This document shows, in pieces, positions 1 through 64,000 of a DNA stretch of 64,000 bases. Below the pieces are notes generated by a model. It searched no databases and was not told where the DNA came from. It saw only the letters and a list, made by a program, of their open reading frames with translations. The DNA is from Bacteroidales bacterium. GTDB taxonomy: Bacteria > Bacteroidota > Bacteroidia > Bacteroidales > UBA932. Location of the stretch: assembly GCA_017428325.1 (NCBI GenBank), contig JAFRRA010000002.1, positions 310,001 to 374,000 on the forward strand. Reading direction: 5' to 3'. Every line of letters starts with the position of its first letter. The first letter of the stretch is position 1. Both the position numbers and the translations under genes were made by a program.

Positions 1-52
1 CTAAAACCGCAAACCTGAAAAACGTATTTTTGCCCACTAACCGCATAATTGA

Positions 53-60
53 CAAAGTTA
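53..60 (-). promoter_or_regulatory. -7 promoter box (TAACTTTG) firing leftward
   Basis: Read on the minus strand this is TAACTTTG, matching the Bacteroidetes consensus TAnnTTTG. It points out of the window toward an unseen gene on the left. A plus-strand TATTTTTG also sits at 25-32. No clear -33 TTG at 19-21 bases spacing was found. Confidence 0.4.
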
Positions 61-83
61 TGACTTTTTTCCGCGATTAGCAT

Positions 84-91
84 TATCTTTG
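84..91 (+). promoter_or_regulatory. -7 promoter box (TATCTTTG) for the TPR gene
   Basis: Perfect match to TAnnTTTG. The box ends six bases before the first in-frame ATG (97), so transcription would begin at or just before that codon. Either the message is leaderless or translation begins at the ATGs at 106 or 109. Confidence 0.55.
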
Positions 92-96
92 TATGG

Positions 97-2139
97 ATGT
101 CCCTTATGATGAAAAGAAGTTTTGTGATAGCTCTTGTCCTGTGGGTGCTGGCCTCCCTGGCTCCCGCCAGGAGTTTTGCGCAATATGACATAGACCAGTT
201 CTTCCTGAGGGGCAGGCAGCTTCTGATTGACGGGAAGTATTCCTCCGCGACAGACAATTTCAACACTCTGATAAGGATAGATTCCACATTATATGACGCT
301 TATTTCTTCAGAGGCATAGCAAAGTACAATCTGGGAGACTTTATCGGAGCCGAGAGGGACTTTGACAAATCGCTGAGCCTTAACCCTCTGTATACCCCGG
401 CATACCATTACAGGGCAATCACTCTGAGCCGCACCGGTAAATATGAGGCCGCACTCAAGGACCTGGCGGAGGCGGTGGACCTGAGGCCGAGCTATACCGG
501 CCTTTATTTCAGCAGGGGAGTGACATATTTCCTGAGCCAGCAGTTCGAAAAGGCGGTGGAGGACTTCAACAAGTTCATCCGAAAGGAAGGAAAGGAGCCG
601 GATGCCTATCTGAACAGGGGAGCGGCCTACATTTTCCTCGGCGACACGCTTAGGGCCCTTGATGATTACAATACGGCCATTAGCCTGAACCTAAACGATC
701 CGGAAGGATATATCCGCCGCTCGAGGATTTATTTTCTGCAGGGGAGCGATTCCCTTGCCCTGAAAGATCTTGACCTTGCAATCAGACTGGATACGTCAAA
801 CACTTTTGCCTATTTCAACCGCGCCATTATTCTCTATGAGAAGAAAGACATCAATGGAGCCCTGGATGACCTGAACAAGGTGCTGCTCTATGAGCCTGGA
901 AATGCCCTGACTCTCTACAACAGGGCGTTGATACGCTCACAGATAGGGGATTATGACAATGCCCTGGACGATTATGACAGGGTGATAGCGGTTAATCCGC
1001 AGAATGTGCTGGCATACTTCAACCGTGCGGCAGTATTCCTTCAGATGAAGCGCTACAGGGATGCTATGGACGACTATTCCCAGTGCATAAACCTATATCC
1101 GGACTTTGCCAAGGCATATATGAACAGGGCTTACGCCAAGGCTCATCTGGGGCAGTACAACTCAGCCCGCAGGGATGAGGAGATAGCGCAGGAGAAAGTC
1201 AAGGAATACCGCTACAAGACAAGGGATTCTGTAAATGCCCAGATATTCGCGGATACCACAAAGAGGTTTGACCAGATGATTTCCCTGGAGTCCGATTTTG
1301 CCAAGCGCGATTTCTCCAACAACGAGCTTCTTCAGTACAGGGACGTTGATATTCAGCTCAAGCCTCTGTTCAAGTTCAACATTGCGGAAAAGAGGCCTGA
1401 AAAGATGGCCATGGACGGAAGGTTCGAGTCTCTCCGGATGGAAGACTTCATAGAGGAACTTCCTGTGGCATCAGAACTTGCCGCCATAAGGCACTCTTAT
1501 GACACTCCTGAGCTGGATTCCAGACAGAAACGGCAGAGGGATTCCCTGGGCAAGGTGATTTCCTCTATGCAGGGCAGGGAAGAAGCCATAGACGCGCTTG
1601 TATATTTCTCCAGGGCTCTGGTGAACGATTCCCAGAACCGTTACAACGAGGCTCTGGGAGACTACGACAAGGCCTTGAACCTGCAGCCTGAGAATCCGTT
1701 CTTCTACATAAACCGCGGTGCCTTGCAGGCGGAGATGATAGATTTCATTTCTTCGATGGAGCAGAACGTTCAGGTACTGAGCCTGGACAATTCCCGTACG
1801 GCCAGGGCCAGGGTTAACGAGAACCGTTCCAATTACGACTACACTGCCGCCATCCACGATATGAAGAAGGCTGCGGCCCTTATGCCCGAGTTCCCTTATT
1901 CATACTACAACCTCGGGAACCTGTACACCCTGTCTTCGGATCTTCCGGAGGCTATCCTCCAGTATACCAAGGCTATACAGCTCTATCCCTCTCTTCCGGA
2001 AGCTTATTACAACAGGGGTCTTGTGCTGATCTATCTTAAAGACAGCGAGAAAGGATGCCTTGATATGAGCAAGGCCGGAGAGCTGGGTGTAGGTGACGCC
2101 TACAACGTAATCAGCAAATACTGTATCAAGAAGCAGTAA
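97..2139 (+). CDS. Secreted tetratricopeptide-repeat protein
   Basis: The 680-residue product has an N-terminal signal peptide (hydrophobic core about residues 8-24, cut near SFA-QY). It is followed by a long array of TPR units, each with the pattern of Tyr/Asn-Arg-Gly/Ala and Leu-x-Asp-Tyr-Asp residues, in two blocks (about 30-370 and 490-670). A less regular linker at about 370-490 separates them. TPR arrays serve as protein-protein scaffolds; in Bacteroidota such periplasmic or outer-membrane TPR proteins are abundant and mostly uncharacterised. No catalytic domain is visible. The start is uncertain: the promoter box ends only six bases before this ATG, and the ATGs at 106 and 109 would still keep the signal peptide. 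It converges on the minus-strand phosphoesterase one base downstream. Confidence 0.85.
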   Translation: MSLMMKRSFVIALVLWVLASLAPARSFAQYDIDQFFLRGRQLLIDGKYSSATDNFNTLIRIDSTLYDAYFFRGIAKYNLGDFIGAERDFDKSLSLNPLYTPAYHYRAITLSRTGKYEAALKDLAEAVDLRPSYTGLYFSRGVTYFLSQQFEKAVEDFNKFIRKEGKEPDAYLNRGAAYIFLGDTLRALDDYNTAISLNLNDPEGYIRRSRIYFLQGSDSLALKDLDLAIRLDTSNTFAYFNRAIILYEKKDINGALDDLNKVLLYEPGNALTLYNRALIRSQIGDYDNALDDYDRVIAVNPQNVLAYFNRAAVFLQMKRYRDAMDDYSQCINLYPDFAKAYMNRAYAKAHLGQYNSARRDEEIAQEKVKEYRYKTRDSVNAQIFADTTKRFDQMISLESDFAKRDFSNNELLQYRDVDIQLKPLFKFNIAEKRPEKMAMDGRFESLRMEDFIEELPVASELAAIRHSYDTPELDSRQKRQRDSLGKVISSMQGREEAIDALVYFSRALVNDSQNRYNEALGDYDKALNLQPENPFFYINRGALQAEMIDFISSMEQNVQVLSLDNSRTARARVNENRSNYDYTAAIHDMKKAAALMPEFPYSYYNLGNLYTLSSDLPEAILQYTKAIQLYPSLPEAYYNRGLVLIYLKDSEKGCLDMSKAGELGVGDAYNVISKYCIKKQ

Positions 2140-2140
2140 T

Positions 2141-3463
2141 CTATTTTCTTATCACGACAGAATCCTGGACCTCTCCGTTTCGGTCCAGAAGGGTGAGGGC
2201 AATGGAGTTTTTGTCCACTTCCATGAGCATTGCGCCGACAGTCCTGCCACCTTCACTCCATCGCTTTGCGATAATGTCCTGGTTATACTCCTGTTCCTTC
2301 ATCTCGACTCCTCTCTCGTTGTCCGAGGACGGAGTCTGGACATAAACGGTAGGAAGGTTCTGGCTTCTTACATAGATGTGGTTGTTTGCCCCAAGGGCAA
2401 GGTCCACCCCATACTCCTCAAACAGGTCTTTCCACCGTCTTAGCTGGCTTGTCTTGCCGTTCTCGCCGAAGAACCACTGGTAATGCTCGCATACGACCTT
2501 GAACTTGGCGTTGCTGGCCTTGAGGACTTCACGGGTCCATTCCTGGGCCTTTGCCAGGCCTGTGCTGTCCCTCATGCTCTCGCTGTTGAGCATCACGAAC
2601 AGGACGTTCCCGTAGGTAAAATGGTAGCACACTCCTTCCTCTCCCTCATATCCGTTAAGGGGATTGGCGGTAGCGTTGCGGAAATAATCGTTTGTGAGCT
2701 GGTATTTGCGGCTCATGTTGTCGTGATTACCGTTAAGGCCCGCCCACATATAGTTTTTGAAAGCGTCCTGGCGGTACATTTCCTTCCAGAAAGACCAGCT
2801 TCCGCCCCAGGCGCACACGTCCCCGAGGTGAAGCACCCAGTCGAATCCCCGCCCAGTCTCCTTTTCAGCATAGACGTTGACAGTTTTCACCATATTCATC
2901 GCGGAGACAAGTCTTTTCGGAAGAGGCGGATAGCTGTGGAAATCGGAAATTACGCAGGCGCTCCAGGTCTTCCTGCCAGCAGTCTTGAAAGTGTGGATGT
3001 CCGATGAGACGTAGTGCATTATCTCATAGTTGTCTTTGTAAGACGCCACTATCCAGTAGTCATATCTGGTGTCCGGCTTTAGGTTGGTGAACGAGCAGCT
3101 GAACTTGTGGAATACGGCATCCTCATAGAAATTCTCCCCGTTGGCCTTCTTGGAATAGATACTGTCGAATACTGTGCAGAGATTCTCGTCGGAAGCGATG
3201 AGCCTGTATCCGCCCACGGAGCGCTTCTTGCGGCTGGAAACCAGATAGACATAGCATTCGGAAATGTCCTTGTCTGCTGCAAAACTTACGTTCATCTGTG
3301 TGGAGCAGTCTTCTCCAGGGCAGGTGTTTACGCTGAAAATATAGGCTCCTGAAGAGTCGAGGCTGACAGGTATATCGCCTGACCTTGACTGGGAAAAGGC
3401 AAAGGTCCCGGTCAACAGAAGCGCGGCTGATAGAAGGACTGCTAGGGAGGAGAACTTTTTCAT
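2141..3463 (-). CDS. Secreted calcineurin-like metallophosphoesterase (purple acid phosphatase-like)
   Basis: The 440-residue product has a signal peptide (MKKFSSLAVLLSAALLLTG, cut after FAFS). An N-terminal fibronectin-like domain runs to about residue 140. The C-terminal metallophosphoesterase domain carries the ordered metal-ligand motifs DFHSYP, HLGDVC, GLNGNHDN, CEHYQW and NNHIY. This is the layout of purple-acid-phosphatase-like enzymes that hydrolyse phosphomonoesters or diesters outside the cytoplasm; the last motif is NNH rather than the usual GHxH. The open frame extends 53 codons upstream, but that extension lacks a secretion signal and crosses the promoter box at 3485-3492, so the MKKF start is chosen. 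The substrate is unknown. Confidence 0.82.
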   Translation of the reverse strand: MKKFSSLAVLLSAALLLTGTFAFSQSRSGDIPVSLDSSGAYIFSVNTCPGEDCSTQMNVSFAADKDISECYVYLVSSRKKRSVGGYRLIASDENLCTVFDSIYSKKANGENFYEDAVFHKFSCSFTNLKPDTRYDYWIVASYKDNYEIMHYVSSDIHTFKTAGRKTWSACVISDFHSYPPLPKRLVSAMNMVKTVNVYAEKETGRGFDWVLHLGDVCAWGGSWSFWKEMYRQDAFKNYMWAGLNGNHDNMSRKYQLTNDYFRNATANPLNGYEGEEGVCYHFTYGNVLFVMLNSESMRDSTGLAKAQEWTREVLKASNAKFKVVCEHYQWFFGENGKTSQLRRWKDLFEEYGVDLALGANNHIYVRSQNLPTVYVQTPSSDNERGVEMKEQEYNQDIIAKRWSEGGRTVGAMLMEVDKNSIALTLLDRNGEVQDSVVIRK

Positions 3464-3472
3464 ATCGCTGAG
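3464..3472 (+). repeat. Polar 9-mer ATCGCTGAG, copy overlapping a gene start region
   Basis: One of 14 copies of ATCGCTGAG in the window. Plus-strand copies start at 369, 3464, 11591, 14752, 15526, 27965, 31069, 34012, 40883, 46904, 49760 and 58647. Reverse copies start at 24394 and 28041. This copy lies in the untranslated leader of the minus-strand phosphoesterase gene, so codon choice does not explain it. About half a copy would be expected by chance in 64 kb on both strands at even base composition. Confidence 0.6.
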
Positions 3473-3484
3473 GATTTGTCCTTT

Positions 3485-3492
3485 CAAAGATA
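3485..3492 (-). promoter_or_regulatory. -7 promoter box (TATCTTTG) for the phosphoesterase gene
   Basis: Minus-strand TATCTTTG matches TAnnTTTG and sits 21 bases upstream of the chosen ATG. It is back to back with the plus-strand box at 3500-3507, only seven bases away, so the two divergent promoters must share DNA and may compete. Confidence 0.55.
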
Positions 3493-3499
3493 ATTCAAA

Positions 3500-3507
3500 T
3501 AGTTTTG
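3500..3507 (+). promoter_or_regulatory. -7 promoter box (TAGTTTTG) for the lipoprotein/S9 peptidase genes
   Basis: Matches TAnnTTTG 28 bases before the ATG at 3536. It probably drives the run of plus-strand genes from the lipoprotein through the small membrane proteins ending at 7270. Confidence 0.5.
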
Positions 3508-3535
3508 CTAAATTGCAGAAAATATCCCAAACGTT

Positions 3536-4084
3536 ATGAAAGCAACCAGATTCTTCGCTGCAGCGGCCCTTTGCCTTGCCGCCTTCGTCTACTCCTGCAA
3601 AAACAACGGGCAGAACGCCCAAGACACCGGAAAGCTTACCCCAGATTACGTAAAGCAGAGGGTAGAGAATATGATGAAGTATAATCCGATTATGGCCGCT
3701 GACATGCCAAAGCTCTTTACAGCCAGGATACTGGATCTGTACAAGAGAGTAAAGGAGGCCGAGGAGAATGCTCCTGCAGGTTATATGGATTTCAGCTGGA
3801 CCGGGAAAGTGTTTGACGTCTGCTGCGAGGATTCAACCAAGAGAGTTGTAAGTCTCAAGGATGTCCGCATCACGGGAGAACGCACAGCAGAGGCCGATAT
3901 GAATTATGTGGATCCTCCTTGCTACAACATAGATTACACCCTTCTTCTGTTATTTGACGGGGACGAGTGGTATATAGACGATATCTTATGGAAAAGGAAT
4001 CCGGAGCTGGAGGATTCCGTTGACGTTTTGGAAAGCCAGGAAGCGGAGGGTTTCATTGAAGAACAGAAAGAGAGCAACCAATAA
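3536..4084 (+). CDS. Lipoprotein, DUF3828-like
   Basis: The 182-residue product begins with a lipoprotein signal: a hydrophobic run, then the lipobox VYSC, with Cys21 as the likely lipidation site. The mature part (YVKQRVENMM..., then strands around a DGDEWYIDDI segment) has the alpha-then-beta pattern of small Bacteroidota DUF3828-type lipoproteins of NTF2-like fold. No catalytic residues are evident. The acidic, Glu/Ser-rich tail (from about residue 155) looks disordered. It ends one base before the ATG of the S9 peptidase, so the two are almost certainly co-transcribed. Family assignment is tentative; lipoprotein status is clear. Confidence 0.72.
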   Translation: MKATRFFAAAALCLAAFVYSCKNNGQNAQDTGKLTPDYVKQRVENMMKYNPIMAADMPKLFTARILDLYKRVKEAEENAPAGYMDFSWTGKVFDVCCEDSTKRVVSLKDVRITGERTAEADMNYVDPPCYNIDYTLLLLFDGDEWYIDDILWKRNPELEDSVDVLESQEAEGFIEEQKESNQ

Positions 4085-4085
4085 G

Positions 4086-6512
4086 ATGAAGAAGATATTT
4101 GTTTCCGCCTTATGCCTTCTGGCCTCGGCGATTTCATATTCCCAGACAGTTACAACAGTAGACAAATTCAATTACGCTGGCCCTTACAAGGTCTCTTCCC
4201 CTTTGTTTGAGACAAAGGACGCCAAGGGAAAGGCGTTTGACCGCAAGAGCCTTATGGATGCGGCTCCGCTGAAGGCAAAGCAGACAACGGAAATTGCAGC
4301 CGGGGCCATTCCAGCTTCAGAGGGCAGTAGTGTAGGGGTTTTCTCTTTCTTTGTCAATGACTTGAATTTCAAGAAGGTGGATGTTGAGATCAAGGGAGCC
4401 AGGAACTTCAAGGCATATCTCGACGGCAAGGAAAGCCCGCTTAAGGGACTCAAGCTGGATCCGAAGCAGCACCGCATAGACATAAAGGTGCTCAGCGAAG
4501 GGGAAGGCAAGGATTCATTGTTTGTGAATCTGAAATCAGACAGCGAGGTAGCCTGGACCCTGTCTCCGAAGCACTATTTTGGGATGGACGAGGTGCTTTA
4601 CGGGGAGAAACTCGGCTCCGCCAGCATTTCGGAGGACGGAAAGTATATAATTGCAAGCTATTCGGATACTGACCGCAAGGCCAAGACCACACGTAAGACC
4701 CAGCTCAGGGAAATCGCTACGGGAAATGTCATAAGGGAAAAGGCCGGCATTTTCTGGCTGAACGGCGGAAACGAATATGCCTGGTATGAAACCGTTGACG
4801 GCAACCGCAAGCTCTACAAGGCTACCGTTGGCGGACCGGATGAACTTGTCGCCGAGAATCTTCCCAAGGGCAATCTGTTCTTGTCACCTGACATGAAGTT
4901 CATGATAGTGGGAGAACAGGCGGAAGGTCCCAAGGAAGACGTCGACGTCTATCAGATCCTGGATCCGGACGACAGGCAGCCTGGCTGGAGAGACCGTACC
5001 TACATGAGCTATTACGACCTGGAAACCGGTGGCCTCAGAAGGCTTTCCTTCGGAAGCAAGGCGGTTTATCCTATGGACATATCCGACGACTCCAGATACC
5101 TTCTTGCCGGAATCCGCAACCTTCAGGTCCAGAAAAGGCCGTCACACAGCACGGATGTCTGCATCGTTGACCTTGAGACCTGGGCCGTAGACACTGTCAT
5201 CCGTGGCGACGGTTTCCTTTCACGGGCGATGTTCTCTCCTGACGGCAAGAGCCTTCTTGTCCTTGGATCTCCTGAAACCTTCGGCGGAATAGGTAACATG
5301 ACACCGGGACAGACTCCGAATATGTATGATATCCAGATGTACATTTTTGATATCGCCAGCCGCTCGGCAAGATGCCTTACCAGGGATTTTGACCCATCCA
5401 TAGACGGAGTGGTATGGAACCGGAAGGACGGAAAGATATATGCAGGAGCCACAGAAGGGGAATACGGGACATTGTACGTATTTGACCCTAAGGACGGTAA
5501 GCACCGGAAACTTAGCCAGATACCAGAGGTTGTTACAGGCTGGAACCTTCCTGAAAAAGGACAGACGATGTGCTATGTGGGAGGCGGAGCGTCTTCTCCT
5601 TCAAAGCTGTATGTCAAGGATGTGAAGAAGGACAAGGATATACTCTGGGAAGACGTTTCATCACAGAAGTATGAAGATGTGATTATGGGTGAGTGCCAAC
5701 CTTGGAGCTTTACCAACCGCCTCGGCGACGAGATCCAGGGAAGGTTCTATCTTCCTCCGGGATTCGACCCTGAGAAGAAATACCCTATGATTGTCAACTA
5801 CTATGGCGGATGTACCCCGATAACCCGTTCGCTTGAAAGCCGCTACCCGCAGCAATACTATGCTTCTCTGGGCTATGTGGTTTATGTGATCCAGCCTAGC
5901 GGGGCCATAGGTTTCGGCCAGAAGTTCTCCGCCCGCCACGTGGAGACCTGGGGAGACTTTGTAGCCGACGACATTATCGAGGGAGTTAAGAAATTCTGCG
6001 AGGCCCATCCATTTGTCAATGCAGAGAAAATAGGCTGTATTGGCGCCAGTTACGGAGGCTTTATGACACAGTACCTCCAGACCAAGACAGACATATTCGC
6101 CTGCGCGGTTTCACACGCCGGAATCAGCAATATAGCAAGCTATTGGGGAGAAGGATACTGGGGCTATTCATACGGTCATGTGGCAAGCGCGGAGAGCTAT
6201 CCGTGGAACAATCCGGACATGTATACAAAGCATTCCCCGCTGTTCAATGCGGATAAGATCCACACTCCGCTGCTGCTCCTTCACGGCTCTGCAGATACCA
6301 ACGTGCCTCACATAGAGAGCATCCAGATGTTCACGGCTCTCAAGATACTGGGACGGGAAGTGGCGTTCGTGGAAGTCAAGGGAGAGAACCACTGGATTCT
6401 GGATTATCCCAAGAGAATAAAATGGAGCAACACCATTATGGCGTGGTTCCAGAAATACCTGAAGGACGACCCTTCCTGGTGGGACAGTATGTATCCGGAG
6501 AAAAACCTTTAG
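4086..6512 (+). CDS. S9 family serine peptidase (dipeptidyl-peptidase IV/prolyl-oligopeptidase type)
   Basis: The 808-residue product has a signal peptide (MKKIFVSALCLLAS, cut after SYS). An extra N-terminal beta-rich segment runs to about residue 155. A beta-propeller with WD-like 'SPDGK/SDDSRY' repeats follows (about 170-520), then a C-terminal alpha/beta-hydrolase. The catalytic triad is readable: Ser655 in GASYGG, Asp737 in GSADTNVP and His769 in GENHWIL. Such enzymes trim proline-containing peptides in the periplasm and support amino-acid use by gut Bacteroidota. An upstream in-frame ATG at 4020 lies inside the lipoprotein gene and gives no signal peptide, so the start at MKKIF is preferred. 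The next gene follows three bases after the stop. Confidence 0.9.
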   Translation: MKKIFVSALCLLASAISYSQTVTTVDKFNYAGPYKVSSPLFETKDAKGKAFDRKSLMDAAPLKAKQTTEIAAGAIPASEGSSVGVFSFFVNDLNFKKVDVEIKGARNFKAYLDGKESPLKGLKLDPKQHRIDIKVLSEGEGKDSLFVNLKSDSEVAWTLSPKHYFGMDEVLYGEKLGSASISEDGKYIIASYSDTDRKAKTTRKTQLREIATGNVIREKAGIFWLNGGNEYAWYETVDGNRKLYKATVGGPDELVAENLPKGNLFLSPDMKFMIVGEQAEGPKEDVDVYQILDPDDRQPGWRDRTYMSYYDLETGGLRRLSFGSKAVYPMDISDDSRYLLAGIRNLQVQKRPSHSTDVCIVDLETWAVDTVIRGDGFLSRAMFSPDGKSLLVLGSPETFGGIGNMTPGQTPNMYDIQMYIFDIASRSARCLTRDFDPSIDGVVWNRKDGKIYAGATEGEYGTLYVFDPKDGKHRKLSQIPEVVTGWNLPEKGQTMCYVGGGASSPSKLYVKDVKKDKDILWEDVSSQKYEDVIMGECQPWSFTNRLGDEIQGRFYLPPGFDPEKKYPMIVNYYGGCTPITRSLESRYPQQYYASLGYVVYVIQPSGAIGFGQKFSARHVETWGDFVADDIIEGVKKFCEAHPFVNAEKIGCIGASYGGFMTQYLQTKTDIFACAVSHAGISNIASYWGEGYWGYSYGHVASAESYPWNNPDMYTKHSPLFNADKIHTPLLLLHGSADTNVPHIESIQMFTALKILGREVAFVEVKGENHWILDYPKRIKWSNTIMAWFQKYLKDDPSWWDSMYPEKNL

Positions 6513-6515
6513 GGG

Positions 6516-6893
6516 ATGTTCGTTTATTGTCCAGAATGCGGTGCGGCTAACAGTCCGGGGAGCAAGAAATGCAGGATTTGTTCTGCAAAGCTTCCTTCGG
6601 AAGGGAAAGCCTGTGATTACGGGAAATTTGACTTCGAGTCAGAACCCAAGGCATCGAAAGCCGTGGCTCCCCCGGCATATCTGGGCTTGAGCATCACGCT
6701 TTCCATTTGTTGCTGCTGCCCCCTGTCCATTCTGGCCATAATATTCGGTCTTCAGTCTAACTATGCTTTCAAGAACAAGGATTACGACAAGGCTGACCGC
6801 AAGTCAAACGCTGCACGCAAAACAATCCTGTGGGGCGTTGCCCTGACTTTTGTGATGTGGATTGTCATCTTTGTTTCCGGAATCCTGGATTGA
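6516..6893 (+). CDS. Zinc-ribbon plus CD225/dispanin-like membrane protein
   Basis: The 125-residue product opens with a zinc-ribbon (CPEC near residues 5-8 and CRIC near 19-22). A short linker leads to two membrane segments. The first (about 53-78) holds four consecutive cysteines followed by Pro-Leu-Ser, and the inter-helix loop contains DKADRKSNAARK. That pattern is typical of the CD225/dispanin family, known in animals as IFITM proteins. Bacterial members are widespread and mostly uncharacterised; many carry a zinc-ribbon. It lies three bases after the S9 peptidase and overlaps the next gene by one base (TGATG), so it is translationally coupled. Family call by motif pattern only. Confidence 0.7.
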   Translation: MFVYCPECGAANSPGSKKCRICSAKLPSEGKACDYGKFDFESEPKASKAVAPPAYLGLSITLSICCCCPLSILAIIFGLQSNYAFKNKDYDKADRKSNAARKTILWGVALTFVMWIVIFVSGILD

Positions 6894-7270
6894 TGAATAT
6901 GAAAAGATTGAATCTCAACCGGACTGAAAAATGGGGCTTGCGTTTACTCCTCCTTTTTATTGCGGGATGGCTTGCCCTGTTTGTCTACATCCAGCTGATG
7001 GGGGATAATCACGTGTCGCTGAGGCAGAACGACATAAAGAGGCAGCTCAACAGCGAGATATTCTCCTCAAAGGACAATATCCATCTTACAGACTATGTCC
7101 ACAAGGTTAAAATCCTTCGGCTGGACTCAATTTCCGCAGACGGGTTTATGCACTACAGTTTCCGCTTCAAGATTAAGAGCAAGGAAAAGGGGAGCAGCTG
7201 GCACACCGGGTCTGTCGCCGAGAAAGACCTTTTCTTCAAGGATTTGAAATATTCTCTGGAGGAGGAATAA
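6893..7270 (+). CDS. Small single-pass membrane protein of unknown function
   Basis: The 125-residue product has one membrane segment near residues 16-36 (LRLLLLFIAGWLALFVYIQL) and a mixed alpha/beta exterior part rich in Lys, Asp and Ser. I do not recognise a family. The ATG overlaps the stop of the zinc-ribbon/CD225 gene (TGATG), implying coupled translation and a shared process; an alternative ATG lies six bases later. It converges without a gap on the minus-strand DUF4293-like gene. Confidence 0.65.
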   Translation: MNMKRLNLNRTEKWGLRLLLLFIAGWLALFVYIQLMGDNHVSLRQNDIKRQLNSEIFSSKDNIHLTDYVHKVKILRLDSISADGFMHYSFRFKIKSKEKGSSWHTGSVAEKDLFFKDLKYSLEEE

Positions 7271-7690
7271 TCAGCCTTTCTTCGGGAGTTTTCCGTTCTT
7301 CTTGTCTTTCCTCAGGATTTTCATGAATTCCTCCGCGGCTATGGTGCGTCTTATTATGCCGGCCGCCAATATGTTCAGAATCGCGCATATGACCGGAAAG
7401 ACAATAGATACCGGAAATTTGTGAAGACTCAGCCCGTTGTGGCTCTTTATGCTCCACAGCAGCCAGATTATCCACACCTGATAAGCCAGAAGCACGATGG
7501 CGTTGTAGATGCAGAGTCTCTGCTGGAGGTTCTTATGGTGTATCAGGAAGAGGTTGACAAGGGAAATCAGGAAAGTGATAATTGTCAGCACCAGGAACGG
7601 GGGGTATGCCCTGTAAATCTCTCCGAAGAACATTATGCCAATCAAAACCGTGCTGGCCAGTATCAGTGTCAGGTAATTAATCTTTTTCAT
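7271..7690 (-). CDS. Four-helix membrane protein, DUF4293-like
   Basis: The 139-residue product has four predicted membrane segments (about 6-24, 30-50, 61-82 and 94-114), with a basic loop HHKNLQQRLC between the second and third. It ends in a cytosolic tail, IIRRTIAAEEFMKILRK. This topology and the loop/tail pattern match DUF4293, a Bacteroidota-specific family with no known function. The promoter box ends only five bases before the ATG, so the message is probably leaderless or nearly so. Confidence 0.6.
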   Translation of the reverse strand: MKKINYLTLILASTVLIGIMFFGEIYRAYPPFLVLTIITFLISLVNLFLIHHKNLQQRLCIYNAIVLLAYQVWIIWLLWSIKSHNGLSLHKFPVSIVFPVICAILNILAAGIIRRTIAAEEFMKILRKDKKNGKLPKKG

Positions 7691-7695
7691 CGCGA

Positions 7696-7703
7696 CAAAA
7701 TTA
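7696..7703 (-). promoter_or_regulatory. -7 promoter box (TAATTTTG) for the DUF4293-like gene
   Basis: Minus-strand match to TAnnTTTG, ending five bases before the ATG at 7690, which implies a leader of about zero to two bases. It is divergent from the box at 7716-7723. Confidence 0.5.
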
Positions 7704-7715
7704 AATTATTTTCAC

Positions 7716-7723
7716 TAAATTTG
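7716..7723 (+). promoter_or_regulatory. -7 promoter box (TAAATTTG) for the nucleoside phosphorylase gene
   Basis: Matches TAnnTTTG 22 bases before the ATG at 7746. It is the likely promoter of the phosphorylase, proline dehydrogenase and uracil permease run. Confidence 0.55.
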
Positions 7724-7745
7724 AGAAAATTAAAACTCCCATTAT

Positions 7746-8639
7746 ATGAAAACGTCAAGATCAAAGAAGATTGCGGCATCCGAGCTTCTGCTGAATGCCG
7801 ACGGGTCCATATATCATCTTAATCTGCGTCCTGAGGAACTTGCTGACACCGTGATACTTGTAGGAGATCCAGGACGTGTTGCGATGATATCCAAGTTTAT
7901 GACAGCCATCGAGTTTACCAAACAGAGCCGCGAGTTCGTCTCCACCACCGGAATGTACAGGGGCAAGAGGATCACTGTTCTTTCCACCGGCATCGGAACG
8001 GACAACATTGATATCGTGATGAACGAGCTGGACGCTGTTGCAAACATCGATTTCAATACCCGCAAGATCAAGGAGCAGAAACGCAGCCTTACCCTTGTCA
8101 GGATTGGAACCAGCGGCGCGCTTCAGCCGGAGATTCCGCTTGGCTCTTATGTACTCAGCCATTATTCAATCGGTTGCGATGGCCTGGTAAACTGGTATGC
8201 CAACCGTGACAGCGTAACTGACAAGGAAATCGAGAACGCCCTCGTTGAGCACATGGGCTGGGACCCTAACCTTCCTCGCCCTTACATCGTAAGAAACTCC
8301 GAGAGGCTCATCAAGGCTTTCCAGAGGAAGACAGTCAAGGGAATGACAATTTCAGCTCCTGGTTTCTTCGGACCTCAGGGCCGTGTCCTGCGTCTTGGAC
8401 TTGCAATGCCTAAGATGAACGCCAAGTTCGAGAGCTTTGCCGCAAAGGGCTACAAGGTAACCAATTACGAGATGGAGGGCAGCGCCATCGCAGGTCTTGC
8501 AAAGGAGATGGGGCACGAGGCCATCACCGTTTGCTGCATAATTGCAAACCGCTACCGCAAAGAAGCAATCACAGATTATCATCCATATATCGAGAAGCTC
8601 ATCAAGATGGTGCTTGACACTCTGGTGAAGCTTAAATAA
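7746..8639 (+). CDS. Nucleoside phosphorylase (uridine phosphorylase-like)
   Basis: The 297-residue cytosolic enzyme belongs to the PNP/UDP phosphorylase family 1, which splits nucleosides with phosphate into base and (deoxy)ribose-1-phosphate. Visible landmarks are the phosphate-binding GDPGR at residues 40-44, the glycine-rich RIGTSGALQPEIPLG stretch and the ribose-binding NYEMEGSA with Met243 and Glu244. Length and motifs fit the uridine-phosphorylase branch common in Bacteroidales. The uracil permease two genes downstream makes pyrimidine salvage a plausible shared role. Confidence 0.85.
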   Translation: MKTSRSKKIAASELLLNADGSIYHLNLRPEELADTVILVGDPGRVAMISKFMTAIEFTKQSREFVSTTGMYRGKRITVLSTGIGTDNIDIVMNELDAVANIDFNTRKIKEQKRSLTLVRIGTSGALQPEIPLGSYVLSHYSIGCDGLVNWYANRDSVTDKEIENALVEHMGWDPNLPRPYIVRNSERLIKAFQRKTVKGMTISAPGFFGPQGRVLRLGLAMPKMNAKFESFAAKGYKVTNYEMEGSAIAGLAKEMGHEAITVCCIIANRYRKEAITDYHPYIEKLIKMVLDTLVKLK

Positions 8640-8660
8640 GACAACTAAGACATAACCGTT

Positions 8661-9836
8661 ATGGTAGATTTCAATAACCTTGAAATTGCATTCTCCTCCA
8701 AAAGCAAAGGCGAGTTGAAGAATGCGCTCCTGCTATTCAATACAATCAAGAATCCCGGTATGGTGAAGTTCCTCAAGGGAGCTTCCAACCTTGCCATAAA
8801 AATCGGTTTCCCTATCGGGTGGGCTGTCAAACCGACTCTCTACAAGCAGTTTGTGGGAGGCGAGACCCTGGAAGACTGCAAGAAGACCATAGACCATCTC
8901 CAGAGCTTCAACGTTAAATCCACCCTGGACTTCTCTGCCGAGGGCAAGCAAACTCCGGAGGGTATCCAGTACACGTTCGAGGAGACAATGCGCTCCATTG
9001 ATTTCGCCAAGGGCAATCCTGCTCTGGCTTACGCCGTTTTCAAGCCGTCAACCATCATCACCGATGAACTTCTTGCAAAGGCTTCTGAAAAGAGGGAGCC
9101 TCTCACCGAGGAGGAAGAAAAGGAATTCAAGGCCTATCAGGAAAGGTTCGCAGCTTTCTGCAAGAGGGCCTATGACAACGATGTAAGGCTTATCATCGAT
9201 GCCGAGGACTATTGCTTCCAGGATGCCATTGACGCCCAGACAGACGAGATGATGAGGCTCTACAACAAGAAGAGGGCCATCATCTTCGCCACCCTGCAGA
9301 TGTACCGCCACGACCGTATGCCTTATCTTGAGAAAATCTACGAGGATGCTGTCAAGAACAACTACATTGCCGGCATCAAGTTCGTCAGGGGAGCCTATAT
9401 GGAAGAGGAGAGGGCAAGGGCTGCCGCTATGGGCTATCCTGACCCAATCTGCAAGGACAAGGCTGCTACCGATGCCAACTACAACGCCGGAGTCAAGTAT
9501 GTTATGGACCGTCTGGACCATTTCGAGCTCTTTATGGGAACCCACAACGAGGAGAGCAACCGCCTTCTGGCCAGACTGATAGACGAGAAGGGCCTTGCCC
9601 ATAACGATCCTAGGATCCATTTCGCCCAGCTTCTTGGAATGAGCGACAACATCTCCTTCAACCTTGCACACGAAGGCTACAACGTTACCAAGTACGTTCC
9701 TTACGCCAAGGTTAAAGACGTTGTTCCATATCTCGTAAGAAGAGCAGAGGAAAACACCTCCGTTGCCGGCCAGACCGGAAGGGAACTCAACCTCCTCCGC
9801 GCCGAGAAGAAACGCCGCAAACAGCAGAACAAGTAA
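8661..9836 (+). CDS. Proline dehydrogenase (monofunctional)
   Basis: The 391-residue FAD enzyme oxidises proline to pyrroline-5-carboxylate. Diagnostic stretches are FVRGAYMEEER, FMGTHNEES, FAQLLGMSDN and the C-terminal RRAEENTSVAGQ, all on the PRODH (alpha/beta)8 barrel. There is no aldehyde dehydrogenase half, so the second step must be encoded elsewhere. The short gap (21 bases) from the phosphorylase and the eight-base gap to the uracil permease suggest co-transcription. Confidence 0.9.
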   Translation: MVDFNNLEIAFSSKSKGELKNALLLFNTIKNPGMVKFLKGASNLAIKIGFPIGWAVKPTLYKQFVGGETLEDCKKTIDHLQSFNVKSTLDFSAEGKQTPEGIQYTFEETMRSIDFAKGNPALAYAVFKPSTIITDELLAKASEKREPLTEEEEKEFKAYQERFAAFCKRAYDNDVRLIIDAEDYCFQDAIDAQTDEMMRLYNKKRAIIFATLQMYRHDRMPYLEKIYEDAVKNNYIAGIKFVRGAYMEEERARAAAMGYPDPICKDKAATDANYNAGVKYVMDRLDHFELFMGTHNEESNRLLARLIDEKGLAHNDPRIHFAQLLGMSDNISFNLAHEGYNVTKYVPYAKVKDVVPYLVRRAEENTSVAGQTGRELNLLRAEKKRRKQQNK

Positions 9837-9844
9837 CGCCTTAG

Positions 9845-11074
9845 ATGAAAGACAACCAGATTGACGTCGGGAAACTGTCGCTGAGAAAGAAGACAGTTGT
9901 AGGCATCCAGTTCCTTTTTGTAGCCTTTGGAGCTACGGTCCTTGTTCCGCTCCTGGTTGGAATGGATCCTGCAACCGCTTTGTTCTCCGCTGGTTGTGGC
10001 ACGCTGATTTTTCATCTGGTGACCAAGGGGATGGTCCCGGTCTTTCTCGGAAGCAGTTTTGCTTTTGTCCCTCCGATTATCCTGGCTTCAAAGGAATGGG
10101 GAATGAGCGGGACGCTTACCGGATTCATAGGCGTTGCGCTAGTATATCTGATAGTTTCTTTACTGGTCAAGCTCAAGGGAACCAAGTTCCTGGACCGCTT
10201 CTTTCCGTCAGTTGTAGTGGGGCCTACGATTATCCTTATAGGCTTGTCTCTTTCCCACGTTGCTGTAGATATGGCAAAGCAGGACTGGCTGCTTGCAATA
10301 ATAGCGCTGGCTGTAGCGGTAATAGTACTGGTATTTGGCCGTGGACTGATGAAACTTGTCCCGATTATCTCAGGAGTTATTGCCGGCTATCTGGTTGCAG
10401 TCTGCCTGGGTAGGGTGGATTACTCAGGCATACTGTCTGCCAATTGGATTTCTCTCCCTCAAAACATTGAACACTGGCAGACCCCTCAGTTTGCCTGGGA
10501 GCCTTTCGTCTGCATGATTCCAATCGCTCTCTGTGCAATAATAGAGCATGTCGGTGACATCTATGTCATCGGTCAGGTGGTGGGGAAGGACTTCGTGCAC
10601 AAGCCTGGCCTTCACCGTACCTTACTCGGCGATGGCCTTGCCGTTCTTTTCGGCTCTCTGGTTGGAGGCCCTCCTGTTACCACTTACAGCGAGGTTACAG
10701 GGGCTATTGAAGTTACCCGTGTAACTAATCCGCAAGTACTGAGAATCACTGCAGTAACCGCTATCCTGTTTTCTGTGGTCGGGAAGCTTGGCGCATTTCT
10801 CCAGAGCATCCCGTCTGCTATATTGGGCGGCATAATGCTGTTGCTTTTCGGTTCCATTGCTATTGTCGGCATTCAGAATCTGATGATCAATAAGGTGGAT
10901 TTCAACCATTCCCGCAACATTGTCATAGCCGGAGTAATGCTTACTACGGGAATAGGAGGGGCTGCTGTTAATTCCGGGTCCTTTACCCTGACCGGCGTCG
11001 CCCTTTCTTCAATTTTGGGAATCCTGCTTAATATCATTCTTCCGAAGGAATCATCAGAAAAGCAGAAGGAATAA
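9845..11074 (+). CDS. uraA: Uracil/xanthine permease (NCS2 family)
   Basis: The 409-residue polytopic inner-membrane protein shows about 12-14 hydrophobic segments. It has the NCS2 signature region PPVTTYSEVTGAIEVTR and the preceding CAIIEHVGDI motif, whose Glu and His are typical of UraA-type proton-coupled nucleobase carriers. Uracil is the likeliest substrate, given the nearby nucleoside phosphorylase, but xanthine carriers share these motifs. It ends 16 bases before the 3' end of the opposing tRNA-Gly gene. Confidence 0.85.
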   Translation: MKDNQIDVGKLSLRKKTVVGIQFLFVAFGATVLVPLLVGMDPATALFSAGCGTLIFHLVTKGMVPVFLGSSFAFVPPIILASKEWGMSGTLTGFIGVALVYLIVSLLVKLKGTKFLDRFFPSVVVGPTIILIGLSLSHVAVDMAKQDWLLAIIALAVAVIVLVFGRGLMKLVPIISGVIAGYLVAVCLGRVDYSGILSANWISLPQNIEHWQTPQFAWEPFVCMIPIALCAIIEHVGDIYVIGQVVGKDFVHKPGLHRTLLGDGLAVLFGSLVGGPPVTTYSEVTGAIEVTRVTNPQVLRITAVTAILFSVVGKLGAFLQSIPSAILGGIMLLLFGSIAIVGIQNLMINKVDFNHSRNIVIAGVMLTTGIGGAAVNSGSFTLTGVALSSILGILLNIILPKESSEKQKE

Positions 11075-11077
11075 TAT

Positions 11078-11085
11078 TATCTTTG
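11078..11085 (+). promoter_or_regulatory. -7 promoter box (TATCTTTG) reading antisense across tRNA-Gly
   Basis: Perfect TAnnTTTG four bases after the uraA stop. Transcription from it would start near 11090 and run through the whole tRNA-Gly gene in antisense before reaching the permease gene at 11204. No other plus-strand box is seen between 11167 and 11203. No convincing -33 element. Confidence 0.4.
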
Positions 11086-11090
11086 TGAAG

Positions 11091-11166
11091 TGGAGCGGAA
11101 AACGGGATTCGAACCCGCGGCCCTCAGCTTGGGAAGCTGATGCTCTGCCAACTGAGCTATTTCCGC
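11091..11166 (-). tRNA. tRNA-Gly(CCC), CCA end encoded
   Basis: Reading the minus strand, the acceptor stem GCGGAAA pairs with TTTCCGC, and the D arm is GCTC...GAGC. The anticodon stem TCAGC/GCTGA encloses loop TTCCCAA (anticodon CCC), and the T arm GCGGG-TTCGAAT-CCCGT is standard. The 3' CCA is encoded (11091-11093). It lies between uraA and the permease gene on the opposite strand, with its own -7 box at 11177-11184. Confidence 0.95.
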
Positions 11167-11176
11167 GTTGGGAATG

Positions 11177-11184
11177 CAAATTTA
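11177..11184 (-). promoter_or_regulatory. -7 promoter box (TAAATTTG) for tRNA-Gly
   Basis: Minus-strand TAnnTTTG match ten bases before the first tRNA base, which leaves a very short 5' extension for RNase P to remove. Confidence 0.5.
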
Positions 11185-11203
11185 AGAAAATTTTTCTTTT
11201 CGG

Positions 11204-12394
11204 ATGAGACTGAGCTGGTTTATCGCAAGCCGGATAGGAGGCAAGGGAGAGAGGAGGCTTTCCTCTCTTGGAAACGTTATTGCCGTGCTCTCCGTTGCGG
11301 TAAGCATAATGGTCATTATCATCGCGATATCGGTTTCAAGAGGCTTCAGGAGCCAGATGCTGGACAAGATGGCTGCGTTTGCTGGGGATGTGAACGTTTC
11401 CGTGATGCTGCCATCCGGCGGATCTGATTACATCAATGCCGACGAGTATTCCCTTCCGCCTCTTAATGCAAAAGACGAGATACTTTCTTTGCCGTATGTG
11501 AAGAATGTTGTGGGAGTGAGCTACAGGCCGGGAATGATAAAGACGGAGGAAGATATCCAGGGAGTGATGCTAAAGGGCGTGGATTCTTTAATCGCTGAGG
11601 ATGGTTGTTATGTGTCGGAGAAACTTGGAGATATATTAGGCTTTAAAATCGGCGACAAGGCAACATTCTACTTTGTTGGACAGAGCGTAAAGGTGCGCAG
11701 ACTCAAGATTCTGGGGTTCTTTTCTTCTTCCCTTGAGAATCTGGACAAGTTCTACGTGATATGTTCCAAGAAGCTGGTCAATGGGCTGAACGGTTGGGAG
11801 GAAGACCGTGCAAGCGCTTATCAGATAATGTTCACGGACCATAGCGACAAGGATTATGTGAGCCGCAAGGTTCAGATAGGCCATCTTGTGTACACAAGCA
11901 TGGAGGGGGAGAATTATCCTCGGATATCCGGCTCTTACGATGATATGGGAAATCTGGTGGACTGGCTGAGGCTGCTGGATATGAACGTGCTGATAATCCT
12001 GATACTGATGATTGCGGTATCTGCTTTCAACATGATTTCCTGCGTCTTGATTATCCTGTTTGAGAACATATCTTCCATTGGTGTGCTCAAGGCCATTGGA
12101 ATGAAGAATTCAGGAATCAAGAAGGTCTTCCTGGCAAAGAGTGCAAGGATTGTGCTTATAGGTCTTCTAATTGGAAACGTTCTGGCGATAGCCTTCTGCC
12201 TTCTGCAACAGCATTTCAAGTTTATCCGGCTGAATCCGGAGAATTATTTCATAAGCTATGTGCCGATAGACATTTCCTGGTGGAGCATCGTTGCGGCTGA
12301 TGTGCTTTGTTTTGTGGCGATAATGGCTATACTGCTGATACCATGCCACTTCATCAGCCGGATCCAGCCGTCAAAGACAATTCGAGTCAGATAA
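11204..12394 (+). CDS. LolC/E-type ABC transporter permease (FtsX-like domain)
   Basis: The 396-residue inner-membrane protein has a first membrane segment at about 22-46 and a long periplasmic MacB-type domain (about 50-260). Three more membrane segments follow within the C-terminal FtsX domain (about 270-390, with SSIGVLKAIGMKNSGIKKVF). It begins with LSWFIASRIGGKGERR, typical of lipoprotein-release permeases LolC/LolE. These pair with a LolD ATPase to pass lipoproteins to LolA; no ATPase gene is nearby, but a LolA homologue is encoded at 24031. The LolC/E identity is by family resemblance. Confidence 0.82.
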   Translation: MRLSWFIASRIGGKGERRLSSLGNVIAVLSVAVSIMVIIIAISVSRGFRSQMLDKMAAFAGDVNVSVMLPSGGSDYINADEYSLPPLNAKDEILSLPYVKNVVGVSYRPGMIKTEEDIQGVMLKGVDSLIAEDGCYVSEKLGDILGFKIGDKATFYFVGQSVKVRRLKILGFFSSSLENLDKFYVICSKKLVNGLNGWEEDRASAYQIMFTDHSDKDYVSRKVQIGHLVYTSMEGENYPRISGSYDDMGNLVDWLRLLDMNVLIILILMIAVSAFNMISCVLIILFENISSIGVLKAIGMKNSGIKKVFLAKSARIVLIGLLIGNVLAIAFCLLQQHFKFIRLNPENYFISYVPIDISWWSIVAADVLCFVAIMAILLIPCHFISRIQPSKTIRVR

Positions 12395-12396
12395 TT

Positions 12397-13491
12397 TTAT
12401 TCCTCGACAGCGTTCTTGTAGACTTCGTACTGGCCCATAACCCTGGCCGGGTAGTTCATTGTCTGGGCACCTCCGCGGAAAGGCGGAACCTTGACTCCGT
12501 TCTTGTCGTAACCGTCTGCCATCAGAGGGATTACGGAAGCAACGTTTTCCCATACGTTCGGGTTGAGGCCTTCTGCCTTGGCAACTTTTTGGCACTGCTG
12601 TATACGGCCTTCCCCCGCGTTGTAGGAGGCCAGGGTGAAAAGCAGGGCGTTTTCCTCGTCCATTCCCTGGGAGAGGTATTTCTTATGGGTTTTACCAAGG
12701 ATCTTGCAGCCGGCCTTGATATTCTGCTCAGGGTCGTAGATGTTTTCAACTCCCATAGCGTCAGCAATGTTCTGTAGCACCTGCATAAGACCTACGGCTC
12801 CCATGCTGGAAACAATGCCGGAGTTGAAACCTGATTCCTTGTAAATCAAGGCGCTGAGGAGCCTCCAGTCCCAACCGATAGTCTCGCTGTACTTCTTTAT
12901 CAAAGCGTCGTAAGGAGAGATTCCGTCTTTTGAAGGAGGGCGGTTCCAAATCTCGCCTGTTTTTTCTGTCTTGTGGAGTTTGGCGTAGAGCTTTTTGTAT
13001 CCGGGAGTGGGTTTAATGTGAGTAATCCAGAAATTTACGTTGTCTATTATGGCGCGGTCGTCATATCTCATTGCGCAGACATATGACCCTTCCATAGGAA
13101 CCGAGGTGACAAGATAGTCTTTGAAAGCGCTGGGGATAGTGTCGTTATCCGAATTGAAGATAATGATGTCCGTAAGGCGGTCTGCAAGGTCTTCCCAGTT
13201 TCTCAGGGAGGACTTTTCCACACTTACGCTAACCTTGCAGTGCTGGTGCTGGGAGAACTGGCGGATAAGGTCGTAGGTGAACTTGAGTGCCGGAGTTCCG
13301 GGTCCGAGCTTTTTGTCAGTGATTACCGTGCAGTACAGAGTGTCTCCGGTAATGGAGTTAACGCCGACGCTAGTGTTCTCGTCCTTGCCCGGAGAGTGAA
13401 GGCCGGATAACAGGAAAACATAGACAAGCAGGAGCGCCATAGCGACTATGACTCCCACCCTCATCGCCTTTGTTTTCCAGACCTTGTTCAT
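12397..13491 (-). CDS. Membrane-bound lytic transglycosylase, MltF-like
   Basis: The 364-residue product has one N-terminal membrane anchor (about 11-30). A degenerate solute-binding-like domain follows (about 50-180), then a C-terminal SLT lysozyme-like domain. The catalytic Glu219 is in ALIYKESGF, followed by AVGLMQ and LASYNAGEGR, the usual SLT landmarks. It cleaves peptidoglycan glycan strands, releasing anhydro-muropeptides in the periplasm. Its ATG directly abuts the stop of the preceding porin gene (TAAATG), so the two are translationally coupled. Confidence 0.88.
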   Translation of the reverse strand: MNKVWKTKAMRVGVIVAMALLLVYVFLLSGLHSPGKDENTSVGVNSITGDTLYCTVITDKKLGPGTPALKFTYDLIRQFSQHQHCKVSVSVEKSSLRNWEDLADRLTDIIIFNSDNDTIPSAFKDYLVTSVPMEGSYVCAMRYDDRAIIDNVNFWITHIKPTPGYKKLYAKLHKTEKTGEIWNRPPSKDGISPYDALIKKYSETIGWDWRLLSALIYKESGFNSGIVSSMGAVGLMQVLQNIADAMGVENIYDPEQNIKAGCKILGKTHKKYLSQGMDEENALLFTLASYNAGEGRIQQCQKVAKAEGLNPNVWENVASVIPLMADGYDKNGVKVPPFRGGAQTMNYPARVMGQYEVYKNAVEE

Positions 13492-15759
13492 TTATCTGAT
13501 ATAGAATGGCCACCAGATGCCTAGCTTAAGGGCTCTCTGAGGCCTGATGTACCTGTAGGTGGAATAGTATTCGTTGTTAGGGGTTCCCTGCAGCACGTTA
13601 TCGCATTTAACGAAAATGCAGGCTCTCTTCCACTGGAGGTTGATGAACAAGTCTATATAAGGGTTGTTGCCGATCTTGTATTTCTCCTGATTGTAGAACA
13701 TTCCCAGAGCCGGATCGTAAGCCTGTGCGTAATACTTTGTGTTGTAGGTCATATCGGCTCCGAACTGCACGTTAAGGATGTTCTTTACAGCATAGAACTC
13801 GACATAGTATCTCAGGTTGAGGGCCACTTTCGGAAGCGGGATGATATCCTGCTTGGATGAAGTCTGCAGCAGGATACGGTTGTCCAGGTGGAGAGCACCC
13901 AGTTTTATATTCTTTGCAATGTATCCGCTGATTATGCTCATCGCCTCGTTGTTCTGGGTAGGGATGCAAAGTGTATCCAGATATACGTTCTTGTTTATCA
14001 GGGAGTAACCTAAAGATGCCTCCAGTCCCCAGTGAGGAATGTCCAGTCTGCCTTCAATCCTTGTGGCGGATGTCTTGTCGAAGTCGTAGTCGAACTGATG
14101 GTGGTTGGACGTGTAGTTGTTCAGGAAATAGGACGGCTTTCTCAGTGAAGACGAGAACTTTGCCGTAAGGTGGATTCCGTCCTTGACTGCCCAGGACGAG
14201 AATCTCATCGCTGCATCAAGGGAGAAATTGCCTTTGTAATATCCGGCAATGTCCGCCTTGGCCCTGGCGTTCCAGGCGAAGAACTTCTTGAACTTTCCTC
14301 CGGCACCGAAATAGGCGTAGAGGTTGTTGTAGGCCTTGTTCCGGTTTCCGCTAATAAAGTAATCCGGCTGGAAACCGTAGAAGTTCAGCATCTGGTGCCC
14401 GATTCCTCCATCCAGGTTAGATACAACGGATTCCGCGTTCCACGGCTGGATTTTCAGGAAGAATCTGTTTTCCAGATTCATGACCCTGGCCGAGTCTGCC
14501 GTGGATGAAGGGTTCAGGAGGAAGATGTTCCGGTAAAGGGATCTTCCGATCGAGTCTGTTATGTTGTCGGTGTAACTTCTGCTGAATACGGTGTATTCCC
14601 CGTAATGGCCGAAATATGTGACAGTTCCCTTGTCTGTGGAAAGAGTGTCCGCTATCTTGTTCCCCAGGGAATCCCTCTGGGCTTTCCAGCGGATAGGGAC
14701 TCCATAGCTGTGGGTGATGAAGAAAGTGTTGCGGCGGATTATCGAGTTGGCATCGCTGAGGTAAACCGGCACGGTGCGCACGTCGATCGTTGTGTCGCTG
14801 ACCATCTTGAGGTCTTCCACTCCTCCGTTTTCTTCTCTCTTGAGGCGGGAGAATATGTATCCTCCCTGCGCTATGTATTTCTTGCCCAGGTAGTTTCCGG
14901 TTATGGAGAATGTCCTGAAATCTGTCTTCTCGTGCTGGAGGAGTCCTCCTCCGCCGTTTCTCTGGTAAAGGATCGTGAAATTGAAGCTAGGGGTGAAATT
15001 CTGGGTGTGGAGGAATTTTATGTTGTCCTCGCTCTTCTGCCTGTTTGCGAATAGGGTACCGTAATAAGCCAGTTCCGTGTAAGGTGTCTTGGTGTTGTAG
15101 AACGGTATGCTTTCAGGCATATACGTATAGGTCATATAAGGGCTGAAGAACGGGAACAGCTCCTGCTCCTGGCGGTTGAACCAGTTGAACGGAAGGGCCG
15201 CGCTTCCGCTCACGCCAAGATACTGGGCGTTGATGTCATCGCGGTGGAAAGGAAGGTCGTGGAAATGGTAGTTGAACGTGGTGTCCATCTTCAGCATCTC
15301 CTGGTTGTTGAGATATGTGTCGTGCTTCCAGGAGAAAATCCTCGTGTATTTTATGCTGTCTGCAAACAGGTATGTGTCCAGCACTCTAGGGGTATTGCGT
15401 ATCAGGCTGTCGTTGTGCTTGTTGATGCTGTCGCGCTTCATCCTCCTGAGTTCCTTCGGCGTGTAGACTTTTATCTGCGAAATGGAGTCAGCTTTCCTCA
15501 GCGAGTCTATGGAAAATAGGACCGCATCGCTGAGCCCCATCTTCTTCAGCGAATCAGGGCTGAGGTTCAGCCCGTACAGCGAGTCTATCATCTGCTGGTA
15601 GGCCGTCTTCACAATGGTGTCGCTGATTCCAAGGACAAATCTTCCTTCTCTCCCGATACCTGAAGGCCTGCTCCAGGCGCTTGCCAGAACAAGAACCCCG
15701 AGGGCCAGGCTGCAGAACAGGATTTTCCTCAGCGACGGTTTCATCTTTTTATTGCTCAT
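13492..15759 (-). CDS. Putative outer-membrane porin (Bacteroidetes 'putative porin' family)
   Basis: The 755-residue product has a signal sequence (residues about 10-28), a Ser/Asp/Lys-rich region and a long C-terminal half of alternating amphipathic strands with frequent Tyr, Phe, Asn and Gly. It closes with an aromatic beta-barrel end, LGIWWPFYIR. This size and pattern fit the Bacteroidetes-specific putative-porin family. The substrate is unknown. The start overlaps pncB by 11 bases; an internal ATG (residue 6) would avoid the overlap. It sits between pncB and the transglycosylase in a minus-strand operon. Confidence 0.78.
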   Translation of the reverse strand: MSNKKMKPSLRKILFCSLALGVLVLASAWSRPSGIGREGRFVLGISDTIVKTAYQQMIDSLYGLNLSPDSLKKMGLSDAVLFSIDSLRKADSISQIKVYTPKELRRMKRDSINKHNDSLIRNTPRVLDTYLFADSIKYTRIFSWKHDTYLNNQEMLKMDTTFNYHFHDLPFHRDDINAQYLGVSGSAALPFNWFNRQEQELFPFFSPYMTYTYMPESIPFYNTKTPYTELAYYGTLFANRQKSEDNIKFLHTQNFTPSFNFTILYQRNGGGGLLQHEKTDFRTFSITGNYLGKKYIAQGGYIFSRLKREENGGVEDLKMVSDTTIDVRTVPVYLSDANSIIRRNTFFITHSYGVPIRWKAQRDSLGNKIADTLSTDKGTVTYFGHYGEYTVFSRSYTDNITDSIGRSLYRNIFLLNPSSTADSARVMNLENRFFLKIQPWNAESVVSNLDGGIGHQMLNFYGFQPDYFISGNRNKAYNNLYAYFGAGGKFKKFFAWNARAKADIAGYYKGNFSLDAAMRFSSWAVKDGIHLTAKFSSSLRKPSYFLNNYTSNHHQFDYDFDKTSATRIEGRLDIPHWGLEASLGYSLINKNVYLDTLCIPTQNNEAMSIISGYIAKNIKLGALHLDNRILLQTSSKQDIIPLPKVALNLRYYVEFYAVKNILNVQFGADMTYNTKYYAQAYDPALGMFYNQEKYKIGNNPYIDLFINLQWKRACIFVKCDNVLQGTPNNEYYSTYRYIRPQRALKLGIWWPFYIR

Positions 15760-17260
15760 AGGACTCCTTAAGTTCGTCGATTTCTCTTATGAGGTTGTTT
15801 ATCAGTTTCATCTTGAGGTCGTAGAGTTCGTCCGAAATATCCACCTTGTAGATGTGAGGGTTGATCAGACGCCTCTCCGTCTCGTTGAAACTCTTGAGGT
15901 TATTGAGGAAATACTCCCGCTTCTTCTCAATAGGTTCGTCCGTGTAGCAGATCTTTCCGTCTTTCATCGTCTGGTTCTGGAGAATGCGCCAGGTGTAGGT
16001 TCCTTTCTTGAATTTCTTCCTCTGGGTTTCGTCAAACTCGTTCTGGATCTTGAGTTCTTCTCCCGCCTCGATCTTCCTGGAAGTGGCATCTCCCCTCAGG
16101 CAGGTTACATCTGCCTTGAACATTCCGTTCTGGATGATGCGGTAAGTTACCTGGAATCCAGGGTTTATGAGCTTGACCTTGTCCTCGCTGCGCTTGAGGA
16201 CAGGCTCGTCGTCCACCTGAACCAGCTTGTAGACGTTGCCGAAGCAAGGATTGTGCTTGCTGGTGGCGATGGCGTCTCCCACTCCGTAGGAATCTATGCA
16301 CGCTCCCTGCTGCTCGACTTCAGCAATGAGATACTCGTCCAGGGAATTTGTTGCGAATATCTTGCAGTTCCTGAGGCCCGCGGCGTCCAGGATCTCCCTT
16401 GCCTTTCTGGAAAGGTATGCAAGGTCTCCGCTGTCCAGACGTATTCCGTAGCCCTGAGGATAGGAATCGTCTATTCCGCAGGCTTTGTATGCCTTGATGG
16501 CGTTGCGGACTCCGCAGTTGAGAGTGTCATAAGTGTCCACAAGAAGAATCAGAGGTTCACCGATATGTGTCTTTATGTAGTTCTCGAACGCCGTGTATTC
16601 TCCCTTGATGGAGCAGCCGAAACTGGTCACGTAGCTGTGGGCCATCGTTCCGCTTGCCGGGGTTCCGAAAATCTCTGTTGTCAGCACGTTGGAAGAGTTG
16701 GCGCAACCTCCTATGTAAGCGGCCTTTGCACCGTAGGTGGCAGCCCAAGGGCCGTGGGCCCTGCGGCTTCCGAACTCGCTGACGGCTTTCTTTGTGCTGC
16801 GGCATACGCGGCTTGCCTTGGTGGCGATTGCCATCTGGTGGTTCATGATGCAGAGCAGAGGGGTTTCCAGCACCTGGGCCTCGATGATAGGGGCTTCAAT
16901 CGTGATGACAGGCTCTCTCGGGAATGCAACCTCCCCTTCCTTCATTGCATACACGTTTCCGGTGAACTTCATCTTGGAGGCATACTCGCGGAACTCCCTG
17001 TAGCCTTCTCCCGGCAGGAACTTCTCGAAGAACTCCGGAGACTTCCCGCCAAGGTTGGCAATCATCTCCATAGCTTCCCTGATACCGCTTACAACAGCCC
17101 AGTTGTTGTTGTCCGGGGCCTTGCGGTAAAACAGGTTGAAATAGGCTATCTTGTCCTTCATTCCGCATTCCAGGAAAGATTTGCCCATTGTATACTGGTA
17201 TTTGTCAGAGCAGTAAGAGACATCGCTCATCACCCTAAGCAGGTTGTCATCCTTTTCCAT
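15749..17260 (-). CDS. pncB: Nicotinate phosphoribosyltransferase
   Basis: The 503-residue cytosolic enzyme joins nicotinate and PRPP to give nicotinate mononucleotide (Preiss-Handler NAD salvage). Recognisable stretches are the STKKAVSEFGSRRAHGPWAA region, GTPASGTMAHSYV, LLVDTYDTLNCG and YGIRLDSGDLAYLS with the phosphate-binding Asp-Ser-Gly-Asp. The C-terminal extension (about 400-503) is long and charged, as in the larger NAPRTase branch. nadD, the next Preiss-Handler step, is also in this window (46348) but not in the same operon. Confidence 0.92.
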   Translation of the reverse strand: MEKDDNLLRVMSDVSYCSDKYQYTMGKSFLECGMKDKIAYFNLFYRKAPDNNNWAVVSGIREAMEMIANLGGKSPEFFEKFLPGEGYREFREYASKMKFTGNVYAMKEGEVAFPREPVITIEAPIIEAQVLETPLLCIMNHQMAIATKASRVCRSTKKAVSEFGSRRAHGPWAATYGAKAAYIGGCANSSNVLTTEIFGTPASGTMAHSYVTSFGCSIKGEYTAFENYIKTHIGEPLILLVDTYDTLNCGVRNAIKAYKACGIDDSYPQGYGIRLDSGDLAYLSRKAREILDAAGLRNCKIFATNSLDEYLIAEVEQQGACIDSYGVGDAIATSKHNPCFGNVYKLVQVDDEPVLKRSEDKVKLINPGFQVTYRIIQNGMFKADVTCLRGDATSRKIEAGEELKIQNEFDETQRKKFKKGTYTWRILQNQTMKDGKICYTDEPIEKKREYFLNNLKSFNETERRLINPHIYKVDISDELYDLKMKLINNLIREIDELKESYEQ

Positions 17261-17299
17261 ATTTCAGTGTATAATTATCCACAATAACATATTAACATT

Positions 17300-17307
17300 C
17301 AAAGATA
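17300..17307 (-). promoter_or_regulatory. -7 promoter box (TATCTTTG) for the pncB operon
   Basis: Minus-strand TAnnTTTG match, giving pncB a leader of roughly 35 bases. It is divergent from the promoter at 17338-17345. Confidence 0.55.
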
Positions 17308-17337
17308 CGGTTTTTTGCTTTAATGCTAGTGTTTTAT

Positions 17338-17345
17338 TAAATTTG
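17338..17345 (+). promoter_or_regulatory. Promoter of the kinase-RapZ/lipid operon (TAAATTTG)
   Basis: -7 box TAAATTTG with a -33 TTTTG at 17313-17317, separated by 20 bases, matching the Bacteroidetes two-part promoter. It lies 26 bases before the ATG at 17372 and is probably the main promoter of the 13-gene plus-strand run that follows. Confidence 0.65.
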
Positions 17346-17371
17346 TTGGATAGTAAGCAATACTGTTTTTT

Positions 17372-18793
17372 ATGAAGCAGCTTAAGGAACTATTTGAACA
17401 ATATACGGGAAAGAAGGCCGTTACCTGCGATGAACTGCCCCAGAGCGGAAGCAACCGCAGGTATTTCCGTCTTCAGGCGGAAGGAATATCGCTGATTGGG
17501 GCGATGGGAACCTCTGTGGAAGAGAACAATGCGTTTATATGTCTGGCCCGTCATTTCAGGGAGGCCGGGCTGAACGTGCCGGAAGTTTATGTCTCATCTC
17601 CGGACAAGGTATACTATCTCCAGGAAGACCTGGGAACGGTATCCCTCTTTGACGCAATCTCTTCCGGAAGGCAGAAAGGATCCTATAACGTCAAGGAAGT
17701 GGCCCTGCTGAAAAAGACTATGGCTCTTCTTCCGAAGTTCCAGTTTGAGGGAGGAAGGGACCTGGACTATTCCGCCTGCTATCCGCAGCCTGAATTTGAC
17801 GAGAGGAATATCTGGTTCGACTTCAACTATTTCAAGTACAGTTTCCTGAAAACCAGCGGTCTGGACTTCAGCGAGATCCGTCTGTACGAGGATATGAAAA
17901 AGATGGCGGCGGACCTTCTGGGGGTAATGCGGGGAAACACTTTCATGTATCGCGATTTCCAGGCCAGGAACGTAATGCTGAAGGACGGAAAGCAGCCTTA
18001 TTTCATAGACTTCCAGGGAGGAAGGAAAGGGCCTTTCTACTATGACATTGCCTCTTTCGTATGGCAGGCACGTGCCAACTATTCGGATGAGCTGAAGGAT
18101 ATCCTGATAAAAGTCTACAAGAAGGAACTCAAGAAATACATGATGGTTCCCGACAAGGAGTTCGAGAAGAATCTCAGGCTGTTCGTGCTCTTCAGGACAC
18201 TGCAGGTGCTGGGAGCCTACGGATTCCGGGGATATTTCGAGAAGAAGCCTCATTTCCTCCAGAGCATCCCGTTCGCTATCGAGAACCTAAGGAAACTCAT
18301 AAAGAAACCGTTCACGGAATATCCGTATCTGCAGCAGGTTCTGACGGAACTTACCAAGATGCGCCAGCTCAGGGATCTTCGCCGGGACGTCACGCTTGAA
18401 GTCCACATCTTCTCGTTCGCGTACAAGAAAGGCATTCCGATGGACGACAGCGGAAACGGAGGCGGATATGTTTTCGACTGCCGCGGTCTGGAGAATCCCG
18501 GAAAGTTCGAGAGGTATAAGACATTTACCGGCCTGGACGAGCCTGTTATCAAATTCCTTGAGGACGAGGGCGGAATCAAGAAGTATCTGGCCAATGTCTA
18601 TGACATCGTGGACCCTCACGTAAAGAGGTTTGTGGAGAGGAAGTTCACTCACCTGCAGGTATGTTTCGGCTGTACCGGAGGCCAGCACCGCAGTGTTTAC
18701 TGCGCCCGCCATCTGGCAGACCACATTTCAAAGAAATTCAACGTGAGGGTGAAGCTTACCCATCGCGAACTTGATATTGAAGAGGAAGTATAG
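17372..18793 (+). CDS. AmgK-like sugar kinase fused to a RapZ C-terminal domain
   Basis: The 473-residue product has two domains. Residues about 1-310 form an APH-type phosphotransferase with catalytic Asp195 in YRDFQARN, Asn200, and the metal-binding Asp213 in FIDFQGG. This is the layout of AmgK, which phosphorylates MurNAc/GlcNAc at C1 in cell-wall recycling. Residues about 335-473 match the RapZ C-terminal domain, with HIFSFAYKKG from His345 and CTGGQHRSV from Cys434. In enterobacteria this domain senses glucosamine-6-phosphate and controls glmS. The next gene, a MurU-like nucleotidyltransferase seven bases away, supports a recycling role. The RapZ part may tune the kinase to amino-sugar status (inference). 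Confidence 0.8.
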   Translation: MKQLKELFEQYTGKKAVTCDELPQSGSNRRYFRLQAEGISLIGAMGTSVEENNAFICLARHFREAGLNVPEVYVSSPDKVYYLQEDLGTVSLFDAISSGRQKGSYNVKEVALLKKTMALLPKFQFEGGRDLDYSACYPQPEFDERNIWFDFNYFKYSFLKTSGLDFSEIRLYEDMKKMAADLLGVMRGNTFMYRDFQARNVMLKDGKQPYFIDFQGGRKGPFYYDIASFVWQARANYSDELKDILIKVYKKELKKYMMVPDKEFEKNLRLFVLFRTLQVLGAYGFRGYFEKKPHFLQSIPFAIENLRKLIKKPFTEYPYLQQVLTELTKMRQLRDLRRDVTLEVHIFSFAYKKGIPMDDSGNGGGYVFDCRGLENPGKFERYKTFTGLDEPVIKFLEDEGGIKKYLANVYDIVDPHVKRFVERKFTHLQVCFGCTGGQHRSVYCARHLADHISKKFNVRVKLTHRELDIEEEV

Positions 18794-18799
18794 TCCTGG

Positions 18800-19609
18800 A
18801 TGAAGGCCCTGATATTCGCAGCGGGATTGGGAACAAGGCTAAGGCCTTTGACCGACGACAGGCCCAAGGCTCTGGTCGAGGTCGGCGGCAGGAGCCTTCT
18901 GGAGTGGCAGCTGTTGAACCTCTCCTCCTACGGCTTTAAGGATATCGTGATAAATGTCCACCATTTCGGACAGATGGTGGAAGATGCTGTAAAAGAGTTC
19001 TTCAAGAAGAATCCCCGTTGCGGCCTGAAGGTTCAGTTTTCAGAGGAATTTGACCTTCTCCGCGATACGGGAGGCGGAATCCGCCACGCTTCTTCCCTGC
19101 TCTCTGACGGGGAGCCTTTCCTGGTACATAACGTGGATATACTTTCTAATCTGGACCTTGGAAAATTCTATTCTTCTTCCTGCCGGAAACTCAGAAGCGG
19201 GGAGACTCTTTCCTGCGTTGTGGTGAGCGGAAGGTATTCGGACCGCAGGCTGCTTTTCGATTCCGGGATGAGACTTTGCGGCTGGGAGAACATAAAGACT
19301 TTCCTGGTCAAAAGTCCTTATGAAGACATTTCCCGGCTTTCAGGCCTGGAGGAGGCTCATTCAATTCTCGAATCGATGGGGATGAGGCCTTACGCCTTTG
19401 GCGGAATACACGTGGTTTCCCCTAAGGCCCTTGAGGTGATGGCTGGCTGGCCGGAGAAATTCCCTATAGTGGATTTCTATCTTGACAACGCCTCGGAATA
19501 CAGGATAGAAGGCAGGTTTTTCAGCCGGCTGAAGCTGATAGACGTGGGACGTCTGGAGCATCTTCCCGTCGCTGAGGAATTCCTCAACAAGAAAAAATTG
19601 ACGCTATGA
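18800..19609 (+). CDS. MurU-like sugar-1-phosphate nucleotidyltransferase
   Basis: The 269-residue cytosolic enzyme carries the nucleotidyltransferase signature GLGTRLRPLTDDRPKAL at residues 9-25. A downstream VHNVDIL, with Asp as metal ligand, and a late EKFPIVDFYLD segment follow. Size and motifs match MurU, which turns MurNAc-1-phosphate into UDP-MurNAc. Directly following an AmgK-like kinase, it completes the AmgK-MurU shortcut known from pseudomonads and Tannerella. Another sugar is possible. Its stop overlaps the fabG start by four bases (ATGA). Confidence 0.78.
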   Translation: MKALIFAAGLGTRLRPLTDDRPKALVEVGGRSLLEWQLLNLSSYGFKDIVINVHHFGQMVEDAVKEFFKKNPRCGLKVQFSEEFDLLRDTGGGIRHASSLLSDGEPFLVHNVDILSNLDLGKFYSSSCRKLRSGETLSCVVVSGRYSDRRLLFDSGMRLCGWENIKTFLVKSPYEDISRLSGLEEAHSILESMGMRPYAFGGIHVVSPKALEVMAGWPEKFPIVDFYLDNASEYRIEGRFFSRLKLIDVGRLEHLPVAEEFLNKKKLTL

Positions 19610-20334
19610 AATATGCACTCGTAACCGGAGGCAGCCGTGGGATAGGGGCTGCCATATGCAAGGCTCTTGCAAAAGAGGGTTATCCCGTAATTATCAATTA
19701 TGTCAGCCGTGAGGATGCGGCTCAGGAGGTGAAACGTGAAATTGAAACGGCCGGAGGAACGGCTGAGCTTCTGAAGTTCAACGTGGCTGACCTTAAGGAA
19801 ACGGACGCCGCCCTGGACGGCTGGATGGCCTCACATCCGGATGATTACATTGCGATTCTGGTAAACAACGCCGGAATCCGCAGGGACGGCCTGATGATGT
19901 GGATGGAGGATGCGGACTGGTACGATGTGGTAAACATCCATCTTAACGGATTCTTCCATACCACTCGCAAACTCATAACCCCGATGGCCAAGAAGAAATG
20001 GGGCAGGGTGGTCAGTGTTGCGTCCCTGTCCGGAATCAAGGGTATGCCGGGACAGACCAATTACTCGGCGGCAAAGGGCGGAGTGATTGCGGCAACCAAG
20101 GCGCTGGCCCTGGAAGTCGCCAAACGCAAGGTTACCGTCAATGCCGTGGCTCCGGGATTCGTTGAGACTGACATGACCAGGGAACTGGACCAGAATACAC
20201 TGCGTGACACAATTCCGGCCGGGAGATTCGGGACGGCTGAAGAAGTTGCGGACCTTGTAACGTTCCTCGCTTCCGACAAGGCCGGATACATCACAGGCCA
20301 GGTTGTGGAAATCAACGGAGGACTGAACACCTGA
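19606..20334 (+). CDS. fabG: 3-oxoacyl-ACP reductase (FabG-type SDR)
   Basis: The 242-residue short-chain dehydrogenase has TGGSRGIG near the N-terminus for NADPH, the NNAG motif and the catalytic set Ser140, Tyr153 and Lys157 (YSAAK). It ends in the family's ITGQVVEINGG. It would reduce 3-ketoacyl-ACP. Set just before an LpxL-like acyltransferase, ACP and a ketosynthase pair, it probably serves this operon's dedicated chain assembly rather than bulk fatty-acid synthesis. This follows from context and is not proven. Confidence 0.85.
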   Translation: MKYALVTGGSRGIGAAICKALAKEGYPVIINYVSREDAAQEVKREIETAGGTAELLKFNVADLKETDAALDGWMASHPDDYIAILVNNAGIRRDGLMMWMEDADWYDVVNIHLNGFFHTTRKLITPMAKKKWGRVVSVASLSGIKGMPGQTNYSAAKGGVIAATKALALEVAKRKVTVNAVAPGFVETDMTRELDQNTLRDTIPAGRFGTAEEVADLVTFLASDKAGYITGQVVEINGGLNT

Positions 20335-20338
20335 CGAT

Positions 20339-21244
20339 ATGCCGGAGTGGAAAGGTAAAACGGAAGGCGGAGACACCAATCAGGGGCTTCTTCTGCGCAT
20401 TCTCAAGAGGGTGGATATCAGGATAATCTACTGTTTCCTGCCTTTTGCCGTGATCTATTATCTGATAGCGGCAAGGAAGAGAGCCGGCGCGATCTGGTCA
20501 TATCTGAGGCACAGGCAGGGATTCTCCTTTGCCGGAGCCTGCTGGGGAACTTTCCGCAACCATCTTCTTTTTTCCCGATTCCTTATGGACCGATTCTATG
20601 TCTATGCCGGGCACAAGGACCGTTTCTCCGTGCCTCAGCTCGACAAGGAAGTTGTGGCAAAGTATTTTTCCACACCAAATCCTCTGGTTATGGTGAGTGC
20701 CCACATCGGAAACTTCGAGATTTCATCCTATGTGTGCGGCCACCTTCCAAAGAAACTCAACGTCCTTGCATTTGCCGGGGAAACCGAGCAGATGCAGAAG
20801 TTCCGTTCCGAGGCTATGGGTGTCAACAACATCGAGATGATTCCGGTAAGCGAGGATATGAGCCATATCTTCAAGATGAACGATGTCATAAGGGACTGCG
20901 AGGCCATAACTATGGCGGGAGACCGGGTTTTTACAGGAAGACGCAACCACAAGTTCACGTTCCTCGGCAAGGAGGCAATGTTCCCGACAGGAATCTACAC
21001 TATCGCCGAGAAGTACAATGCTGACATAATCGCGATGTTCATCTTGGGAACGAAGAAGTTTTTCCATTACAGGGTTTATGTAGAACCGATAAAGATAGAT
21101 CCGGAAATTAAAGGCAGGGATGCCAGGGCCAGAGCTTACGGGCAGGCTTATGTCAGCATTCTGGAAAAAGTCATAAAGGAAAATCCTCTGCAGTGGTTCA
21201 ATTTCTACGACTTCTGGAAAATAGAGGAAAATACGACGGATTGA
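20339..21244 (+). CDS. LpxL/HtrB-like acyltransferase
   Basis: The 301-residue protein has an N-terminal membrane anchor (about 25-43) and the HX4E acyltransferase core His-Ile-Gly-Asn-Phe-Glu in MVSAHIGNFEIS. A basic GDRVFTGRRNHKF stretch and a C-terminal PLQWFNFYDFW typical of LpxL relatives follow. LpxL enzymes add acyl chains from ACP to lipid A. Relatives in aryl-polyene and flexirubin clusters are thought to attach the polyketide chain to its lipid carrier. It follows fabG by four bases; after it comes a 38-base gap before the ACP gene. Confidence 0.8.
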   Translation: MPEWKGKTEGGDTNQGLLLRILKRVDIRIIYCFLPFAVIYYLIAARKRAGAIWSYLRHRQGFSFAGACWGTFRNHLLFSRFLMDRFYVYAGHKDRFSVPQLDKEVVAKYFSTPNPLVMVSAHIGNFEISSYVCGHLPKKLNVLAFAGETEQMQKFRSEAMGVNNIEMIPVSEDMSHIFKMNDVIRDCEAITMAGDRVFTGRRNHKFTFLGKEAMFPTGIYTIAEKYNADIIAMFILGTKKFFHYRVYVEPIKIDPEIKGRDARARAYGQAYVSILEKVIKENPLQWFNFYDFWKIEENTTD

Positions 21245-21282
21245 AAATTTTTGTAAATTGCGCCCCTTAAACCTCATTTTGT

Positions 21283-21531
21283 ATGGATACACTGAAACTG
21301 AAAGCTCAGATAATAGATGCGTTGAACCTGGAAGAGCTTACGCCTGAGGATATTAAAGACGAGACACCATTATTCGGCCCGGAGGGGCTCGGATTTGACT
21401 CCATAGATGCCCTGGAGCTTCTTGTGCTCCTGGAAAAGAATTACGGCATTAAGTTCACAGACCCTTCCAAAGCGAAGAGCATCCTTGTGAGCGTGGGAGA
21501 AATTGCCCGCTATATTGAAGCCAACAAGTAA
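21283..21531 (+). CDS. Acyl carrier protein (specialised)
   Basis: The 82-residue acidic four-helix protein has the phosphopantetheine site Ser40 in GFDSIDALEL. The stretch before it, PEGLGFDSID, and the wide departure from housekeeping ACP mark it as the dedicated carrier found beside polyene-type ketosynthases. It precedes the ketosynthase by nine bases. The 38-base upstream gap holds no exact TAnnTTTG box. Confidence 0.88.
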   Translation: MDTLKLKAQIIDALNLEELTPEDIKDETPLFGPEGLGFDSIDALELLVLLEKNYGIKFTDPSKAKSILVSVGEIARYIEANK

Positions 21532-21540
21532 TTTTCTCTG

Positions 21541-22740
21541 ATGTGTGGACGGATAGCCATAACCGGTGCCGGTATAGTTTCCGCTTTGGGAACAGGTCTT
21601 GACGAGACCTGCCGTTCCCTAATGGAAAATATCTGTCCTATAGCTCCACCAAAACATCTCAAGACCATACATTCCAACCTTCCTTGCGGGGAGGTTGATT
21701 TGTCTGATGCCCAGCTCTATGACCTCTGCCACGAGGATCGGGGACGGGTTCTTTCCCGTTCATCCCTTCTTGGTATAGTGGCTGCAAGGCAGGCCCAGGA
21801 GGATGCCTCCCTGGTCCCTGGAGACAGAGTTGCATTCATTAACGGCACTACGGTTGGCGGAATGGACATTACTGAGCGTTATTATAAGCAGTATTTTCAG
21901 GGCTCTGATTATGATGCCCTTATCCCGCTTCACCTGGACGGTGTCTCTACTGATGCCATTGCAGACAGCCTGGAGTGCGATGTGGTGTTCACCGATGTGA
22001 TTTCAACTGCATGCAGTGCGGCTGCCAATGCCATAGCAATGGGCGCTGAACTGATAGAAAGCGGCAGGTTCGACATCGTTATTGCAGGCGGAACAGAATG
22101 CCTTTCAAAATACCATCTGAACGGATTCAATTCCCTTATGATTCTTTCCCAGGAGCCTTGCCGGCCGTTTGACGCTGGGCGAAAGGGGCTTAACCTGGGA
22201 GAGGGAGCGGCTTATATTGTTCTGGAAAGCAAGGCTCACGCCAAGGAAAGGGGCGCGAGAATCCGTGCATTCCTGTCCGGGTGGGGAAACACCTGCGATG
22301 CCTATCACCAGACGGCATCTTCTCCAGACGGAGCCGGGGCCCTCGAGGCAATGCTGAAGGCTATTCAAGTAGCGCGTCTGCAGCCCTCAGACATTGATTA
22401 CGTGAATGCCCACGGTACTGGAACGGAGAACAACGACCTGTCTGAAGGCAAGGCGCTTATGAGCCTTTTCGGAGACAGGATGCCTTATGTGGGCTCCACC
22501 AAGTGCTTCACCGGCCACGCCACAAGCGCGGCTGCGGGGCTGGAAGCCGTTATCAGCATACTGTGCCTTGAGCACGGCTTTGTTCCTGCAAATCTCAGGT
22601 TCAGGACAAAAGATCCCGGGCTGGATTTTTCTCCAGTAGCCGAGAAAAAAGAAAACATTAAACTGAATCACGTGCTCTCCAATTCCTTCGGGTTCGGGGG
22701 CAACGATTCTTCACTTATATTCTCACGTGCAGAGTTATGA
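21541..22740 (+). CDS. Beta-ketoacyl-ACP synthase (FabF-like, pathway-specific)
   Basis: The 399-residue thiolase-fold condensing enzyme has an intact triad: Cys158 in ISTACSAAAN, His291 in NAHGTGTENND and His326 in CFTGHATSAA. It extends acyl-ACP chains with malonyl-ACP. The adjoining gene, overlapping by four bases (ATGA), encodes a second ketosynthase-like protein without the Cys. The pair therefore resembles the KS/chain-length-factor heterodimers of type II polyketide and aryl-polyene systems. Confidence 0.88.
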   Translation: MCGRIAITGAGIVSALGTGLDETCRSLMENICPIAPPKHLKTIHSNLPCGEVDLSDAQLYDLCHEDRGRVLSRSSLLGIVAARQAQEDASLVPGDRVAFINGTTVGGMDITERYYKQYFQGSDYDALIPLHLDGVSTDAIADSLECDVVFTDVISTACSAAANAIAMGAELIESGRFDIVIAGGTECLSKYHLNGFNSLMILSQEPCRPFDAGRKGLNLGEGAAYIVLESKAHAKERGARIRAFLSGWGNTCDAYHQTASSPDGAGALEAMLKAIQVARLQPSDIDYVNAHGTGTENNDLSEGKALMSLFGDRMPYVGSTKCFTGHATSAAAGLEAVISILCLEHGFVPANLRFRTKDPGLDFSPVAEKKENIKLNHVLSNSFGFGGNDSSLIFSRAEL

Positions 22741-23690
22741 AAAGAAGTCCGGTTTACATAAAGGCGTCTTCCCATATCTGTGCACAGGAGCCTTTCAGCA
22801 CGCTGGAGAGTTTTTCCCCACTGCCTCAGGACGGGGCGATGGTCCTTTGCAAGGATCCGGATTTCAGGCCGTTTATCCCGCCGATGGTATCCAGGAGGAT
22901 GAATTCCATAGTAAAGCGCAGCATAGCCGTTTCAAGGCATGTGCTGGACAAAGCGGGAATCCAAAGCCCAGATGCCATTATTTCCGGAACCGGAATAGGA
23001 TGCGTAGGGGATACGGAGGTGTTCCTTAAACAGATGCTGGACAATGGGGAAAATATGCTGAACCCTTCCAGGTTCATTTGCTCCACCCCGAACACAATCG
23101 GTTCCCAGATAGCCATTTATCTCGGAAGCCGAGGATTTAACTCAACTCACGTAAACGATATGTTTGCCTTCGAGGGAGCTCTTCTGGAAAGCGTTATGCT
23201 GTTGCAGAAGGGAAGTGTGGAAAACGTTCTTCTTTGTGCGGCGGACCAGATGACGGACGGCCTTTACGGCCTTCTGGACAGGGATGCCTTCTGGAAAGGA
23301 ATTCCGGTTTCCGAAGGTGCTGTGGGATTTGTTCTTTCAAACTCTCCCGGAGGAGTTGCCGTTGATGATGTTATGCTGACCCGCAGCAACCCGTCGTGGG
23401 AGGTGGACCGTATACTCCGGGAAAACTCTCTGGAATGGAAAGACATAGACGCAGTGGTCACTTCTCTTCTTCCGGGAGAATCGTCAGAAAGGTTCGCATT
23501 TGTTCCCGAAGGGGTTCAGATGCTGACATACAAACAGTATTGCGGGCAGTATTTCACCGCATCCGCCTTTGGTCTGCTTTATTGCGGGGAGGTTTTGCAA
23601 AGAAGGGGGAAGAGTGGAAGGATTCTCCTTGCATCCTGTAACAGAGGCACTTATTCATTCATCTTGACTAGCAGCGTATGTACAAACTGA
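22737..23690 (+). CDS. Ketosynthase-like chain-length factor (no active-site Cys)
   Basis: The 317-residue protein has the thiolase-like fold pattern of the 'beta-ketoacyl synthase chain length factor' family. Where the ketosynthase has S-T-A-C it reads S-T-H-V (Val139), and neither the NAHGTGT nor the GHA histidine motif is present, so it should not condense chains. Such partners form heterodimers with the active ketosynthase and set product length. It overlaps the upstream ketosynthase (4 bases) and the downstream transporter gene (13 bases). Confidence 0.78.
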   Translation: MKRSPVYIKASSHICAQEPFSTLESFSPLPQDGAMVLCKDPDFRPFIPPMVSRRMNSIVKRSIAVSRHVLDKAGIQSPDAIISGTGIGCVGDTEVFLKQMLDNGENMLNPSRFICSTPNTIGSQIAIYLGSRGFNSTHVNDMFAFEGALLESVMLLQKGSVENVLLCAADQMTDGLYGLLDRDAFWKGIPVSEGAVGFVLSNSPGGVAVDDVMLTRSNPSWEVDRILRENSLEWKDIDAVVTSLLPGESSERFAFVPEGVQMLTYKQYCGQYFTASAFGLLYCGEVLQRRGKSGRILLASCNRGTYSFILTSSVCTN

Positions 23691-24034
23691 TTCTTTTTTC
23701 CGTAATCCAGAGTGCTCTTCTTGTTGCGGGCCAGATGTTCCTCAAGTTCACGATGAACAGGATAGACAAGCTCGCGTTCACCTGGAAGTGCATAAAGCAG
23801 CTTTTCACGGACTATAACTTCCTGCTTTGCGGACTCTGTATGGGCGGAGCCTCGGTGCTCTGGTTCTATATCCTTAAAAACTATCCGTTCAGTGCCGCAT
23901 ACCCTATGATCAGTTTCAGCTACGTGCTTGGTCTGGTAGTTGCAGGACTTGTATTCCACGAGCACATTCCGTTTATCAGATATGTTGGTGTGGCTTTGAT
24001 AATTATAGGTGCAATACTGATCGTTCAGAAATGA
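23678..24034 (+). CDS. Small four-helix transporter (EamA/SMR-like)
   Basis: The 118-residue protein has four membrane segments (about 3-20, 45-65, 72-92 and 98-116). It has the drug/metabolite-transporter feel of SMR and ArnE/F proteins (YPFSAAYPMISFSYVLGLV, then GVALIIIGAILI at the end). Small DMT proteins often flip lipid-linked sugars or export small molecules. Its place between the chain-length factor and LolA, overlapping both genes, suggests it moves a lipid intermediate across the inner membrane. The substrate is unknown. Confidence 0.75.
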   Translation: MYKLILFSVIQSALLVAGQMFLKFTMNRIDKLAFTWKCIKQLFTDYNFLLCGLCMGGASVLWFYILKNYPFSAAYPMISFSYVLGLVVAGLVFHEHIPFIRYVGVALIIIGAILIVQK

Positions 24035-24633
24035 CAGGAAAGAGAATATTCATACTGGCTTTGCTGACTCTTGCCTTTGGATGGGCTTCTGCCCAGACTC
24101 CGCAGGATGATAAGGAGGCTTTTGCCCGCATAGTGTCCTCAACAACCGGTATGAAGACAATGACCGCGGATTTTGTTGAAACAAAGCATCTTCAGATGCT
24201 GGAGGAAGATGCCGTGCAAAGCGGAAAACTGTGGTACAAGGCTCCGTCTTACATGAGGTGGGAGTATGGCAGGGATTTCTACGGAGTGCTTTCACAAAAG
24301 GGCGCCTATATGGTTCGCGGAGGAAAAAGGGACGGAGCCCTGACAAGGGGATTCTCCCAGACCGGGAAAATGGTAACCGGGCTTATCAGCAATCTCAGCG
24401 ATAACCTCAAGGATTACAAGGTTTCATATGTCAAAGACGGCAAAGACCTGAAAATAACCACAGTGCCCACCAGTCCACGAATGAAGGGAATGGTGGATTC
24501 CGTGGTAATGAAATTTGATATCGCTACCGGCCTTATAAAGTCCTTCGAGATCCGCAACAACGCCGGATACACCCTGATCACGTTCTCCAACGTGAAAAAG
24601 GACTCTGAAATCGATCCTCAACTTTTCAATTAG
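24031..24633 (+). CDS. LolA-like periplasmic lipid/lipoprotein carrier
   Basis: The 200-residue product has a signal peptide (cut after WASA). The LolA-type beta fold is seen in MTADFVETKHLQML, the PSYMRWEYGRDFYGVL strand pair and a C-terminal YTLITFSNVKKD. LolA carries lipoproteins through the periplasm. Paralogues in aryl-polyene clusters are thought to carry the polyene lipid to the outer membrane together with the MMPL exporter, and here that exporter gene lies two genes downstream. It overlaps the small transporter gene by four bases. Confidence 0.82.
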   Translation: MTGKRIFILALLTLAFGWASAQTPQDDKEAFARIVSSTTGMKTMTADFVETKHLQMLEEDAVQSGKLWYKAPSYMRWEYGRDFYGVLSQKGAYMVRGGKRDGALTRGFSQTGKMVTGLISNLSDNLKDYKVSYVKDGKDLKITTVPTSPRMKGMVDSVVMKFDIATGLIKSFEIRNNAGYTLITFSNVKKDSEIDPQLFN

Positions 24634-24637
24634 CTTT

Positions 24638-25375
24638 ATGAGAGATCTGCCCTTGTGTTTCATAGTGCCGTTTTACAATAACGGAAAAACTGTAGGGGCA
24701 GTCATAACCGGCCTGAAGGAAGCCGGTTACAGTGTAATAGCCGTGAACGACGGCTCTACTGATTCCAGCCTGGAGAAAGCCAGGGAGGCAAATCCGGATT
24801 ATGTGGTTTCGTATGCCAGGAACCGTGGCAAGGGCTATGCCTTAAGGCAGGGTTTCAAGGCGGCTTGGGAGGAAGGTTTCCGCTACGCTATGGTCTTTGA
24901 CGCGGACGGGCAGCATACACTTACCGGAGCAAAGGCTATGATAGAGGCGGCTCTTGAACTTCCTGAAAAAGAAAGGGAAAGAACGATTATCATAGGCAGC
25001 CGCAACACTAGGGGAGCGGACGGCGGGGGAAAGTTTGCTAACAACTTCTCCAATTTCTGGCTGACGGTCCAGACCGGAAAGAAGATGGGCGACACCCAGA
25101 GCGGAATGAGGCTCTATCCTCTGGAGAAAATAGATAAGGTTCATTTTCTTGGGAACCGCTACGAGTTTGAGACTGAGATTCTTGTGAGGATGGCCTGGAG
25201 AGGTTTCCGCCTTATGGAAGTTCCGGTGGACGTGATTTATCCGGAGGACCGCGTAACCCATTTCCGAAGGGGAGCGGACTTTACCAGGATTTCTCTTATG
25301 AACACATTTCTTACGGGGGCGGCCGTCTTTTACGGCTACCCTCGTATGCTTATAGAAAAACTCAGGAGGAGATGA
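24638..25375 (+). CDS. Family 2 glycosyltransferase
   Basis: The 245-residue GT-A enzyme shows CFIVPFYNN at the N-terminus, AVNDGSTDSS for nucleotide-sugar binding and the metal-binding DADGQH. A late NRYEFETEILVRMAWRGF segment resembles dolichol-phosphate-mannose-synthase relatives. No membrane segment is obvious beyond a weakly hydrophobic C-terminus. Glycosyltransferases of this type occur in aryl-polyene clusters, and it may add a sugar to the operon's lipid. It starts four bases after lolA and ends one base before the exporter gene. Confidence 0.85.
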   Translation: MRDLPLCFIVPFYNNGKTVGAVITGLKEAGYSVIAVNDGSTDSSLEKAREANPDYVVSYARNRGKGYALRQGFKAAWEEGFRYAMVFDADGQHTLTGAKAMIEAALELPEKERERTIIIGSRNTRGADGGGKFANNFSNFWLTVQTGKKMGDTQSGMRLYPLEKIDKVHFLGNRYEFETEILVRMAWRGFRLMEVPVDVIYPEDRVTHFRRGADFTRISLMNTFLTGAAVFYGYPRMLIEKLRRR

Positions 25376-25376
25376 T

Positions 25377-28300
25377 ATGGAAAAATTCTTCCTGAGGATA
25401 TACGATTTCTTTGCAGGCGGAAGGAGATGGCTGGCATTTCTGATTCCGGTTGTACTTCTTGCAGGGTTCTGGTTATGCATCCGGAAAATCACTCTGAATG
25501 AAGATATTGCAGCCTTCCTGCCGTACGGAAACGGAGAGAGCAGCCGCCAGAGTCAGTTCGTGTACCAGAACCTCAGGAAGCAGGACAAGGTGATGGGCCT
25601 TTTTCGCCTTAAGGAAAACAAGGAAGATATCTACGAGACTATAGACCTTCTTGCCCAGGCTGCGGATGAGTTCGCTTACAGGGTGGAAGATGCCCAGGTA
25701 GAGGGTATCAAGGATCCTATGCTGAGGGTGGACGCATCCTCGATGCTGGGTGTGGCTTCATTCATCGCGGAGAATATGCCATATTTCCTGGATTCTGCTG
25801 ATTACTCTGCGATGGATTCCATTGTTCAGAAGGGGGATTTCCTCCAGACTCTGGAAGAGGACAAGGCATCTCTTGTTTCATCCTCAGGAATCACACAGGG
25901 CATTACCGCTGCTGATCCTTTCCATTTTTCTTCCGGCTTGCTGAAAAAGCTTTCGGACCTTGGATCCGGCAGCGGATACAAAGTAATCGGAGACTATCTG
26001 TACACTCCTGATTCCTCTGCGATAATGGTTAGTTTCTCCTCAGAATTCGGGGGCAGCGAGACCAGCCACAACAAGCAGATGCTCAGCAAGGTGTATGAAG
26101 CAAAGGATTCCGTTCAGGCTCTCTTCCCTGATGTGGAGATGACATTTACCGGTTCTCCGGTGATTGCCGTTATGAATGCTGACAGGATGAAGAAGGATTC
26201 TGTCTGGTGCGCAGGAATTGCCATCGGGCTTATTGTTCTTCTTCTGGCCTGGTATTTCAGGAGGCTCAGGCCGATAGTCCTTATCTGCATACCGGTAATC
26301 TTCGGCATTTCGGCCGGACTTGCGTTTATGGGGGCTTTCAAGAGTGAGGTTTCCAGCGTGGCCCTAGCAGCCTGCTGCGTGATTTTCGGAATAGCTGTGG
26401 ATTACTCGCTGCTTTATTCAACCAGGCTGGGCTTTACCCGCAACGCAAGGACTGCTCTCGGGGATATTGCAAGCCCTATGGTAATAGGAAACATAACCAC
26501 TGTAGGTGCATTCCTTTCCCTGCTTGTTATGAGCGCTTCCGGAATGAGGGATTTCGGTCTGTTCGCAGCAGTGGCGCTTGTGGGAGCGATATTATTTGTG
26601 GTTCTTTTCCTGCCGCATTGGGTGGGGGAGAAGGACTACAGGCCTAGAGACGGCGGCTGGATGGGCAAATGGGCAAGCCTGCGCCCGGAGGAAAGCCGCT
26701 GGGTTTTCTGGATACTTCTGGCCGTTACCGTGGTGCTGTTTTTCTTCAGCCGCAAGGTTACTTTCAGCGGAGACTTCACCAAGATCAATTATATGGCTCC
26801 TGCCCAGAGTCAGCTCCTGGAGGACTTGTCTTCCTATGGTGCCGCCAAGGATGCGGTCGCTGTTTATTCCGTTTCTGAAGGGCAGACACTGGATCAGGCT
26901 TTGAAGGCTTCGGAAAAGGGAAGAGCTTTCACGGAATCATCGATGGAGAATGGCAATATCATAAAGATAAGCGGAATAGGACCGTTCCTGCCATCCTCTG
27001 CAGCCCAGGCGGAAAGGCTTGGAATGTGGAAGGAATTCTCCGGAAGACATTCAGCAATTCTTCTCAAGGCTTTGGATGAAAACGCTCCTAAGGCAGGCTT
27101 CAGCAAGGATGCCTTTAACACGTTCCGGGAACTGCTTTCTTCTGACCTTACTGTTCAGGATGAAGAGTTTTTCTCTCCTGTTGCATCCCTGCTTTCTCCT
27201 TTCATCCTTAAAGACACTTCGTCCACTATTGTAATGGACATTCTCTATGCCCCTAAAGACAAGGTGACCGCCCTTTATTCTTCATACGGAGATTACAAGG
27301 AGAAGGCGGAGGGATCTTTCCTGTTTGATTCCTACTCAATGACAGACAAGATGATAGACATACTCCAGGGCGATTTCAACAAGGTGCTGGCTATCTGCTC
27401 CATCCTGGTGTTCGTGTTCCTCTGGATTGCTTTCCGCCGTCTGGAACTTGCCCTTGCAGCCTTCCTGCCTATGGTTGTCAGCTGGATCTGGATCACGGGC
27501 ATAATGGGAATATTTGGAGTAAGTTTCAACATAGTCAACATCATACTGGCAACGTTCATATTCGGACTCGGAGACGATTACACCATCTTTATGGTGGAAG
27601 GCCTTCAGTACGAGCATACATTCAGGAAACCTCTGCTGTCATCATACAAGACTGGAGTAACCCTGAGTGCACTTACGATGTTCATAGGCGTGGGCTCTTT
27701 GGTGTTTGCCGTCCATCCGGCTCTGCATTCTCTTGGCAGCGTGGCCGTTATCGGCATGGTCTGCGTTGTGGCCCTGGCCTTCATCCTGCCTCCGGTGCTG
27801 TTCCGTTTCCTGGTCTGCAAGTCGCTTAAGAAAGACCGTCAGGACAGAATCTTCCCAGTAAGGATAGCGGACATTCTCGTTACTCTCTGGTGCGGGATTG
27901 TATTTGCCGTGGTTCTGCTGGGCTTCAAGCTCAAAACCGCGCTTGGGAAAAAGCAGGATTCCGCATCGCTGAGGAAAAAGATAAAGGGGCTTATGAGATT
28001 CTTCTCCACCGGACTTCCGAGAACCTCTTTCTCACTGATGCTCAGCGATGCCAATTACAATGGAAAGGAAGCCTTCCTTGAGGCTGAGAAGATATTTGAA
28101 AATGAAAAACCAGCCGTTATAATATGCAACCACCAGTCTCACCTGGATCTTATGTACCTTCTAAGTCTTTCTGACAAAATTGCGGTGGTTACCAACGGAT
28201 GGGTGTATAAGTCGCCGGTTTATGGTAACTTTGTACGCAAAGCCGGATTTGTGTGCATCGACGACGGAGTCGAGGCCAACCTTGAAAAACTCAAGGCACT

Positions 28301-28691
28301 GAAGGAGGAGGGAGTGTCCATACTGATTTTCCCGGAAGGGACAAGGAGCGAGGACTGCAGCATACTGAAGTTCAAGAGCGGGGCCTTCTCGCTTGCACGG
28401 GACCTCGATATGGAGATTCTCCCGCTTGTGCTTTTCGGGCCGGGAGAGATTCTTCCGAAGGGAGAGCACATTCTCAGGAGAGGAAAGGTGGCGCTTCAGT
28501 TCTGCGACAGGATAATGCCGTCTGAATTGGAAGATTGGGGCCCTAGGCCGCTTAAGCAGGCCCAGGAGTTCAGAAGATACTGCATGCAGGCATTCACTTC
28601 CCTTAAAGGAAGAATGTATGCCGATGAAAGATTCAAGAAGTTAAGGGACTATGACAGGAACTTGTACAGGTCGGAAGGTGATTTGGTTTAG
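25377..28691 (+). CDS. MMPL/RND-type exporter fused to a PlsC-like acyltransferase
   Basis: The 1104-residue product has an RND-superfamily MMPL body (about 1-880). It contains two sets of about six membrane segments, each after a large periplasmic loop, and the characteristic FGIAVDYSLLY and GLGDDYTIFM helices. A C-terminal cytosolic glycerolipid acyltransferase follows, with NHQSHLD (His919 and Asp924 of HX4D) and FPEGTRS at 985-991. MMPL proteins export lipids toward the outer membrane; here one chain could both acylate and export the product. Both parts look intact. Its 3' end overlaps the esterase gene by 41 bases. Confidence 0.87.
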   Translation: MEKFFLRIYDFFAGGRRWLAFLIPVVLLAGFWLCIRKITLNEDIAAFLPYGNGESSRQSQFVYQNLRKQDKVMGLFRLKENKEDIYETIDLLAQAADEFAYRVEDAQVEGIKDPMLRVDASSMLGVASFIAENMPYFLDSADYSAMDSIVQKGDFLQTLEEDKASLVSSSGITQGITAADPFHFSSGLLKKLSDLGSGSGYKVIGDYLYTPDSSAIMVSFSSEFGGSETSHNKQMLSKVYEAKDSVQALFPDVEMTFTGSPVIAVMNADRMKKDSVWCAGIAIGLIVLLLAWYFRRLRPIVLICIPVIFGISAGLAFMGAFKSEVSSVALAACCVIFGIAVDYSLLYSTRLGFTRNARTALGDIASPMVIGNITTVGAFLSLLVMSASGMRDFGLFAAVALVGAILFVVLFLPHWVGEKDYRPRDGGWMGKWASLRPEESRWVFWILLAVTVVLFFFSRKVTFSGDFTKINYMAPAQSQLLEDLSSYGAAKDAVAVYSVSEGQTLDQALKASEKGRAFTESSMENGNIIKISGIGPFLPSSAAQAERLGMWKEFSGRHSAILLKALDENAPKAGFSKDAFNTFRELLSSDLTVQDEEFFSPVASLLSPFILKDTSSTIVMDILYAPKDKVTALYSSYGDYKEKAEGSFLFDSYSMTDKMIDILQGDFNKVLAICSILVFVFLWIAFRRLELALAAFLPMVVSWIWITGIMGIFGVSFNIVNIILATFIFGLGDDYTIFMVEGLQYEHTFRKPLLSSYKTGVTLSALTMFIGVGSLVFAVHPALHSLGSVAVIGMVCVVALAFILPPVLFRFLVCKSLKKDRQDRIFPVRIADILVTLWCGIVFAVVLLGFKLKTALGKKQDSASLRKKIKGLMRFFSTGLPRTSFSLMLSDANYNGKEAFLEAEKIFENEKPAVIICNHQSHLDLMYLLSLSDKIAVVTNGWVYKSPVYGNFVRKAGFVCIDDGVEANLEKLKALKEEGVSILIFPEGTRSEDCSILKFKSGAFSLARDLDMEILPLVLFGPGEILPKGEHILRRGKVALQFCDRIMPSELEDWGPRPLKQAQEFRRYCMQAFTSLKGRMYADERFKKLRDYDRNLYRSEGDLV

Positions 28692-29511
28692 AGGGCTGCT
28701 TACGGCAGCTCTGCTGCTTATGGCTGTCAACGCCTTTTCTCAGGAGCTGGTTGATGTTCACAAGCTCTGGAAGGATGCTGACGCCAAAGTATCAGGACGT
28801 CACAGAAGCAAGGTTTTCGTATATGTCCCTGAAGAGGCTGGACAAAACCGCCCGGCGGTGGTGATTATGCCGGGAGGAAGCTATACCTACCTGGGAATAA
28901 AGGGAGAGGGGCATTATGTTGCCAAGTGGTTTGCCTCCAAGGGGTTCGTGGCCGTGGTCCTTCGCTACAGGATGGGCTTCTACGGGGCCAGATATCCGCA
29001 GCAATTGGAGGATTACCGCCTTGCTATGGATTACCTTAAGGACAGTTGCAGGAGGTTTGGCATTGATACAACGAGGATCGGTGCTGTGGGCTTTTCCGCC
29101 GGAGGACATCTGGCGGGCTGTGCCGCCATGGAGGACAATCCTCATTACAGGGCCAATTTCGTGGCGATGATCTATCCTGTCATCACTATGCGTGACCCTC
29201 TTGTCCACAAGCCTTCCCGCAAGCATCTTTTGAGAGGAGACCAGTCTTTGATTGCAAAACTGTCTCTGGAAGAGAATGTTACTGAAGAGTTTCCTCCGGT
29301 ATTTTTGCTTCACTGCGAGGATGATCCGGTCGTGAATCCTGCCGCTTCCCACACATTTGCTTCCGAATTAGAGAAATTAGGCGTATCTTGCCATGTAGAA
29401 TTCCATTCCAAGGGCGGTCATGGTTTCGGTATATTCCCGCGGAAGAAATCCGGGGCTCTCGGCTGGCAGGAAAGATTTGTGGAATGGCTAGAGAAAACCG
29501 TATTCGACTAA
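28651..29511 (+). CDS. Secreted alpha/beta-hydrolase (esterase)
   Basis: The 286-residue product has a signal peptide (hydrophobic core about 14-28, cut after AFS). The hydrolase fold carries the nucleophile Ser149 in GFSAGG, an oxyanion MPGGSY strand, Asp in CEDDPVV and His in GGHGFG. It fits the BD-FAE/acetyl-esterase type, which removes acyl groups from sugars or lipids. The start is uncertain: the ATG lies 41 bases inside the exporter gene, and a GTG at 28678 would shorten the overlap to 14 bases. In this operon it may trim an acyl group; xylan deacetylation is the alternative. Confidence 0.8.
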   Translation: MTGTCTGRKVIWFRGLLTAALLLMAVNAFSQELVDVHKLWKDADAKVSGRHRSKVFVYVPEEAGQNRPAVVIMPGGSYTYLGIKGEGHYVAKWFASKGFVAVVLRYRMGFYGARYPQQLEDYRLAMDYLKDSCRRFGIDTTRIGAVGFSAGGHLAGCAAMEDNPHYRANFVAMIYPVITMRDPLVHKPSRKHLLRGDQSLIAKLSLEENVTEEFPPVFLLHCEDDPVVNPAASHTFASELEKLGVSCHVEFHSKGGHGFGIFPRKKSGALGWQERFVEWLEKTVFD

Positions 29512-29514
29512 ACT

Positions 29515-30675
29515 ATGAACATGAAAGACAAAACTCCAAGGGACATTTCCAATATTTGGGACGATATCCGTCCTTATCGGGATGACGAGATTCCTGACGC
29601 CATGCACCGCATTGCTGCAGACAAGGATTTTCCGAAAGTTATCGAATACATATACGGACCGGAGAAAGTTGAGGAGAAAATCGCGGAGTTTGCCTCCTAC
29701 AAGACGGTTTGCGAGTTCCAGGAAAAGTTTATGGATGAGGCTATTAAGGCTATTGCCAAAAAGACCACGACAGAATTTACCTGGGACGGTTTCCAGAATC
29801 TGGAGAAAGGCAAGGGCTACCTCTTTGTTTCCAACCACAGGGATATTCTCCTTGATGCGGCTCTTCTTCAGATTGCTCTTCATGATGAGGGACTTGACTG
29901 CTCGGAAATAACTTTCGGAGATAATCTCATGCAGCCCGGCATAGTAACGGACATAGGCAAGAGTAACCGTATGTTCAAGGTTGTCAGAAGAGGAACTTCC
30001 AAGGATTTCCTGAAGACTTCCCTGCATCTTTCAAGCTACATAAGATATGTCCTTACGGAAAGGAACACCTCCGTATGGATTGCCCAGCGCAACGGCCGCA
30101 CCAAGGACGGTGACGACAAGACCAGCCAGACCGTTCTCAAGATGTTCTCCCTTTCCGGAGACCGGAACATCGGAACCAATTTCTCCGCCCTGAACATTGT
30201 CCCTATGGCGATTTCCTATGAGTGGGAAACCTGCATTACGCAGAAAGTGAGGGAATTGTACCTGTCTCAGGAGCATCCTTACATCAAGGAGAAAGGGGAG
30301 GATTTCCGCAGCATTATGGAAGGCATCCTCTCTCCTAAGGGAAAGGTGCACATCCAGATCTGCGAGCCGATTACGGCGGAGGAACTCCTGGCCGCCGGAT
30401 CCCTGGACCGCAACGAGGCCCTGGCCTACATAGCCTCAGTCATAGACAACAGGATATACAGTGGCTATAAGCTTTTCAACACCAACTATATAGCATTCGA
30501 CATGCTGTATAACACCTTCAAGTTTACGGACAAGTATACCAAGGAGGAATACAAGCATTTTGCTGATGTGATGCACGCCACACTTTCAAGGTGGAAGGAG
30601 AGCATTCTGCCGCTTATGAACCTTTATCTTAAGGTTTACAGCAATCCGGTGCTGAACAAGCTGAATCTGGAATAA
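29515..30675 (+). CDS. Glycerolipid acyltransferase (PlsC-related, atypical motifs)
   Basis: The 386-residue cytosolic or peripheral protein has the acyltransferase block YLFVSNHRDILLDAAL. Here His is followed by Asp at a spacing slightly different from the usual HX4D. A second block, IAQRNGRTKDGDD, stands in place of FPEGTRS. These variants occur in a Bacteroidota family annotated as 1-acyl-glycerol-3-phosphate acyltransferase. The N-terminal 90 residues are helical and charged. It is the last gene of the plus-strand run and converges on the DJ-1 gene with no gap. An alternative ATG lies at 29521. Confidence 0.7.
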   Translation: MNMKDKTPRDISNIWDDIRPYRDDEIPDAMHRIAADKDFPKVIEYIYGPEKVEEKIAEFASYKTVCEFQEKFMDEAIKAIAKKTTTEFTWDGFQNLEKGKGYLFVSNHRDILLDAALLQIALHDEGLDCSEITFGDNLMQPGIVTDIGKSNRMFKVVRRGTSKDFLKTSLHLSSYIRYVLTERNTSVWIAQRNGRTKDGDDKTSQTVLKMFSLSGDRNIGTNFSALNIVPMAISYEWETCITQKVRELYLSQEHPYIKEKGEDFRSIMEGILSPKGKVHIQICEPITAEELLAAGSLDRNEALAYIASVIDNRIYSGYKLFNTNYIAFDMLYNTFKFTDKYTKEEYKHFADVMHATLSRWKESILPLMNLYLKVYSNPVLNKLNLE

Positions 30676-31242
30676 TCAGCGTATTTCCATTTTTGTTTTT
30701 ACCTCGGCGATGATTTCCTCGCCGACAAGAGCCTTTGCGCACTCGAATGCGAACTCGAGGCATACTCCCGCTCCGCGACCGGTGACAAGAAGGCCGTCAC
30801 GTTCCGTTTTCCCAGAAGACAGTTCATATATTTTTGCTGTGGTATCCCTTACGGAGGTGTGGCAGGTTGCCTTTTTGCCGGCCATTATGCTGAAGCCTGC
30901 CAGGGCAGACGGAGCCCCGCAGATAGCGGCAATGAACTTCCCCGCCTTTTCGTATTCCTTGAGGATGGTGCCGACAAGACTGTTTTCCGCCAGATTTCTG
31001 TAACCCGGATATCCTCCAGGAAGAATGACCATATCACCTTGAGAAACAATTCTATATACATCTTTTTCATCGCTGAGGAAAGAGTCTGCCTTCAGGAAAA
31101 CGGAGTGGGAAGACGGGACCAGAAGATCTTTGTCCAAAGAGACTTTTTCCACTTCCACACCGCATCTTTCCAGCACATCTATCGGGGCAGTGGCTTCCAG
31201 AAGCTCGAATCCCGGAGCCAGCAAAACAAAAACTTTCTTCAT
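30676..31242 (-). CDS. DJ-1/PfpI family protein
   Basis: The 188-residue product has the DJ-1 core: Glu13/Glu16 in PGFELLEA, a VILPGGYPG strand-turn and the nucleophile Cys108 in AAICGAPSA. Relatives include YajL and the glyoxalase/deglycase and chaperone-like members, so the exact activity is open. The promoter box ends seven bases before the ATG, which implies a leaderless or nearly leaderless message. Confidence 0.85.
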   Translation of the reverse strand: MKKVFVLLAPGFELLEATAPIDVLERCGVEVEKVSLDKDLLVPSSHSVFLKADSFLSDEKDVYRIVSQGDMVILPGGYPGYRNLAENSLVGTILKEYEKAGKFIAAICGAPSALAGFSIMAGKKATCHTSVRDTTAKIYELSSGKTERDGLLVTGRGAGVCLEFAFECAKALVGEEIIAEVKTKMEIR

Positions 31243-31249
31243 AATGCCA

Positions 31250-31257
31250 CAAAGTTA
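31250..31257 (-). promoter_or_regulatory. -7 promoter box (TAACTTTG) for the DJ-1 gene
   Basis: Minus-strand TAnnTTTG match ending seven bases before the ATG at 31242, so the leader would be zero to three bases. The plus-strand Tricorn gene, which diverges from here, has only a near-consensus TATATTTC at 31330-31337. Confidence 0.5.
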
Positions 31258-31342
31258 AAAGATATTCGTCTAAATAATGTACCTTTATAACCAATATGGC
31301 ATTAATGAAACAATCTAAATAATCACTTTTATATTTCCTTTT

Positions 31343-34300
31343 ATGAATCAACTGTTTAAAAGAATCGCAAAGATTGCCGCAACTGCCGTTGTGCTTGTTG
31401 CGTTTGTCAATGTGTCCAGCGCGCAGCAGGATGTAAGATGGCTGCGCAATCCGGCAATTTCCCCGGACGGATCCCAGATAGTGTTCGGCTATATGGGCAA
31501 CCTCTACAAGGTTTCCTCCGAGGGCGGTCTTGCAACCGCAATTACCAGCGGAGACAATTATAACGGCTATCCAGTCTGGAGCAGGGACGGAAAATATATC
31601 GCCTATGCTTCAGACCTTTACGGAAACTTTGACGTATTCGTTATGCCGGCAGGCGGAGGTGTGCCGGTCCGTCTGACCTATAACTCCACTGCAGACTATC
31701 CGTTTGACTTTACCCCGGACGGAAAGTATGTTCTTTTCGGAAGCGGCAGGTTCGCTCCAGCTGAGAGCATCCGTTTCCCTTCTTCCATGTTCAAGAACCT
31801 TTACAAGATTCCTGTAGGAGGCGGCCGTCCTATCCTTGTAACCGCAGCCGGTGCAGACGAGGCCAATTTCAACGCAGACGGAAGCAAGATCGTGTTCCAG
31901 GACAAGAAGGGTTATGAGGACCCTTGGAGAAAGCATCATACATCCTCCGTTACCCGCGATATCTGGGTATATGACCTGAAGGCAAACACTTACACCAAGG
32001 TGTCCACATATGAGGGAGAGAATCTGAAGCCGGTGTTCAGCCCTGACGGAAAGGCCGTTTACTATATCTCCGAGATGAAGCTCGGCAAGGCAAACAACGC
32101 CCTGAACCTCTTCAAGCAGGACCTTTCTTCCGGAAACAAGACTCAGCTGACAGATTTCAAGGACTTCCCTGTAAGGGAGATAAGCATTGCAAAGAACGGA
32201 ACCATCTCCTTTGTATGGAAGGGCGATATCTACACTATCAAGGACGGACAGAAGGCAAAGAAACTCAATATCTACATCGCCGACAATGCCGGTTACAGGA
32301 AGATCAAGAACCTCAATATCAATAACGCTACTGAAATGGCAGTAAGCCCTAGCGGCAAGGAACTCGCCCTGATCAACCGCGGAGAACTCTTTGTTGTCGG
32401 GGTTAACGACGGCCGTACAAAGAGAATCACCAACACACCTTATCAGGAGAGGATGATTACCTGGGCTCCAGACGGAAAAGCCATCTACTATTCCGCCGAG
32501 GTTGACGGCAACTGGAACATAATGAAGGCTACCCTCAAGGATACTACCGAGAAATATTTTTACGCTTCTACACTTGTGAACCTGGACAAGGTTGTTGCAG
32601 ACGGCAAGGATAATTTCATGCCTGACATTTCTCCGGACGGAAAGAAACTGGCTTACATCAGCGAGCGCAACACCCTGAAGGTGATGGATCTGAAGAGCAA
32701 GAAGACCGTTACAGTGCTTCCTAAGGGACACAACCATTCTTATCGCGACGGAGACTGGGGATTCGAGTGGAGCCCGGACAGCAAGTGGCTGCTGGTTGAA
32801 GACCAGAAGAACATGATGAGAGGCGGCGCTACCGCACTTATCAGTGCCGAGGGCGGAGAGATTCGTTACCCTGTTAACAGCGCCTACGGAGAAAGGGGCG
32901 CCAAGTTCGGATTCGGCGGCCAGGCAATGACTTACATCGGCGGTGGCGGACAACGCGGCGGCGGTGGAGTCAAGGCTGCCTTCTTCGACAAGGAGTCCTA
33001 TGACAAGTTCATGCTCAGCAAGGATGACTTCGAGCTTCTGGAAGAGAAGGAGAAGGGCGATAAGAAACCGGACGGAAAACCTGGTGACAAGAAAGACGTG
33101 AAGCCGGGCGACAAACCGGGTCCTGGCGGTCCTGGTGGTCCGAAGAAGCCTGAGAAGAAGGAAGTCAAGCCAATTGTATTCGACGATTTTGACCTCATCG
33201 AAACACGCATTGCAGATATCCGGACTGACGGAAGCCCAATGGCATATTACCTTACAAGAGACGGAAAGAAGATGTATTACGTGCGTAGCGGCGAGAGGGG
33301 AATGGAACTCTGGAGCACAGATACCAGAAGCCGCGAGAGCAAGAAGGTGGGCCAGGGTTCTCTTGGCGGAATGATTTCCGCCGGAGAGATCAGCCAGGAC
33401 GAAAAGAGCCTGTTCGCCCTCCGCAACGGATCTCCAATCAAGGTAGACCTTATGAGCGGAATGGCAAAGCCTATCATGATTGCCGGCAAGATGGAGCTTG
33501 ACGCAGCCGGCGAGCGAGCCTATATGTTCGACCATATGTGGCTTCAGGTTACAAAGAAGTTCTACGATCCTACCATCCACGGAATCAATTGGAAGATGTA
33601 TCACGACGAATATGCAAAGTTCCTCCCTTACATCAACAACAACTATGATTTCCAGGTTCTCCTGAGCGAGCTTCTGGGTGAGCTGAACGCTTCCCACACC
33701 GGCGGACGCTATTATGCCGCAAGGGTTCTGACCGGAGGTGACGTTACCGCAAACTTCGGAATGCTCTTCGACGAGACCTACACCGGAGAGGGCATCAAGG
33801 TTTCCGCTATCATCCCTGGCGGCCCTGCAGACAAGCTTAGCAACAAGATCCGTCCTGGTGATATCATTACCGCCATCAACGGGGAAAGCATCCCTGCTTC
33901 CGAGAACTATAATAAGTATCTCAACAACATTGTCAACGCAAACACTGTTGTAACAGTTAAATCAACAGCAGGAAACACCTTCACCCAGACTCTCCGTCCT
34001 GTAGCGGAGTCATCGCTGAGCCATCTGGTTTACGAGTGGTGGGTTAGAAGATGCGAGGAGATGGTTGACAAGCTTTCCGGCGGAAAGATCGGTTATGTTC
34101 ACGTTGAGGGCATGAATCAGCAGAGCTATCAGGTTATCTTCAACCGCCTGATGGGCAAGCACGCAAAGAAGGAGGCAGTTATCGTCGATACAAGATTCAA
34201 CGGCGGAGGATGGCTCCACGACGAGCTCGTTACTCTGCTGGGTGCAAAGACCTATATGCGCTATGCTCCTCAGGGAGACCTGCTTGACGACGGCGAGCCT

Positions 34301-34639
34301 CTGGGAAGATGGCAGAAGCCAAGTGCAGTCCTGACCTGCGAGGGCAACTATTCAGACGCCTTCATGTTCCCGTTTGTCTATCAGCAGAACGGAATCGGAA
34401 AGGTTTACGGAATGCCTGTTCCTGGTACCGGTACCGCAGTTTGGTGGGAGACTCAGATTGATCCTTCAATCGTGTTCGGTATCCCTATGATCGCCTCGAT
34501 GGGAACAGACGGCAAGGTTACCGAGAACAAGCAGTTCGAGCCTGACGTTAAGGTTGAACTCCCTTACAACGACTTCCTTGTCGGAAAGGACCCTCAGCTG
34601 GAAGCAGCCGTAAAGGGCCTCCTGAAGGAAATCAAGTAA
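31343..34639 (+). CDS. Tricorn-like serine protease (S41 family), secreted
   Basis: The 1098-residue product has a signal peptide (cut after VSSA). Beta-propeller repeats 'ISPDGSQIVF' run from about 25 to 560. A low-complexity Lys/Gly/Pro/Asp-rich insert spans about 568-611, followed by a second, shorter propeller part. Then come a core domain with His785 in NASHTGG, a PDZ domain (about 800-890) and the S41 protease fold with Ser1004 in GNYSDAFMF. Tricorn cuts peptides left by the proteasome in archaea; Bacteroidota homologues are periplasmic. Both His and Ser of the catalytic set are present. A strong terminator follows the gene. Confidence 0.9.
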   Translation: MNQLFKRIAKIAATAVVLVAFVNVSSAQQDVRWLRNPAISPDGSQIVFGYMGNLYKVSSEGGLATAITSGDNYNGYPVWSRDGKYIAYASDLYGNFDVFVMPAGGGVPVRLTYNSTADYPFDFTPDGKYVLFGSGRFAPAESIRFPSSMFKNLYKIPVGGGRPILVTAAGADEANFNADGSKIVFQDKKGYEDPWRKHHTSSVTRDIWVYDLKANTYTKVSTYEGENLKPVFSPDGKAVYYISEMKLGKANNALNLFKQDLSSGNKTQLTDFKDFPVREISIAKNGTISFVWKGDIYTIKDGQKAKKLNIYIADNAGYRKIKNLNINNATEMAVSPSGKELALINRGELFVVGVNDGRTKRITNTPYQERMITWAPDGKAIYYSAEVDGNWNIMKATLKDTTEKYFYASTLVNLDKVVADGKDNFMPDISPDGKKLAYISERNTLKVMDLKSKKTVTVLPKGHNHSYRDGDWGFEWSPDSKWLLVEDQKNMMRGGATALISAEGGEIRYPVNSAYGERGAKFGFGGQAMTYIGGGGQRGGGGVKAAFFDKESYDKFMLSKDDFELLEEKEKGDKKPDGKPGDKKDVKPGDKPGPGGPGGPKKPEKKEVKPIVFDDFDLIETRIADIRTDGSPMAYYLTRDGKKMYYVRSGERGMELWSTDTRSRESKKVGQGSLGGMISAGEISQDEKSLFALRNGSPIKVDLMSGMAKPIMIAGKMELDAAGERAYMFDHMWLQVTKKFYDPTIHGINWKMYHDEYAKFLPYINNNYDFQVLLSELLGELNASHTGGRYYAARVLTGGDVTANFGMLFDETYTGEGIKVSAIIPGGPADKLSNKIRPGDIITAINGESIPASENYNKYLNNIVNANTVVTVKSTAGNTFTQTLRPVAESSLSHLVYEWWVRRCEEMVDKLSGGKIGYVHVEGMNQQSYQVIFNRLMGKHAKKEAVIVDTRFNGGGWLHDELVTLLGAKTYMRYAPQGDLLDDGEPLGRWQKPSAVLTCEGNYSDAFMFPFVYQQNGIGKVYGMPVPGTGTAVWWETQIDPSIVFGIPMIASMGTDGKVTENKQFEPDVKVELPYNDFLVGKDPQLEAAVKGLLKEIK

Positions 34640-34656
34640 TCAGGGAAAGATTTGTT

Positions 34657-34690
34657 AAAAAAAGGCCGGCGTTTTTTGCCGGCTTTTTTT
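34657..34690 (+). terminator. Rho-independent terminator after the Tricorn-like protease
   Basis: GCCGGC (34665-34670) pairs with GCCGGC (34678-34683) around a seven-base loop, flanked by seven A on the left and seven T on the right. The A/T flanks extend the stem and make it able to work in both directions. Confidence 0.85.
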
Positions 34691-34715
34691 GACGAAAAAT
34701 GTCAATTGACCGGTA

Positions 34716-34723
34716 TATTTTTG
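34716..34723 (+). promoter_or_regulatory. -7 promoter box (TATTTTTG) for rmuC
   Basis: Matches TAnnTTTG 46 bases before the ATG at 34770. The nearest upstream TTTG (34688-34691) is in the terminator's T run at a 24-base distance, slightly long for a -33 element. Confidence 0.5.
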
Positions 34724-34769
34724 CAGATGGAATTATTTAAGTAATTTTAAACTCAAATTGATTGAAGGT

Positions 34770-36140
34770 ATGCCGGAAGTTGTTTTATATGTTTTGTGCG
34801 GGGTGCTAGTGGTGGCACTGGTGGTTTTGTTTGTCCTGTCCTCTAAGCAGAGCAAGGTTATTAAATCGCTGAAAGAAGGGAATGATCAGTTTATCAAATC
34901 GTTCAAGGAAGAGAATTCCGGGTTTATGAGTAATCTGTCGCAGAATCTGAAAGATTACCACAAGGAGAACAAGGATGATTATGAGAGGGCACAGACATCG
35001 CAGAGAGAAGAGATTTCTGCCAGGATAAAGGATTTCAGCGACTCGTTTTCTGAGAAGGTAAATCTGCTCAACGACACCCAGAAGAAGGAACTTGGCAACA
35101 TGACTGAAAGTCAGAGGCTTCAGCTGGACAAGATGCAGATAATGCAGAATGAGCGCCTGAAATCGATGGAGGAAAGCCAGAAGCTTAAACTGGAACAGAT
35201 TGAGAAGACTCAGGCTGGGATGATCCAGTCTACGGAAAAGAGTCTGGAGAATATGCGCCAGACGGTGGAGGAGAAACTGGACAAGACCCTGAACGACCGT
35301 ATAAGCAAGAGCTTTGAAACCGTGGGAAGTCAGCTGGACAGCGTAAAGGCCGGGCTGGCCCAGATGCAGGGCCTGGCTAAGGATGTTGGAGGGCTTAAGC
35401 GTGTGCTTGGAAACGTGAAGATGAGGGGAGGGCTCGGCGAAATCCAGCTCCAGACACTTCTGGAGCAGTATCTTGCTCCGGGTCAGTACATTGCAAATGC
35501 CCATACCGGAACCGATGCCGGCGCAGTTGTGGAATTCGCGGTTAAGTTCCCGGGCCAGGACGGAAATCCTGTACTTCTTCCGATAGACTCAAAGTTCCCT
35601 AAGGACAGGTACGAAGCCCTGCTGGACGCTTATGAGGCAGGAGAAAAGGAAAAGATGGATGAAGCACGCAAGGAGCTGTGCAACGCCGTAAAGAACGAGG
35701 CAAAAAACATAACAAAGTATATAAATGTGCCACTGACCACACGCTTTGCAATAATGTTCCTGCCGTTTGAAGGGCTTTATGCAGAGGTGGTTAGAGACGC
35801 TTCGCTTCTGGAAGTGCTGCAGAACGACTATAACGTGACAGTTGCCGGACCAACCAACTTGGCGGCCATACTTACCAGTTTCCAGCTTGGATTCAGGACG
35901 TTGGCCATACAGAAGAAAGGCAGTGATGTTTGGAAGACGCTGGGGGAGGTCAAGACGGAATTCTCCAAGTTCGGCGATCTTCTCGAGAAGGCCAAGGGCA
36001 AGATCCAGGGTGGACTGGAGGATATGGACAAGCTGATTACAACCCGCACTAACCAGATTAACAGGAAACTCAGGGATGTTGAGTCTAACGTCACATCCAT
36101 AGATACGGACTCTCCGGCCCGGCAGCTGGAAGAGGAGTGA
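34770..36140 (+). CDS. rmuC: DNA recombination protein RmuC
   Basis: The 456-residue product has an N-terminal membrane segment (about 4-24) and a long coiled coil (about 25-190) with many Gln, Lys and Glu. The RmuC nuclease-like domain follows: GGLGEIQLQTLLEQYLAPGQY, then LPIDSKFPKDRYEALLDAYE with the PD-(D/E)XK-type Asp and Lys, and MFLPFEGLYAEV. RmuC limits inversions between short inverted repeats. The open frame can begin at a TTG 12 bases earlier, but the ATG is preferred. Confidence 0.9.
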   Translation: MPEVVLYVLCGVLVVALVVLFVLSSKQSKVIKSLKEGNDQFIKSFKEENSGFMSNLSQNLKDYHKENKDDYERAQTSQREEISARIKDFSDSFSEKVNLLNDTQKKELGNMTESQRLQLDKMQIMQNERLKSMEESQKLKLEQIEKTQAGMIQSTEKSLENMRQTVEEKLDKTLNDRISKSFETVGSQLDSVKAGLAQMQGLAKDVGGLKRVLGNVKMRGGLGEIQLQTLLEQYLAPGQYIANAHTGTDAGAVVEFAVKFPGQDGNPVLLPIDSKFPKDRYEALLDAYEAGEKEKMDEARKELCNAVKNEAKNITKYINVPLTTRFAIMFLPFEGLYAEVVRDASLLEVLQNDYNVTVAGPTNLAAILTSFQLGFRTLAIQKKGSDVWKTLGEVKTEFSKFGDLLEKAKGKIQGGLEDMDKLITTRTNQINRKLRDVESNVTSIDTDSPARQLEEE

Positions 36141-36151
36141 TAAAGTTGTTG

Positions 36152-36159
36152 TATATTTG
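36152..36159 (+). promoter_or_regulatory. -7 promoter box (TATATTTG) for the AMP nucleosidase gene
   Basis: Matches TAnnTTTG 26 bases before the ATG at 36186, giving a leader of about 20 bases. It probably also serves the NUDIX gene four bases downstream of amn. Confidence 0.55.
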
Positions 36160-36185
36160 CAGTTGGACTAACAAAGCATAAGTTT

Positions 36186-36998
36186 ATGGAACAGGATAAC
36201 ATTTTGGCGCAGGTAACGGGTCAGGAGAAGAAAGACATCATTGCAAGCAACTGGCTTCCAAGATATACCAAGAGGAAGCTGGAGGACTTCACAGACTGCA
36301 TCCTGCTTACGAACTTTGACAAGTACCTTCATCTGTTTGCCAAGAAGTTCGGCGTCAAGATTGTGGGACAGGACTCCAACATGCCTAACGCCAGCGCAGA
36401 AGGCATTACGATCATAAACTTTGGAATGGGCAGTCCGAATGCAGCCACCATAATGGACCTGCTGAGCGTTGTTCATCCGAGAGCCTGTCTTTTCCTGGGC
36501 AAATGCGGCGGAATAGACAAGCATACCAAAATCGGGGACCTTATCCTTCCTCTTGCAGCCATCAGGGGCGAGGGAACTTCAAATGACTATTACCCTCTGG
36601 TAGTTCCTGCTCTGCCGGCCTTCATGCTTCAGAGAGCTATTTCCTCTGCGATCCGAGACCATGGCCTGGACTACTGGACAGGAACTGTATTCACCACAAA
36701 CAGAAGGCTTTGGGAACACGACGAGGAGTTCAAGAAATATCTTGCATCCACCCGTGCTATGGGAGTGGATATGGAAACTGCAACTCTGTTCATCTGCGGA
36801 TTCGCAAACCATATTCCTACCGGAGCCCTGCTGCTGGTTTCAGACCAGCCGATGATTCCTGAAGGCATCAAGACCGAGGAAAGCGATAAGGTTGTTACCA
36901 AGAACTATGTTGAAGACCATCTCCAGATGGGAATAGACGCCCTGAGGAAGATCATTGAGGACAACAGGACCGTAAAGCACTTGAAATACGACTGGTAA
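36186..36998 (+). CDS. amn: AMP nucleosidase
   Basis: The 270-residue cytosolic enzyme has the PNP-type fold but differs from the phosphorylase at 7746. It shows INFGMGSPNAATIMDLL, FLGKCGGID, MGVDMETATLF for ribose binding and SDQPMIPEG near the end. This short form, without the N-terminal regulatory half of the enterobacterial Amn, is standard in Bacteroidota. It splits AMP into adenine and ribose-5-phosphate, adjusting the adenylate pool. The NUDIX gene starts four bases later, so both may act on nucleotides. Confidence 0.85.
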   Translation: MEQDNILAQVTGQEKKDIIASNWLPRYTKRKLEDFTDCILLTNFDKYLHLFAKKFGVKIVGQDSNMPNASAEGITIINFGMGSPNAATIMDLLSVVHPRACLFLGKCGGIDKHTKIGDLILPLAAIRGEGTSNDYYPLVVPALPAFMLQRAISSAIRDHGLDYWTGTVFTTNRRLWEHDEEFKKYLASTRAMGVDMETATLFICGFANHIPTGALLLVSDQPMIPEGIKTEESDKVVTKNYVEDHLQMGIDALRKIIEDNRTVKHLKYDW

Positions 36999-37002
36999 GC
37001 TG

Positions 37003-37389
37003 ATGAAAACCATAGAAGTAGTAGCGGCCGTCATAGAAAGGGACGGCCGTGTTTTTGCCACTCAGCGGGGCTACGGAGACTTCAAGGATATGTGGGAATT
37101 CCCGGGCGGCAAGATGGAACCTGGAGAAAACCGGGAAGACGCTCTCAAGAGAGAAATCCGTGAAGAACTTGCCGCAGACATTTCCGTGGATTCATTTATT
37201 GATACCGTAGAATACGACTATCCGAAATTCCATCTGATTCTCCACTGCTTCCTGTGCAGCCTGGAGACAAAAGAAGTTCATCTGCTTGAGCACGAATCTT
37301 CACGATGGCTTTCTGCAGATGAACTCGATAGTGTAAACTGGCTTCCCGCCGATCTTTCCTTAATCCGGAAACTTAAAGGCCTTATTTGA
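37003..37389 (+). CDS. MutT-type NUDIX hydrolase
   Basis: The 128-residue protein carries a complete NUDIX box, [20 protein letters not shown] followed by ELAADI, with the metal-binding Glu residues. The N-terminal [17 protein letters not shown] strand pair is typical of MutT, which hydrolyses 8-oxo-dGTP. Short length and motif fit an (8-oxo)-dGTP diphosphatase best; other nucleotides are possible. Its 3' end overlaps that of the opposing HerA-like gene by eight bases. Confidence 0.85.
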
Positions 37390-38953
37390 TAAGGTTACCC
37401 AGAATGTCTCTTGTGAGAGTTCTGGTAGCGGCAGTTGTGGCATTCTTTACAATGGACTTGCCGGCGCTGGTCTTGCTCTTCTTTCCGGTTATCTTGTTGC
37501 CTATGAAGGTTGCAAGTGTTGCGGTAACGGCGGTTACCACGGCCTTCCATATCTTGCTCCAGACGCTCTTGCCTTTCTTCTTGGCTTTCTCCTTTTCCTT
37601 CTTCTCTTTTTCCTTCTGCTTTTCGGCTTCTTCCTGAGCCTTCTTCTTTTCCTCCTCTTCCTTCAGCGACTGGGCCAGAAGCGCTTCAAAGGCACTCTCG
37701 CGGTCAACGATCTTGTCGTACTTGCCGAAGAGTCTTGAAGACTTGATAATCTGGCTTCTCTGGCTCTCGTCAATAGGGCCTATCTGGCTGAGAGGGAAGA
37801 GAATCTTGGAGTTTTCAACTACTCGCGGAGCACCCTTTTCGTCCAGGAAGGAAACAAGGGCCTCTCCTGTTCCGAGGTTCATGATAGCGTCCTCAGTCTT
37901 GAAGGTAGGGTTGGCGCGGAAAGTCTCCGCTGCAACCTTGACTGCCTTCTGGTCCTTAGGGGTATAAGCCCTGAGGGCATGCTGGATGCGGTTTCCGAGC
38001 TGGCCGAGGATAACTTCTGGAATGTCGGTAGGAAGCTGGGAGATGAAGTAAACTCCCACGCCCTTTGAACGGATGAGGCGGATAACCTGCTCGATCTTGT
38101 CTGTCAGACTCTTGGTCGTGCCCTCGAACAGCATGTGGGCCTCGTCGAAGAAGAACACCAGCTTAGGGAAGTCGAGGTCTCCGACTTCAGGCAGGGTGGT
38201 GTAGAGTTCGCTCAGCAGCCACAGCAGGAAGGTTGAATAGAGCTTAGGATTGTGCATCAGCTTGTCGGCTGCAAGCACGTTCATAATTCCCTTGCCCGTA
38301 GCCATATCCACCTGCAGCAGATCCATGATGTCGAATGCAGGCTCGGCGAAGAAGTTGTTACCGCCCTGATTCTCAAGGGTCAGCAAAGAGCGCTGTATGG
38401 CTCCTATGCTCTGCTGGGAGATATTGCCGTATAGAGTTGTATACTCTGAGGCATGCTGTCCCATATAGTTTAGCATGCTCCTCAAATCCTTGATATCGTC
38501 CAGAAGGAGGCCTTTTTCATCTGCGATGCGGAACAGAATGTTCAGCACTCCCTCCTGCGTGTCGTTGAGCTCAAGGATACGGCTCAGAAGCTGTGGGCCC
38601 ATCCTGGAGATTGTACTCCTCATCGGATGGCCCTGCTCTCCGAACACGTCAAAGAACCTTACCGGGCAAGCCTGGTACTGCGGATCCGGAATTCCGAATT
38701 CATCTTTTCTCTTCTCGATGAAGCCGCTGGTCTTTCCGGCCTGGCTGATTCCTGAAAGGTCACCTTTCATGTCAGCCATAAAGCAAGGTACTCCCACCTG
38801 GCAGAAGCTCTCTGCCATAACTTGCAGGGAAACAGTCTTTCCGGTACCTGTGGCACCGGCGATAAGGCCGTGGCGGTTGGCCATCTTTCCAACCAGACTT
38901 ATAGGGCCGTTGTCGCAGTGGGCTATGTAGAGCCCGCGTTCTTTGTCGTACAT
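37382..38953 (-). CDS. HerA-like ATPase (DUF853 family)
   Basis: The 523-residue product is a FtsK/HerA-superfamily ATPase. It has Walker A GATGTGKT at residues 33-40, Walker [13 protein letters not shown] and a sensor segment, [15 protein letters not shown]-terminal coiled coil very rich in Lys and Glu (about 425-465) leads to a short hydrophobic and basic tail. DUF853 proteins are common in bacteria, thought to pump or move DNA or protein, and largely uncharacterised. No NurA-like nuclease lies beside it. It follows the CoA-transferase gene by 15 bases on the same strand. Confidence 0.85.
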
Positions 38954-38968
38954 TATTTAGTCAGTTTG

Positions 38969-40309
38969 CTAGTAAACGAATTCTTTGGCGGTAAAGTCCC
39001 AAGGCTTGTAAGGTGTCCTAGGGAATCTTCTCTCGAACTCCTTAATAAGGTCGTCGCGGAACTTAGGATGTGCCAGTCCGATAAGCATCCTTGCCCTGTC
39101 TTTCAGGGTAGCGCCCTTCAGGTGAGCGATACCGTACTCTGTGATAACATAATCTATGTCGTCTCTTGGAGTGGTGATTCCGGCACCTTCTGTCAGGAAT
39201 GCTTTGATACGGGAGAGTTCCCCGTGCTTTGCAGTAGAAGGGAATGCAAGGATTGCCTTGCTGGTCTTGTTCCAGGATGCTCCGCGAATGAAGTCAACCT
39301 GTCCGCCGGTTCCGCTGAATACCTTAAGTCCGATTGTCTCTGCGGTGCTCTGTCCCTGGAGGTCCATCTCGAGAGCCGAGTTGATGGATACGAAGTGATC
39401 CATCTGGCAGATTGTCCTAGGGTCGTTACAGTAGTTTACAGGGAACATCAGAACGTCAGGGTTGTGGTCCACGAAGTCGTACAGCATCTGGCTTCCCATA
39501 AGGAATCCCGTAACGAGCTTGCCAGGATGGAGTTTCTTCTTGGCATTTGTCACAACTCCCTTCTTCACAAGTTCTACCACGCCGTCAGAGAACATCTCGG
39601 TATGGATTCCGAGGTCCTTCTTGCCAGTCATATAATGCAGTGCTGCGTCTGGAATTGCGCCGATACCGAGCTGCAGTGTGGCACCGTCCTCAACCAGTGA
39701 AGCGCAGTACTCTCCGATCTTCTCCTCAACAGGTCCTATGGTAGGCTTAGGAAGCTGGAACATAGGCTTGGAGGTCTTTACTATGTAGTCGAGCTTTGAA
39801 ATGTGGATCAGACAGTCTCCGTAGCCCAGGAAAGGCATCTGGTCGTTCATTTCGCAGATAATCATCTTTGCGCGGTCAACAGCCAGCTTGGTGTAGTCCA
39901 CGGAAATACCGAGGCTGCAGTATCCGTCCTCGTTAGGAGGGGTGACGGTAATCATTGCAACATCGATTGGGTAGCGGGTATCGAACCAGTCTGCTACCTG
40001 ATGGTAATAGTATGGGAAGAAGTCTCCGCGGTCGTCGTTGAGGCCTTCCCTTGTATTGCCGTGGGCAAAGTTTGTGATGTGGCGGAAATGGCCATATCCC
40101 TCAGGCAGCATATAAGTTGCCGGGTGAAGGGTAACCATGTGGTAGATGTTCACATCTTTCAGCCTCTCCCTCTGGTCCATCATTGCCAGTGGGATTTCCT
40201 GAGGTGCGGCCGCAGAGTGGCCCAAGACGATGTTCATTCCGCTCTGGATAGCTTTGGCCGCATCTTGTGCGCTTACGATGCGGTCGCTGTATTTTTCTAA
40301 CCAATCCAT
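38969..40309 (-). CDS. Acetyl-CoA hydrolase/CoA-transferase family protein
   Basis: The 446-residue cytosolic enzyme belongs to the Cat1/Cat2 CoA-transferase family. It has GHSAAAPQEIP near the start, LQLGIGAIPDA in the middle, and VDFIRGASWNKTSKAI, then YVITEYGIAHLKG toward the C-terminus. It would move CoA between acetate (or another short acid such as succinate or 4-hydroxybutyrate) and an acyl-CoA, fitting fermentative metabolism. The exact acid pair cannot be read from the sequence. Confidence 0.82.
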   Translation of the reverse strand: MDWLEKYSDRIVSAQDAAKAIQSGMNIVLGHSAAAPQEIPLAMMDQRERLKDVNIYHMVTLHPATYMLPEGYGHFRHITNFAHGNTREGLNDDRGDFFPYYYHQVADWFDTRYPIDVAMITVTPPNEDGYCSLGISVDYTKLAVDRAKMIICEMNDQMPFLGYGDCLIHISKLDYIVKTSKPMFQLPKPTIGPVEEKIGEYCASLVEDGATLQLGIGAIPDAALHYMTGKKDLGIHTEMFSDGVVELVKKGVVTNAKKKLHPGKLVTGFLMGSQMLYDFVDHNPDVLMFPVNYCNDPRTICQMDHFVSINSALEMDLQGQSTAETIGLKVFSGTGGQVDFIRGASWNKTSKAILAFPSTAKHGELSRIKAFLTEGAGITTPRDDIDYVITEYGIAHLKGATLKDRARMLIGLAHPKFRDDLIKEFERRFPRTPYKPWDFTAKEFVY

Positions 40310-40355
40310 ATTAGGTAACTTTTAATTTAATCTGAAAATGTCATTTTTGAATTGC

Positions 40356-40363
40356 CAAATTTA
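40356..40363 (-). promoter_or_regulatory. -7 promoter box (TAAATTTG) for the CoA-transferase/HerA genes
   Basis: Minus-strand TAnnTTTG match, giving a leader of about 40 bases before the ATG at 40309. It sits just downstream of the dnaK terminator. Confidence 0.55.
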
Positions 40364-40406
40364 AGAAAAAATCAGCAAATCCGGAAGAATTATTTAACAG
40401 GAGGAC

Positions 40407-40443
40407 AAAAAAAAGACGCACAGCCTGAGTTGTGCGTCTTTTT
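40407..40443 (-). terminator. Rho-independent terminator after dnaK
   Basis: GACGCACA (40415-40422) pairs with TGTGCGTC (40431-40438) around an eight-base loop. The stem has an A-rich flank on the left and T-rich on the right, giving a U tract for minus-strand dnaK transcription. Confidence 0.85.
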
Positions 40444-40459
40444 CCCATTGAAACGGGGT

Positions 40460-42394
40460 TTATTTAACCTCTTCAAAGTCCACGTCGGTCACTTCTCCGT
40501 CATCCTTGCCACCGGTGTTTCCGGTTGAACCGCTGTTCTGGCCGTAGCCGCCCTGTGTACCTGCGCCAGGGTTAGGGCCTGCCTGAGCTCCGGCTGCGCG
40601 GTTCATTTCCTCGCTGGCAGCGTGCCAAGCCTCGTTAAGCTGGTTCATAAGGTTATCCAGCTCGGCGATATTCTTGTTCTGGTGAGCCTCCTTCAGTTTC
40701 CTGGTGGCTTCCTCGATTCTGGACTTCTTGTCTGCAGGGATCTTGTCGCCATAGTCCTTGAGGTTCTTCTCGCTGGCGAAGATCTGTGCATCGGCGTTGT
40801 TGAGCTTGTCTGCCTCAGCCCTTGCAGCCTTGTCTGCCTGCTCGTTGGCCTTGGCCTCGTCTCTCATCCTCTTGATTTCTGAATCGCTGAGGCCGCTGGA
40901 TGCCTCGATACGGATCTGCTGCTCCTTGCCTGTTCCCTTATCCTTTGCGGATACGTTCAGGATACCGTTGGCGTCGATATCGAAGGTTACCTCAATCTGA
41001 GGCACTCCTCTTGGAGCCGGCATGATTCCGTCCAGGTGGAACCTTCCGATGGTCTTGTTTCCTGAAGCCATTGGCCTCTCGCCCTGGAGCACGTGAACCT
41101 CAACAGACGGCTGGTTGTCAGATGCCGTGGAGAATATCTGGCTCTTGCGGGTAGGGATGGTGGTGTTGGACTCGATGAGCTTTGTGAACACTCCGCCGAA
41201 GGTCTCGATACCAAGAGACAGAGGAGTTACATCCAGCAGAAGGACATCCTTCACGTCTCCTGCGAGCACACCGCCCTGGATGGATGCTCCGATTGCAACA
41301 ACCTCGTCAGGGTTTACGCTCTTGTTAGGCTCCTTTCCGAAGAAGTCCTTAACCATCTGCTGTACCTTAGGAATACGGGTTGAACCGCCGACCAGAAGCA
41401 CCTCGTTGATGTCTGAAGCGTTCAGGTGAGCGTCTGCCAATGCCTTGCGGCAAGGCTCGATGCACTTCTGGAAGAGGTTGTCTGCCAACGCCTCGAACTT
41501 GGCTCTTGTGAGAGACTTTACAAAGTGCTGAGGCACACCGTCTATCGGCATGATGTAAGGCAGGTTGATCTCTGTGGTGGTCTGGCTGGAAAGCTCGATC
41601 TTTGCCTTCTCGGCAGCTTCCTTCAGTCTCTGCAGGGCCATAGGGTCCTTGCTGAGGTCTGCGCCTGCATGCTCGTTCTTGAATTCCTGAACCATCCAGT
41701 CTATGATAACGTGGTCAAAGTCATCTCCTCCAAGGTGGGTGTCACCGTTGGTGGACTTAACCTCGAATACGCCGTCGCCGAGCTCAAGGATAGAGATATC
41801 GAAAGTACCTCCACCGAGGTCGAATACTGCAACCTTGGCATCCTTTTCCTTCTTGTCCAGTCCGTATGCCAGGGCGGCTGCGGTAGGCTCGTTGATGATT
41901 CTCTTTACGTGGAGTCCTGCAATTTCTCCGGCCTCCTTGGTTGCCTGCCTCTGTGAGTCTGAGAAGTATGCCGGCACTGTGATGACTGCCTCTGTAACGG
42001 TCTGTCCCAGATGGTCTTCTGCGGTCTTCTTCATCTTCTGGAGCACCATTGCAGAAATCTCCTGAGGAGAGTACAGTTTGCCGTCGATGTCAATCCTAGG
42101 GGTGTTGTTGTCGCCGCGTACCACTTTGTAAGGCACCCTGGCGATTTCAGTCTGTACCCTGTCGTAAGTTTCGCCCATAAACCTCTTGATGGAGTATATG
42201 GTCTTGGTCGGGTTGGTGATGGCCTGACGCTTTGCAGGATCGCCGATCTTCCTCTCTCCGTTTCCGGTAAATGCAACTACTGAAGGGGTTGTTCTCTTTC
42301 CTTCGCTGTTGATGATTACGGTAGGCTCAGAGCCTTCCATTACTGAGACACAACTGTTGGTTGTTCCCAAGTCGATTCCGATAATTTTTCCCAT
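40460..42394 (-). CDS. dnaK: Chaperone DnaK (Hsp70)
   Basis: The 644-residue chaperone has the nucleotide-binding start [24 protein letters not shown] in the ATPase domain and the linker [11 protein letters not shown] before the substrate-binding domain. It has a Gly/Asn-rich tail ending [11 protein letters not shown]. It works with DnaJ and GrpE, whose genes lie together at 50384. The 5' region has an AGGAG-type ribosome site but no TAnnTTTG box, unlike most genes here, so a heat-shock-specific control is plausible. Confidence 0.97.
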
Positions 42395-42431
42395 GATTTT
42401 ATCTCCTATTTTTAATATTCAATTTATTTCT

Positions 42432-42445
42432 GAGCCCAAAGGCTC
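42432..42445 (-). promoter_or_regulatory. Short hairpin in the dnaK upstream region
   Basis: GAGCC and GGCTC enclose a four-base loop, about 40-50 bases before the dnaK ATG. It could be a leader hairpin affecting message stability. A shared TGGCA...TTGTC element lies further upstream (42488-42502, see findings). Confidence 0.35.
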
Positions 42446-42531
42446 CGGGAAGGGTATATCTCTATAATTGTGCCATCGTCGAGAAACGACAAAAATCTGC
42501 CAAATTGTCAAATCGCAGAGGGAAAGGGCAC

Positions 42532-42564
42532 AAAAAAAACCTCCCGATTGTCATACCGGGAGGT
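42532..42564 (-). terminator. Rho-independent terminator after the lipoprotein gene
   Basis: ACCTCCCG (42539-42546) pairs with CGGGAGGT (42557-42564) around a ten-base loop, followed on the minus strand by a run of T (42532-42538). It ends transcription of the lipoprotein gene and insulates dnaK. Confidence 0.85.
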
Positions 42565-42584
42565 CTTGATCTTGCCTGATGAAA

Positions 42585-43382
42585 TTACTTCAGGCCGGCC
42601 CAGGTGCCCTTGATGATCTTGCACTGGGTGTAGCAGGAAGGGCAGTTGAATACCTTGTACAAGCCGCCTTCGTCTGCCTGGAATATCTCCACTCCTCTCT
42701 GGCGGGTATCCCATCCGTCTGCGATTATGTAGATGAAGGTGTCCGTTCCGCCTGATACTTTGTGGACTCCGTTAGGGGAGGCTGCCATTTCCACTACATA
42801 AGGATAGTCCGGAGTGTAGGAGTTGTCCGCTTTGGCTCCCTTGAGCAGTGCTGCTGCCATATACCTCTGGATGTAGGTGTCGTTTGCCGGTGCAAACTGG
42901 TTAGGCACCAGCTTGGTCTTCAGTATGCGGATTATGCCGCTTACCGTTGCATCGCTGTTGCACAGCAGGTTGAAACATTTCTCTCCCTCGGCAGCATCCT
43001 TGGCGTACATCTCAATTGCCATAGGAATCATGGCTGCTGTTCCCTGTATGCTCTTTCCGAGCAGGCCGTTGTAAACTGCTTCAAATTCTGTGTAATCTGC
43101 CGGGAAGTTGGTAAAGGTCACAAATGCTGTCGGAACTTTGTAGGAATTGTTGAACTCTCCGGAAACAGTGTAGGAGTGGCTTCCGTAGGTAATCGTGTTG
43201 CCCTCTACGGCAACTGTTGGTTCAAGTGCGTTTTCTGCCATGTTTTCAATGTCTTGTTGAAGTGAATTTGCTATTCCGTTAATTGTCTTCTGAGCGTTGG
43301 ATGTGTTGTTATTGCATCCTGAAACCAGGATAAATACCATAGCCAGCAATGCCAAACCGAATGCCTGGGTGATGTTTCTCAT
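42585..43382 (-). CDS. Lipoprotein of unknown function
   Basis: The 265-residue product has a lipoprotein signal with lipobox VSGC (Cys23), then an Asn/Ser/Gln-rich linker. A globular part follows with a clear NTITYGSHSYTVSGEF strand start and a cysteine-rich end (CPSCYTQC). I do not recognise a named family; similar secreted proteins are frequent in Bacteroidales. It is monocistronic, with its own terminator, and diverges from another secreted hypothetical gene at 43536. Confidence 0.7.
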   Translation of the reverse strand: MRNITQAFGLALLAMVFILVSGCNNNTSNAQKTINGIANSLQQDIENMAENALEPTVAVEGNTITYGSHSYTVSGEFNNSYKVPTAFVTFTNFPADYTEFEAVYNGLLGKSIQGTAAMIPMAIEMYAKDAAEGEKCFNLLCNSDATVSGIIRILKTKLVPNQFAPANDTYIQRYMAAALLKGAKADNSYTPDYPYVVEMAASPNGVHKVSGGTDTFIYIIADGWDTRQRGVEIFQADEGGLYKVFNCPSCYTQCKIIKGTWAGLK

Positions 43383-43489
43383 AATAATTTTGGTTTATAG
43401 GTTATTAATACAATTAAATACAATCCGTTTTCCAGCATCTAAGTTAGTAAAAATTCCTGCTGACAGTTTTGGGTCAGATAAAAAATTGG

Positions 43490-43497
43490 TATATTTG
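43490..43497 (+). promoter_or_regulatory. Two-part promoter (TTTTG, then TATATTTG) for the secreted hypothetical gene
   Basis: -7 TATATTTG with a -33 TTTTG at 43467-43471 and an 18-base spacer. It is one of the clearest promoters in the window; the ATG follows 38 bases later. Confidence 0.65.
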
Positions 43498-43535
43498 AAA
43501 GTATTTAACCGATTTCGAACTTTAAACTCAATATT

Positions 43536-44780
43536 ATGAAAACTAAATTCTTTTTCAGATCGCTCCTTATCGCGATTCTGGCTCTCGGTATCTGCTCATC
43601 AGCCGATGCCCAGCTCAAGGGAGTTCTCAACAAGGCCAAGAAGGCTGTCGAGAAGAAAGTTGAGCAAAAGGTGGATGAAGTCCTGGATGGTGATGACCAG
43701 TCCAGCACCACAACAACCAATTCAACCAAGAAGACAACTTCAACAGTAAAGAGCACTGCAACTCAGACTGTAAAGCAAACTGCCGGCAAGACTTATGGGA
43801 GTGGTCCTGAGATTCCTAAACTCATGTCTTTGGAACCTTCTTACAGCGACTATGATGAATCCGGAAAGTACATAAACAGCGTTGCCTGGGGATTGAGAAA
43901 GACTTCACAGGCTGAGGCAAAAGCTCTTGCCGAGAAGCTGACGGCCCGCTTCAAGTGGGACAGAAAGACTCTTCAGGAAATGGAATCAGGGGAGAACTAT
44001 GAACTCGAAATGCAGTTGAAGAATGAATTGAGCAACTGGCAGTCTTTCTATGTCAAGATCGGTGAAATAATGAACCTTATCAACAACGGGGATTACAAAA
44101 AAGACAATACCGGTGCTTTCTATCTGGATAGAGCTCCACTTATGCATGTCGGTATGCACGTGGCCGGCAACACTGCAAGTGAGGAGGGCGTCATGGGCAT
44201 TGGTTCCCTGCTGTTTACACGAAACAAGGGTAAGGCATATTTCTGCAATTACATGCTTGATCCTGTTTTCGCCGAGGAAGATGGCATCAGGGTGGCCAAA
44301 CTGGATTTGAATATGGCAACCAATATTGCAATTTTGTTTGAAGGCTATCCTGTTGAGTGGTGCCGCGAAACGCAGCAGGGCGTCATGAAAGATCAGTTCG
44401 CCATTTACCACCAGAAAGCTGTGGCCTATGTTTCCGCTCTTAAAGAAGCAATCAAGGGCAATTCCCTGGACAATCTTGAATACAAGCCTGTTCCTAATGC
44501 TGGCGGCATGAACGCTTCCATGAATGCAAAAGCTCTTGCTGCAGAGAAGCAGAAGGGCAAGGATGTGGTTAAGGTTGTAATCACCAGCAATTCCTGGGAA
44601 ATTCAGAAAAACGCCATGGGGCAGCCTGTACGCAGGGTAATCTACGGTTATTCAATCGGAAACACCAAGCACGGCAAGATGGCCTCCAGGGTTTCATGGG
44701 CAGAAGACTACCAGGGTGGTGGCAAATACGGATCCCTGCACTGCTACGGAGTAGGAACAGAATACTTCTATGTGAAATAG
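43536..44780 (+). CDS. Secreted protein of unknown function
   Basis: The 414-residue product has a signal peptide (cut after SADA), then a short amphipathic LKGVLNKAKKAVEKKVEQKV helix of the type seen at the N-terminus of many Bacteroidales secreted proteins. A Thr/Ser-rich linker (about 52-88) precedes a larger globular domain. The C-terminal 75 residues (SNSWEIQKNAMGQPVRRVIYG, ending in YFYVK) look like a separate beta domain. No enzyme motif is visible. It has its own promoter and is probably monocistronic. Confidence 0.7.
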   Translation: MKTKFFFRSLLIAILALGICSSADAQLKGVLNKAKKAVEKKVEQKVDEVLDGDDQSSTTTTNSTKKTTSTVKSTATQTVKQTAGKTYGSGPEIPKLMSLEPSYSDYDESGKYINSVAWGLRKTSQAEAKALAEKLTARFKWDRKTLQEMESGENYELEMQLKNELSNWQSFYVKIGEIMNLINNGDYKKDNTGAFYLDRAPLMHVGMHVAGNTASEEGVMGIGSLLFTRNKGKAYFCNYMLDPVFAEEDGIRVAKLDLNMATNIAILFEGYPVEWCRETQQGVMKDQFAIYHQKAVAYVSALKEAIKGNSLDNLEYKPVPNAGGMNASMNAKALAAEKQKGKDVVKVVITSNSWEIQKNAMGQPVRRVIYGYSIGNTKHGKMASRVSWAEDYQGGGKYGSLHCYGVGTEYFYVK

Positions 44781-44818
44781 AATATTCTTCATTAGGACGG
44801 AACAGGCCTGAAGTTTTG

Positions 44819-44826
44819 TAACTTTG
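44819..44826 (+). promoter_or_regulatory. -7 box (TAACTTTG) between the arms of a palindrome, upstream of the pseudouridine synthase gene
   Basis: TAACTTTG ends 13 bases before the ATG at 44840. The box is bracketed by the inverted repeat ACAGGCC (44802-44808) and GGCCTGT (44827-44833), a layout that could be an operator covering the promoter. Confidence 0.45.
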
Positions 44827-44839
44827 GGCCTGTATTGTT

Positions 44840-45631
44840 ATGGAACAGGCAGAAGTTTACAGAGTACTTTCTCCGGAAGAGTTTAACGATATCTCTTCCC
44901 GCATTTTGTTTGAGGACAATCACTTCCTGATATTCAACAAGAGGAGCGGGGAGATTGTCCAGGGAGACAAGACAGGAGACGAGCCGCTTAGCGAAACCTT
45001 AAAGGCATTTATTGCTCAAAGAGACAACAAGGCTGGGCAGGTGTTCATGGGAGTGGCCCATAGGCTGGACCGCCCTGTAAGCGGAGCCGTGCTTTTTGCC
45101 AAGACCGGAAAGGGGCTGGAGAGGATTAACGAGATGCTCCGCGATGGAGATGTGCACAAGACTTACTGGGCTCTGGTACAGACACCTCTGGATGGAGTGC
45201 CGGACGGTGTGGCAATAGAGGACGGCTGGGTGGAGCTCCGCGATTATCTCTATCGCGACGAAAAGAAAAACAAGTCCTATCCTTTCAAGGGGAAGGGCAC
45301 TCCACCGGCAGGATACAAGGAAGCCTGCCTTCTTTACCGCATTATCAGGGAACTGGACCATTACACCCTTCTGGAAGTTATGCTGCTTACCGGAAGGCAC
45401 CACCAGATACGCTGCCAGCTGTCCTCTATCGGATGCCCGATAAAGGGAGACCTAAAATACGGAGCAAACCGCTCTAACAGGGACGGATCCATCTGCCTGC
45501 ACGCCAGAAGGATAGAGTTCATTCATCCAATCGGAAGAAAAGATGCTAAAGGGCAATCCACAGGAAATGAAAGGCTGATAAGTGTTGAGGCCCCTTTAAC
45601 CGGAGAAATCGGAAGGATCTTAGGTTTATGA
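44840..45631 (+). CDS. RluA-family pseudouridine synthase
   Basis: The 263-residue enzyme has the family's catalytic HRLDRPVSG (Asp is the nucleophile), the VQGDKTGDEPL region and the GRHHQIRCQLSSIGCPIKGD motif. RluA relatives isomerise uridines in ribosomal or transfer RNA; the site modified here cannot be told from sequence. There is no S4 domain. It overlaps the next gene by four bases (ATGA). Confidence 0.88.
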   Translation: MEQAEVYRVLSPEEFNDISSRILFEDNHFLIFNKRSGEIVQGDKTGDEPLSETLKAFIAQRDNKAGQVFMGVAHRLDRPVSGAVLFAKTGKGLERINEMLRDGDVHKTYWALVQTPLDGVPDGVAIEDGWVELRDYLYRDEKKNKSYPFKGKGTPPAGYKEACLLYRIIRELDHYTLLEVMLLTGRHHQIRCQLSSIGCPIKGDLKYGANRSNRDGSICLHARRIEFIHPIGRKDAKGQSTGNERLISVEAPLTGEIGRILGL

Positions 45632-46353
45632 AAAGGGCGGTAATTATGGGAGCGACCTCCGGAATGGGATGGGAGGTTGCAAGGATCCTGGCGGAAAAAG
45701 GCTGGAGGCTGGGCATCGCCGCAAGGCGGGAGGAGAATCTTCAATCGCTCAAGGCACTTTATCCTCAAAGCATTGAATACCAGGTTATAGATATAGAGCA
45801 GGAAAATGCTCCGGAACATATGTTGTCTCTCGTTAAGAAGATTGGAGGGATGGACCTTTATTTCCACGGTTCCGGAGTGGGATGGCACAACGAGGAACTG
45901 GATCCAGCGGTAGAACTCAAGACCTGCGCCGTGAACACCGTCGGATTTACCAGGATGGTTACTGCTGCCTGGAATTATTTCAAGGAAAAGGGTGGTGGGC
46001 ACATTGCCGTAATAAGTTCCATTGCAGGAACAAAAGGCCTTGGTCCGGCACCTGCATACTCGGCAACCAAGAGCTTTGACAACACTTACATCCAGGCACT
46101 TGCACAATTATCGCGAAGCTCTAAACTTGGCATCAGATTCACTGATATCCGGCCGGGATTTGTGGACACTCCGCTTCTGGATACCACAAAGCATCACTAT
46201 CCGATGCTGATGGAGCCGGAAAAAGTTTCAAGGAAGATTGTCCGAGCAATTGAGCGCAAGAAGAGAGTCGCGATAATTGACTGGCGCTACAGAATCCTTG
46301 TATTCTTCTGGCGCCTTATCCCCAACTTCATCTGGGAACGGATAAAACTATAG
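45628..46353 (+). CDS. Short-chain dehydrogenase/reductase
   Basis: The 241-residue SDR has the cofactor motif GATSGMGWE near residue 8, the catalytic YSATK and an upstream Ser in VISSIAGTKG. A C-terminal hydrophobic stretch (ILVFFWRLIPNFI) suggests membrane association, as in several SDRs acting on lipids or retinol-like substrates. The substrate is unknown. Its stop and that of nadD share the palindrome CTATAG (46348-46353). Confidence 0.82.
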   Translation: MKRAVIMGATSGMGWEVARILAEKGWRLGIAARREENLQSLKALYPQSIEYQVIDIEQENAPEHMLSLVKKIGGMDLYFHGSGVGWHNEELDPAVELKTCAVNTVGFTRMVTAAWNYFKEKGGGHIAVISSIAGTKGLGPAPAYSATKSFDNTYIQALAQLSRSSKLGIRFTDIRPGFVDTPLLDTTKHHYPMLMEPEKVSRKIVRAIERKKRVAIIDWRYRILVFFWRLIPNFIWERIKL

Positions 46354-46905
46354 TTGGGCGTTACGGATCTGGGTGGAGGAGATGTTGTTCAGCGGGGCCT
46401 CCTCCAGGTAAAGGGCCTTGTATTTGCGGCACATTGTCTTGACTCTGTAACCTTTTCTTGGATAGACAATTACCTTGAACTCTTTTAGGATATTCTCTCC
46501 AAGATACCACTTGGGCATAATCTTAAAAGAATCCGCTCCAACCACAATGATGTACTCGGTGTCAGGATTCCGCTTCTGGAGCTCCTTCATCGTGTTGAAA
46601 GTGTAGAGTGGCTCTGTAAGATGGAATTCAATATCGTTGACCGTAACCTTGCTGCATTTAGGCTTTGCTCCGGTGGCTATTATTCTTTCCTTTAGGCTTC
46701 TGTTGAATTTTGAGATGGCCTTTTTCAGGTCTTTGAGCCTCTGCAGCGGATCTGCCAGGTTTGCCTTGTCCTTGAACGGGTTGTGAGGGCTGAGGACCAT
46801 CTCGAAGCGGTCTATGTCACAGTTGAGAATGACATATTCCGCAACACCCAGATGACCGTAGTGCAGAGGGTTGAAGGACCCGAAATACAGGGCGACACGT
46901 TTCAT
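46348..46905 (-). CDS. nadD: Nicotinate-nucleotide adenylyltransferase
   Basis: The 185-residue nucleotidyltransferase has the (H/T)xGH signature in FGSFNPLHYGH at the N-terminus and NISSTQIRNAQL at the C-terminus. It joins nicotinate mononucleotide and ATP to give deamido-NAD, the step after pncB in NAD salvage and also in de novo synthesis. It is downstream of gmk, eight bases away, on the same strand. Confidence 0.9.
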   Translation of the reverse strand: MKRVALYFGSFNPLHYGHLGVAEYVILNCDIDRFEMVLSPHNPFKDKANLADPLQRLKDLKKAISKFNRSLKERIIATGAKPKCSKVTVNDIEFHLTEPLYTFNTMKELQKRNPDTEYIIVVGADSFKIMPKWYLGENILKEFKVIVYPRKGYRVKTMCRKYKALYLEEAPLNNISSTQIRNAQL

Positions 46906-46912
46906 CGCTGAG
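46904..46912 (+). repeat. Polar 9-mer ATCGCTGAG in the gmk-nadD gap
   Basis: This copy of the plus-strand-biased 9-mer occupies almost the whole eight-base gap between the gmk stop and the nadD ATG, so seven of its nine bases are untranslated. With the copy at 3464 it argues against codon usage as the cause of the repeat. Confidence 0.6.
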
Positions 46913-46913
46913 G

Positions 46914-47501
46914 CTATTTCTTTGCTTTCTTAGGCTTCAGGCGGGTAAACAGGTTTACAAGCCTCTCTGCCTTGGCAAAAGATTCTTCCAGGATGTCATT
47001 AACGAGGACAGTGTCGAACTTGGCGGCATAGGTCATCTCCTCTGCTGCTTTGGCAACTCTGGTCTTGATGGCTTCCTCTGAGTCAGTGCCTCTGGCCCTG
47101 AGCCTCTGCTCCATAACCTCAAGGGAAGGCGGCATGATGAACACGGTAAAGGCCTTTTCCCCGAAGATCTTCTTTATGCTCACTCCGCCCTTGACATCCA
47201 CGTCGAACATTATGACGTTGCCCTTGGCCCAGATTCTCTCCACCTCGCTCTTGAGGGTTCCGTAGAATGAACCTGGATAGACTTCCTCATATTCAACGAA
47301 CTCGTTATTCTTTATTCTCTTCTTGAACTCCTTGACGGATAGGAAGTAGTAATCCTTGCCGTCTACCTCCTGTCCTCTTGGGGCCCTGGAGGTGGCGGAA
47401 ACCGAGAATTCAAGTTTTCTGAAAGTATTTAGAAGATGAGTCACTATTGTTGTCTTTCCGGCACCGCTAGGGGCGGAGAAAACCATAACCTTGTTATCCA
47501 T
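46914..47501 (-). CDS. gmk: Guanylate kinase
   Basis: The 195-residue enzyme has the P-loop SAPSGAGKTT, the GMP-binding SATSRAPRGQEVDGKDYYF stretch, FVEYEEVYPGSFYGTL and the lid region RLRARGTDSEEAI. It phosphorylates GMP to GDP, essential for nucleotide supply. Its basic C-terminus (KPKKAKK) is an extension. It has its own -7 box at 47523-47530 and is transcribed together with nadD. Confidence 0.95.
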   Translation of the reverse strand: MDNKVMVFSAPSGAGKTTIVTHLLNTFRKLEFSVSATSRAPRGQEVDGKDYYFLSVKEFKKRIKNNEFVEYEEVYPGSFYGTLKSEVERIWAKGNVIMFDVDVKGGVSIKKIFGEKAFTVFIMPPSLEVMEQRLRARGTDSEEAIKTRVAKAAEEMTYAAKFDTVLVNDILEESFAKAERLVNLFTRLKPKKAKK

Positions 47502-47522
47502 GATCTTTATTTCTTGTTCTTA

Positions 47523-47530
47523 CAAAGATA
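47523..47530 (-). promoter_or_regulatory. -7 promoter box (TATCTTTG) for gmk-nadD
   Basis: Minus-strand TAnnTTTG match, about 21 bases before the gmk ATG at 47501. It is divergent from the fba promoter at 47545-47552. Confidence 0.55.
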
Positions 47531-47544
47531 GTGTTATTTTTTGC

Positions 47545-47552
47545 TATTTTTG
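47545..47552 (+). promoter_or_regulatory. -7 promoter box (TATTTTTG) and leader hairpin for fba
   Basis: Matches TAnnTTTG 61 bases before the fba ATG. The leader holds a short hairpin, CCGGC-AACT-GCCGG (47563-47576), followed by GGTTTT, which may stabilise the message. Confidence 0.5.
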
Positions 47553-47613
47553 CAACGGATTTCCGGCAACTGCCGGGGTTTTAAAGGGACAAATTTTTAA
47601 CATTCAATAGATT

Positions 47614-48612
47614 ATGGTATCTTACAAAGAGTTAGGCCTTGTAAACACCAGAGAGATGTTCGCAAAGGCGGTAGCAGGCGGATATGCCATTCCTGCATTC
47701 AACTTCAACAATATGGAGCAGCTCCAGGCCATTATCAAGGCAGCGGCTACAAAGAGGTCTCCGGTTATTCTCCAGGTTTCAAAGGGTGCGCGTTCCTATG
47801 CAAACCAGACACTCCTCAGATATATGGCTCAGGGTGCTGTAGAGTATGCAAAGGAACTCGGTTGGGAGAATCCTCAGATTGTGCTCCATCTGGATCACGG
47901 AGATACTTTCGAGACCTGCAAGAGCTGCGTGGATATGGGCTTCTCTTCAGTGATGATAGACGGAAGCGCCCTTCCTTACGACGAGAATGTGGCTCTGACA
48001 AAGAAGGTTGTGGAATATGCACATCAGTTTGACGTAACCGTCGAGGCAGAGCTCGGCGTTCTGGCCGGCGTTGAGGATGAGGTTGCGGCTGAGGAATCAC
48101 ATTATACACGTCCTGAGGAAGTTATAGACTTCACAAGCAAGACCGGATGCGATTCCCTTGCTATCTCAATCGGAACTTCCCACGGTGCTTACAAATTCAA
48201 GCCTGAGCAGTGCACAAGGGATCCTAAGACCGGTATCCTGATTCCACCTCCACTGGCATTTGACGTTCTGGCAGAAATCGAGAAGAAGCTCCCTGGATTC
48301 CCTATCGTGCTTCACGGATCTTCTTCAGTTCCGCAGGAATATGTGAAGATTATCAACGAGAACGGCGGCAAGCTTCCTGATGCGGTTGGCATTCCTGAGG
48401 AGCAGCTCCGCAAGGCCGCAAAGAGCGCTGTCTGCAAGATCAACATCGACTCCGACTCACGTCTTGCAATGACCGCTATGGTACGCAAGGTATTCAACGA
48501 GAAACCTGGCGAGTTCGACCCTAGGAAGTACCTCGGCCCTGCAAGAGACGAGATGCAGAAGCTCTACGAGCACAAGATCGTGAACGTCCTCGGTTCAGAC
48601 GGCAAGGCATAG
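47614..48612 (+). CDS. fba: Class II fructose-1,6-bisphosphate aldolase
   Basis: The 332-residue zinc enzyme has the N-terminal YAIPAFNFNNMEQLQAI and the zinc and catalytic motif VLHLDHGDTFE. A conserved VEAELG and the C-terminal IVLHGSSSVPQ and KINIDSDSRLA follow. It splits or forms fructose-1,6-bisphosphate in glycolysis and gluconeogenesis. The codon use is the most strongly biased of the neighbourhood, as expected for an abundant enzyme. The next gene starts six bases after the stop. Confidence 0.95.
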   Translation: MVSYKELGLVNTREMFAKAVAGGYAIPAFNFNNMEQLQAIIKAAATKRSPVILQVSKGARSYANQTLLRYMAQGAVEYAKELGWENPQIVLHLDHGDTFETCKSCVDMGFSSVMIDGSALPYDENVALTKKVVEYAHQFDVTVEAELGVLAGVEDEVAAEESHYTRPEEVIDFTSKTGCDSLAISIGTSHGAYKFKPEQCTRDPKTGILIPPPLAFDVLAEIEKKLPGFPIVLHGSSSVPQEYVKIINENGGKLPDAVGIPEEQLRKAAKSAVCKINIDSDSRLAMTAMVRKVFNEKPGEFDPRKYLGPARDEMQKLYEHKIVNVLGSDGKA

Positions 48613-48618
48613 CCGTTT

Positions 48619-49407
48619 ATGGACGTCAAGGCCGTTTTCTTTGACATAGACGGAACCCTGGTTTCATTCAAGACGCACAGGGTAACCGCCAGCAATCTGG
48701 AAGTCCTTGATGCTCTCCGAAAGAAGGGCATCAAGGTTTTCATTTCCACCGGCCGTATGCTGGGAATGACCAGTGTGCTTTACGGGATTGGATTTGACGG
48801 CTATATAGCCAATAACGGGGCTGCCATCTATGATTCCTCAAAGAAGATGATTCACGGCCGGCTTCTTCCCAAGAAAGAGCTTTACTCGTTGCGGGAAAGG
48901 CTGAAAACGGCCGACCTGCCACCGTTTGCGGTCTCATTCATGACAGCGGACAACTATTATCTGAACTGCAAGTCATCCCTGGCTGAGGATGTTGCCCGGG
49001 TTGTAGGAGTTGCGCCTCCGATACTCAGCAACATAGATGATATCGTGGAGATGGATGTTTACCAGATGTGCGTGTATCTGAAAGGCAAGGCCCTGGATGA
49101 TTTAATGGAAGGCTGGCTTACCGGCTGCACCGCCAGCGTCTGGAATCCTGTGTTCGCCGACGTGAACGAAAAGGGAATAACCAAGGCCTACGGCATAGAC
49201 AGGATGCTGGAGATCTTCGGGATAGACTTGTCGCAGACACTTTCCTTCGGCGACGGGGGGAACGACATCCCGATGCTGGAGCATACTGCCATCAGCGTAT
49301 GTATGGGCAATGCGGACGAGGCAGTAAGGGCCGCTTCTGACTATGTGACGGAAACCGTGGACGAGGACGGAGTTGCCAAAGCCCTTGTGCGCTTGGGCGT
49401 CCTGTAA
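48619..49407 (+). CDS. HAD-superfamily Cof-type phosphatase
   Basis: The 262-residue protein has the nucleophile motif FFDIDGTLV near the N-terminus, a C2B-type cap (about 85-185) and the C-terminal metal motif SFGDGGNDIPML. Cof-type HADs dephosphorylate sugar phosphates or pyridoxal phosphate with wide specificity. Close spacing to fba suggests co-transcription, and perhaps a sugar-phosphate substrate. Confidence 0.88.
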   Translation: MDVKAVFFDIDGTLVSFKTHRVTASNLEVLDALRKKGIKVFISTGRMLGMTSVLYGIGFDGYIANNGAAIYDSSKKMIHGRLLPKKELYSLRERLKTADLPPFAVSFMTADNYYLNCKSSLAEDVARVVGVAPPILSNIDDIVEMDVYQMCVYLKGKALDDLMEGWLTGCTASVWNPVFADVNEKGITKAYGIDRMLEIFGIDLSQTLSFGDGGNDIPMLEHTAISVCMGNADEAVRAASDYVTETVDEDGVAKALVRLGVL

Positions 49408-49408
49408 C

Positions 49409-50218
49409 TCAGATGTGCCTTATTATAAGGGCAGTGCACATCGTGATGATAATAACTGTCACGAAAATTTTGATAAACTTTTCTCCACCCTTTATTGATG
49501 CATAGGATCCGGCTACTCCGCCGATTATGTTTCCTGCGGCATAAATCAGGGCTATTCCCCAATGGACCTGCCCGTAGATTATGAAAACCGCAAGGGCAAG
49601 CGGGGTGTAGACTGTAACGGCAAACTGCTTGATGGCGTTGGAACGGATCATATCCAGACCCAGAAAGAAGAAGCTGCCGAACATAATCAGAAGTCCCACG
49701 CCGGAGTGGGTGAATCCGCCGTAAACTCCGATGGCGGTGAAAATCAGGAAAATCCAGAAATCGCTGAGCCTGGATCCGGTATAGCTTTCTTCCTCCTGTC
49801 TTTTCAAGGCCACTTTCTTGCGGTCCACGAAAAGCAGAATGGACATTATCGGAAGCAGGATGGCCATCACGATTTCTATGACCTTGACGTGCAGAACAGC
49901 TGCCAGCAAGGCTCCGAAAATGGCCCCGCAACCAACGGGAATGCCCACTTTCCAGCCGGTTTTCATGTCCAGATAGCCTTTTTTCTTGAAAATGGCGGAG
50001 GTTGTAATGAACTGCAGCAGAACGCCTACGCGGGTGGTGCCGTTTGCCACGTTTATCGGAAGCCCCATCATCATGAACAGGCCGTATGATATGGCGGTTG
50101 CCATTCCGGCGATGGTGTTGATAAAGCCCACAAAGGCTCCGACGCCTACAAGAAGGAGAACTATCCTGTAGTCCGTGAACGGAGTTGTGCTCAAAAAGTT
50201 ATGGAGCTGCTCGAACAT
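49409..50218 (-). CDS. TauE/SafE-family membrane transporter
   Basis: The 269-residue product has about eight membrane segments in two similar halves with glycine-rich GVGAFVGFINTIAG and TAIGVYGGFTHSGVGLLI turns, as in TauE/SafE (DUF81) sulfite or organosulfonate exporters. The frame could begin nine codons earlier at 50245, but that ATG falls inside the -7 box at 50243-50250, so the start at MFEQLH is chosen. The anion carried is unknown. Confidence 0.82.
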   Translation of the reverse strand: MFEQLHNFLSTTPFTDYRIVLLLVGVGAFVGFINTIAGMATAISYGLFMMMGLPINVANGTTRVGVLLQFITTSAIFKKKGYLDMKTGWKVGIPVGCGAIFGALLAAVLHVKVIEIVMAILLPIMSILLFVDRKKVALKRQEEESYTGSRLSDFWIFLIFTAIGVYGGFTHSGVGLLIMFGSFFFLGLDMIRSNAIKQFAVTVYTPLALAVFIIYGQVHWGIALIYAAGNIIGGVAGSYASIKGGEKFIKIFVTVIIITMCTALIIRHI

Positions 50219-50242
50219 ATGGCGGTTTTGTAGCCCTTTAGA

Positions 50243-50250
50243 CAAAGATA
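50243..50250 (-). promoter_or_regulatory. -7 promoter box (TATCTTTG) for the TauE/SafE gene
   Basis: Minus-strand TAnnTTTG match, 24 bases before the ATG at 50218. It overlaps the alternative longer start and so helps decide the true start. Confidence 0.55.
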
Positions 50251-50383
50251 ATGCAAAATGGCAGTATCGCGGAAAATGTTACTGACAAAATGTCCACACT
50301 TCTTTTAAAAAGAACGGTGGCAAAGAAATTGTCATAGACATTATCGGTTTTTAGACAGCTGAATAATCAAAAAATCAAATATT

Positions 50384-52178
<1,795 letters not shown>

Positions 52179-52183
52179 TTCCT

Positions 52184-52191
52184 TAAATTTG
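52184..52191 (+). promoter_or_regulatory. -7 promoter box (TAAATTTG) for the M23 peptidase/anmK genes
   Basis: Matches TAnnTTTG five bases after the dnaJ stop and 13 bases before the ATG at 52205, implying a leader of about ten bases (or 15 with the ATG at 52211). Confidence 0.5.
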
Positions 52192-52204
52192 CCATATCGG
52201 CGAA

Positions 52205-53962
52205 ATGATTATGGCAGATTCCAGGTTTATAGCAAAGAAAGCGGTGCGGATTTTATTCTGCGCTGCTTTCTTATTGTCAGGTCTACTGCTCAAGGCTCAG
52301 GAAAAGGGCGTGGATTACGACCGTCAAAAAGAGGTTACGGGCAGATTCATAGTGCCGATAGAAACCTATGGCGGATTTGCCGGGACATACGGGGAGCTCA
52401 GGGGGGACCATTTCCACTGCGGCCTGGATATGAGGACAAACGGAGTGGTTGGGCGTAAAATCTATGCTGCAGATGACGGATATGTATCCAGGATAACCAT
52501 TGGCCCGTGGGGCTATGGCAATATGATAGAAGTCACCCATCCTTCCGGATACAGGACAATCTACGGCCATCTTTTGGGATTTGCACCAAAATACAGGAAA
52601 CTAGTTACGGAAAAACAGTACGTAGAGGAAAACTGGAGACAGTATCTGGAATTCCCGGCAGACAGTCTGCCAGTCCGGAGGGGAGACCTCATCGCATATT
52701 CCGGCAATACGGGATCTTCAGGAGGGCCTCACCTGCATTTCGAGGTTCTGGACGAGAATGGCGTTCCGGTTAATCTGCAGATAACCAGGATATTTGACCT
52801 TAAGGACAACGAGAAACCGGTCCTCCGCGATTACAGGATTGTTGGCTGCGCCCCGTTTTACGGCACGCTATACACTTTCCCTGTAAAAACGGAAGGGGAT
52901 ACGGTAAGGGTTCCAAAATCTTTCTACCTTGCCATTGATTCATATGATGTGATGGCTGGAACTCCGGGAAAACTTGCCGTATATAAATATGAGACATTCC
53001 TGGACGGAGAGAGTTTCTTCCGCTTTGAGGAAGGCAACATTCCGTATTCCACAGGAAGATACATTGCCTCATTGCTGGACCATCCGCTGAGACGCTCTAC
53101 AGGCCGCTATTTCGTCAAAACCCAGATTGATCCCAACAACAGCCTTACAGACAGGATAACTGCAGTAAATGACGGGATAGTGAGCCTCGACGATACCCTT
53201 GTCCATAATCTGAGAATAGAGGTCACTGATGTATACGGGAACCGTACGGTCAAAGAATTCAATGTTGTAAGGACCGATTCACTTTTCAGCGGCAGTGTTC
53301 CTTTTGCGCCGGAAGGGGAGTTTGCCGCCTGGGACAGGGAGAACAAATTCTTCTTTGACGGACTTTCCGTAACCATTCCCGAGAACGCATTGTTCCGCAA
53401 TGCCTTCTTCAATGCCCGCAAGCTTGAATCTTCCTACGCCCCTCAGAAGAACGTTCCGGCAATGAGTCCACTTTGGAGCGTAGGGGATCCAGATATCCCT
53501 CTGAACAAGTCCTTTACGATAACCATCAAGTGCAATATTCCGGCAATGTACCTTTCCAGGGCCGTTGTGGCACGTGTCGGCCGCGGAGGCTCCCTTTCCT
53601 CCATCGGTGGCACCGTGAATGCCCTCACAGGCGAGATTACCGCCACGGCAGGCTCCTTTGGGACCTTCTGCGTGACTGCGGATATGACTCCTCCTGAAAT
53701 CTCCTTCAAGTTCAAGGAAGGGGCTGCAATAAAGGCCTCATCGCTGAAAATAGGGATTGATGACCGTTTTTCCGGAATCAGGCAGTTCCGCTGCGAGATA
53801 GACGGGCATTGGGTTCTGGCTCCTCTGGACGGAAAGACAGGCACCGTGGAGATCACTCTCCCGGATGCCCGCATAGCCAAGGGCAGGAAGCACCGCCTCA
53901 AGGTGACCGTAGAGGACAATGTCGGCAACAAGGCGGTAGAATACAGAAATTTCACCTGGTAG
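52205..53962 (+). CDS. M23 (LytM-type) metallopeptidase, secreted
   Basis: The 585-residue product has a signal peptide (hydrophobic core about 15-31). The M23 domain (about 45-195) shows the zinc ligands HCGLD, with His and Asp, and HLHF, in GSSGGPHLHFEV. The C-terminal two thirds are beta-rich with Ig-like strands. LytM-type enzymes cut peptide cross-links of peptidoglycan. The anmK gene, also cell-wall related, starts four bases after it. The start is ATG at 52205, but the ATG six bases later is equally good. Confidence 0.87.
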   Translation: MIMADSRFIAKKAVRILFCAAFLLSGLLLKAQEKGVDYDRQKEVTGRFIVPIETYGGFAGTYGELRGDHFHCGLDMRTNGVVGRKIYAADDGYVSRITIGPWGYGNMIEVTHPSGYRTIYGHLLGFAPKYRKLVTEKQYVEENWRQYLEFPADSLPVRRGDLIAYSGNTGSSGGPHLHFEVLDENGVPVNLQITRIFDLKDNEKPVLRDYRIVGCAPFYGTLYTFPVKTEGDTVRVPKSFYLAIDSYDVMAGTPGKLAVYKYETFLDGESFFRFEEGNIPYSTGRYIASLLDHPLRRSTGRYFVKTQIDPNNSLTDRITAVNDGIVSLDDTLVHNLRIEVTDVYGNRTVKEFNVVRTDSLFSGSVPFAPEGEFAAWDRENKFFFDGLSVTIPENALFRNAFFNARKLESSYAPQKNVPAMSPLWSVGDPDIPLNKSFTITIKCNIPAMYLSRAVVARVGRGGSLSSIGGTVNALTGEITATAGSFGTFCVTADMTPPEISFKFKEGAAIKASSLKIGIDDRFSGIRQFRCEIDGHWVLAPLDGKTGTVEITLPDARIAKGRKHRLKVTVEDNVGNKAVEYRNFTW

Positions 53963-53966
53963 AAAT

Positions 53967-55094
53967 ATGAAAAAGATATATGACTTTGAAAACGGAGTGG
54001 ATATCATCGGCCTGATGAGCGGTACATCCCTGGACGGGCTGGATATCTGCTTTGCCCGCTTTTTCCTCCGCGATGGAAAATGGACTTACAAGACCCTTGT
54101 CGCCGAGGATGAGAGCTATCCTGCTGACCTCAAGGCAAGACTTTCACGCGCCCAGACGATGACTGCCGAGGAATATGCCCTTCTGCATTCGGATTACGGG
54201 CTTTATCTTGGAGCCCGGGTGAGGGCCTTTATGGTAAGGCACTCCATAAGGGATGTGGCGGCCATAGCCTCGCACGGCCAGACGGTTTTCCACCAGCCTC
54301 ATCTGCGTTTTACGGGCCAGATAGGCAGCGGAGCCGGCATCGCGGCGGTCAGCGGCGTGGACACAATCTGCGATTTCCGCACTACGGATGTGGCTTTGGG
54401 CGGCCAGGGAGCTCCCCTCGTTCCGGTTGGAGACAGGAACCTTTTCGGTGACTATGACTACTGCCTGAATATCGGCGGTTTTTCCAACATTTCCTCGGAA
54501 GGCGTAAAAGACGGCAAGGCTGTAAGGGTTGCCCACGATATTTCTCCTGTAAACTATGTCCTGAACCATTATACCAGGTCAATAGGGCTTGAATACGACA
54601 GGGACGGGGAGATTGCCCGCAGCGGAAACATCTGCGGGGATCTTTTGAAACAACTCAACGGTCTGCCGTTCTATTCGATGGAAGGTCCAAAGTCTTTGGG
54701 ACGCGAGTGGGTGGAAAACGAGGTTATTCCTCTTATAGAGGCTGCCAGGGGTGAGGACGGAAGCCCTCTGGGCCTTGCGGACAAGCTGGCTACGTTCACT
54801 GAACACGCGGCATACCAGATATCGCTGAATGTCAGGAAAACAGATGCAGACAAGGCCAAAGTCCTTACAACGGGCGGCGGGGCGTTCAACAAGTACCTGC
54901 TGGAAAGAATGCGTTTCAACGCTCCACAGGCGCAGTTCATAGTCCCGGACGAGATAACGGTAAAGTTCAAGGAGGCGTTGATCTTTGCATTTCTCGGGGC
55001 TCTTTACCTTGCCGATATGCCGAACTGCATGAGCAGCGTAACCGGTGCGGAATATGACTGTATCGGCGGTGCAATGTATAAAGCAGGCCGCTAG
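53967..55094 (+). CDS. anmK: Anhydro-N-acetylmuramic acid kinase
   Basis: The 375-residue enzyme has the N-terminal GLMSGTSLDGLDICFARF phosphate-binding motif, SHGQTVFHQP, GQGAPLVPVGD and a C-terminal TTGGGAFN. It opens and phosphorylates anhydroMurNAc to MurNAc-6-phosphate in cell-wall recycling. Together with the AmgK-like and MurU-like genes at 17372 this suggests two different MurNAc-salvage branches in the organism. It is coupled with the M23 peptidase gene. Confidence 0.93.
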   Translation: MKKIYDFENGVDIIGLMSGTSLDGLDICFARFFLRDGKWTYKTLVAEDESYPADLKARLSRAQTMTAEEYALLHSDYGLYLGARVRAFMVRHSIRDVAAIASHGQTVFHQPHLRFTGQIGSGAGIAAVSGVDTICDFRTTDVALGGQGAPLVPVGDRNLFGDYDYCLNIGGFSNISSEGVKDGKAVRVAHDISPVNYVLNHYTRSIGLEYDRDGEIARSGNICGDLLKQLNGLPFYSMEGPKSLGREWVENEVIPLIEAARGEDGSPLGLADKLATFTEHAAYQISLNVRKTDADKAKVLTTGGGAFNKYLLERMRFNAPQAQFIVPDEITVKFKEALIFAFLGALYLADMPNCMSSVTGAEYDCIGGAMYKAGR

Positions 55095-55139
55095 AAACGC
55101 TTTTTCTTCAGATATTTTTGGAAGTTTGCAAATAAGTTG

Positions 55140-55147
55140 TATTTTTG
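55140..55147 (+). promoter_or_regulatory. Promoter of rplS (TATTTTTG)
   Basis: -7 TATTTTTG with a TTTTTG (55115-55120) as -33, spaced 19 bases. This fits the Bacteroidetes promoter best of all seen here. A second TATTTTTG at 55113-55120 overlaps the -33 and may give an extra start. Confidence 0.7.
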
Positions 55148-55152
55148 CAGTC

Positions 55153-55257
55153 CCAAAACCGAAGGCAACCTCTTGTATAGGCCAAGGCGGCCGTAAGACA
55201 CTGTAAAATTGGTTGATAGTGCTTTTGGTGCAATGTTGCCGATTAAATTTTAAAGAA
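55153..55257 (+). promoter_or_regulatory. Structured leader of rplS, candidate autoregulatory RNA
   Basis: About 105 bases separate the promoter from the ATG. GGCAAC (55164-55169) can pair with GTTGCC (55235-55240), closing the leader, and GGCC-AAGGC-GGCC (55180-55192) forms an inner hairpin. Ribosomal-protein leaders of this type often bind the encoded protein; that is an inference here. Confidence 0.45.
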
Positions 55258-55632
55258 ATGGACTTAATTAAAGTAGCTCAGGAGGCATTTGCCGGCGAGA
55301 AAAAAGAGTTCCCTGCTTTCAAGGCAGGAGATACCGTAACCGTTACCTACAAGATCAAGGAGGGTGACAAGGAGAGACTCCAGAACTTCAAGGGCGTATG
55401 CCTGCAGAGAAGGGGAGCTGGCCAGACCCAGACATTTACGGTTAGAAAGATATCCAACGGTGTAGGCGTAGAGAGGATATTCCCTCTGAATTCACCTTTC
55501 ATCGATAAGATTACCGTAGATAAGGTAGGTAAGGTAAGAAGGGCAAGAATCTTCTATCTCCGCGACCTGACCGGTAAGAAAGCTCGTATCAAGGAGAAGA
55601 GCTTCGCACGTGGCGAGAAAAAGGCTGAGTAA
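55258..55632 (+). CDS. rplS: 50S ribosomal protein L19
   Basis: The 124-residue product shows the L19 core: [40 protein letters not shown] and [14 protein letters not shown], then [21 protein letters not shown]. It binds at the 30S-50S interface. The open frame continues 15 codons upstream, but those have no coding character and lie in the structured leader, so the ATG of MDLIKV is the start. tRNA-Arg follows 12 bases downstream and is probably co-transcribed. Confidence 0.96.
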
Positions 55633-55644
55633 TCGGCCTCAACC

Positions 55645-55718
55645 GGCTCCGTAGCTCAATTGAATAGAGCATCTGACTACGGATCAGAAGGTTGCAGGTT
55701 TGAGCCCTGCCGGAGTCA
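55645..55718 (+). tRNA. tRNA-Arg(ACG) with A19-U56 tertiary pair
   Basis: The acceptor stem GGCTCCG pairs with CGGAGTC (one G-T). The D arm is GCTC-AATTGAATA-GAGC and the anticodon stem TCTGA/TCAGA encloses loop CTACGGA (anticodon ACG, read as inosine). The T arm is GCAGG-TTTGAGC-CCTGC. CCA is not encoded (A, then CT). The D loop has GA instead of GG and the T loop TTT instead of TTC, so the usual G19-C56 becomes A19-U56. Confidence 0.93.
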
Positions 55719-55721
55719 CTG

Positions 55722-55762
55722 AAAAGCCCCGTTTGACAATCGTCAGACGGGGTTTTCTTTTT
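55722..55762 (+). terminator. Rho-independent terminator after rplS-tRNA-Arg
   Basis: A long stem (AAAAGCCCCGTTTGAC with GTCAGACGGGGTTTT, one or two imperfections) closes a four-base loop and is followed by a T run. Its A-rich left flank lets it also serve the opposing HTH gene that ends at 55767. Confidence 0.88.
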
Positions 55763-55766
55763 CCGG

Positions 55767-55967
55767 TTAATCGCTCTCTTCCAGTTCAAAGATTGATTCT
55801 GCGGGTTTGCCGAAGTATCTTGCAATCTTGAATGCAAGAACGGCGGAGGGAACATAGCCTCCAGCCTCGATGGAATTGATGGTTTGCCGGCTCACACCTA
55901 CAGCGGCGGCAAGATCCTGCTGGGTGATATCTTTGATCGCCCGCTCTACTTTGACAGTATTTTTCAT
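55767..55967 (-). CDS. Small XRE-family HTH regulator
   Basis: The 66-residue protein is a lone helix-turn-helix domain with QQDLAAAVGVSRQTINSIEAG and FKIARYFGKPAESIFE, the YozG-like type. Such mini-regulators typically occur beside a gene for a small membrane protein and control that pair. It overlaps the upstream membrane-protein gene by four bases (ATGA) and is followed by a shared terminator. Confidence 0.85.
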   Translation of the reverse strand: MKNTVKVERAIKDITQQDLAAAVGVSRQTINSIEAGGYVPSAVLAFKIARYFGKPAESIFELEESD

Positions 55968-56410
55968 CGTCCTTCCCTCCTGATGCTGCGCATCGTGAAA
56001 TTAAACTTCAGGATATACACCAAATAGAAAAGATAGAGCGCAACCAAGGCAAAGCTCAGGAAATTGAGCCCTTGTATGAAAAGGATTCCGAATGCCAGGA
56101 TGGCTGAAGTTAGCCACAGGCTCCAGACGAAAGACTGCATCCGGATGTGTGCGGTCATTTCATCTTCGTCCTTTTCGCGTGACAAGGCAATAAAGCATAG
56201 AGAAACAAGCAGGCCCATCATACCTGCCTCAGTCAACAGGTTCGCTTTACCGGTATAGAAGGTTTCGTCTCCAAAAGCTATCCAAGGAACCATAATCTCC
56301 GGAAGATTAACGTCAAACAGAAGACAGAGACATAAAGCGGCAAAAGGCAGAAACATCCACATGCCTATTTTCTTGTAGACGTATGGAAGAAGATAATTGC
56401 GTGTTTTCAT
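55964..56410 (-). CDS. Four-helix membrane protein paired with the HTH regulator
   Basis: The 148-residue protein has four membrane segments (about 14-32, 60-80, 92-110 and 114-136). A basic LSREKDEDEMTAHIRMQS loop follows the second and a basic tail ends the protein. This topology and its place before a YozG-like HTH recall the widespread membrane-protein/HTH pairs of Bacteroidota and Firmicutes, whose role is poorly known. The start follows its promoter by about 30 bases. Confidence 0.7.
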   Translation of the reverse strand: MKTRNYLLPYVYKKIGMWMFLPFAALCLCLLFDVNLPEIMVPWIAFGDETFYTGKANLLTEAGMMGLLVSLCFIALSREKDEDEMTAHIRMQSFVWSLWLTSAILAFGILFIQGLNFLSFALVALYLFYLVYILKFNFTMRSIRREGR

Positions 56411-56439
56411 AAAGCATGTTTGTTAATCGTTCAACAGCA

Positions 56440-56447
56440 CAAAAGTA
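56440..56447 (-). promoter_or_regulatory. Two-part promoter (TTG, then TACTTTTG) for the membrane-protein/HTH pair
   Basis: Minus-strand -7 TACTTTTG with a -33 TTG (56468-56470) at an exact 20-base spacing. It is a textbook Bacteroidetes promoter, about 30 bases before the ATG. Confidence 0.65.
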
Positions 56448-56530
56448 AAAATAACTTTCCATATTGTCAAGTAAATTTTACACTATTGATAAAAAATAAT
56501 TTTCCCAGAGAGAGTATATTTTTCTGCGAA

Positions 56531-56607
56531 AACTCTACAATGCTGTTTTCAAAACCCTACAAATTGCGTTTCAAAAGCATTATTGTAGGGTTTTGAACTC
56601 TACAATG
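56531..56607. repeat. Nested inverted and direct repeats upstream of the DUF47 operon
   Basis: A perfect 15-base inverted repeat (56548-56562 and 56583-56597, arm TTCAAAACCCTACAA) encloses 20 bases. A 12-base direct repeat, AACTCTACAATG, lies outside it (56531-56542 and 56596-56607). CTACAA cores occur at 56535, 56557, 56600 and, inverted, 56583. The 22-base step between the first two, and 43 between second and third, is close to whole helical turns. This looks like a multi-site operator just upstream of the promoter. Confidence 0.7.
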
Positions 56608-56631
56608 GGCGTTTTGTATATTCTATTTGCG

Positions 56632-56639
56632 TATATTTG
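56632..56639 (+). promoter_or_regulatory. -7 promoter box (TATATTTG) for the DUF47 operon
   Basis: Matches TAnnTTTG 28 bases before the ATG at 56668 and 25 bases after the last repeat of the upstream operator-like cluster. No -33 TTG at 19-21 spacing, which fits a promoter needing an activator. Confidence 0.55.
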
Positions 56640-56667
56640 TATCAAGAAATACAAAACATGTTATTGT

Positions 56668-57327
56668 ATGGGGTTGACTGAGATATTTTCAAGAAAATCG
56701 GCGAGGCTGGAGAAGAGTATCGGGGGCTTGATGGAGACCGTGGACCAGTCTCTCCTGGTGTTCAGGGAGGGAGTCAAGAACTATCTGTACGGGGATGATG
56801 AGAGTTTTGCCGAGAATCTTGGCAAAATGGCATCTCTGGAGACAGAGGCATCTTCCCGAATCAAGGAAATCGAGAATATTCTTTACTCAAGGGGGTATCT
56901 GATCCGTTCCAGGGGAGATATTATGAGGCTTTTGGAGAGGTTCGACCATATCTTCATTATCATCAGCACAGACCTCATCCAGTTTGAGATCGAGTCTCCT
57001 AAGATTCCGCAAGAGCTGAAACGTGAGTTTGTCAAGCTCAGCGAACTGGCCGCAATGGCAGCTGAAAGCACGATTCCGGGGACCAACGCTTATTTCACTT
57101 CCCCGAAAAATGTGGCTGAAACGACCGCTCAGGTATATTTCTACGAAAAGGAAGCCGTGAAGCTCAGCCAGTCAATCAAGAGAACTGTTTTCCACGATAT
57201 GGATAACCTCAAGCTCAGCGAGAAGTTCCACCTAAGGTATTTTGCGCTGCATATCGAGGATCTTTCAAAAGCAGCGGTGAAAGTTGCCGAGCAGCTTTCC
57301 GTAATGACAATCAAAAGGGCCCTGTAA
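56668..57327 (+). CDS. DUF47/PhoU-like protein
   Basis: The 219-residue all-helical protein matches DUF47 (PhoU-like), with evenly spaced acidic residues for metal clusters and segments such as KMASLETEASSRIKEIE and LLERFDHIFIIIS. In many bacteria a DUF47 gene sits directly before a PiT phosphate transporter gene and adjusts it. Here the partner slot is taken by a membrane protein with an HTH, zero bases apart. A longer frame from a TTG at 56593 is rejected because the promoter box lies inside it. Confidence 0.8.
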   Translation: MGLTEIFSRKSARLEKSIGGLMETVDQSLLVFREGVKNYLYGDDESFAENLGKMASLETEASSRIKEIENILYSRGYLIRSRGDIMRLLERFDHIFIIISTDLIQFEIESPKIPQELKREFVKLSELAAMAAESTIPGTNAYFTSPKNVAETTAQVYFYEKEAVKLSQSIKRTVFHDMDNLKLSEKFHLRYFALHIEDLSKAAVKVAEQLSVMTIKRAL

Positions 57328-58932
57328 ATGGATTGCATCCTGTACATAGTAATCTCTGTCCTGTTTGCCGGAACATTCATGATTATGCTGGAACTGCCTT
57401 TTGTGAGCGGTTCCTTGCTTGCTTCCGGAGCGGGGGAGAGGATTGCCGTCAGGATTCTTGCACCGCTTCTTCTGCTTGGAGGACTCTGTGTTCCGGTTTT
57501 CTGGCCGGAGTATTTCAAACAGATGACAGACGGGCTCCTTGCAACTGATTCCATTGCCAACATATTGCCAGTAGGTATTGCCACAGCCGTCTCGGCTATG
57601 GCAGTGAGGGGCTTCAGCCGCTATGTAGCAGTACCTTTTGCTTTCATAGCCGCACTGGCGGGCCTTGGGCTTGCAGAAGGGAATGCAATTAAAATAGGTG
57701 AGGCGCTGCCTTATATTATTTCCTGGACTGCGGCGCCGCTTCTTTGCGCGCTGTTTTCCGCAATGGTCTATACTCTGTTTGCTGCCTGGCACAAAAGGCG
57801 CAACACCCATATGGCGCTTATGGAAGCCAGAATGCTGGCTGCTTCCACTGTTGCCGCTCTCTTTTTGATACCTTTGTTCGCATTGAACAATTCCCTGATA
57901 TTCAATTATCTCCCATCCGGACTCGGTTACAGGGCGGCTGTTGTGGCCTGTGGCTGTGCACTTGTGATATGGCCGGTAGTGAGGAGGCTTGCGGTCTTCA
58001 CCAAGTGGAACATCGCGGATTATGAGCTTGACACAAATCCTCAATCCGTTTTCAGCCTTATGGCGGGGATGATTCTCTGCTTTGCGCTGTTTACAAGCTC
58101 TCTTCCGGGCAAGGTTGGGCTGGCTGCAACTCCTCTTCCTGCAGGAACTCTCTATATTGCCGCTTTGGCTGGAATCAGTGTCTGCAGCCGCAGAACCCTA
58201 ACTGACGGTCCTGAAATCATTAAGGGAGCGGTAGCTATGTATCTTTCCCCGCTGCTGGCCCTGCTTCTGGCTTATTGCCTTGGAAGGATAATGGACGGGG
58301 AGATAATGGGAACCCTGATTGTTCTGGGAATCATTCTGCTTGCAGCCGGAATCGCTGTTTTTATCAGACATCAAAGCCGTATTCTGGTGGATCAGCAGAT
58401 TGCCAGAGCCCACGAGCAGCAGGTATATTCTACGAGGAAATCCCTTTCCGCTCTGGAGGTCAGGGCGGAAATGACAGAGAAAGATCTTCTCAACAAGCTG
58501 GACCTCAAGCGAAAGGAACTAGTTGACTTTGCTGTTGGCATCAGCGACCAGAAAGATTTTATGGAGAGTGTTTATGAGCAGCTGAAAGACGTTCGCTCTT
58601 CCAGGGATGGGGCGGAGAAGGACGCCAGGACTGATTCCCTGCTGAGATCGCTGAGGGAAAGGATGTATTTTACAAGGGAGATGAACGATTTCTACGCCCG
58701 CAGCGAAGAACTCCACAAGGACTTCAACGAGCGGCTGGCGGAAAGTTTCCCGAACCTTACTGAAAACGAGAGGAAGCTGGCCAACCTGCTAAGGCAGGGA
58801 TTTTCCAGCAAGTATATCGCATCGCTGATGAATATTACTCCCAAGAGTGTAGAAATAAACCGCTATCGCCTCAGGGCCAAACTGGGCCTGACACGCAGCG
58901 AAAACCTTATAAATTTCATTAAATCAATTTAA
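57328..58932 (+). CDS. Polytopic membrane protein with a LuxR-type HTH (PiT-like sensor?)
   Basis: The 534-residue product has about ten membrane segments in residues 1-350. A coiled coil follows (about 355-470), then a LuxR/GerE helix-turn-helix at 477-534 (LTENERKLANLLRQGFSSKY...). The membrane part echoes PiT phosphate carriers: RYVAVPFAFIAALAGLGLA in the place of LPxSxxHALVGAxxGxGL, then PYIISWTAAPLLCALFSAMVY like the ISPxxG segment. The usual GANDxxNA and Ser-Ser/Thr-His transport motifs are degenerate. I infer a former transporter turned receptor, reading phosphate and acting directly on DNA. The HTH and topology are clear; the PiT link is tentative. Confidence 0.65.
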   Translation: MDCILYIVISVLFAGTFMIMLELPFVSGSLLASGAGERIAVRILAPLLLLGGLCVPVFWPEYFKQMTDGLLATDSIANILPVGIATAVSAMAVRGFSRYVAVPFAFIAALAGLGLAEGNAIKIGEALPYIISWTAAPLLCALFSAMVYTLFAAWHKRRNTHMALMEARMLAASTVAALFLIPLFALNNSLIFNYLPSGLGYRAAVVACGCALVIWPVVRRLAVFTKWNIADYELDTNPQSVFSLMAGMILCFALFTSSLPGKVGLAATPLPAGTLYIAALAGISVCSRRTLTDGPEIIKGAVAMYLSPLLALLLAYCLGRIMDGEIMGTLIVLGIILLAAGIAVFIRHQSRILVDQQIARAHEQQVYSTRKSLSALEVRAEMTEKDLLNKLDLKRKELVDFAVGISDQKDFMESVYEQLKDVRSSRDGAEKDARTDSLLRSLRERMYFTREMNDFYARSEELHKDFNERLAESFPNLTENERKLANLLRQGFSSKYIASLMNITPKSVEINRYRLRAKLGLTRSENLINFIKSI

Positions 58933-58960
58933 TCTTTATTAACACCTTTAATTAACTACT

Positions 58961-60328
58961 ATGCGTAAAACATTATTATTACTGGCGATTTCAGTTCTGG
59001 CAGTCCAGACAGTATTCGCCCAGGAGAACGTAAAGCGCAACCAGTACGGAGTAGCCGTCAAGTCAGACAGACTGGACGTTGAGGCTCAGGACGGTATTTT
59101 GGTGCTTGAATCTCCTACCAGCGCCTACAAGCTCTGGTTCGACACCCGTATCCAGGCTGACGGAGCAGTATTCTTCGGTCAGGACAAGGATTATGACAAG
59201 ATCGGTAACGCAACCAGCATCCGCCGCGCACGTTTTGCCATCAAGGGACAGCTTAACGAGCAGTGGTATGGTGAGTTCGATATGGACCTTGCAGACGGTC
59301 TGGTAGAACTTAAGGACGCTATCGTACGCTACACCGGAGTTCCAAACCTGGATCTTCAGGCAGGTAACTTCAAGGAGAACTTCTCAATCCAGCGTAACAC
59401 CACTTCCCGTTACCTGCAGTTCATGGAAAGGCCTATGGTTACTTCAGCTCTGGCTCCAAGCCGTCATCTCGGTATCAACGCCAAGTATGCAAAGGACTGG
59501 TTCTGGGGATCTCTCGGTGCTTTCACACAGGAAGTTGCAGGTGCAGAGGAAGAAGGTTATGTAAAGGATAACAACAAGGACTATGGCCGCAACACCGGAT
59601 ACTCAATCACCGGTAAGGTTGTATTCCGCCCTCTCTACAAGATGCAGGACGCAAGTCTCCACATCGGTTTTGCAGGATCTTACCGCAGGGCTCTGACCAG
59701 CGTAGACCCTAAGGAATTCGGAACATATCGCGCAAGCGCACGTAACTCTACAAGCCTCAACCGCAAGAAGTACATCGACACCGACGCGCTTCCTGGATTT
59801 TCCCACAATTTCCTGTGGACAATAGAGGTTGCCGGACATTATCAGGGACTCCGTTATGAGACCGCCTATATCGGTGACAATGTTCATTTCCACAAGAGCG
59901 TTGCTGACAACAAGACCAAGAACTTTGGCGGTTGGTATGCACAGGCAGGTTACCTTCTGTTCGGCGGAAGCCAGAACTATGACGCAAATGGTGGCAAGTA
60001 CACCAAGGTAAACCGTGGCCAGAAGTGGGGCGATATCGAGCTTTGCGCACGTTACGAGTATTGCGACCTCAACAACGCCAACATTTACGGTGGCGCTGCA
60101 GAGGCTTATACAGTAGGTCTGAACTGGCTGGTTAACAATAATGTGAAGATTATGATCAACTACCAGTACAACAACAATGACCGTTATGCAAACGGCAAGG
60201 GCAAACTCTTTGTTGGCCACGATGCCGCCGGAAAACCAACCAAGGACTACACCAAGGTTGTAGAGGGTAACAGGAAAGCAGGCGTTGACTACCATATGCT
60301 TGCTATCCGTTTTGAGGTTGACTTCTAA
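58961..60328 (+). CDS. OprO/OprP-type porin
   Basis: The 455-residue outer-membrane barrel has a signal peptide (cut after VFA). It has the Porin_O_P hallmarks RRARFAIKGQLNEQWYGEFDMD, QAGNFKENFSIQRNTTSRYLQFMERP and a C-terminal aromatic strand IRFEVDF. Pseudomonas OprP is phosphate-specific; Bacteroidota homologues are often assumed to be so without proof. Here the DUF47 neighbour strengthens a phosphate role. It follows the membrane-HTH gene by 28 bases. Confidence 0.87.
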   Translation: MRKTLLLLAISVLAVQTVFAQENVKRNQYGVAVKSDRLDVEAQDGILVLESPTSAYKLWFDTRIQADGAVFFGQDKDYDKIGNATSIRRARFAIKGQLNEQWYGEFDMDLADGLVELKDAIVRYTGVPNLDLQAGNFKENFSIQRNTTSRYLQFMERPMVTSALAPSRHLGINAKYAKDWFWGSLGAFTQEVAGAEEEGYVKDNNKDYGRNTGYSITGKVVFRPLYKMQDASLHIGFAGSYRRALTSVDPKEFGTYRASARNSTSLNRKKYIDTDALPGFSHNFLWTIEVAGHYQGLRYETAYIGDNVHFHKSVADNKTKNFGGWYAQAGYLLFGGSQNYDANGGKYTKVNRGQKWGDIELCARYEYCDLNNANIYGGAAEAYTVGLNWLVNNNVKIMINYQYNNNDRYANGKGKLFVGHDAAGKPTKDYTKVVEGNRKAGVDYHMLAIRFEVDF

Positions 60329-60342
60329 AATTGATACAGATT

Positions 60343-61158
60343 ATGAAAAAGATATTTTTAGCCGCATTCGCAGCATTGTTTGCATTCAGTTCATGTGTTA
60401 AGGATGAAATGTATCCTTACCCTACAATAGCTGACATATCCAATACCATCGCATACGATGAGACAGAGGATGTAACTGTTACAGCTACTGTTACTGCATT
60501 TGTCGACATCCAGGAGGTTAATCTTTTCTACAAGACTGGCAGCTCAGCAGCCCAGAAAGTCAAGATGACCGCATCCGGAAGCACTTATACCGGTATCATT
60601 CCTGCCCAGCCAATGGGTACTGAGGTTACCTATTACATTGAGGCCACTACTGATGGCGGAACAACCACTTCACCGGAAGGCAAGTACACTGTAGGAGTGA
60701 TTCCTATCGACTTTACTCCTTTGAAGCTCAACGAGCTTAACGGAAACGACAAGTTCATCGAGATTATCAACACAGGTTCTGCTCCTATCAACATCAAGGG
60801 CATCAAGATTTTCAAGGATACCAAGGATGTATGGACAGGCCCTAACCGCGAGCTTGCAGCAGGTGCATTCCTTCTTCTCTATAGCGAGGATGTTACCGGT
60901 GCTGGCGGAAAGCATGAAGGCTATGACTCAGAACTCGTGTTCACTTCAGGTCTGAGTGCAAAGAAAGCCGTAAGGGTACAGCTCACCGATCCTGTCAAGA
61001 AAGATCTGGACGACTTCAACCTTGTAACCGTATCCAAGACAGCTCCGGCTTCCTACAGCCGCGTACCAGATGGGACAGGCAAGTGGTTCTTCACCCCTGC
61101 AACTCCAGGCATAAAGAACTCTACAGACAATACCGATCCTGTAACCGGACTTATGTAA
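60343..61158 (+). CDS. Lipoprotein with a lamin-tail (LTD) domain
   Basis: The 271-residue lipoprotein has lipobox FSSC. An Ig-like domain follows (about 25-115, VTVTATVTAFVDIQEVNLFYK), then an LTD domain (about 125-255) with LKLNELNGNDKFIEIINTGSAP and FLLLYSED. LTD domains are often found in secreted nucleases or phosphatases and bind ligands or nucleic acids; no enzyme motif is present here. A frame from a TTG 12 bases earlier is possible, but the ATG is preferred. It lies 14 bases after the porin. Confidence 0.8.
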   Translation: MKKIFLAAFAALFAFSSCVKDEMYPYPTIADISNTIAYDETEDVTVTATVTAFVDIQEVNLFYKTGSSAAQKVKMTASGSTYTGIIPAQPMGTEVTYYIEATTDGGTTTSPEGKYTVGVIPIDFTPLKLNELNGNDKFIEIINTGSAPINIKGIKIFKDTKDVWTGPNRELAAGAFLLLYSEDVTGAGGKHEGYDSELVFTSGLSAKKAVRVQLTDPVKKDLDDFNLVTVSKTAPASYSRVPDGTGKWFFTPATPGIKNSTDNTDPVTGLM

Positions 61159-61175
61159 TTTTAATATTCGACAAT

Positions 61176-61814
61176 ATGGCAGAATTAAAAATCGGTGAAA
61201 TAAGCAAACCGCGCTTTGAATTCCGCAGCTTCGGCCAGTGTTTCTGCGAGGCTCACAAGAGAATGGCACGTCTTTCCGCTCCTGTTCCCGAGAAGGTTTG
61301 GGAGAGGCAAAGTGATGAAATATATATCATTTCCGCAAAGAACGACATCAACAACACCAAGATCCGCGACGGCAAGATGGACATCAAGACTTTTGTCCAA
61401 AGTGTCGACGGTCTTGAGCAGTGGAACCCTCTGATGAAGGGAGAATTCCCAATCAGCCGCGAGGTTCTGGAGAAGGAAGTTTTCCCTGCTTTCATGGTCG
61501 AGATGCCTGCTCTGACGAAAGACACCTACACTTACGATGAATTCATAGAGATGGTTAAGGCCAATCCGGACCTTGCTGCAGTGAGGGTTCACAAGCAGCG
61601 TTTCGGCTATATGGTCAACGGTACCATCTGCGAGGTGGGCAATGTTCTGATTAACGGAGCAAAGGTTGTTACCATCAACTCCGAGTCTACCGAGATAGAG
61701 GATATCAAGAAGACCATTAAGGACGTGGGTCTCGAGGGTGTTGAGAACATCAACTACCTCCAGGCTATCAAGCGCGTTATCGGAATGAGTGACAAACCTT
61801 TAGCAAACGAATAA
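61176..61814 (+). CDS. Divergent CYTH-like protein of unknown function
   Basis: The 212-residue protein has no signal peptide. Its pattern of long charged strands (RFEFRSF, DEIYIIS, TKIRDGKMDIKTFVQ, AAVRVHKQRFGYMVNG and VTINSESTEIED) recalls the eight-stranded tunnel of CYTH/triphosphate-tunnel enzymes, with alternating Lys, Arg and Glu. The N-terminal ExExK is not present in standard form. It is followed two bases later by a standard CYTH gene, which supports a paired role. The frame opens 31 codons earlier, inside the lipoprotein gene; MAELK is the natural start. Confidence 0.6.
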   Translation: MAELKIGEISKPRFEFRSFGQCFCEAHKRMARLSAPVPEKVWERQSDEIYIISAKNDINNTKIRDGKMDIKTFVQSVDGLEQWNPLMKGEFPISREVLEKEVFPAFMVEMPALTKDTYTYDEFIEMVKANPDLAAVRVHKQRFGYMVNGTICEVGNVLINGAKVVTINSESTEIEDIKKTIKDVGLEGVENINYLQAIKRVIGMSDKPLANE

Positions 61815-61815
61815 A

Positions 61816-62286
61816 ATGGCACAGGAAATAGAACGCAAATTCTTGGTCAAGGGCGACTTCAAGGATGCCGCTTTCAAGGCCACCCGCATTACCCAGGGCT
61901 ATCTCAGCAGCGTGCCTGAGAGAACCGTAAGGGTAAGGGTCAAGGGAGACAAGGGCTTCATAACCATCAAGGGCATAGGTTCCGACAGCGGAGCCAGCCG
62001 TTTCGAGTGGGAGAAGGAAATCCCTGTTTCCGAGGTTCAGGACCTGCTTAAGATATGCGAGCCTGGTGTCATCGACAAGACCCGCTATCTGGTAAAGGCC
62101 GGTGAACACACCTTCGAGGTAGACGAGTTCTACGGAGACAACGAGGGTCTTACCGTAGCCGAGGTTGAGCTAGGAAGCGAGAGCGAGGCTTTCGTAAAGC
62201 CTGAATGGTTGGGTGAGGAAGTCACTGGAGATGTGAAGTATTACAACTCCATGCTGATGAAGAACCCGTACAAGAACTGGAAGTAA
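61816..62286 (+). CDS. CYTH-domain protein (inorganic triphosphatase-like)
   Basis: The 156-residue protein is a single CYTH (triphosphate tunnel metalloenzyme) domain. It starts with the EIERKFLV (ExExK) signature and continues with RTVRVRVKGDKGFITIK, FEWEKEIP, DKTRYLV, EVDEFYGD and VAEVELG, i.e. all tunnel strands. Bacterial relatives hydrolyse tripolyphosphate or nucleoside triphosphates. It would fit polyphosphate handling in this phosphate-related run. The stop overlaps the next ATG by one base. Confidence 0.88.
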   Translation: MAQEIERKFLVKGDFKDAAFKATRITQGYLSSVPERTVRVRVKGDKGFITIKGIGSDSGASRFEWEKEIPVSEVQDLLKICEPGVIDKTRYLVKAGEHTFEVDEFYGDNEGLTVAEVELGSESEAFVKPEWLGEEVTGDVKYYNSMLMKNPYKNWK

Positions 62287-63860
62287 TGGATGTTCTGGAC
62301 CTGAACAACTATAAGATCGAGAAGCTGCCGAAGATGCAGAAATCCGGTTTCGAGCGGACCATGCAGCGCTTCGGCGGCCCTCTCGCTATCTTGGTGTTCA
62401 TCCTGTTGTATTACGTTGTCAAGATTTCGTTCCTGGACAATCTTGACACCAGTTCCCTCTCCGGTGCGGCGCTGAAGCGTTTCAATGAGCTTGGGCTTGA
62501 CGGTTTCATCAGGGCGAACTATGCCATGCTGGCCATCTTTGTGGCGGCGATAGTGCTCTGGATCACCGAGGCCATACCTAACTATCTGACCTCGCTCATT
62601 GTCATACTCGCGATAGTGCTGACCAACATCACCACGGACAAGACGGCCTACGCCCAGCTTGGACATCCGGTGATGTGGCTGAACATACTCTCGTTCGTGC
62701 TGGCTTCTATGCTTGTCAAGACACAGGTAGCCAAGAGGTTTGCCCTGTGGTTCGTGATCAAGTTCGGCAAGAGCGCCGGAGGCGTGATTTTCAGCTTCAT
62801 CATCATCAACCTGGTCCTGTCCGCTTTCATATCGGCGACAACTGCAAAGGCTGCCATCCTTCTCCCGATTATGATGGTTATTTGCGCCATTTACGGAGCG
62901 ACTGGCGGAGAGCACCGCAACAACTTTGGACGTAACCTGATGCTCCAGAACCTCTTCCAGATCAACCTGGGAGCCAACGCCTTCCTTACCGGATCCGGTG
63001 CGACCCTGCTTGCAGGATCCCTGATTGCCGGAGCGCTTGGCATCGGTTCCTTCAGTTATCAGGACTGGTTCAAGGCGGCTTTCCCTATGAACGTTCTCCT
63101 CATTTTGATCGGCTGGTTCGTTGGAACCAAGATAATCTTCAGGATGAAGAAAGAGGAGAAGAAGCCTCAGATTGAAGGTGGTATGGAAAGGCTCCGCGAT
63201 GAGCTCAAGGCTATGGGCAAGATGAAGGGAATCGAGTACAGGGCTATCGCGATCTTCCTTTGCGTGCTGATTCTCTGGGCAACCGACAAGCAGCACGGCA
63301 TTAACCAGACGGCTGTTGCCTTCCTGGGTGCCGTTGTGGCCCTGATGCCTAGAATCGGCATTGTCAAGTGGAACGACGTGGACATTCCTTGGCATCTCCT
63401 CCTCTTCTCGGCCGGAGCCTATACCCTGGGAGCAGGTCTGGACGCTACAGGTCTTCCCGGAACTGCTGTCAATGCGGCATTCGCATCAATGGGAATCACG
63501 GCACAGACTCCATATTGGGCTCTGTACATGATTCTTACGAGTACGATGCTGCTCAGCGCCCTGATTTTCCAGAGCAAGACTATGCAGACGCTCATCTTTG
63601 TTCCTATAGCTATTGGTGTTGCACAGAGTTTCGGTTATCCGGTAATGAGCCTGGCCTTCCCGATCGCTATGCTGGTAGGGCACGTTTACGTGCTTCCTTT
63701 CAACAGTAAGCCGGCCGCCCTGCTCTACACCACCAACCAGTACGGCTGGAGCGACACTTTCAAGTTCGGAATAACGATGATGTTCATCAGCTGGCTGATG
63801 ATACTTCTCTGGGGCCAGACCGTACTGCACTGGTTCGGCTATACCCCAGGACTTTTTTAA
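62286..63860 (+). CDS. DASS/SLC13-family sodium-anion symporter
   Basis: The 524-residue inner-membrane carrier has an extended soluble N-terminus (about 1-35) and roughly 12 membrane segments. It shows SLC13 features such as LWITEAIPNYLTSLIVILAIVL, AFISATTAKAAILLPIMMV and a late TKP-like region, NSKPAALLYTTNQYG. DASS proteins take up dicarboxylates, sulfate or phosphate with sodium; the anion is not readable. It is directly coupled to the CYTH gene. Phosphate is a possibility given the context, dicarboxylate the alternative. Confidence 0.83.
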   Translation: MDVLDLNNYKIEKLPKMQKSGFERTMQRFGGPLAILVFILLYYVVKISFLDNLDTSSLSGAALKRFNELGLDGFIRANYAMLAIFVAAIVLWITEAIPNYLTSLIVILAIVLTNITTDKTAYAQLGHPVMWLNILSFVLASMLVKTQVAKRFALWFVIKFGKSAGGVIFSFIIINLVLSAFISATTAKAAILLPIMMVICAIYGATGGEHRNNFGRNLMLQNLFQINLGANAFLTGSGATLLAGSLIAGALGIGSFSYQDWFKAAFPMNVLLILIGWFVGTKIIFRMKKEEKKPQIEGGMERLRDELKAMGKMKGIEYRAIAIFLCVLILWATDKQHGINQTAVAFLGAVVALMPRIGIVKWNDVDIPWHLLLFSAGAYTLGAGLDATGLPGTAVNAAFASMGITAQTPYWALYMILTSTMLLSALIFQSKTMQTLIFVPIAIGVAQSFGYPVMSLAFPIAMLVGHVYVLPFNSKPAALLYTTNQYGWSDTFKFGITMMFISWLMILLWGQTVLHWFGYTPGLF

Positions 63861-63881
63861 ACAATTAATTACAAAGGCATT

Positions 63882-64000
63882 ATGACAATCGATTGGAATT
63901 TTATACTTAGAATATTCATCGCCGGACTGCTTGGCGGACTCATCGGCTTTGAAAGGGAGATGAGGGCAAAGGAGGCCGGAGTGCGAACCCATTTCGTGGT
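63882..64000 (+). CDS. MgtC/SapB-family membrane protein (5' part only)
   Basis: The first 39 codons, cut by the window edge, read MTIDWNFILRIFIAGLLGGL, then IGFEREMRAKEAGVRTHFVV. GLLGGLIGFEREMRAKEAGVRTHF is the diagnostic start of MgtC/SapB membrane proteins, which are linked to low magnesium and phosphate balance. It begins 21 bases after the symporter stop, so it probably belongs to the same run. Confidence 0.85.
   Translation, partial: MTIDWNFILRIFIAGLLGGLIGFEREMRAKEAGVRTHFV

Follow-up and report, generated by a model that had tools for sequence, protein, structure and literature searches.

The window, by which we mean the whole 64,000-nucleotide stretch of DNA analysed here, encodes directly downstream of a DUF47 gene a protein that is likely to be a PiT-derived, membrane-tethered one-component regulator activating transcription of the DUF47-fusion-porin operon to which it belongs. 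The initial annotation had described a multi-helix membrane part joined to a LuxR-type HTH in one ORF, starting zero bases after the DUF47 gene and followed by an OprO/P porin, and coordinates and domain searches agree with that description. The fusion ORF (57328-58932, 534 aa) begins with the base that directly follows the DUF47 stop codon (56668-57327). A hydropathy scan gives 11 hydrophobic segments, the last at residues 328-346, after which comes a linker presumed, from the look of its sequence, to be a coiled coil. The HTH at residues 476-528 matches Pfam GerE (PF00196) with 30.6 bits (cut-off 23.5), and a signalling output domain thus lies within the same ORF as the transporter-derived part. 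The upstream ORF matches Pfam DUF47/PhoU_div (PF01865) with 27.7 bits (cut-off 24.4) and is probably a PitR-type accessory of PiT; the gene 3′ of the fusion matches Pfam Porin_O_P with 146.5 bits. The gaps between the DUF47, fusion, porin and lipoprotein genes are 0, 28 and 2 bases, the last counted from the listed TTG start of the lipoprotein ORF, with an ATG 12 bases further on. The conserved 212-aa protein that follows gave no Pfam match in the scanned part (61278-61811) and is 80-98% identical within the window's family. The features of the locus are collected in Table 1.

Table 1. Features of the fusion locus, in window coordinates
Feature	Position	Strand	Remark
Candidate operator site 1, AACTCTACAA	56531..56540	+	all four copies fall within 75 bp
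Candidate operator site 2, AACCCTACAA	56553..56562	+	within 15-bp perfect inverted repeat shared with site 3
Candidate operator site 3, AACCCTACAA	56583..56592	-	inverted-repeat partner of site 2
Candidate operator site 4 (promoter-proximal), AACTCTACAA	56596..56605	+	
Promoter-like box TATATTTG	56632..56639	+	matches TAnnTTTG
DUF47 / PhoU_div protein, 219 aa	56668..57327	+	PF01865 over cut-off
Fusion, membrane domain (residues 1-350)	57328..58377	+	PiT-derived; most near-invariant PiT residues lost
Fusion, linker (residues about 351-475), presumed coiled coil	58378..58752	+	linkers of other Bacteroidales HTH proteins match
Fusion, LuxR/GerE-type HTH (residues 476-528)	58753..58911	+	GerE over cut-off
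OprO/P-type porin	58961..60328	+	28 bp after fusion; adjoins fusion in 31/31 loci
Lipoprotein (probable), lamin-tail domain (LTD)	60331..61158	+	after porin in 29/31 loci
Conserved 212-aa protein	61176..61814	+	conserved neighbour
CYTH-domain protein	61816..62286	+	conserved neighbour
SLC13-type (Na_sulph_symp) transporter	62286..63860	+	conserved neighbour

The PiT likeness of the membrane region, suggested earlier from alignment by eye, is supported by profile-profile comparison. On its own, the window protein matches Pfam PF01384 (PHO4) with 17.5 bits at residues 100-195, below the cut-off of 33.7. An hhalign comparison of 27 window-type membrane domains (26 distinct) with 23 ordinary PiTs, however, scores 98.2% with an E value of 5.4e-14 over 317 columns, and the best E value among the controls (six column shuffles, one reversed alignment and an SLC13 alignment) was 0.078. 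Furthermore, a profile built from 25 fusion homologues finds TmPiT (PDB 6L85) at E 2.3e-4, the first part of the fusion profile aligning with the last part of TmPiT. Together, the sequence profiles and the sequence searches of solved structures, on which this assignment is based, indicate that the membrane domain is PiT-derived and homologous over nearly its whole length to the PiT family (PF01384, SLC20; TmPiT 6L85). Unlike members of that family, the window protein scores below the cut-off, lacks most of the near-invariant residues and has gained a linker and an HTH.

The transport motifs, which had been called degenerate, are indeed largely gone. We took as near-invariant the 23 columns that are at least 95% conserved in 42 PiTs; in an alignment that is uncertain at such distance, and worst at the N-terminus, the window protein keeps 5 of the 23, window-type proteins 5-11 and intermediate fusions 5-10, while 19 intact fusions, which were themselves in the column-defining set, keep 22-23. 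Throughout the 27 window-type sequences, the first PiT motif has lost its G and N; the PVST motif has kept its S in 5 of them and the PVSST motif in 8. Because most signature residues have been lost, the window protein is unlikely to be a transceptor, the word first used for it, in the strict sense of a protein that both transports and signals, and phosphate may no longer be bound by it. Transport has probably been lost in the window lineage, leaving what would be a receptor and not a transceptor, and relatives with complete motifs appear to be the better transceptor candidates. Alternatively, the membrane part might still transport an anion via an altered site, with the HTH reporting flux. 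The full-length PiT-like topology, the purifying selection described below and the retention of five PiT columns in at least 23 of the 27 sequences agree with such a transporter, whereas the fate of the first motif and of the two serines, together with a Na/Pi cotransporter encoded in the window genome, argues against it, and we consider it quite improbable.

The window genome (89% complete) gave no PF01384 match and no PstB over cut-off, and the cotransporter is a single gene, matched as two stretches of one ORF. Across the window's family, 35 of the 38 genomes examined encode the Na/Pi cotransporter. All 24 window-type genomes have another phosphate carrier: this cotransporter in 22, and a PiT other than the fusion in the last two. 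Intact-fusion genomes also own another phosphate carrier, so that this presence offers no contrast with the window type. We rejected a takeover by another PiT as the route to motif loss: another PiT over cut-off is rarer in window-type genomes (4/24) than in intermediate (7/9) or intact-fusion ones (4/5).

Selection was assessed from dN/dS ratios, for which some gene pairs share a member and some are near saturation. Over 15 pairs of window-type genes the ratio is 0.04-0.26 for the membrane domain and 0-0.09 for the HTH; it is 0.02-0.06 for DUF47 (11 pairs) and 0.03-0.06 for the membrane domain of intact fusions (four pairs). These values show that the window-type fusion is under purifying selection and suggest that it is still a working protein. 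Fusion genes interrupted by a stop codon were seen in two genomes, G477 (locus L106) and G075 (L152), and one intermediate fusion (L110) is shortened to 439 aa. The broken gene of G477 and the short one of L110 could be taken to mean that the fusion is decaying, on its way to loss, but with ratios well under 1 in all 15 pairs and a near-invariant HTH, decay is disfavoured and seems to us very improbable. Identity along the window gene is itself mosaic. Compared with the related locus L031, it is 95-97% over 56701-57600, 67-74% over 57601-58500, 84% in the 300 bp after 58500 and 95-96% from 58801, while L031 and L032 share 68-85% identity as far as about 57900, then 96-97% across 57901-58500. 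The pattern suggests allele exchange inside the fusion membrane domain.

The same ratios bear on what the sensor is. It is conceivable that the membrane part is a mere anchor, the soluble DUF47 protein sensing the signal, binding the linker and controlling the HTH, while the PiT fold drifts with nothing bound. DUF47 is indeed held at 0.02-0.06 while the membrane domain reaches 0.26, and at one locus (L201, genome G117, 3126-5343) a 212-aa protein made of one helix, a linker and an HTH, without a PiT domain, still precedes an OprO/P porin. That stretch, however, shows no DUF47 gene either, which speaks against a sensor made of DUF47 alone. For an anchor one helix would be enough, yet 11 hydrophobic segments are kept both in the window protein and in a distant member of its clade, and W133, N187, P269 and G282 are invariant across 25 aligned fusion sequences; we therefore regard a mere anchor as unlikely and favour the PiT-derived domain as part of the sensor. 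The idea of a one-protein sensor, put forward initially, may nevertheless be wrong, because DUF47 is conserved about as strictly as the HTH; judging from this constraint, DUF47 probably belongs to the sensor. At L201, the porin is accompanied by a gene resembling that of the lipoprotein and by a homologue of the gene for the conserved 212-aa protein of Table 1, and one motif copy lies on the opposite strand between the HTH gene and the porin.

The fusion is not an assembly accident, because it is encoded, in full or in part, at 31 related loci from a set of named genomes, with 40-82% identity. The named near relatives of the window genome are Bacteroidales assemblies, mainly from rumen or other ruminant stomachs, and the fusion occurs among rumen Bacteroidales and their relatives. 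The initial annotation had named a fusion not conserved beside DUF47 genes as one outcome that would speak against it; we looked for this, and found DUF47 upstream in 29 of the 31 loci, the records of the other two beginning inside the fusion. The porin is downstream in every locus, the lipoprotein gene is present in 29, and CYTH and SLC13 genes are both present in 24; we take the other missing neighbours to reflect record ends for most. In the window's family, a full-length match of at least 690 bits is found in 25 of 299 genomes, the window's own counted. Among 18 family loci picked to span the scores (two apparently identical to L043 and L052, one with a broken fusion and one with an assembly gap), the order DUF47-fusion-porin holds in 18 and CYTH-SLC13 in 16.

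A search for further PiT-HTH fusions, as the initial annotation had advised, found them, including in five genomes of the window's family that have complete PiT motifs and the same gene order (L107, L108, L111, L112 and L113); the intact-domain fusions of this family score 183-184 bits against PF01384. Intermediate fusions (L100-L105, L109 and L110) occur in the family as well. In samples of the order (198 and 99 genomes), G062, G075 and G086 gave strong PF01384 and HTH matches in one ORF. The proteins of L002 and L004-L008 show, by eye, the PiT motif regions followed by one helix, a linker and an HTH, and seven intact fusions of other families match Pfam PHO4 with 189-220 bits, all with an HTH signal, GerE being over cut-off in five and under it in L004 and L008. 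The full intact fusion P0003 is matched at E <= 1e-40 by 26 of 295 genomes of the order: 14 encode PiT and HTH in one ORF, 10 a PiT that lacks the HTH or is cut, and the remaining two are G075, with both parts split by a stop, and G206, an intermediate. Within flanks of about 1.5 kb, DUF47 adjoins 16 and the porin 13 of 16 order-level fusion loci, one of which (L162) is cut before the HTH. Outside the order, a PiT-HTH query was run against 395 phylum genomes at E <= 1e-20, with three candidates from each genome scored; 320 genomes gave no match, and among the matches listed none covered both domains.

From other classes, the ordinary PiTs most similar to the fusions have DUF47 beside them in 12 of 12 cases and a porin in 11 of 12. 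For same-subfamily ordinary PiTs in the order the counts are 10/10 and 1/10, and for main-type PiTs (n=32) DUF47 appears in one flank and the porin in none. Because the ordinary PiTs nearest the fusions also adjoin both genes, the DUF47-PiT-porin trio seems to predate the HTH. A quick tree without bootstrap, built from the last 185 residues of 63 sequences (18 window-type, 8 intermediate, 19 intact and 18 other HTH proteins), places the window type in one clade (SH-aLRT 100), the main fusions on one side of a branch (SH-aLRT 98) and the intact, intermediate and degenerate forms of the window's family together (SH-aLRT 86). The PiT motif losses may represent one event or several. The fusions of L160, L161 and L164 fall among other linker-HTH proteins in this tree and are considered possibly independent in origin, while the data do not reject one clade that unites every fusion (p-AU 0.151); two of these three loci have the main promoter motif described below.

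Upstream of DUF47 lies a conserved element, (A)CTCTACAA, whose CTCTACA core in site 4 of the window begins 34 bp upstream of a -7-like box that matches TAnnTTTG, which we take to be the Bacteroidales -7 promoter element. CTCTACA is found upstream of DUF47 in 37 of 42 family loci, many of them near-identical and one a duplicate, with 93 copies vs 1.26 expected in shuffles. After thinning to 42 fusion loci, no 8-mers are more frequent than ACTCTACA and AACTCTAC (27 loci each), and the pattern [AC][CT]CTACA[AT] occurs in 34 (24/30 in the window's family, 10/12 in other families; shuffled mean about 2). It is present in two of four loci of a second fusion type and in one of 22 ordinary DUF47-PiT loci (shuffled mean 0.8). 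Given 34 of 42 fusion loci against one of 22 ordinary loci, the element tracks the HTH, not PiT or DUF47; these counts are not independent events, since the loci are related by descent. The main motif is absent from 6/30 loci of the window's family and 2/12 elsewhere. In these eight loci and L160, an ACTACA variant was seen upstream of DUF47 in L101, L102, L156, L159 and L160, and a ACTTTACA variant in L103 (two copies), L104 and L113 (one each), the sole copy of L104 being a distant variant; L110 had neither main motif nor variant there. Variants of this kind, which stand where CTCTACA is otherwise found, may go along with changes in the HTH.

The arrangement of the sites is also regular in part. 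Across 22 loci, 27 of 38 site-to-site distances are 11, 22, 43, 54-55 or 65-66 bp, spacings that often appear to differ by helical turns. In 12 of 19 window-type loci, 34 bp separate the proximal site from a TAnnTTT[GA] box; the distance is 44 bp in one further locus, 55-56 bp in four and 21 bp in L060, and in L052 no box matching this pattern lies close to the proximal site. The intact and intermediate loci of the window's family follow this spacing rule poorly: of five with the motif, one has a box at 84 bp and four have none. With the looser site CTACA[AT], 18 order-level and remaining loci (DUF47 starts estimated from tblastn) place the box at 68-70 bp in six and 161-166 bp in eight; three of the 18 are without a box and the others have it at different distances. 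In the window genome, the exact pattern AACYCTACAA has 20 matches, four of them at the fusion locus, vs three for a reversed-pattern control. The 16 matches elsewhere are not clustered; 14 lie inside longest ORFs, one of these being the porin gene of the fusion locus, and two beside promoter-like sequence. No wider regulon was found in the window genome with this one exact pattern, which would miss degenerate sites. Copies of AACTCTACA also occur at window positions 59744, inside the porin gene, and 61117, inside the lipoprotein gene.

We propose that the former transporter and its DUF47 partner form the sensory part, and that the last helix and the linker pass its state to the LuxR-type HTH, the fusion probably acting as a dimer. 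The HTH would bind the array of CTCTACA sites that precedes the DUF47 gene and would activate, rather than repress, the DUF47-fusion-porin genes as a single operon, so that more OprO/P porin is produced when the signal demands it; the candidate sites are placed as for an activator that would meet RNA polymerase from one helix face. With only 28 bp between the fusion and porin genes, a single operon would increase sensor, DUF47 and porin alike. The signal would be phosphate or a phosphate-linked state of DUF47, and phosphate itself is our best guess, favoured by a modest margin over other signals. DUF47, PiT fold and HTH would then carry out a PitR/PitA-like phosphate response without a kinase. 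In the broadest reading, to which we give an even chance, PiT-LuxR HTH proteins would be a new class of bacterial transceptor, acting on a phased operator array before their own DUF47-PiT-porin operon and replacing a two-component phosphate system, with the window's family showing the passage from a transporter with HTH to a pure receptor at one locus. Complete, intermediate and degenerate PiT orthologues at one locus of one family make this change directly testable, and the phased operator offers a ready reporter assay.

Among the papers listed in open-access literature searches aimed at it, we found no earlier description of a PiT-HTH fusion. Membrane-bound one-component regulators of the ToxR/CadC type likewise tether a DNA-binding domain to the membrane, but with a single helix and a periplasmic sensor in place of a polytopic transporter fold. 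To our knowledge, the bacterial transceptors known so far signal via a fused kinase and a separate regulator; the fusion chain ends in a DNA-binding domain, and therefore phosphate sensing could run from membrane to promoter in one step.

PitR of S. aureus, the partner of PitA, is described as setting a phosphate response with its cognate transporter (PMC13170248). The accessory gene there lies directly beside the PiT-type gene, as at the fusion locus, and we equate PitR, tentatively, with the DUF47 type; its output, however, runs via the PhoPR two-component system, whereas the fusion carries the HTH on the transporter chain itself (PMC13170248). The same text places Bacteroidota among the taxa with genomes where neither PhoP nor PhoR was identified (PMC13170248), and the fusion may explain how some Bacteroidota regulate phosphate uptake. 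The closest known kinds are the transporter-kinase fusions Ks-Amt5 and CbrA. Ks-Amt5 joins an ammonium transporter domain to a histidine kinase; like the fusion it represents a transporter recruited as a sensor, and it is described as binding its ligand without translocating it, but it belongs to another transporter family and has a kinase output, where the fusion ends in a DNA-binding domain (PMC5764959). CbrA, described in a preprint, is an SLC5-STAC-histidine kinase transceptor that shares with the fusion the union of transporter and signalling in one chain and a small partner encoded upstream, and differs in its SLC5 fold, its kinase output and its action through CbrB (PMC13022988).
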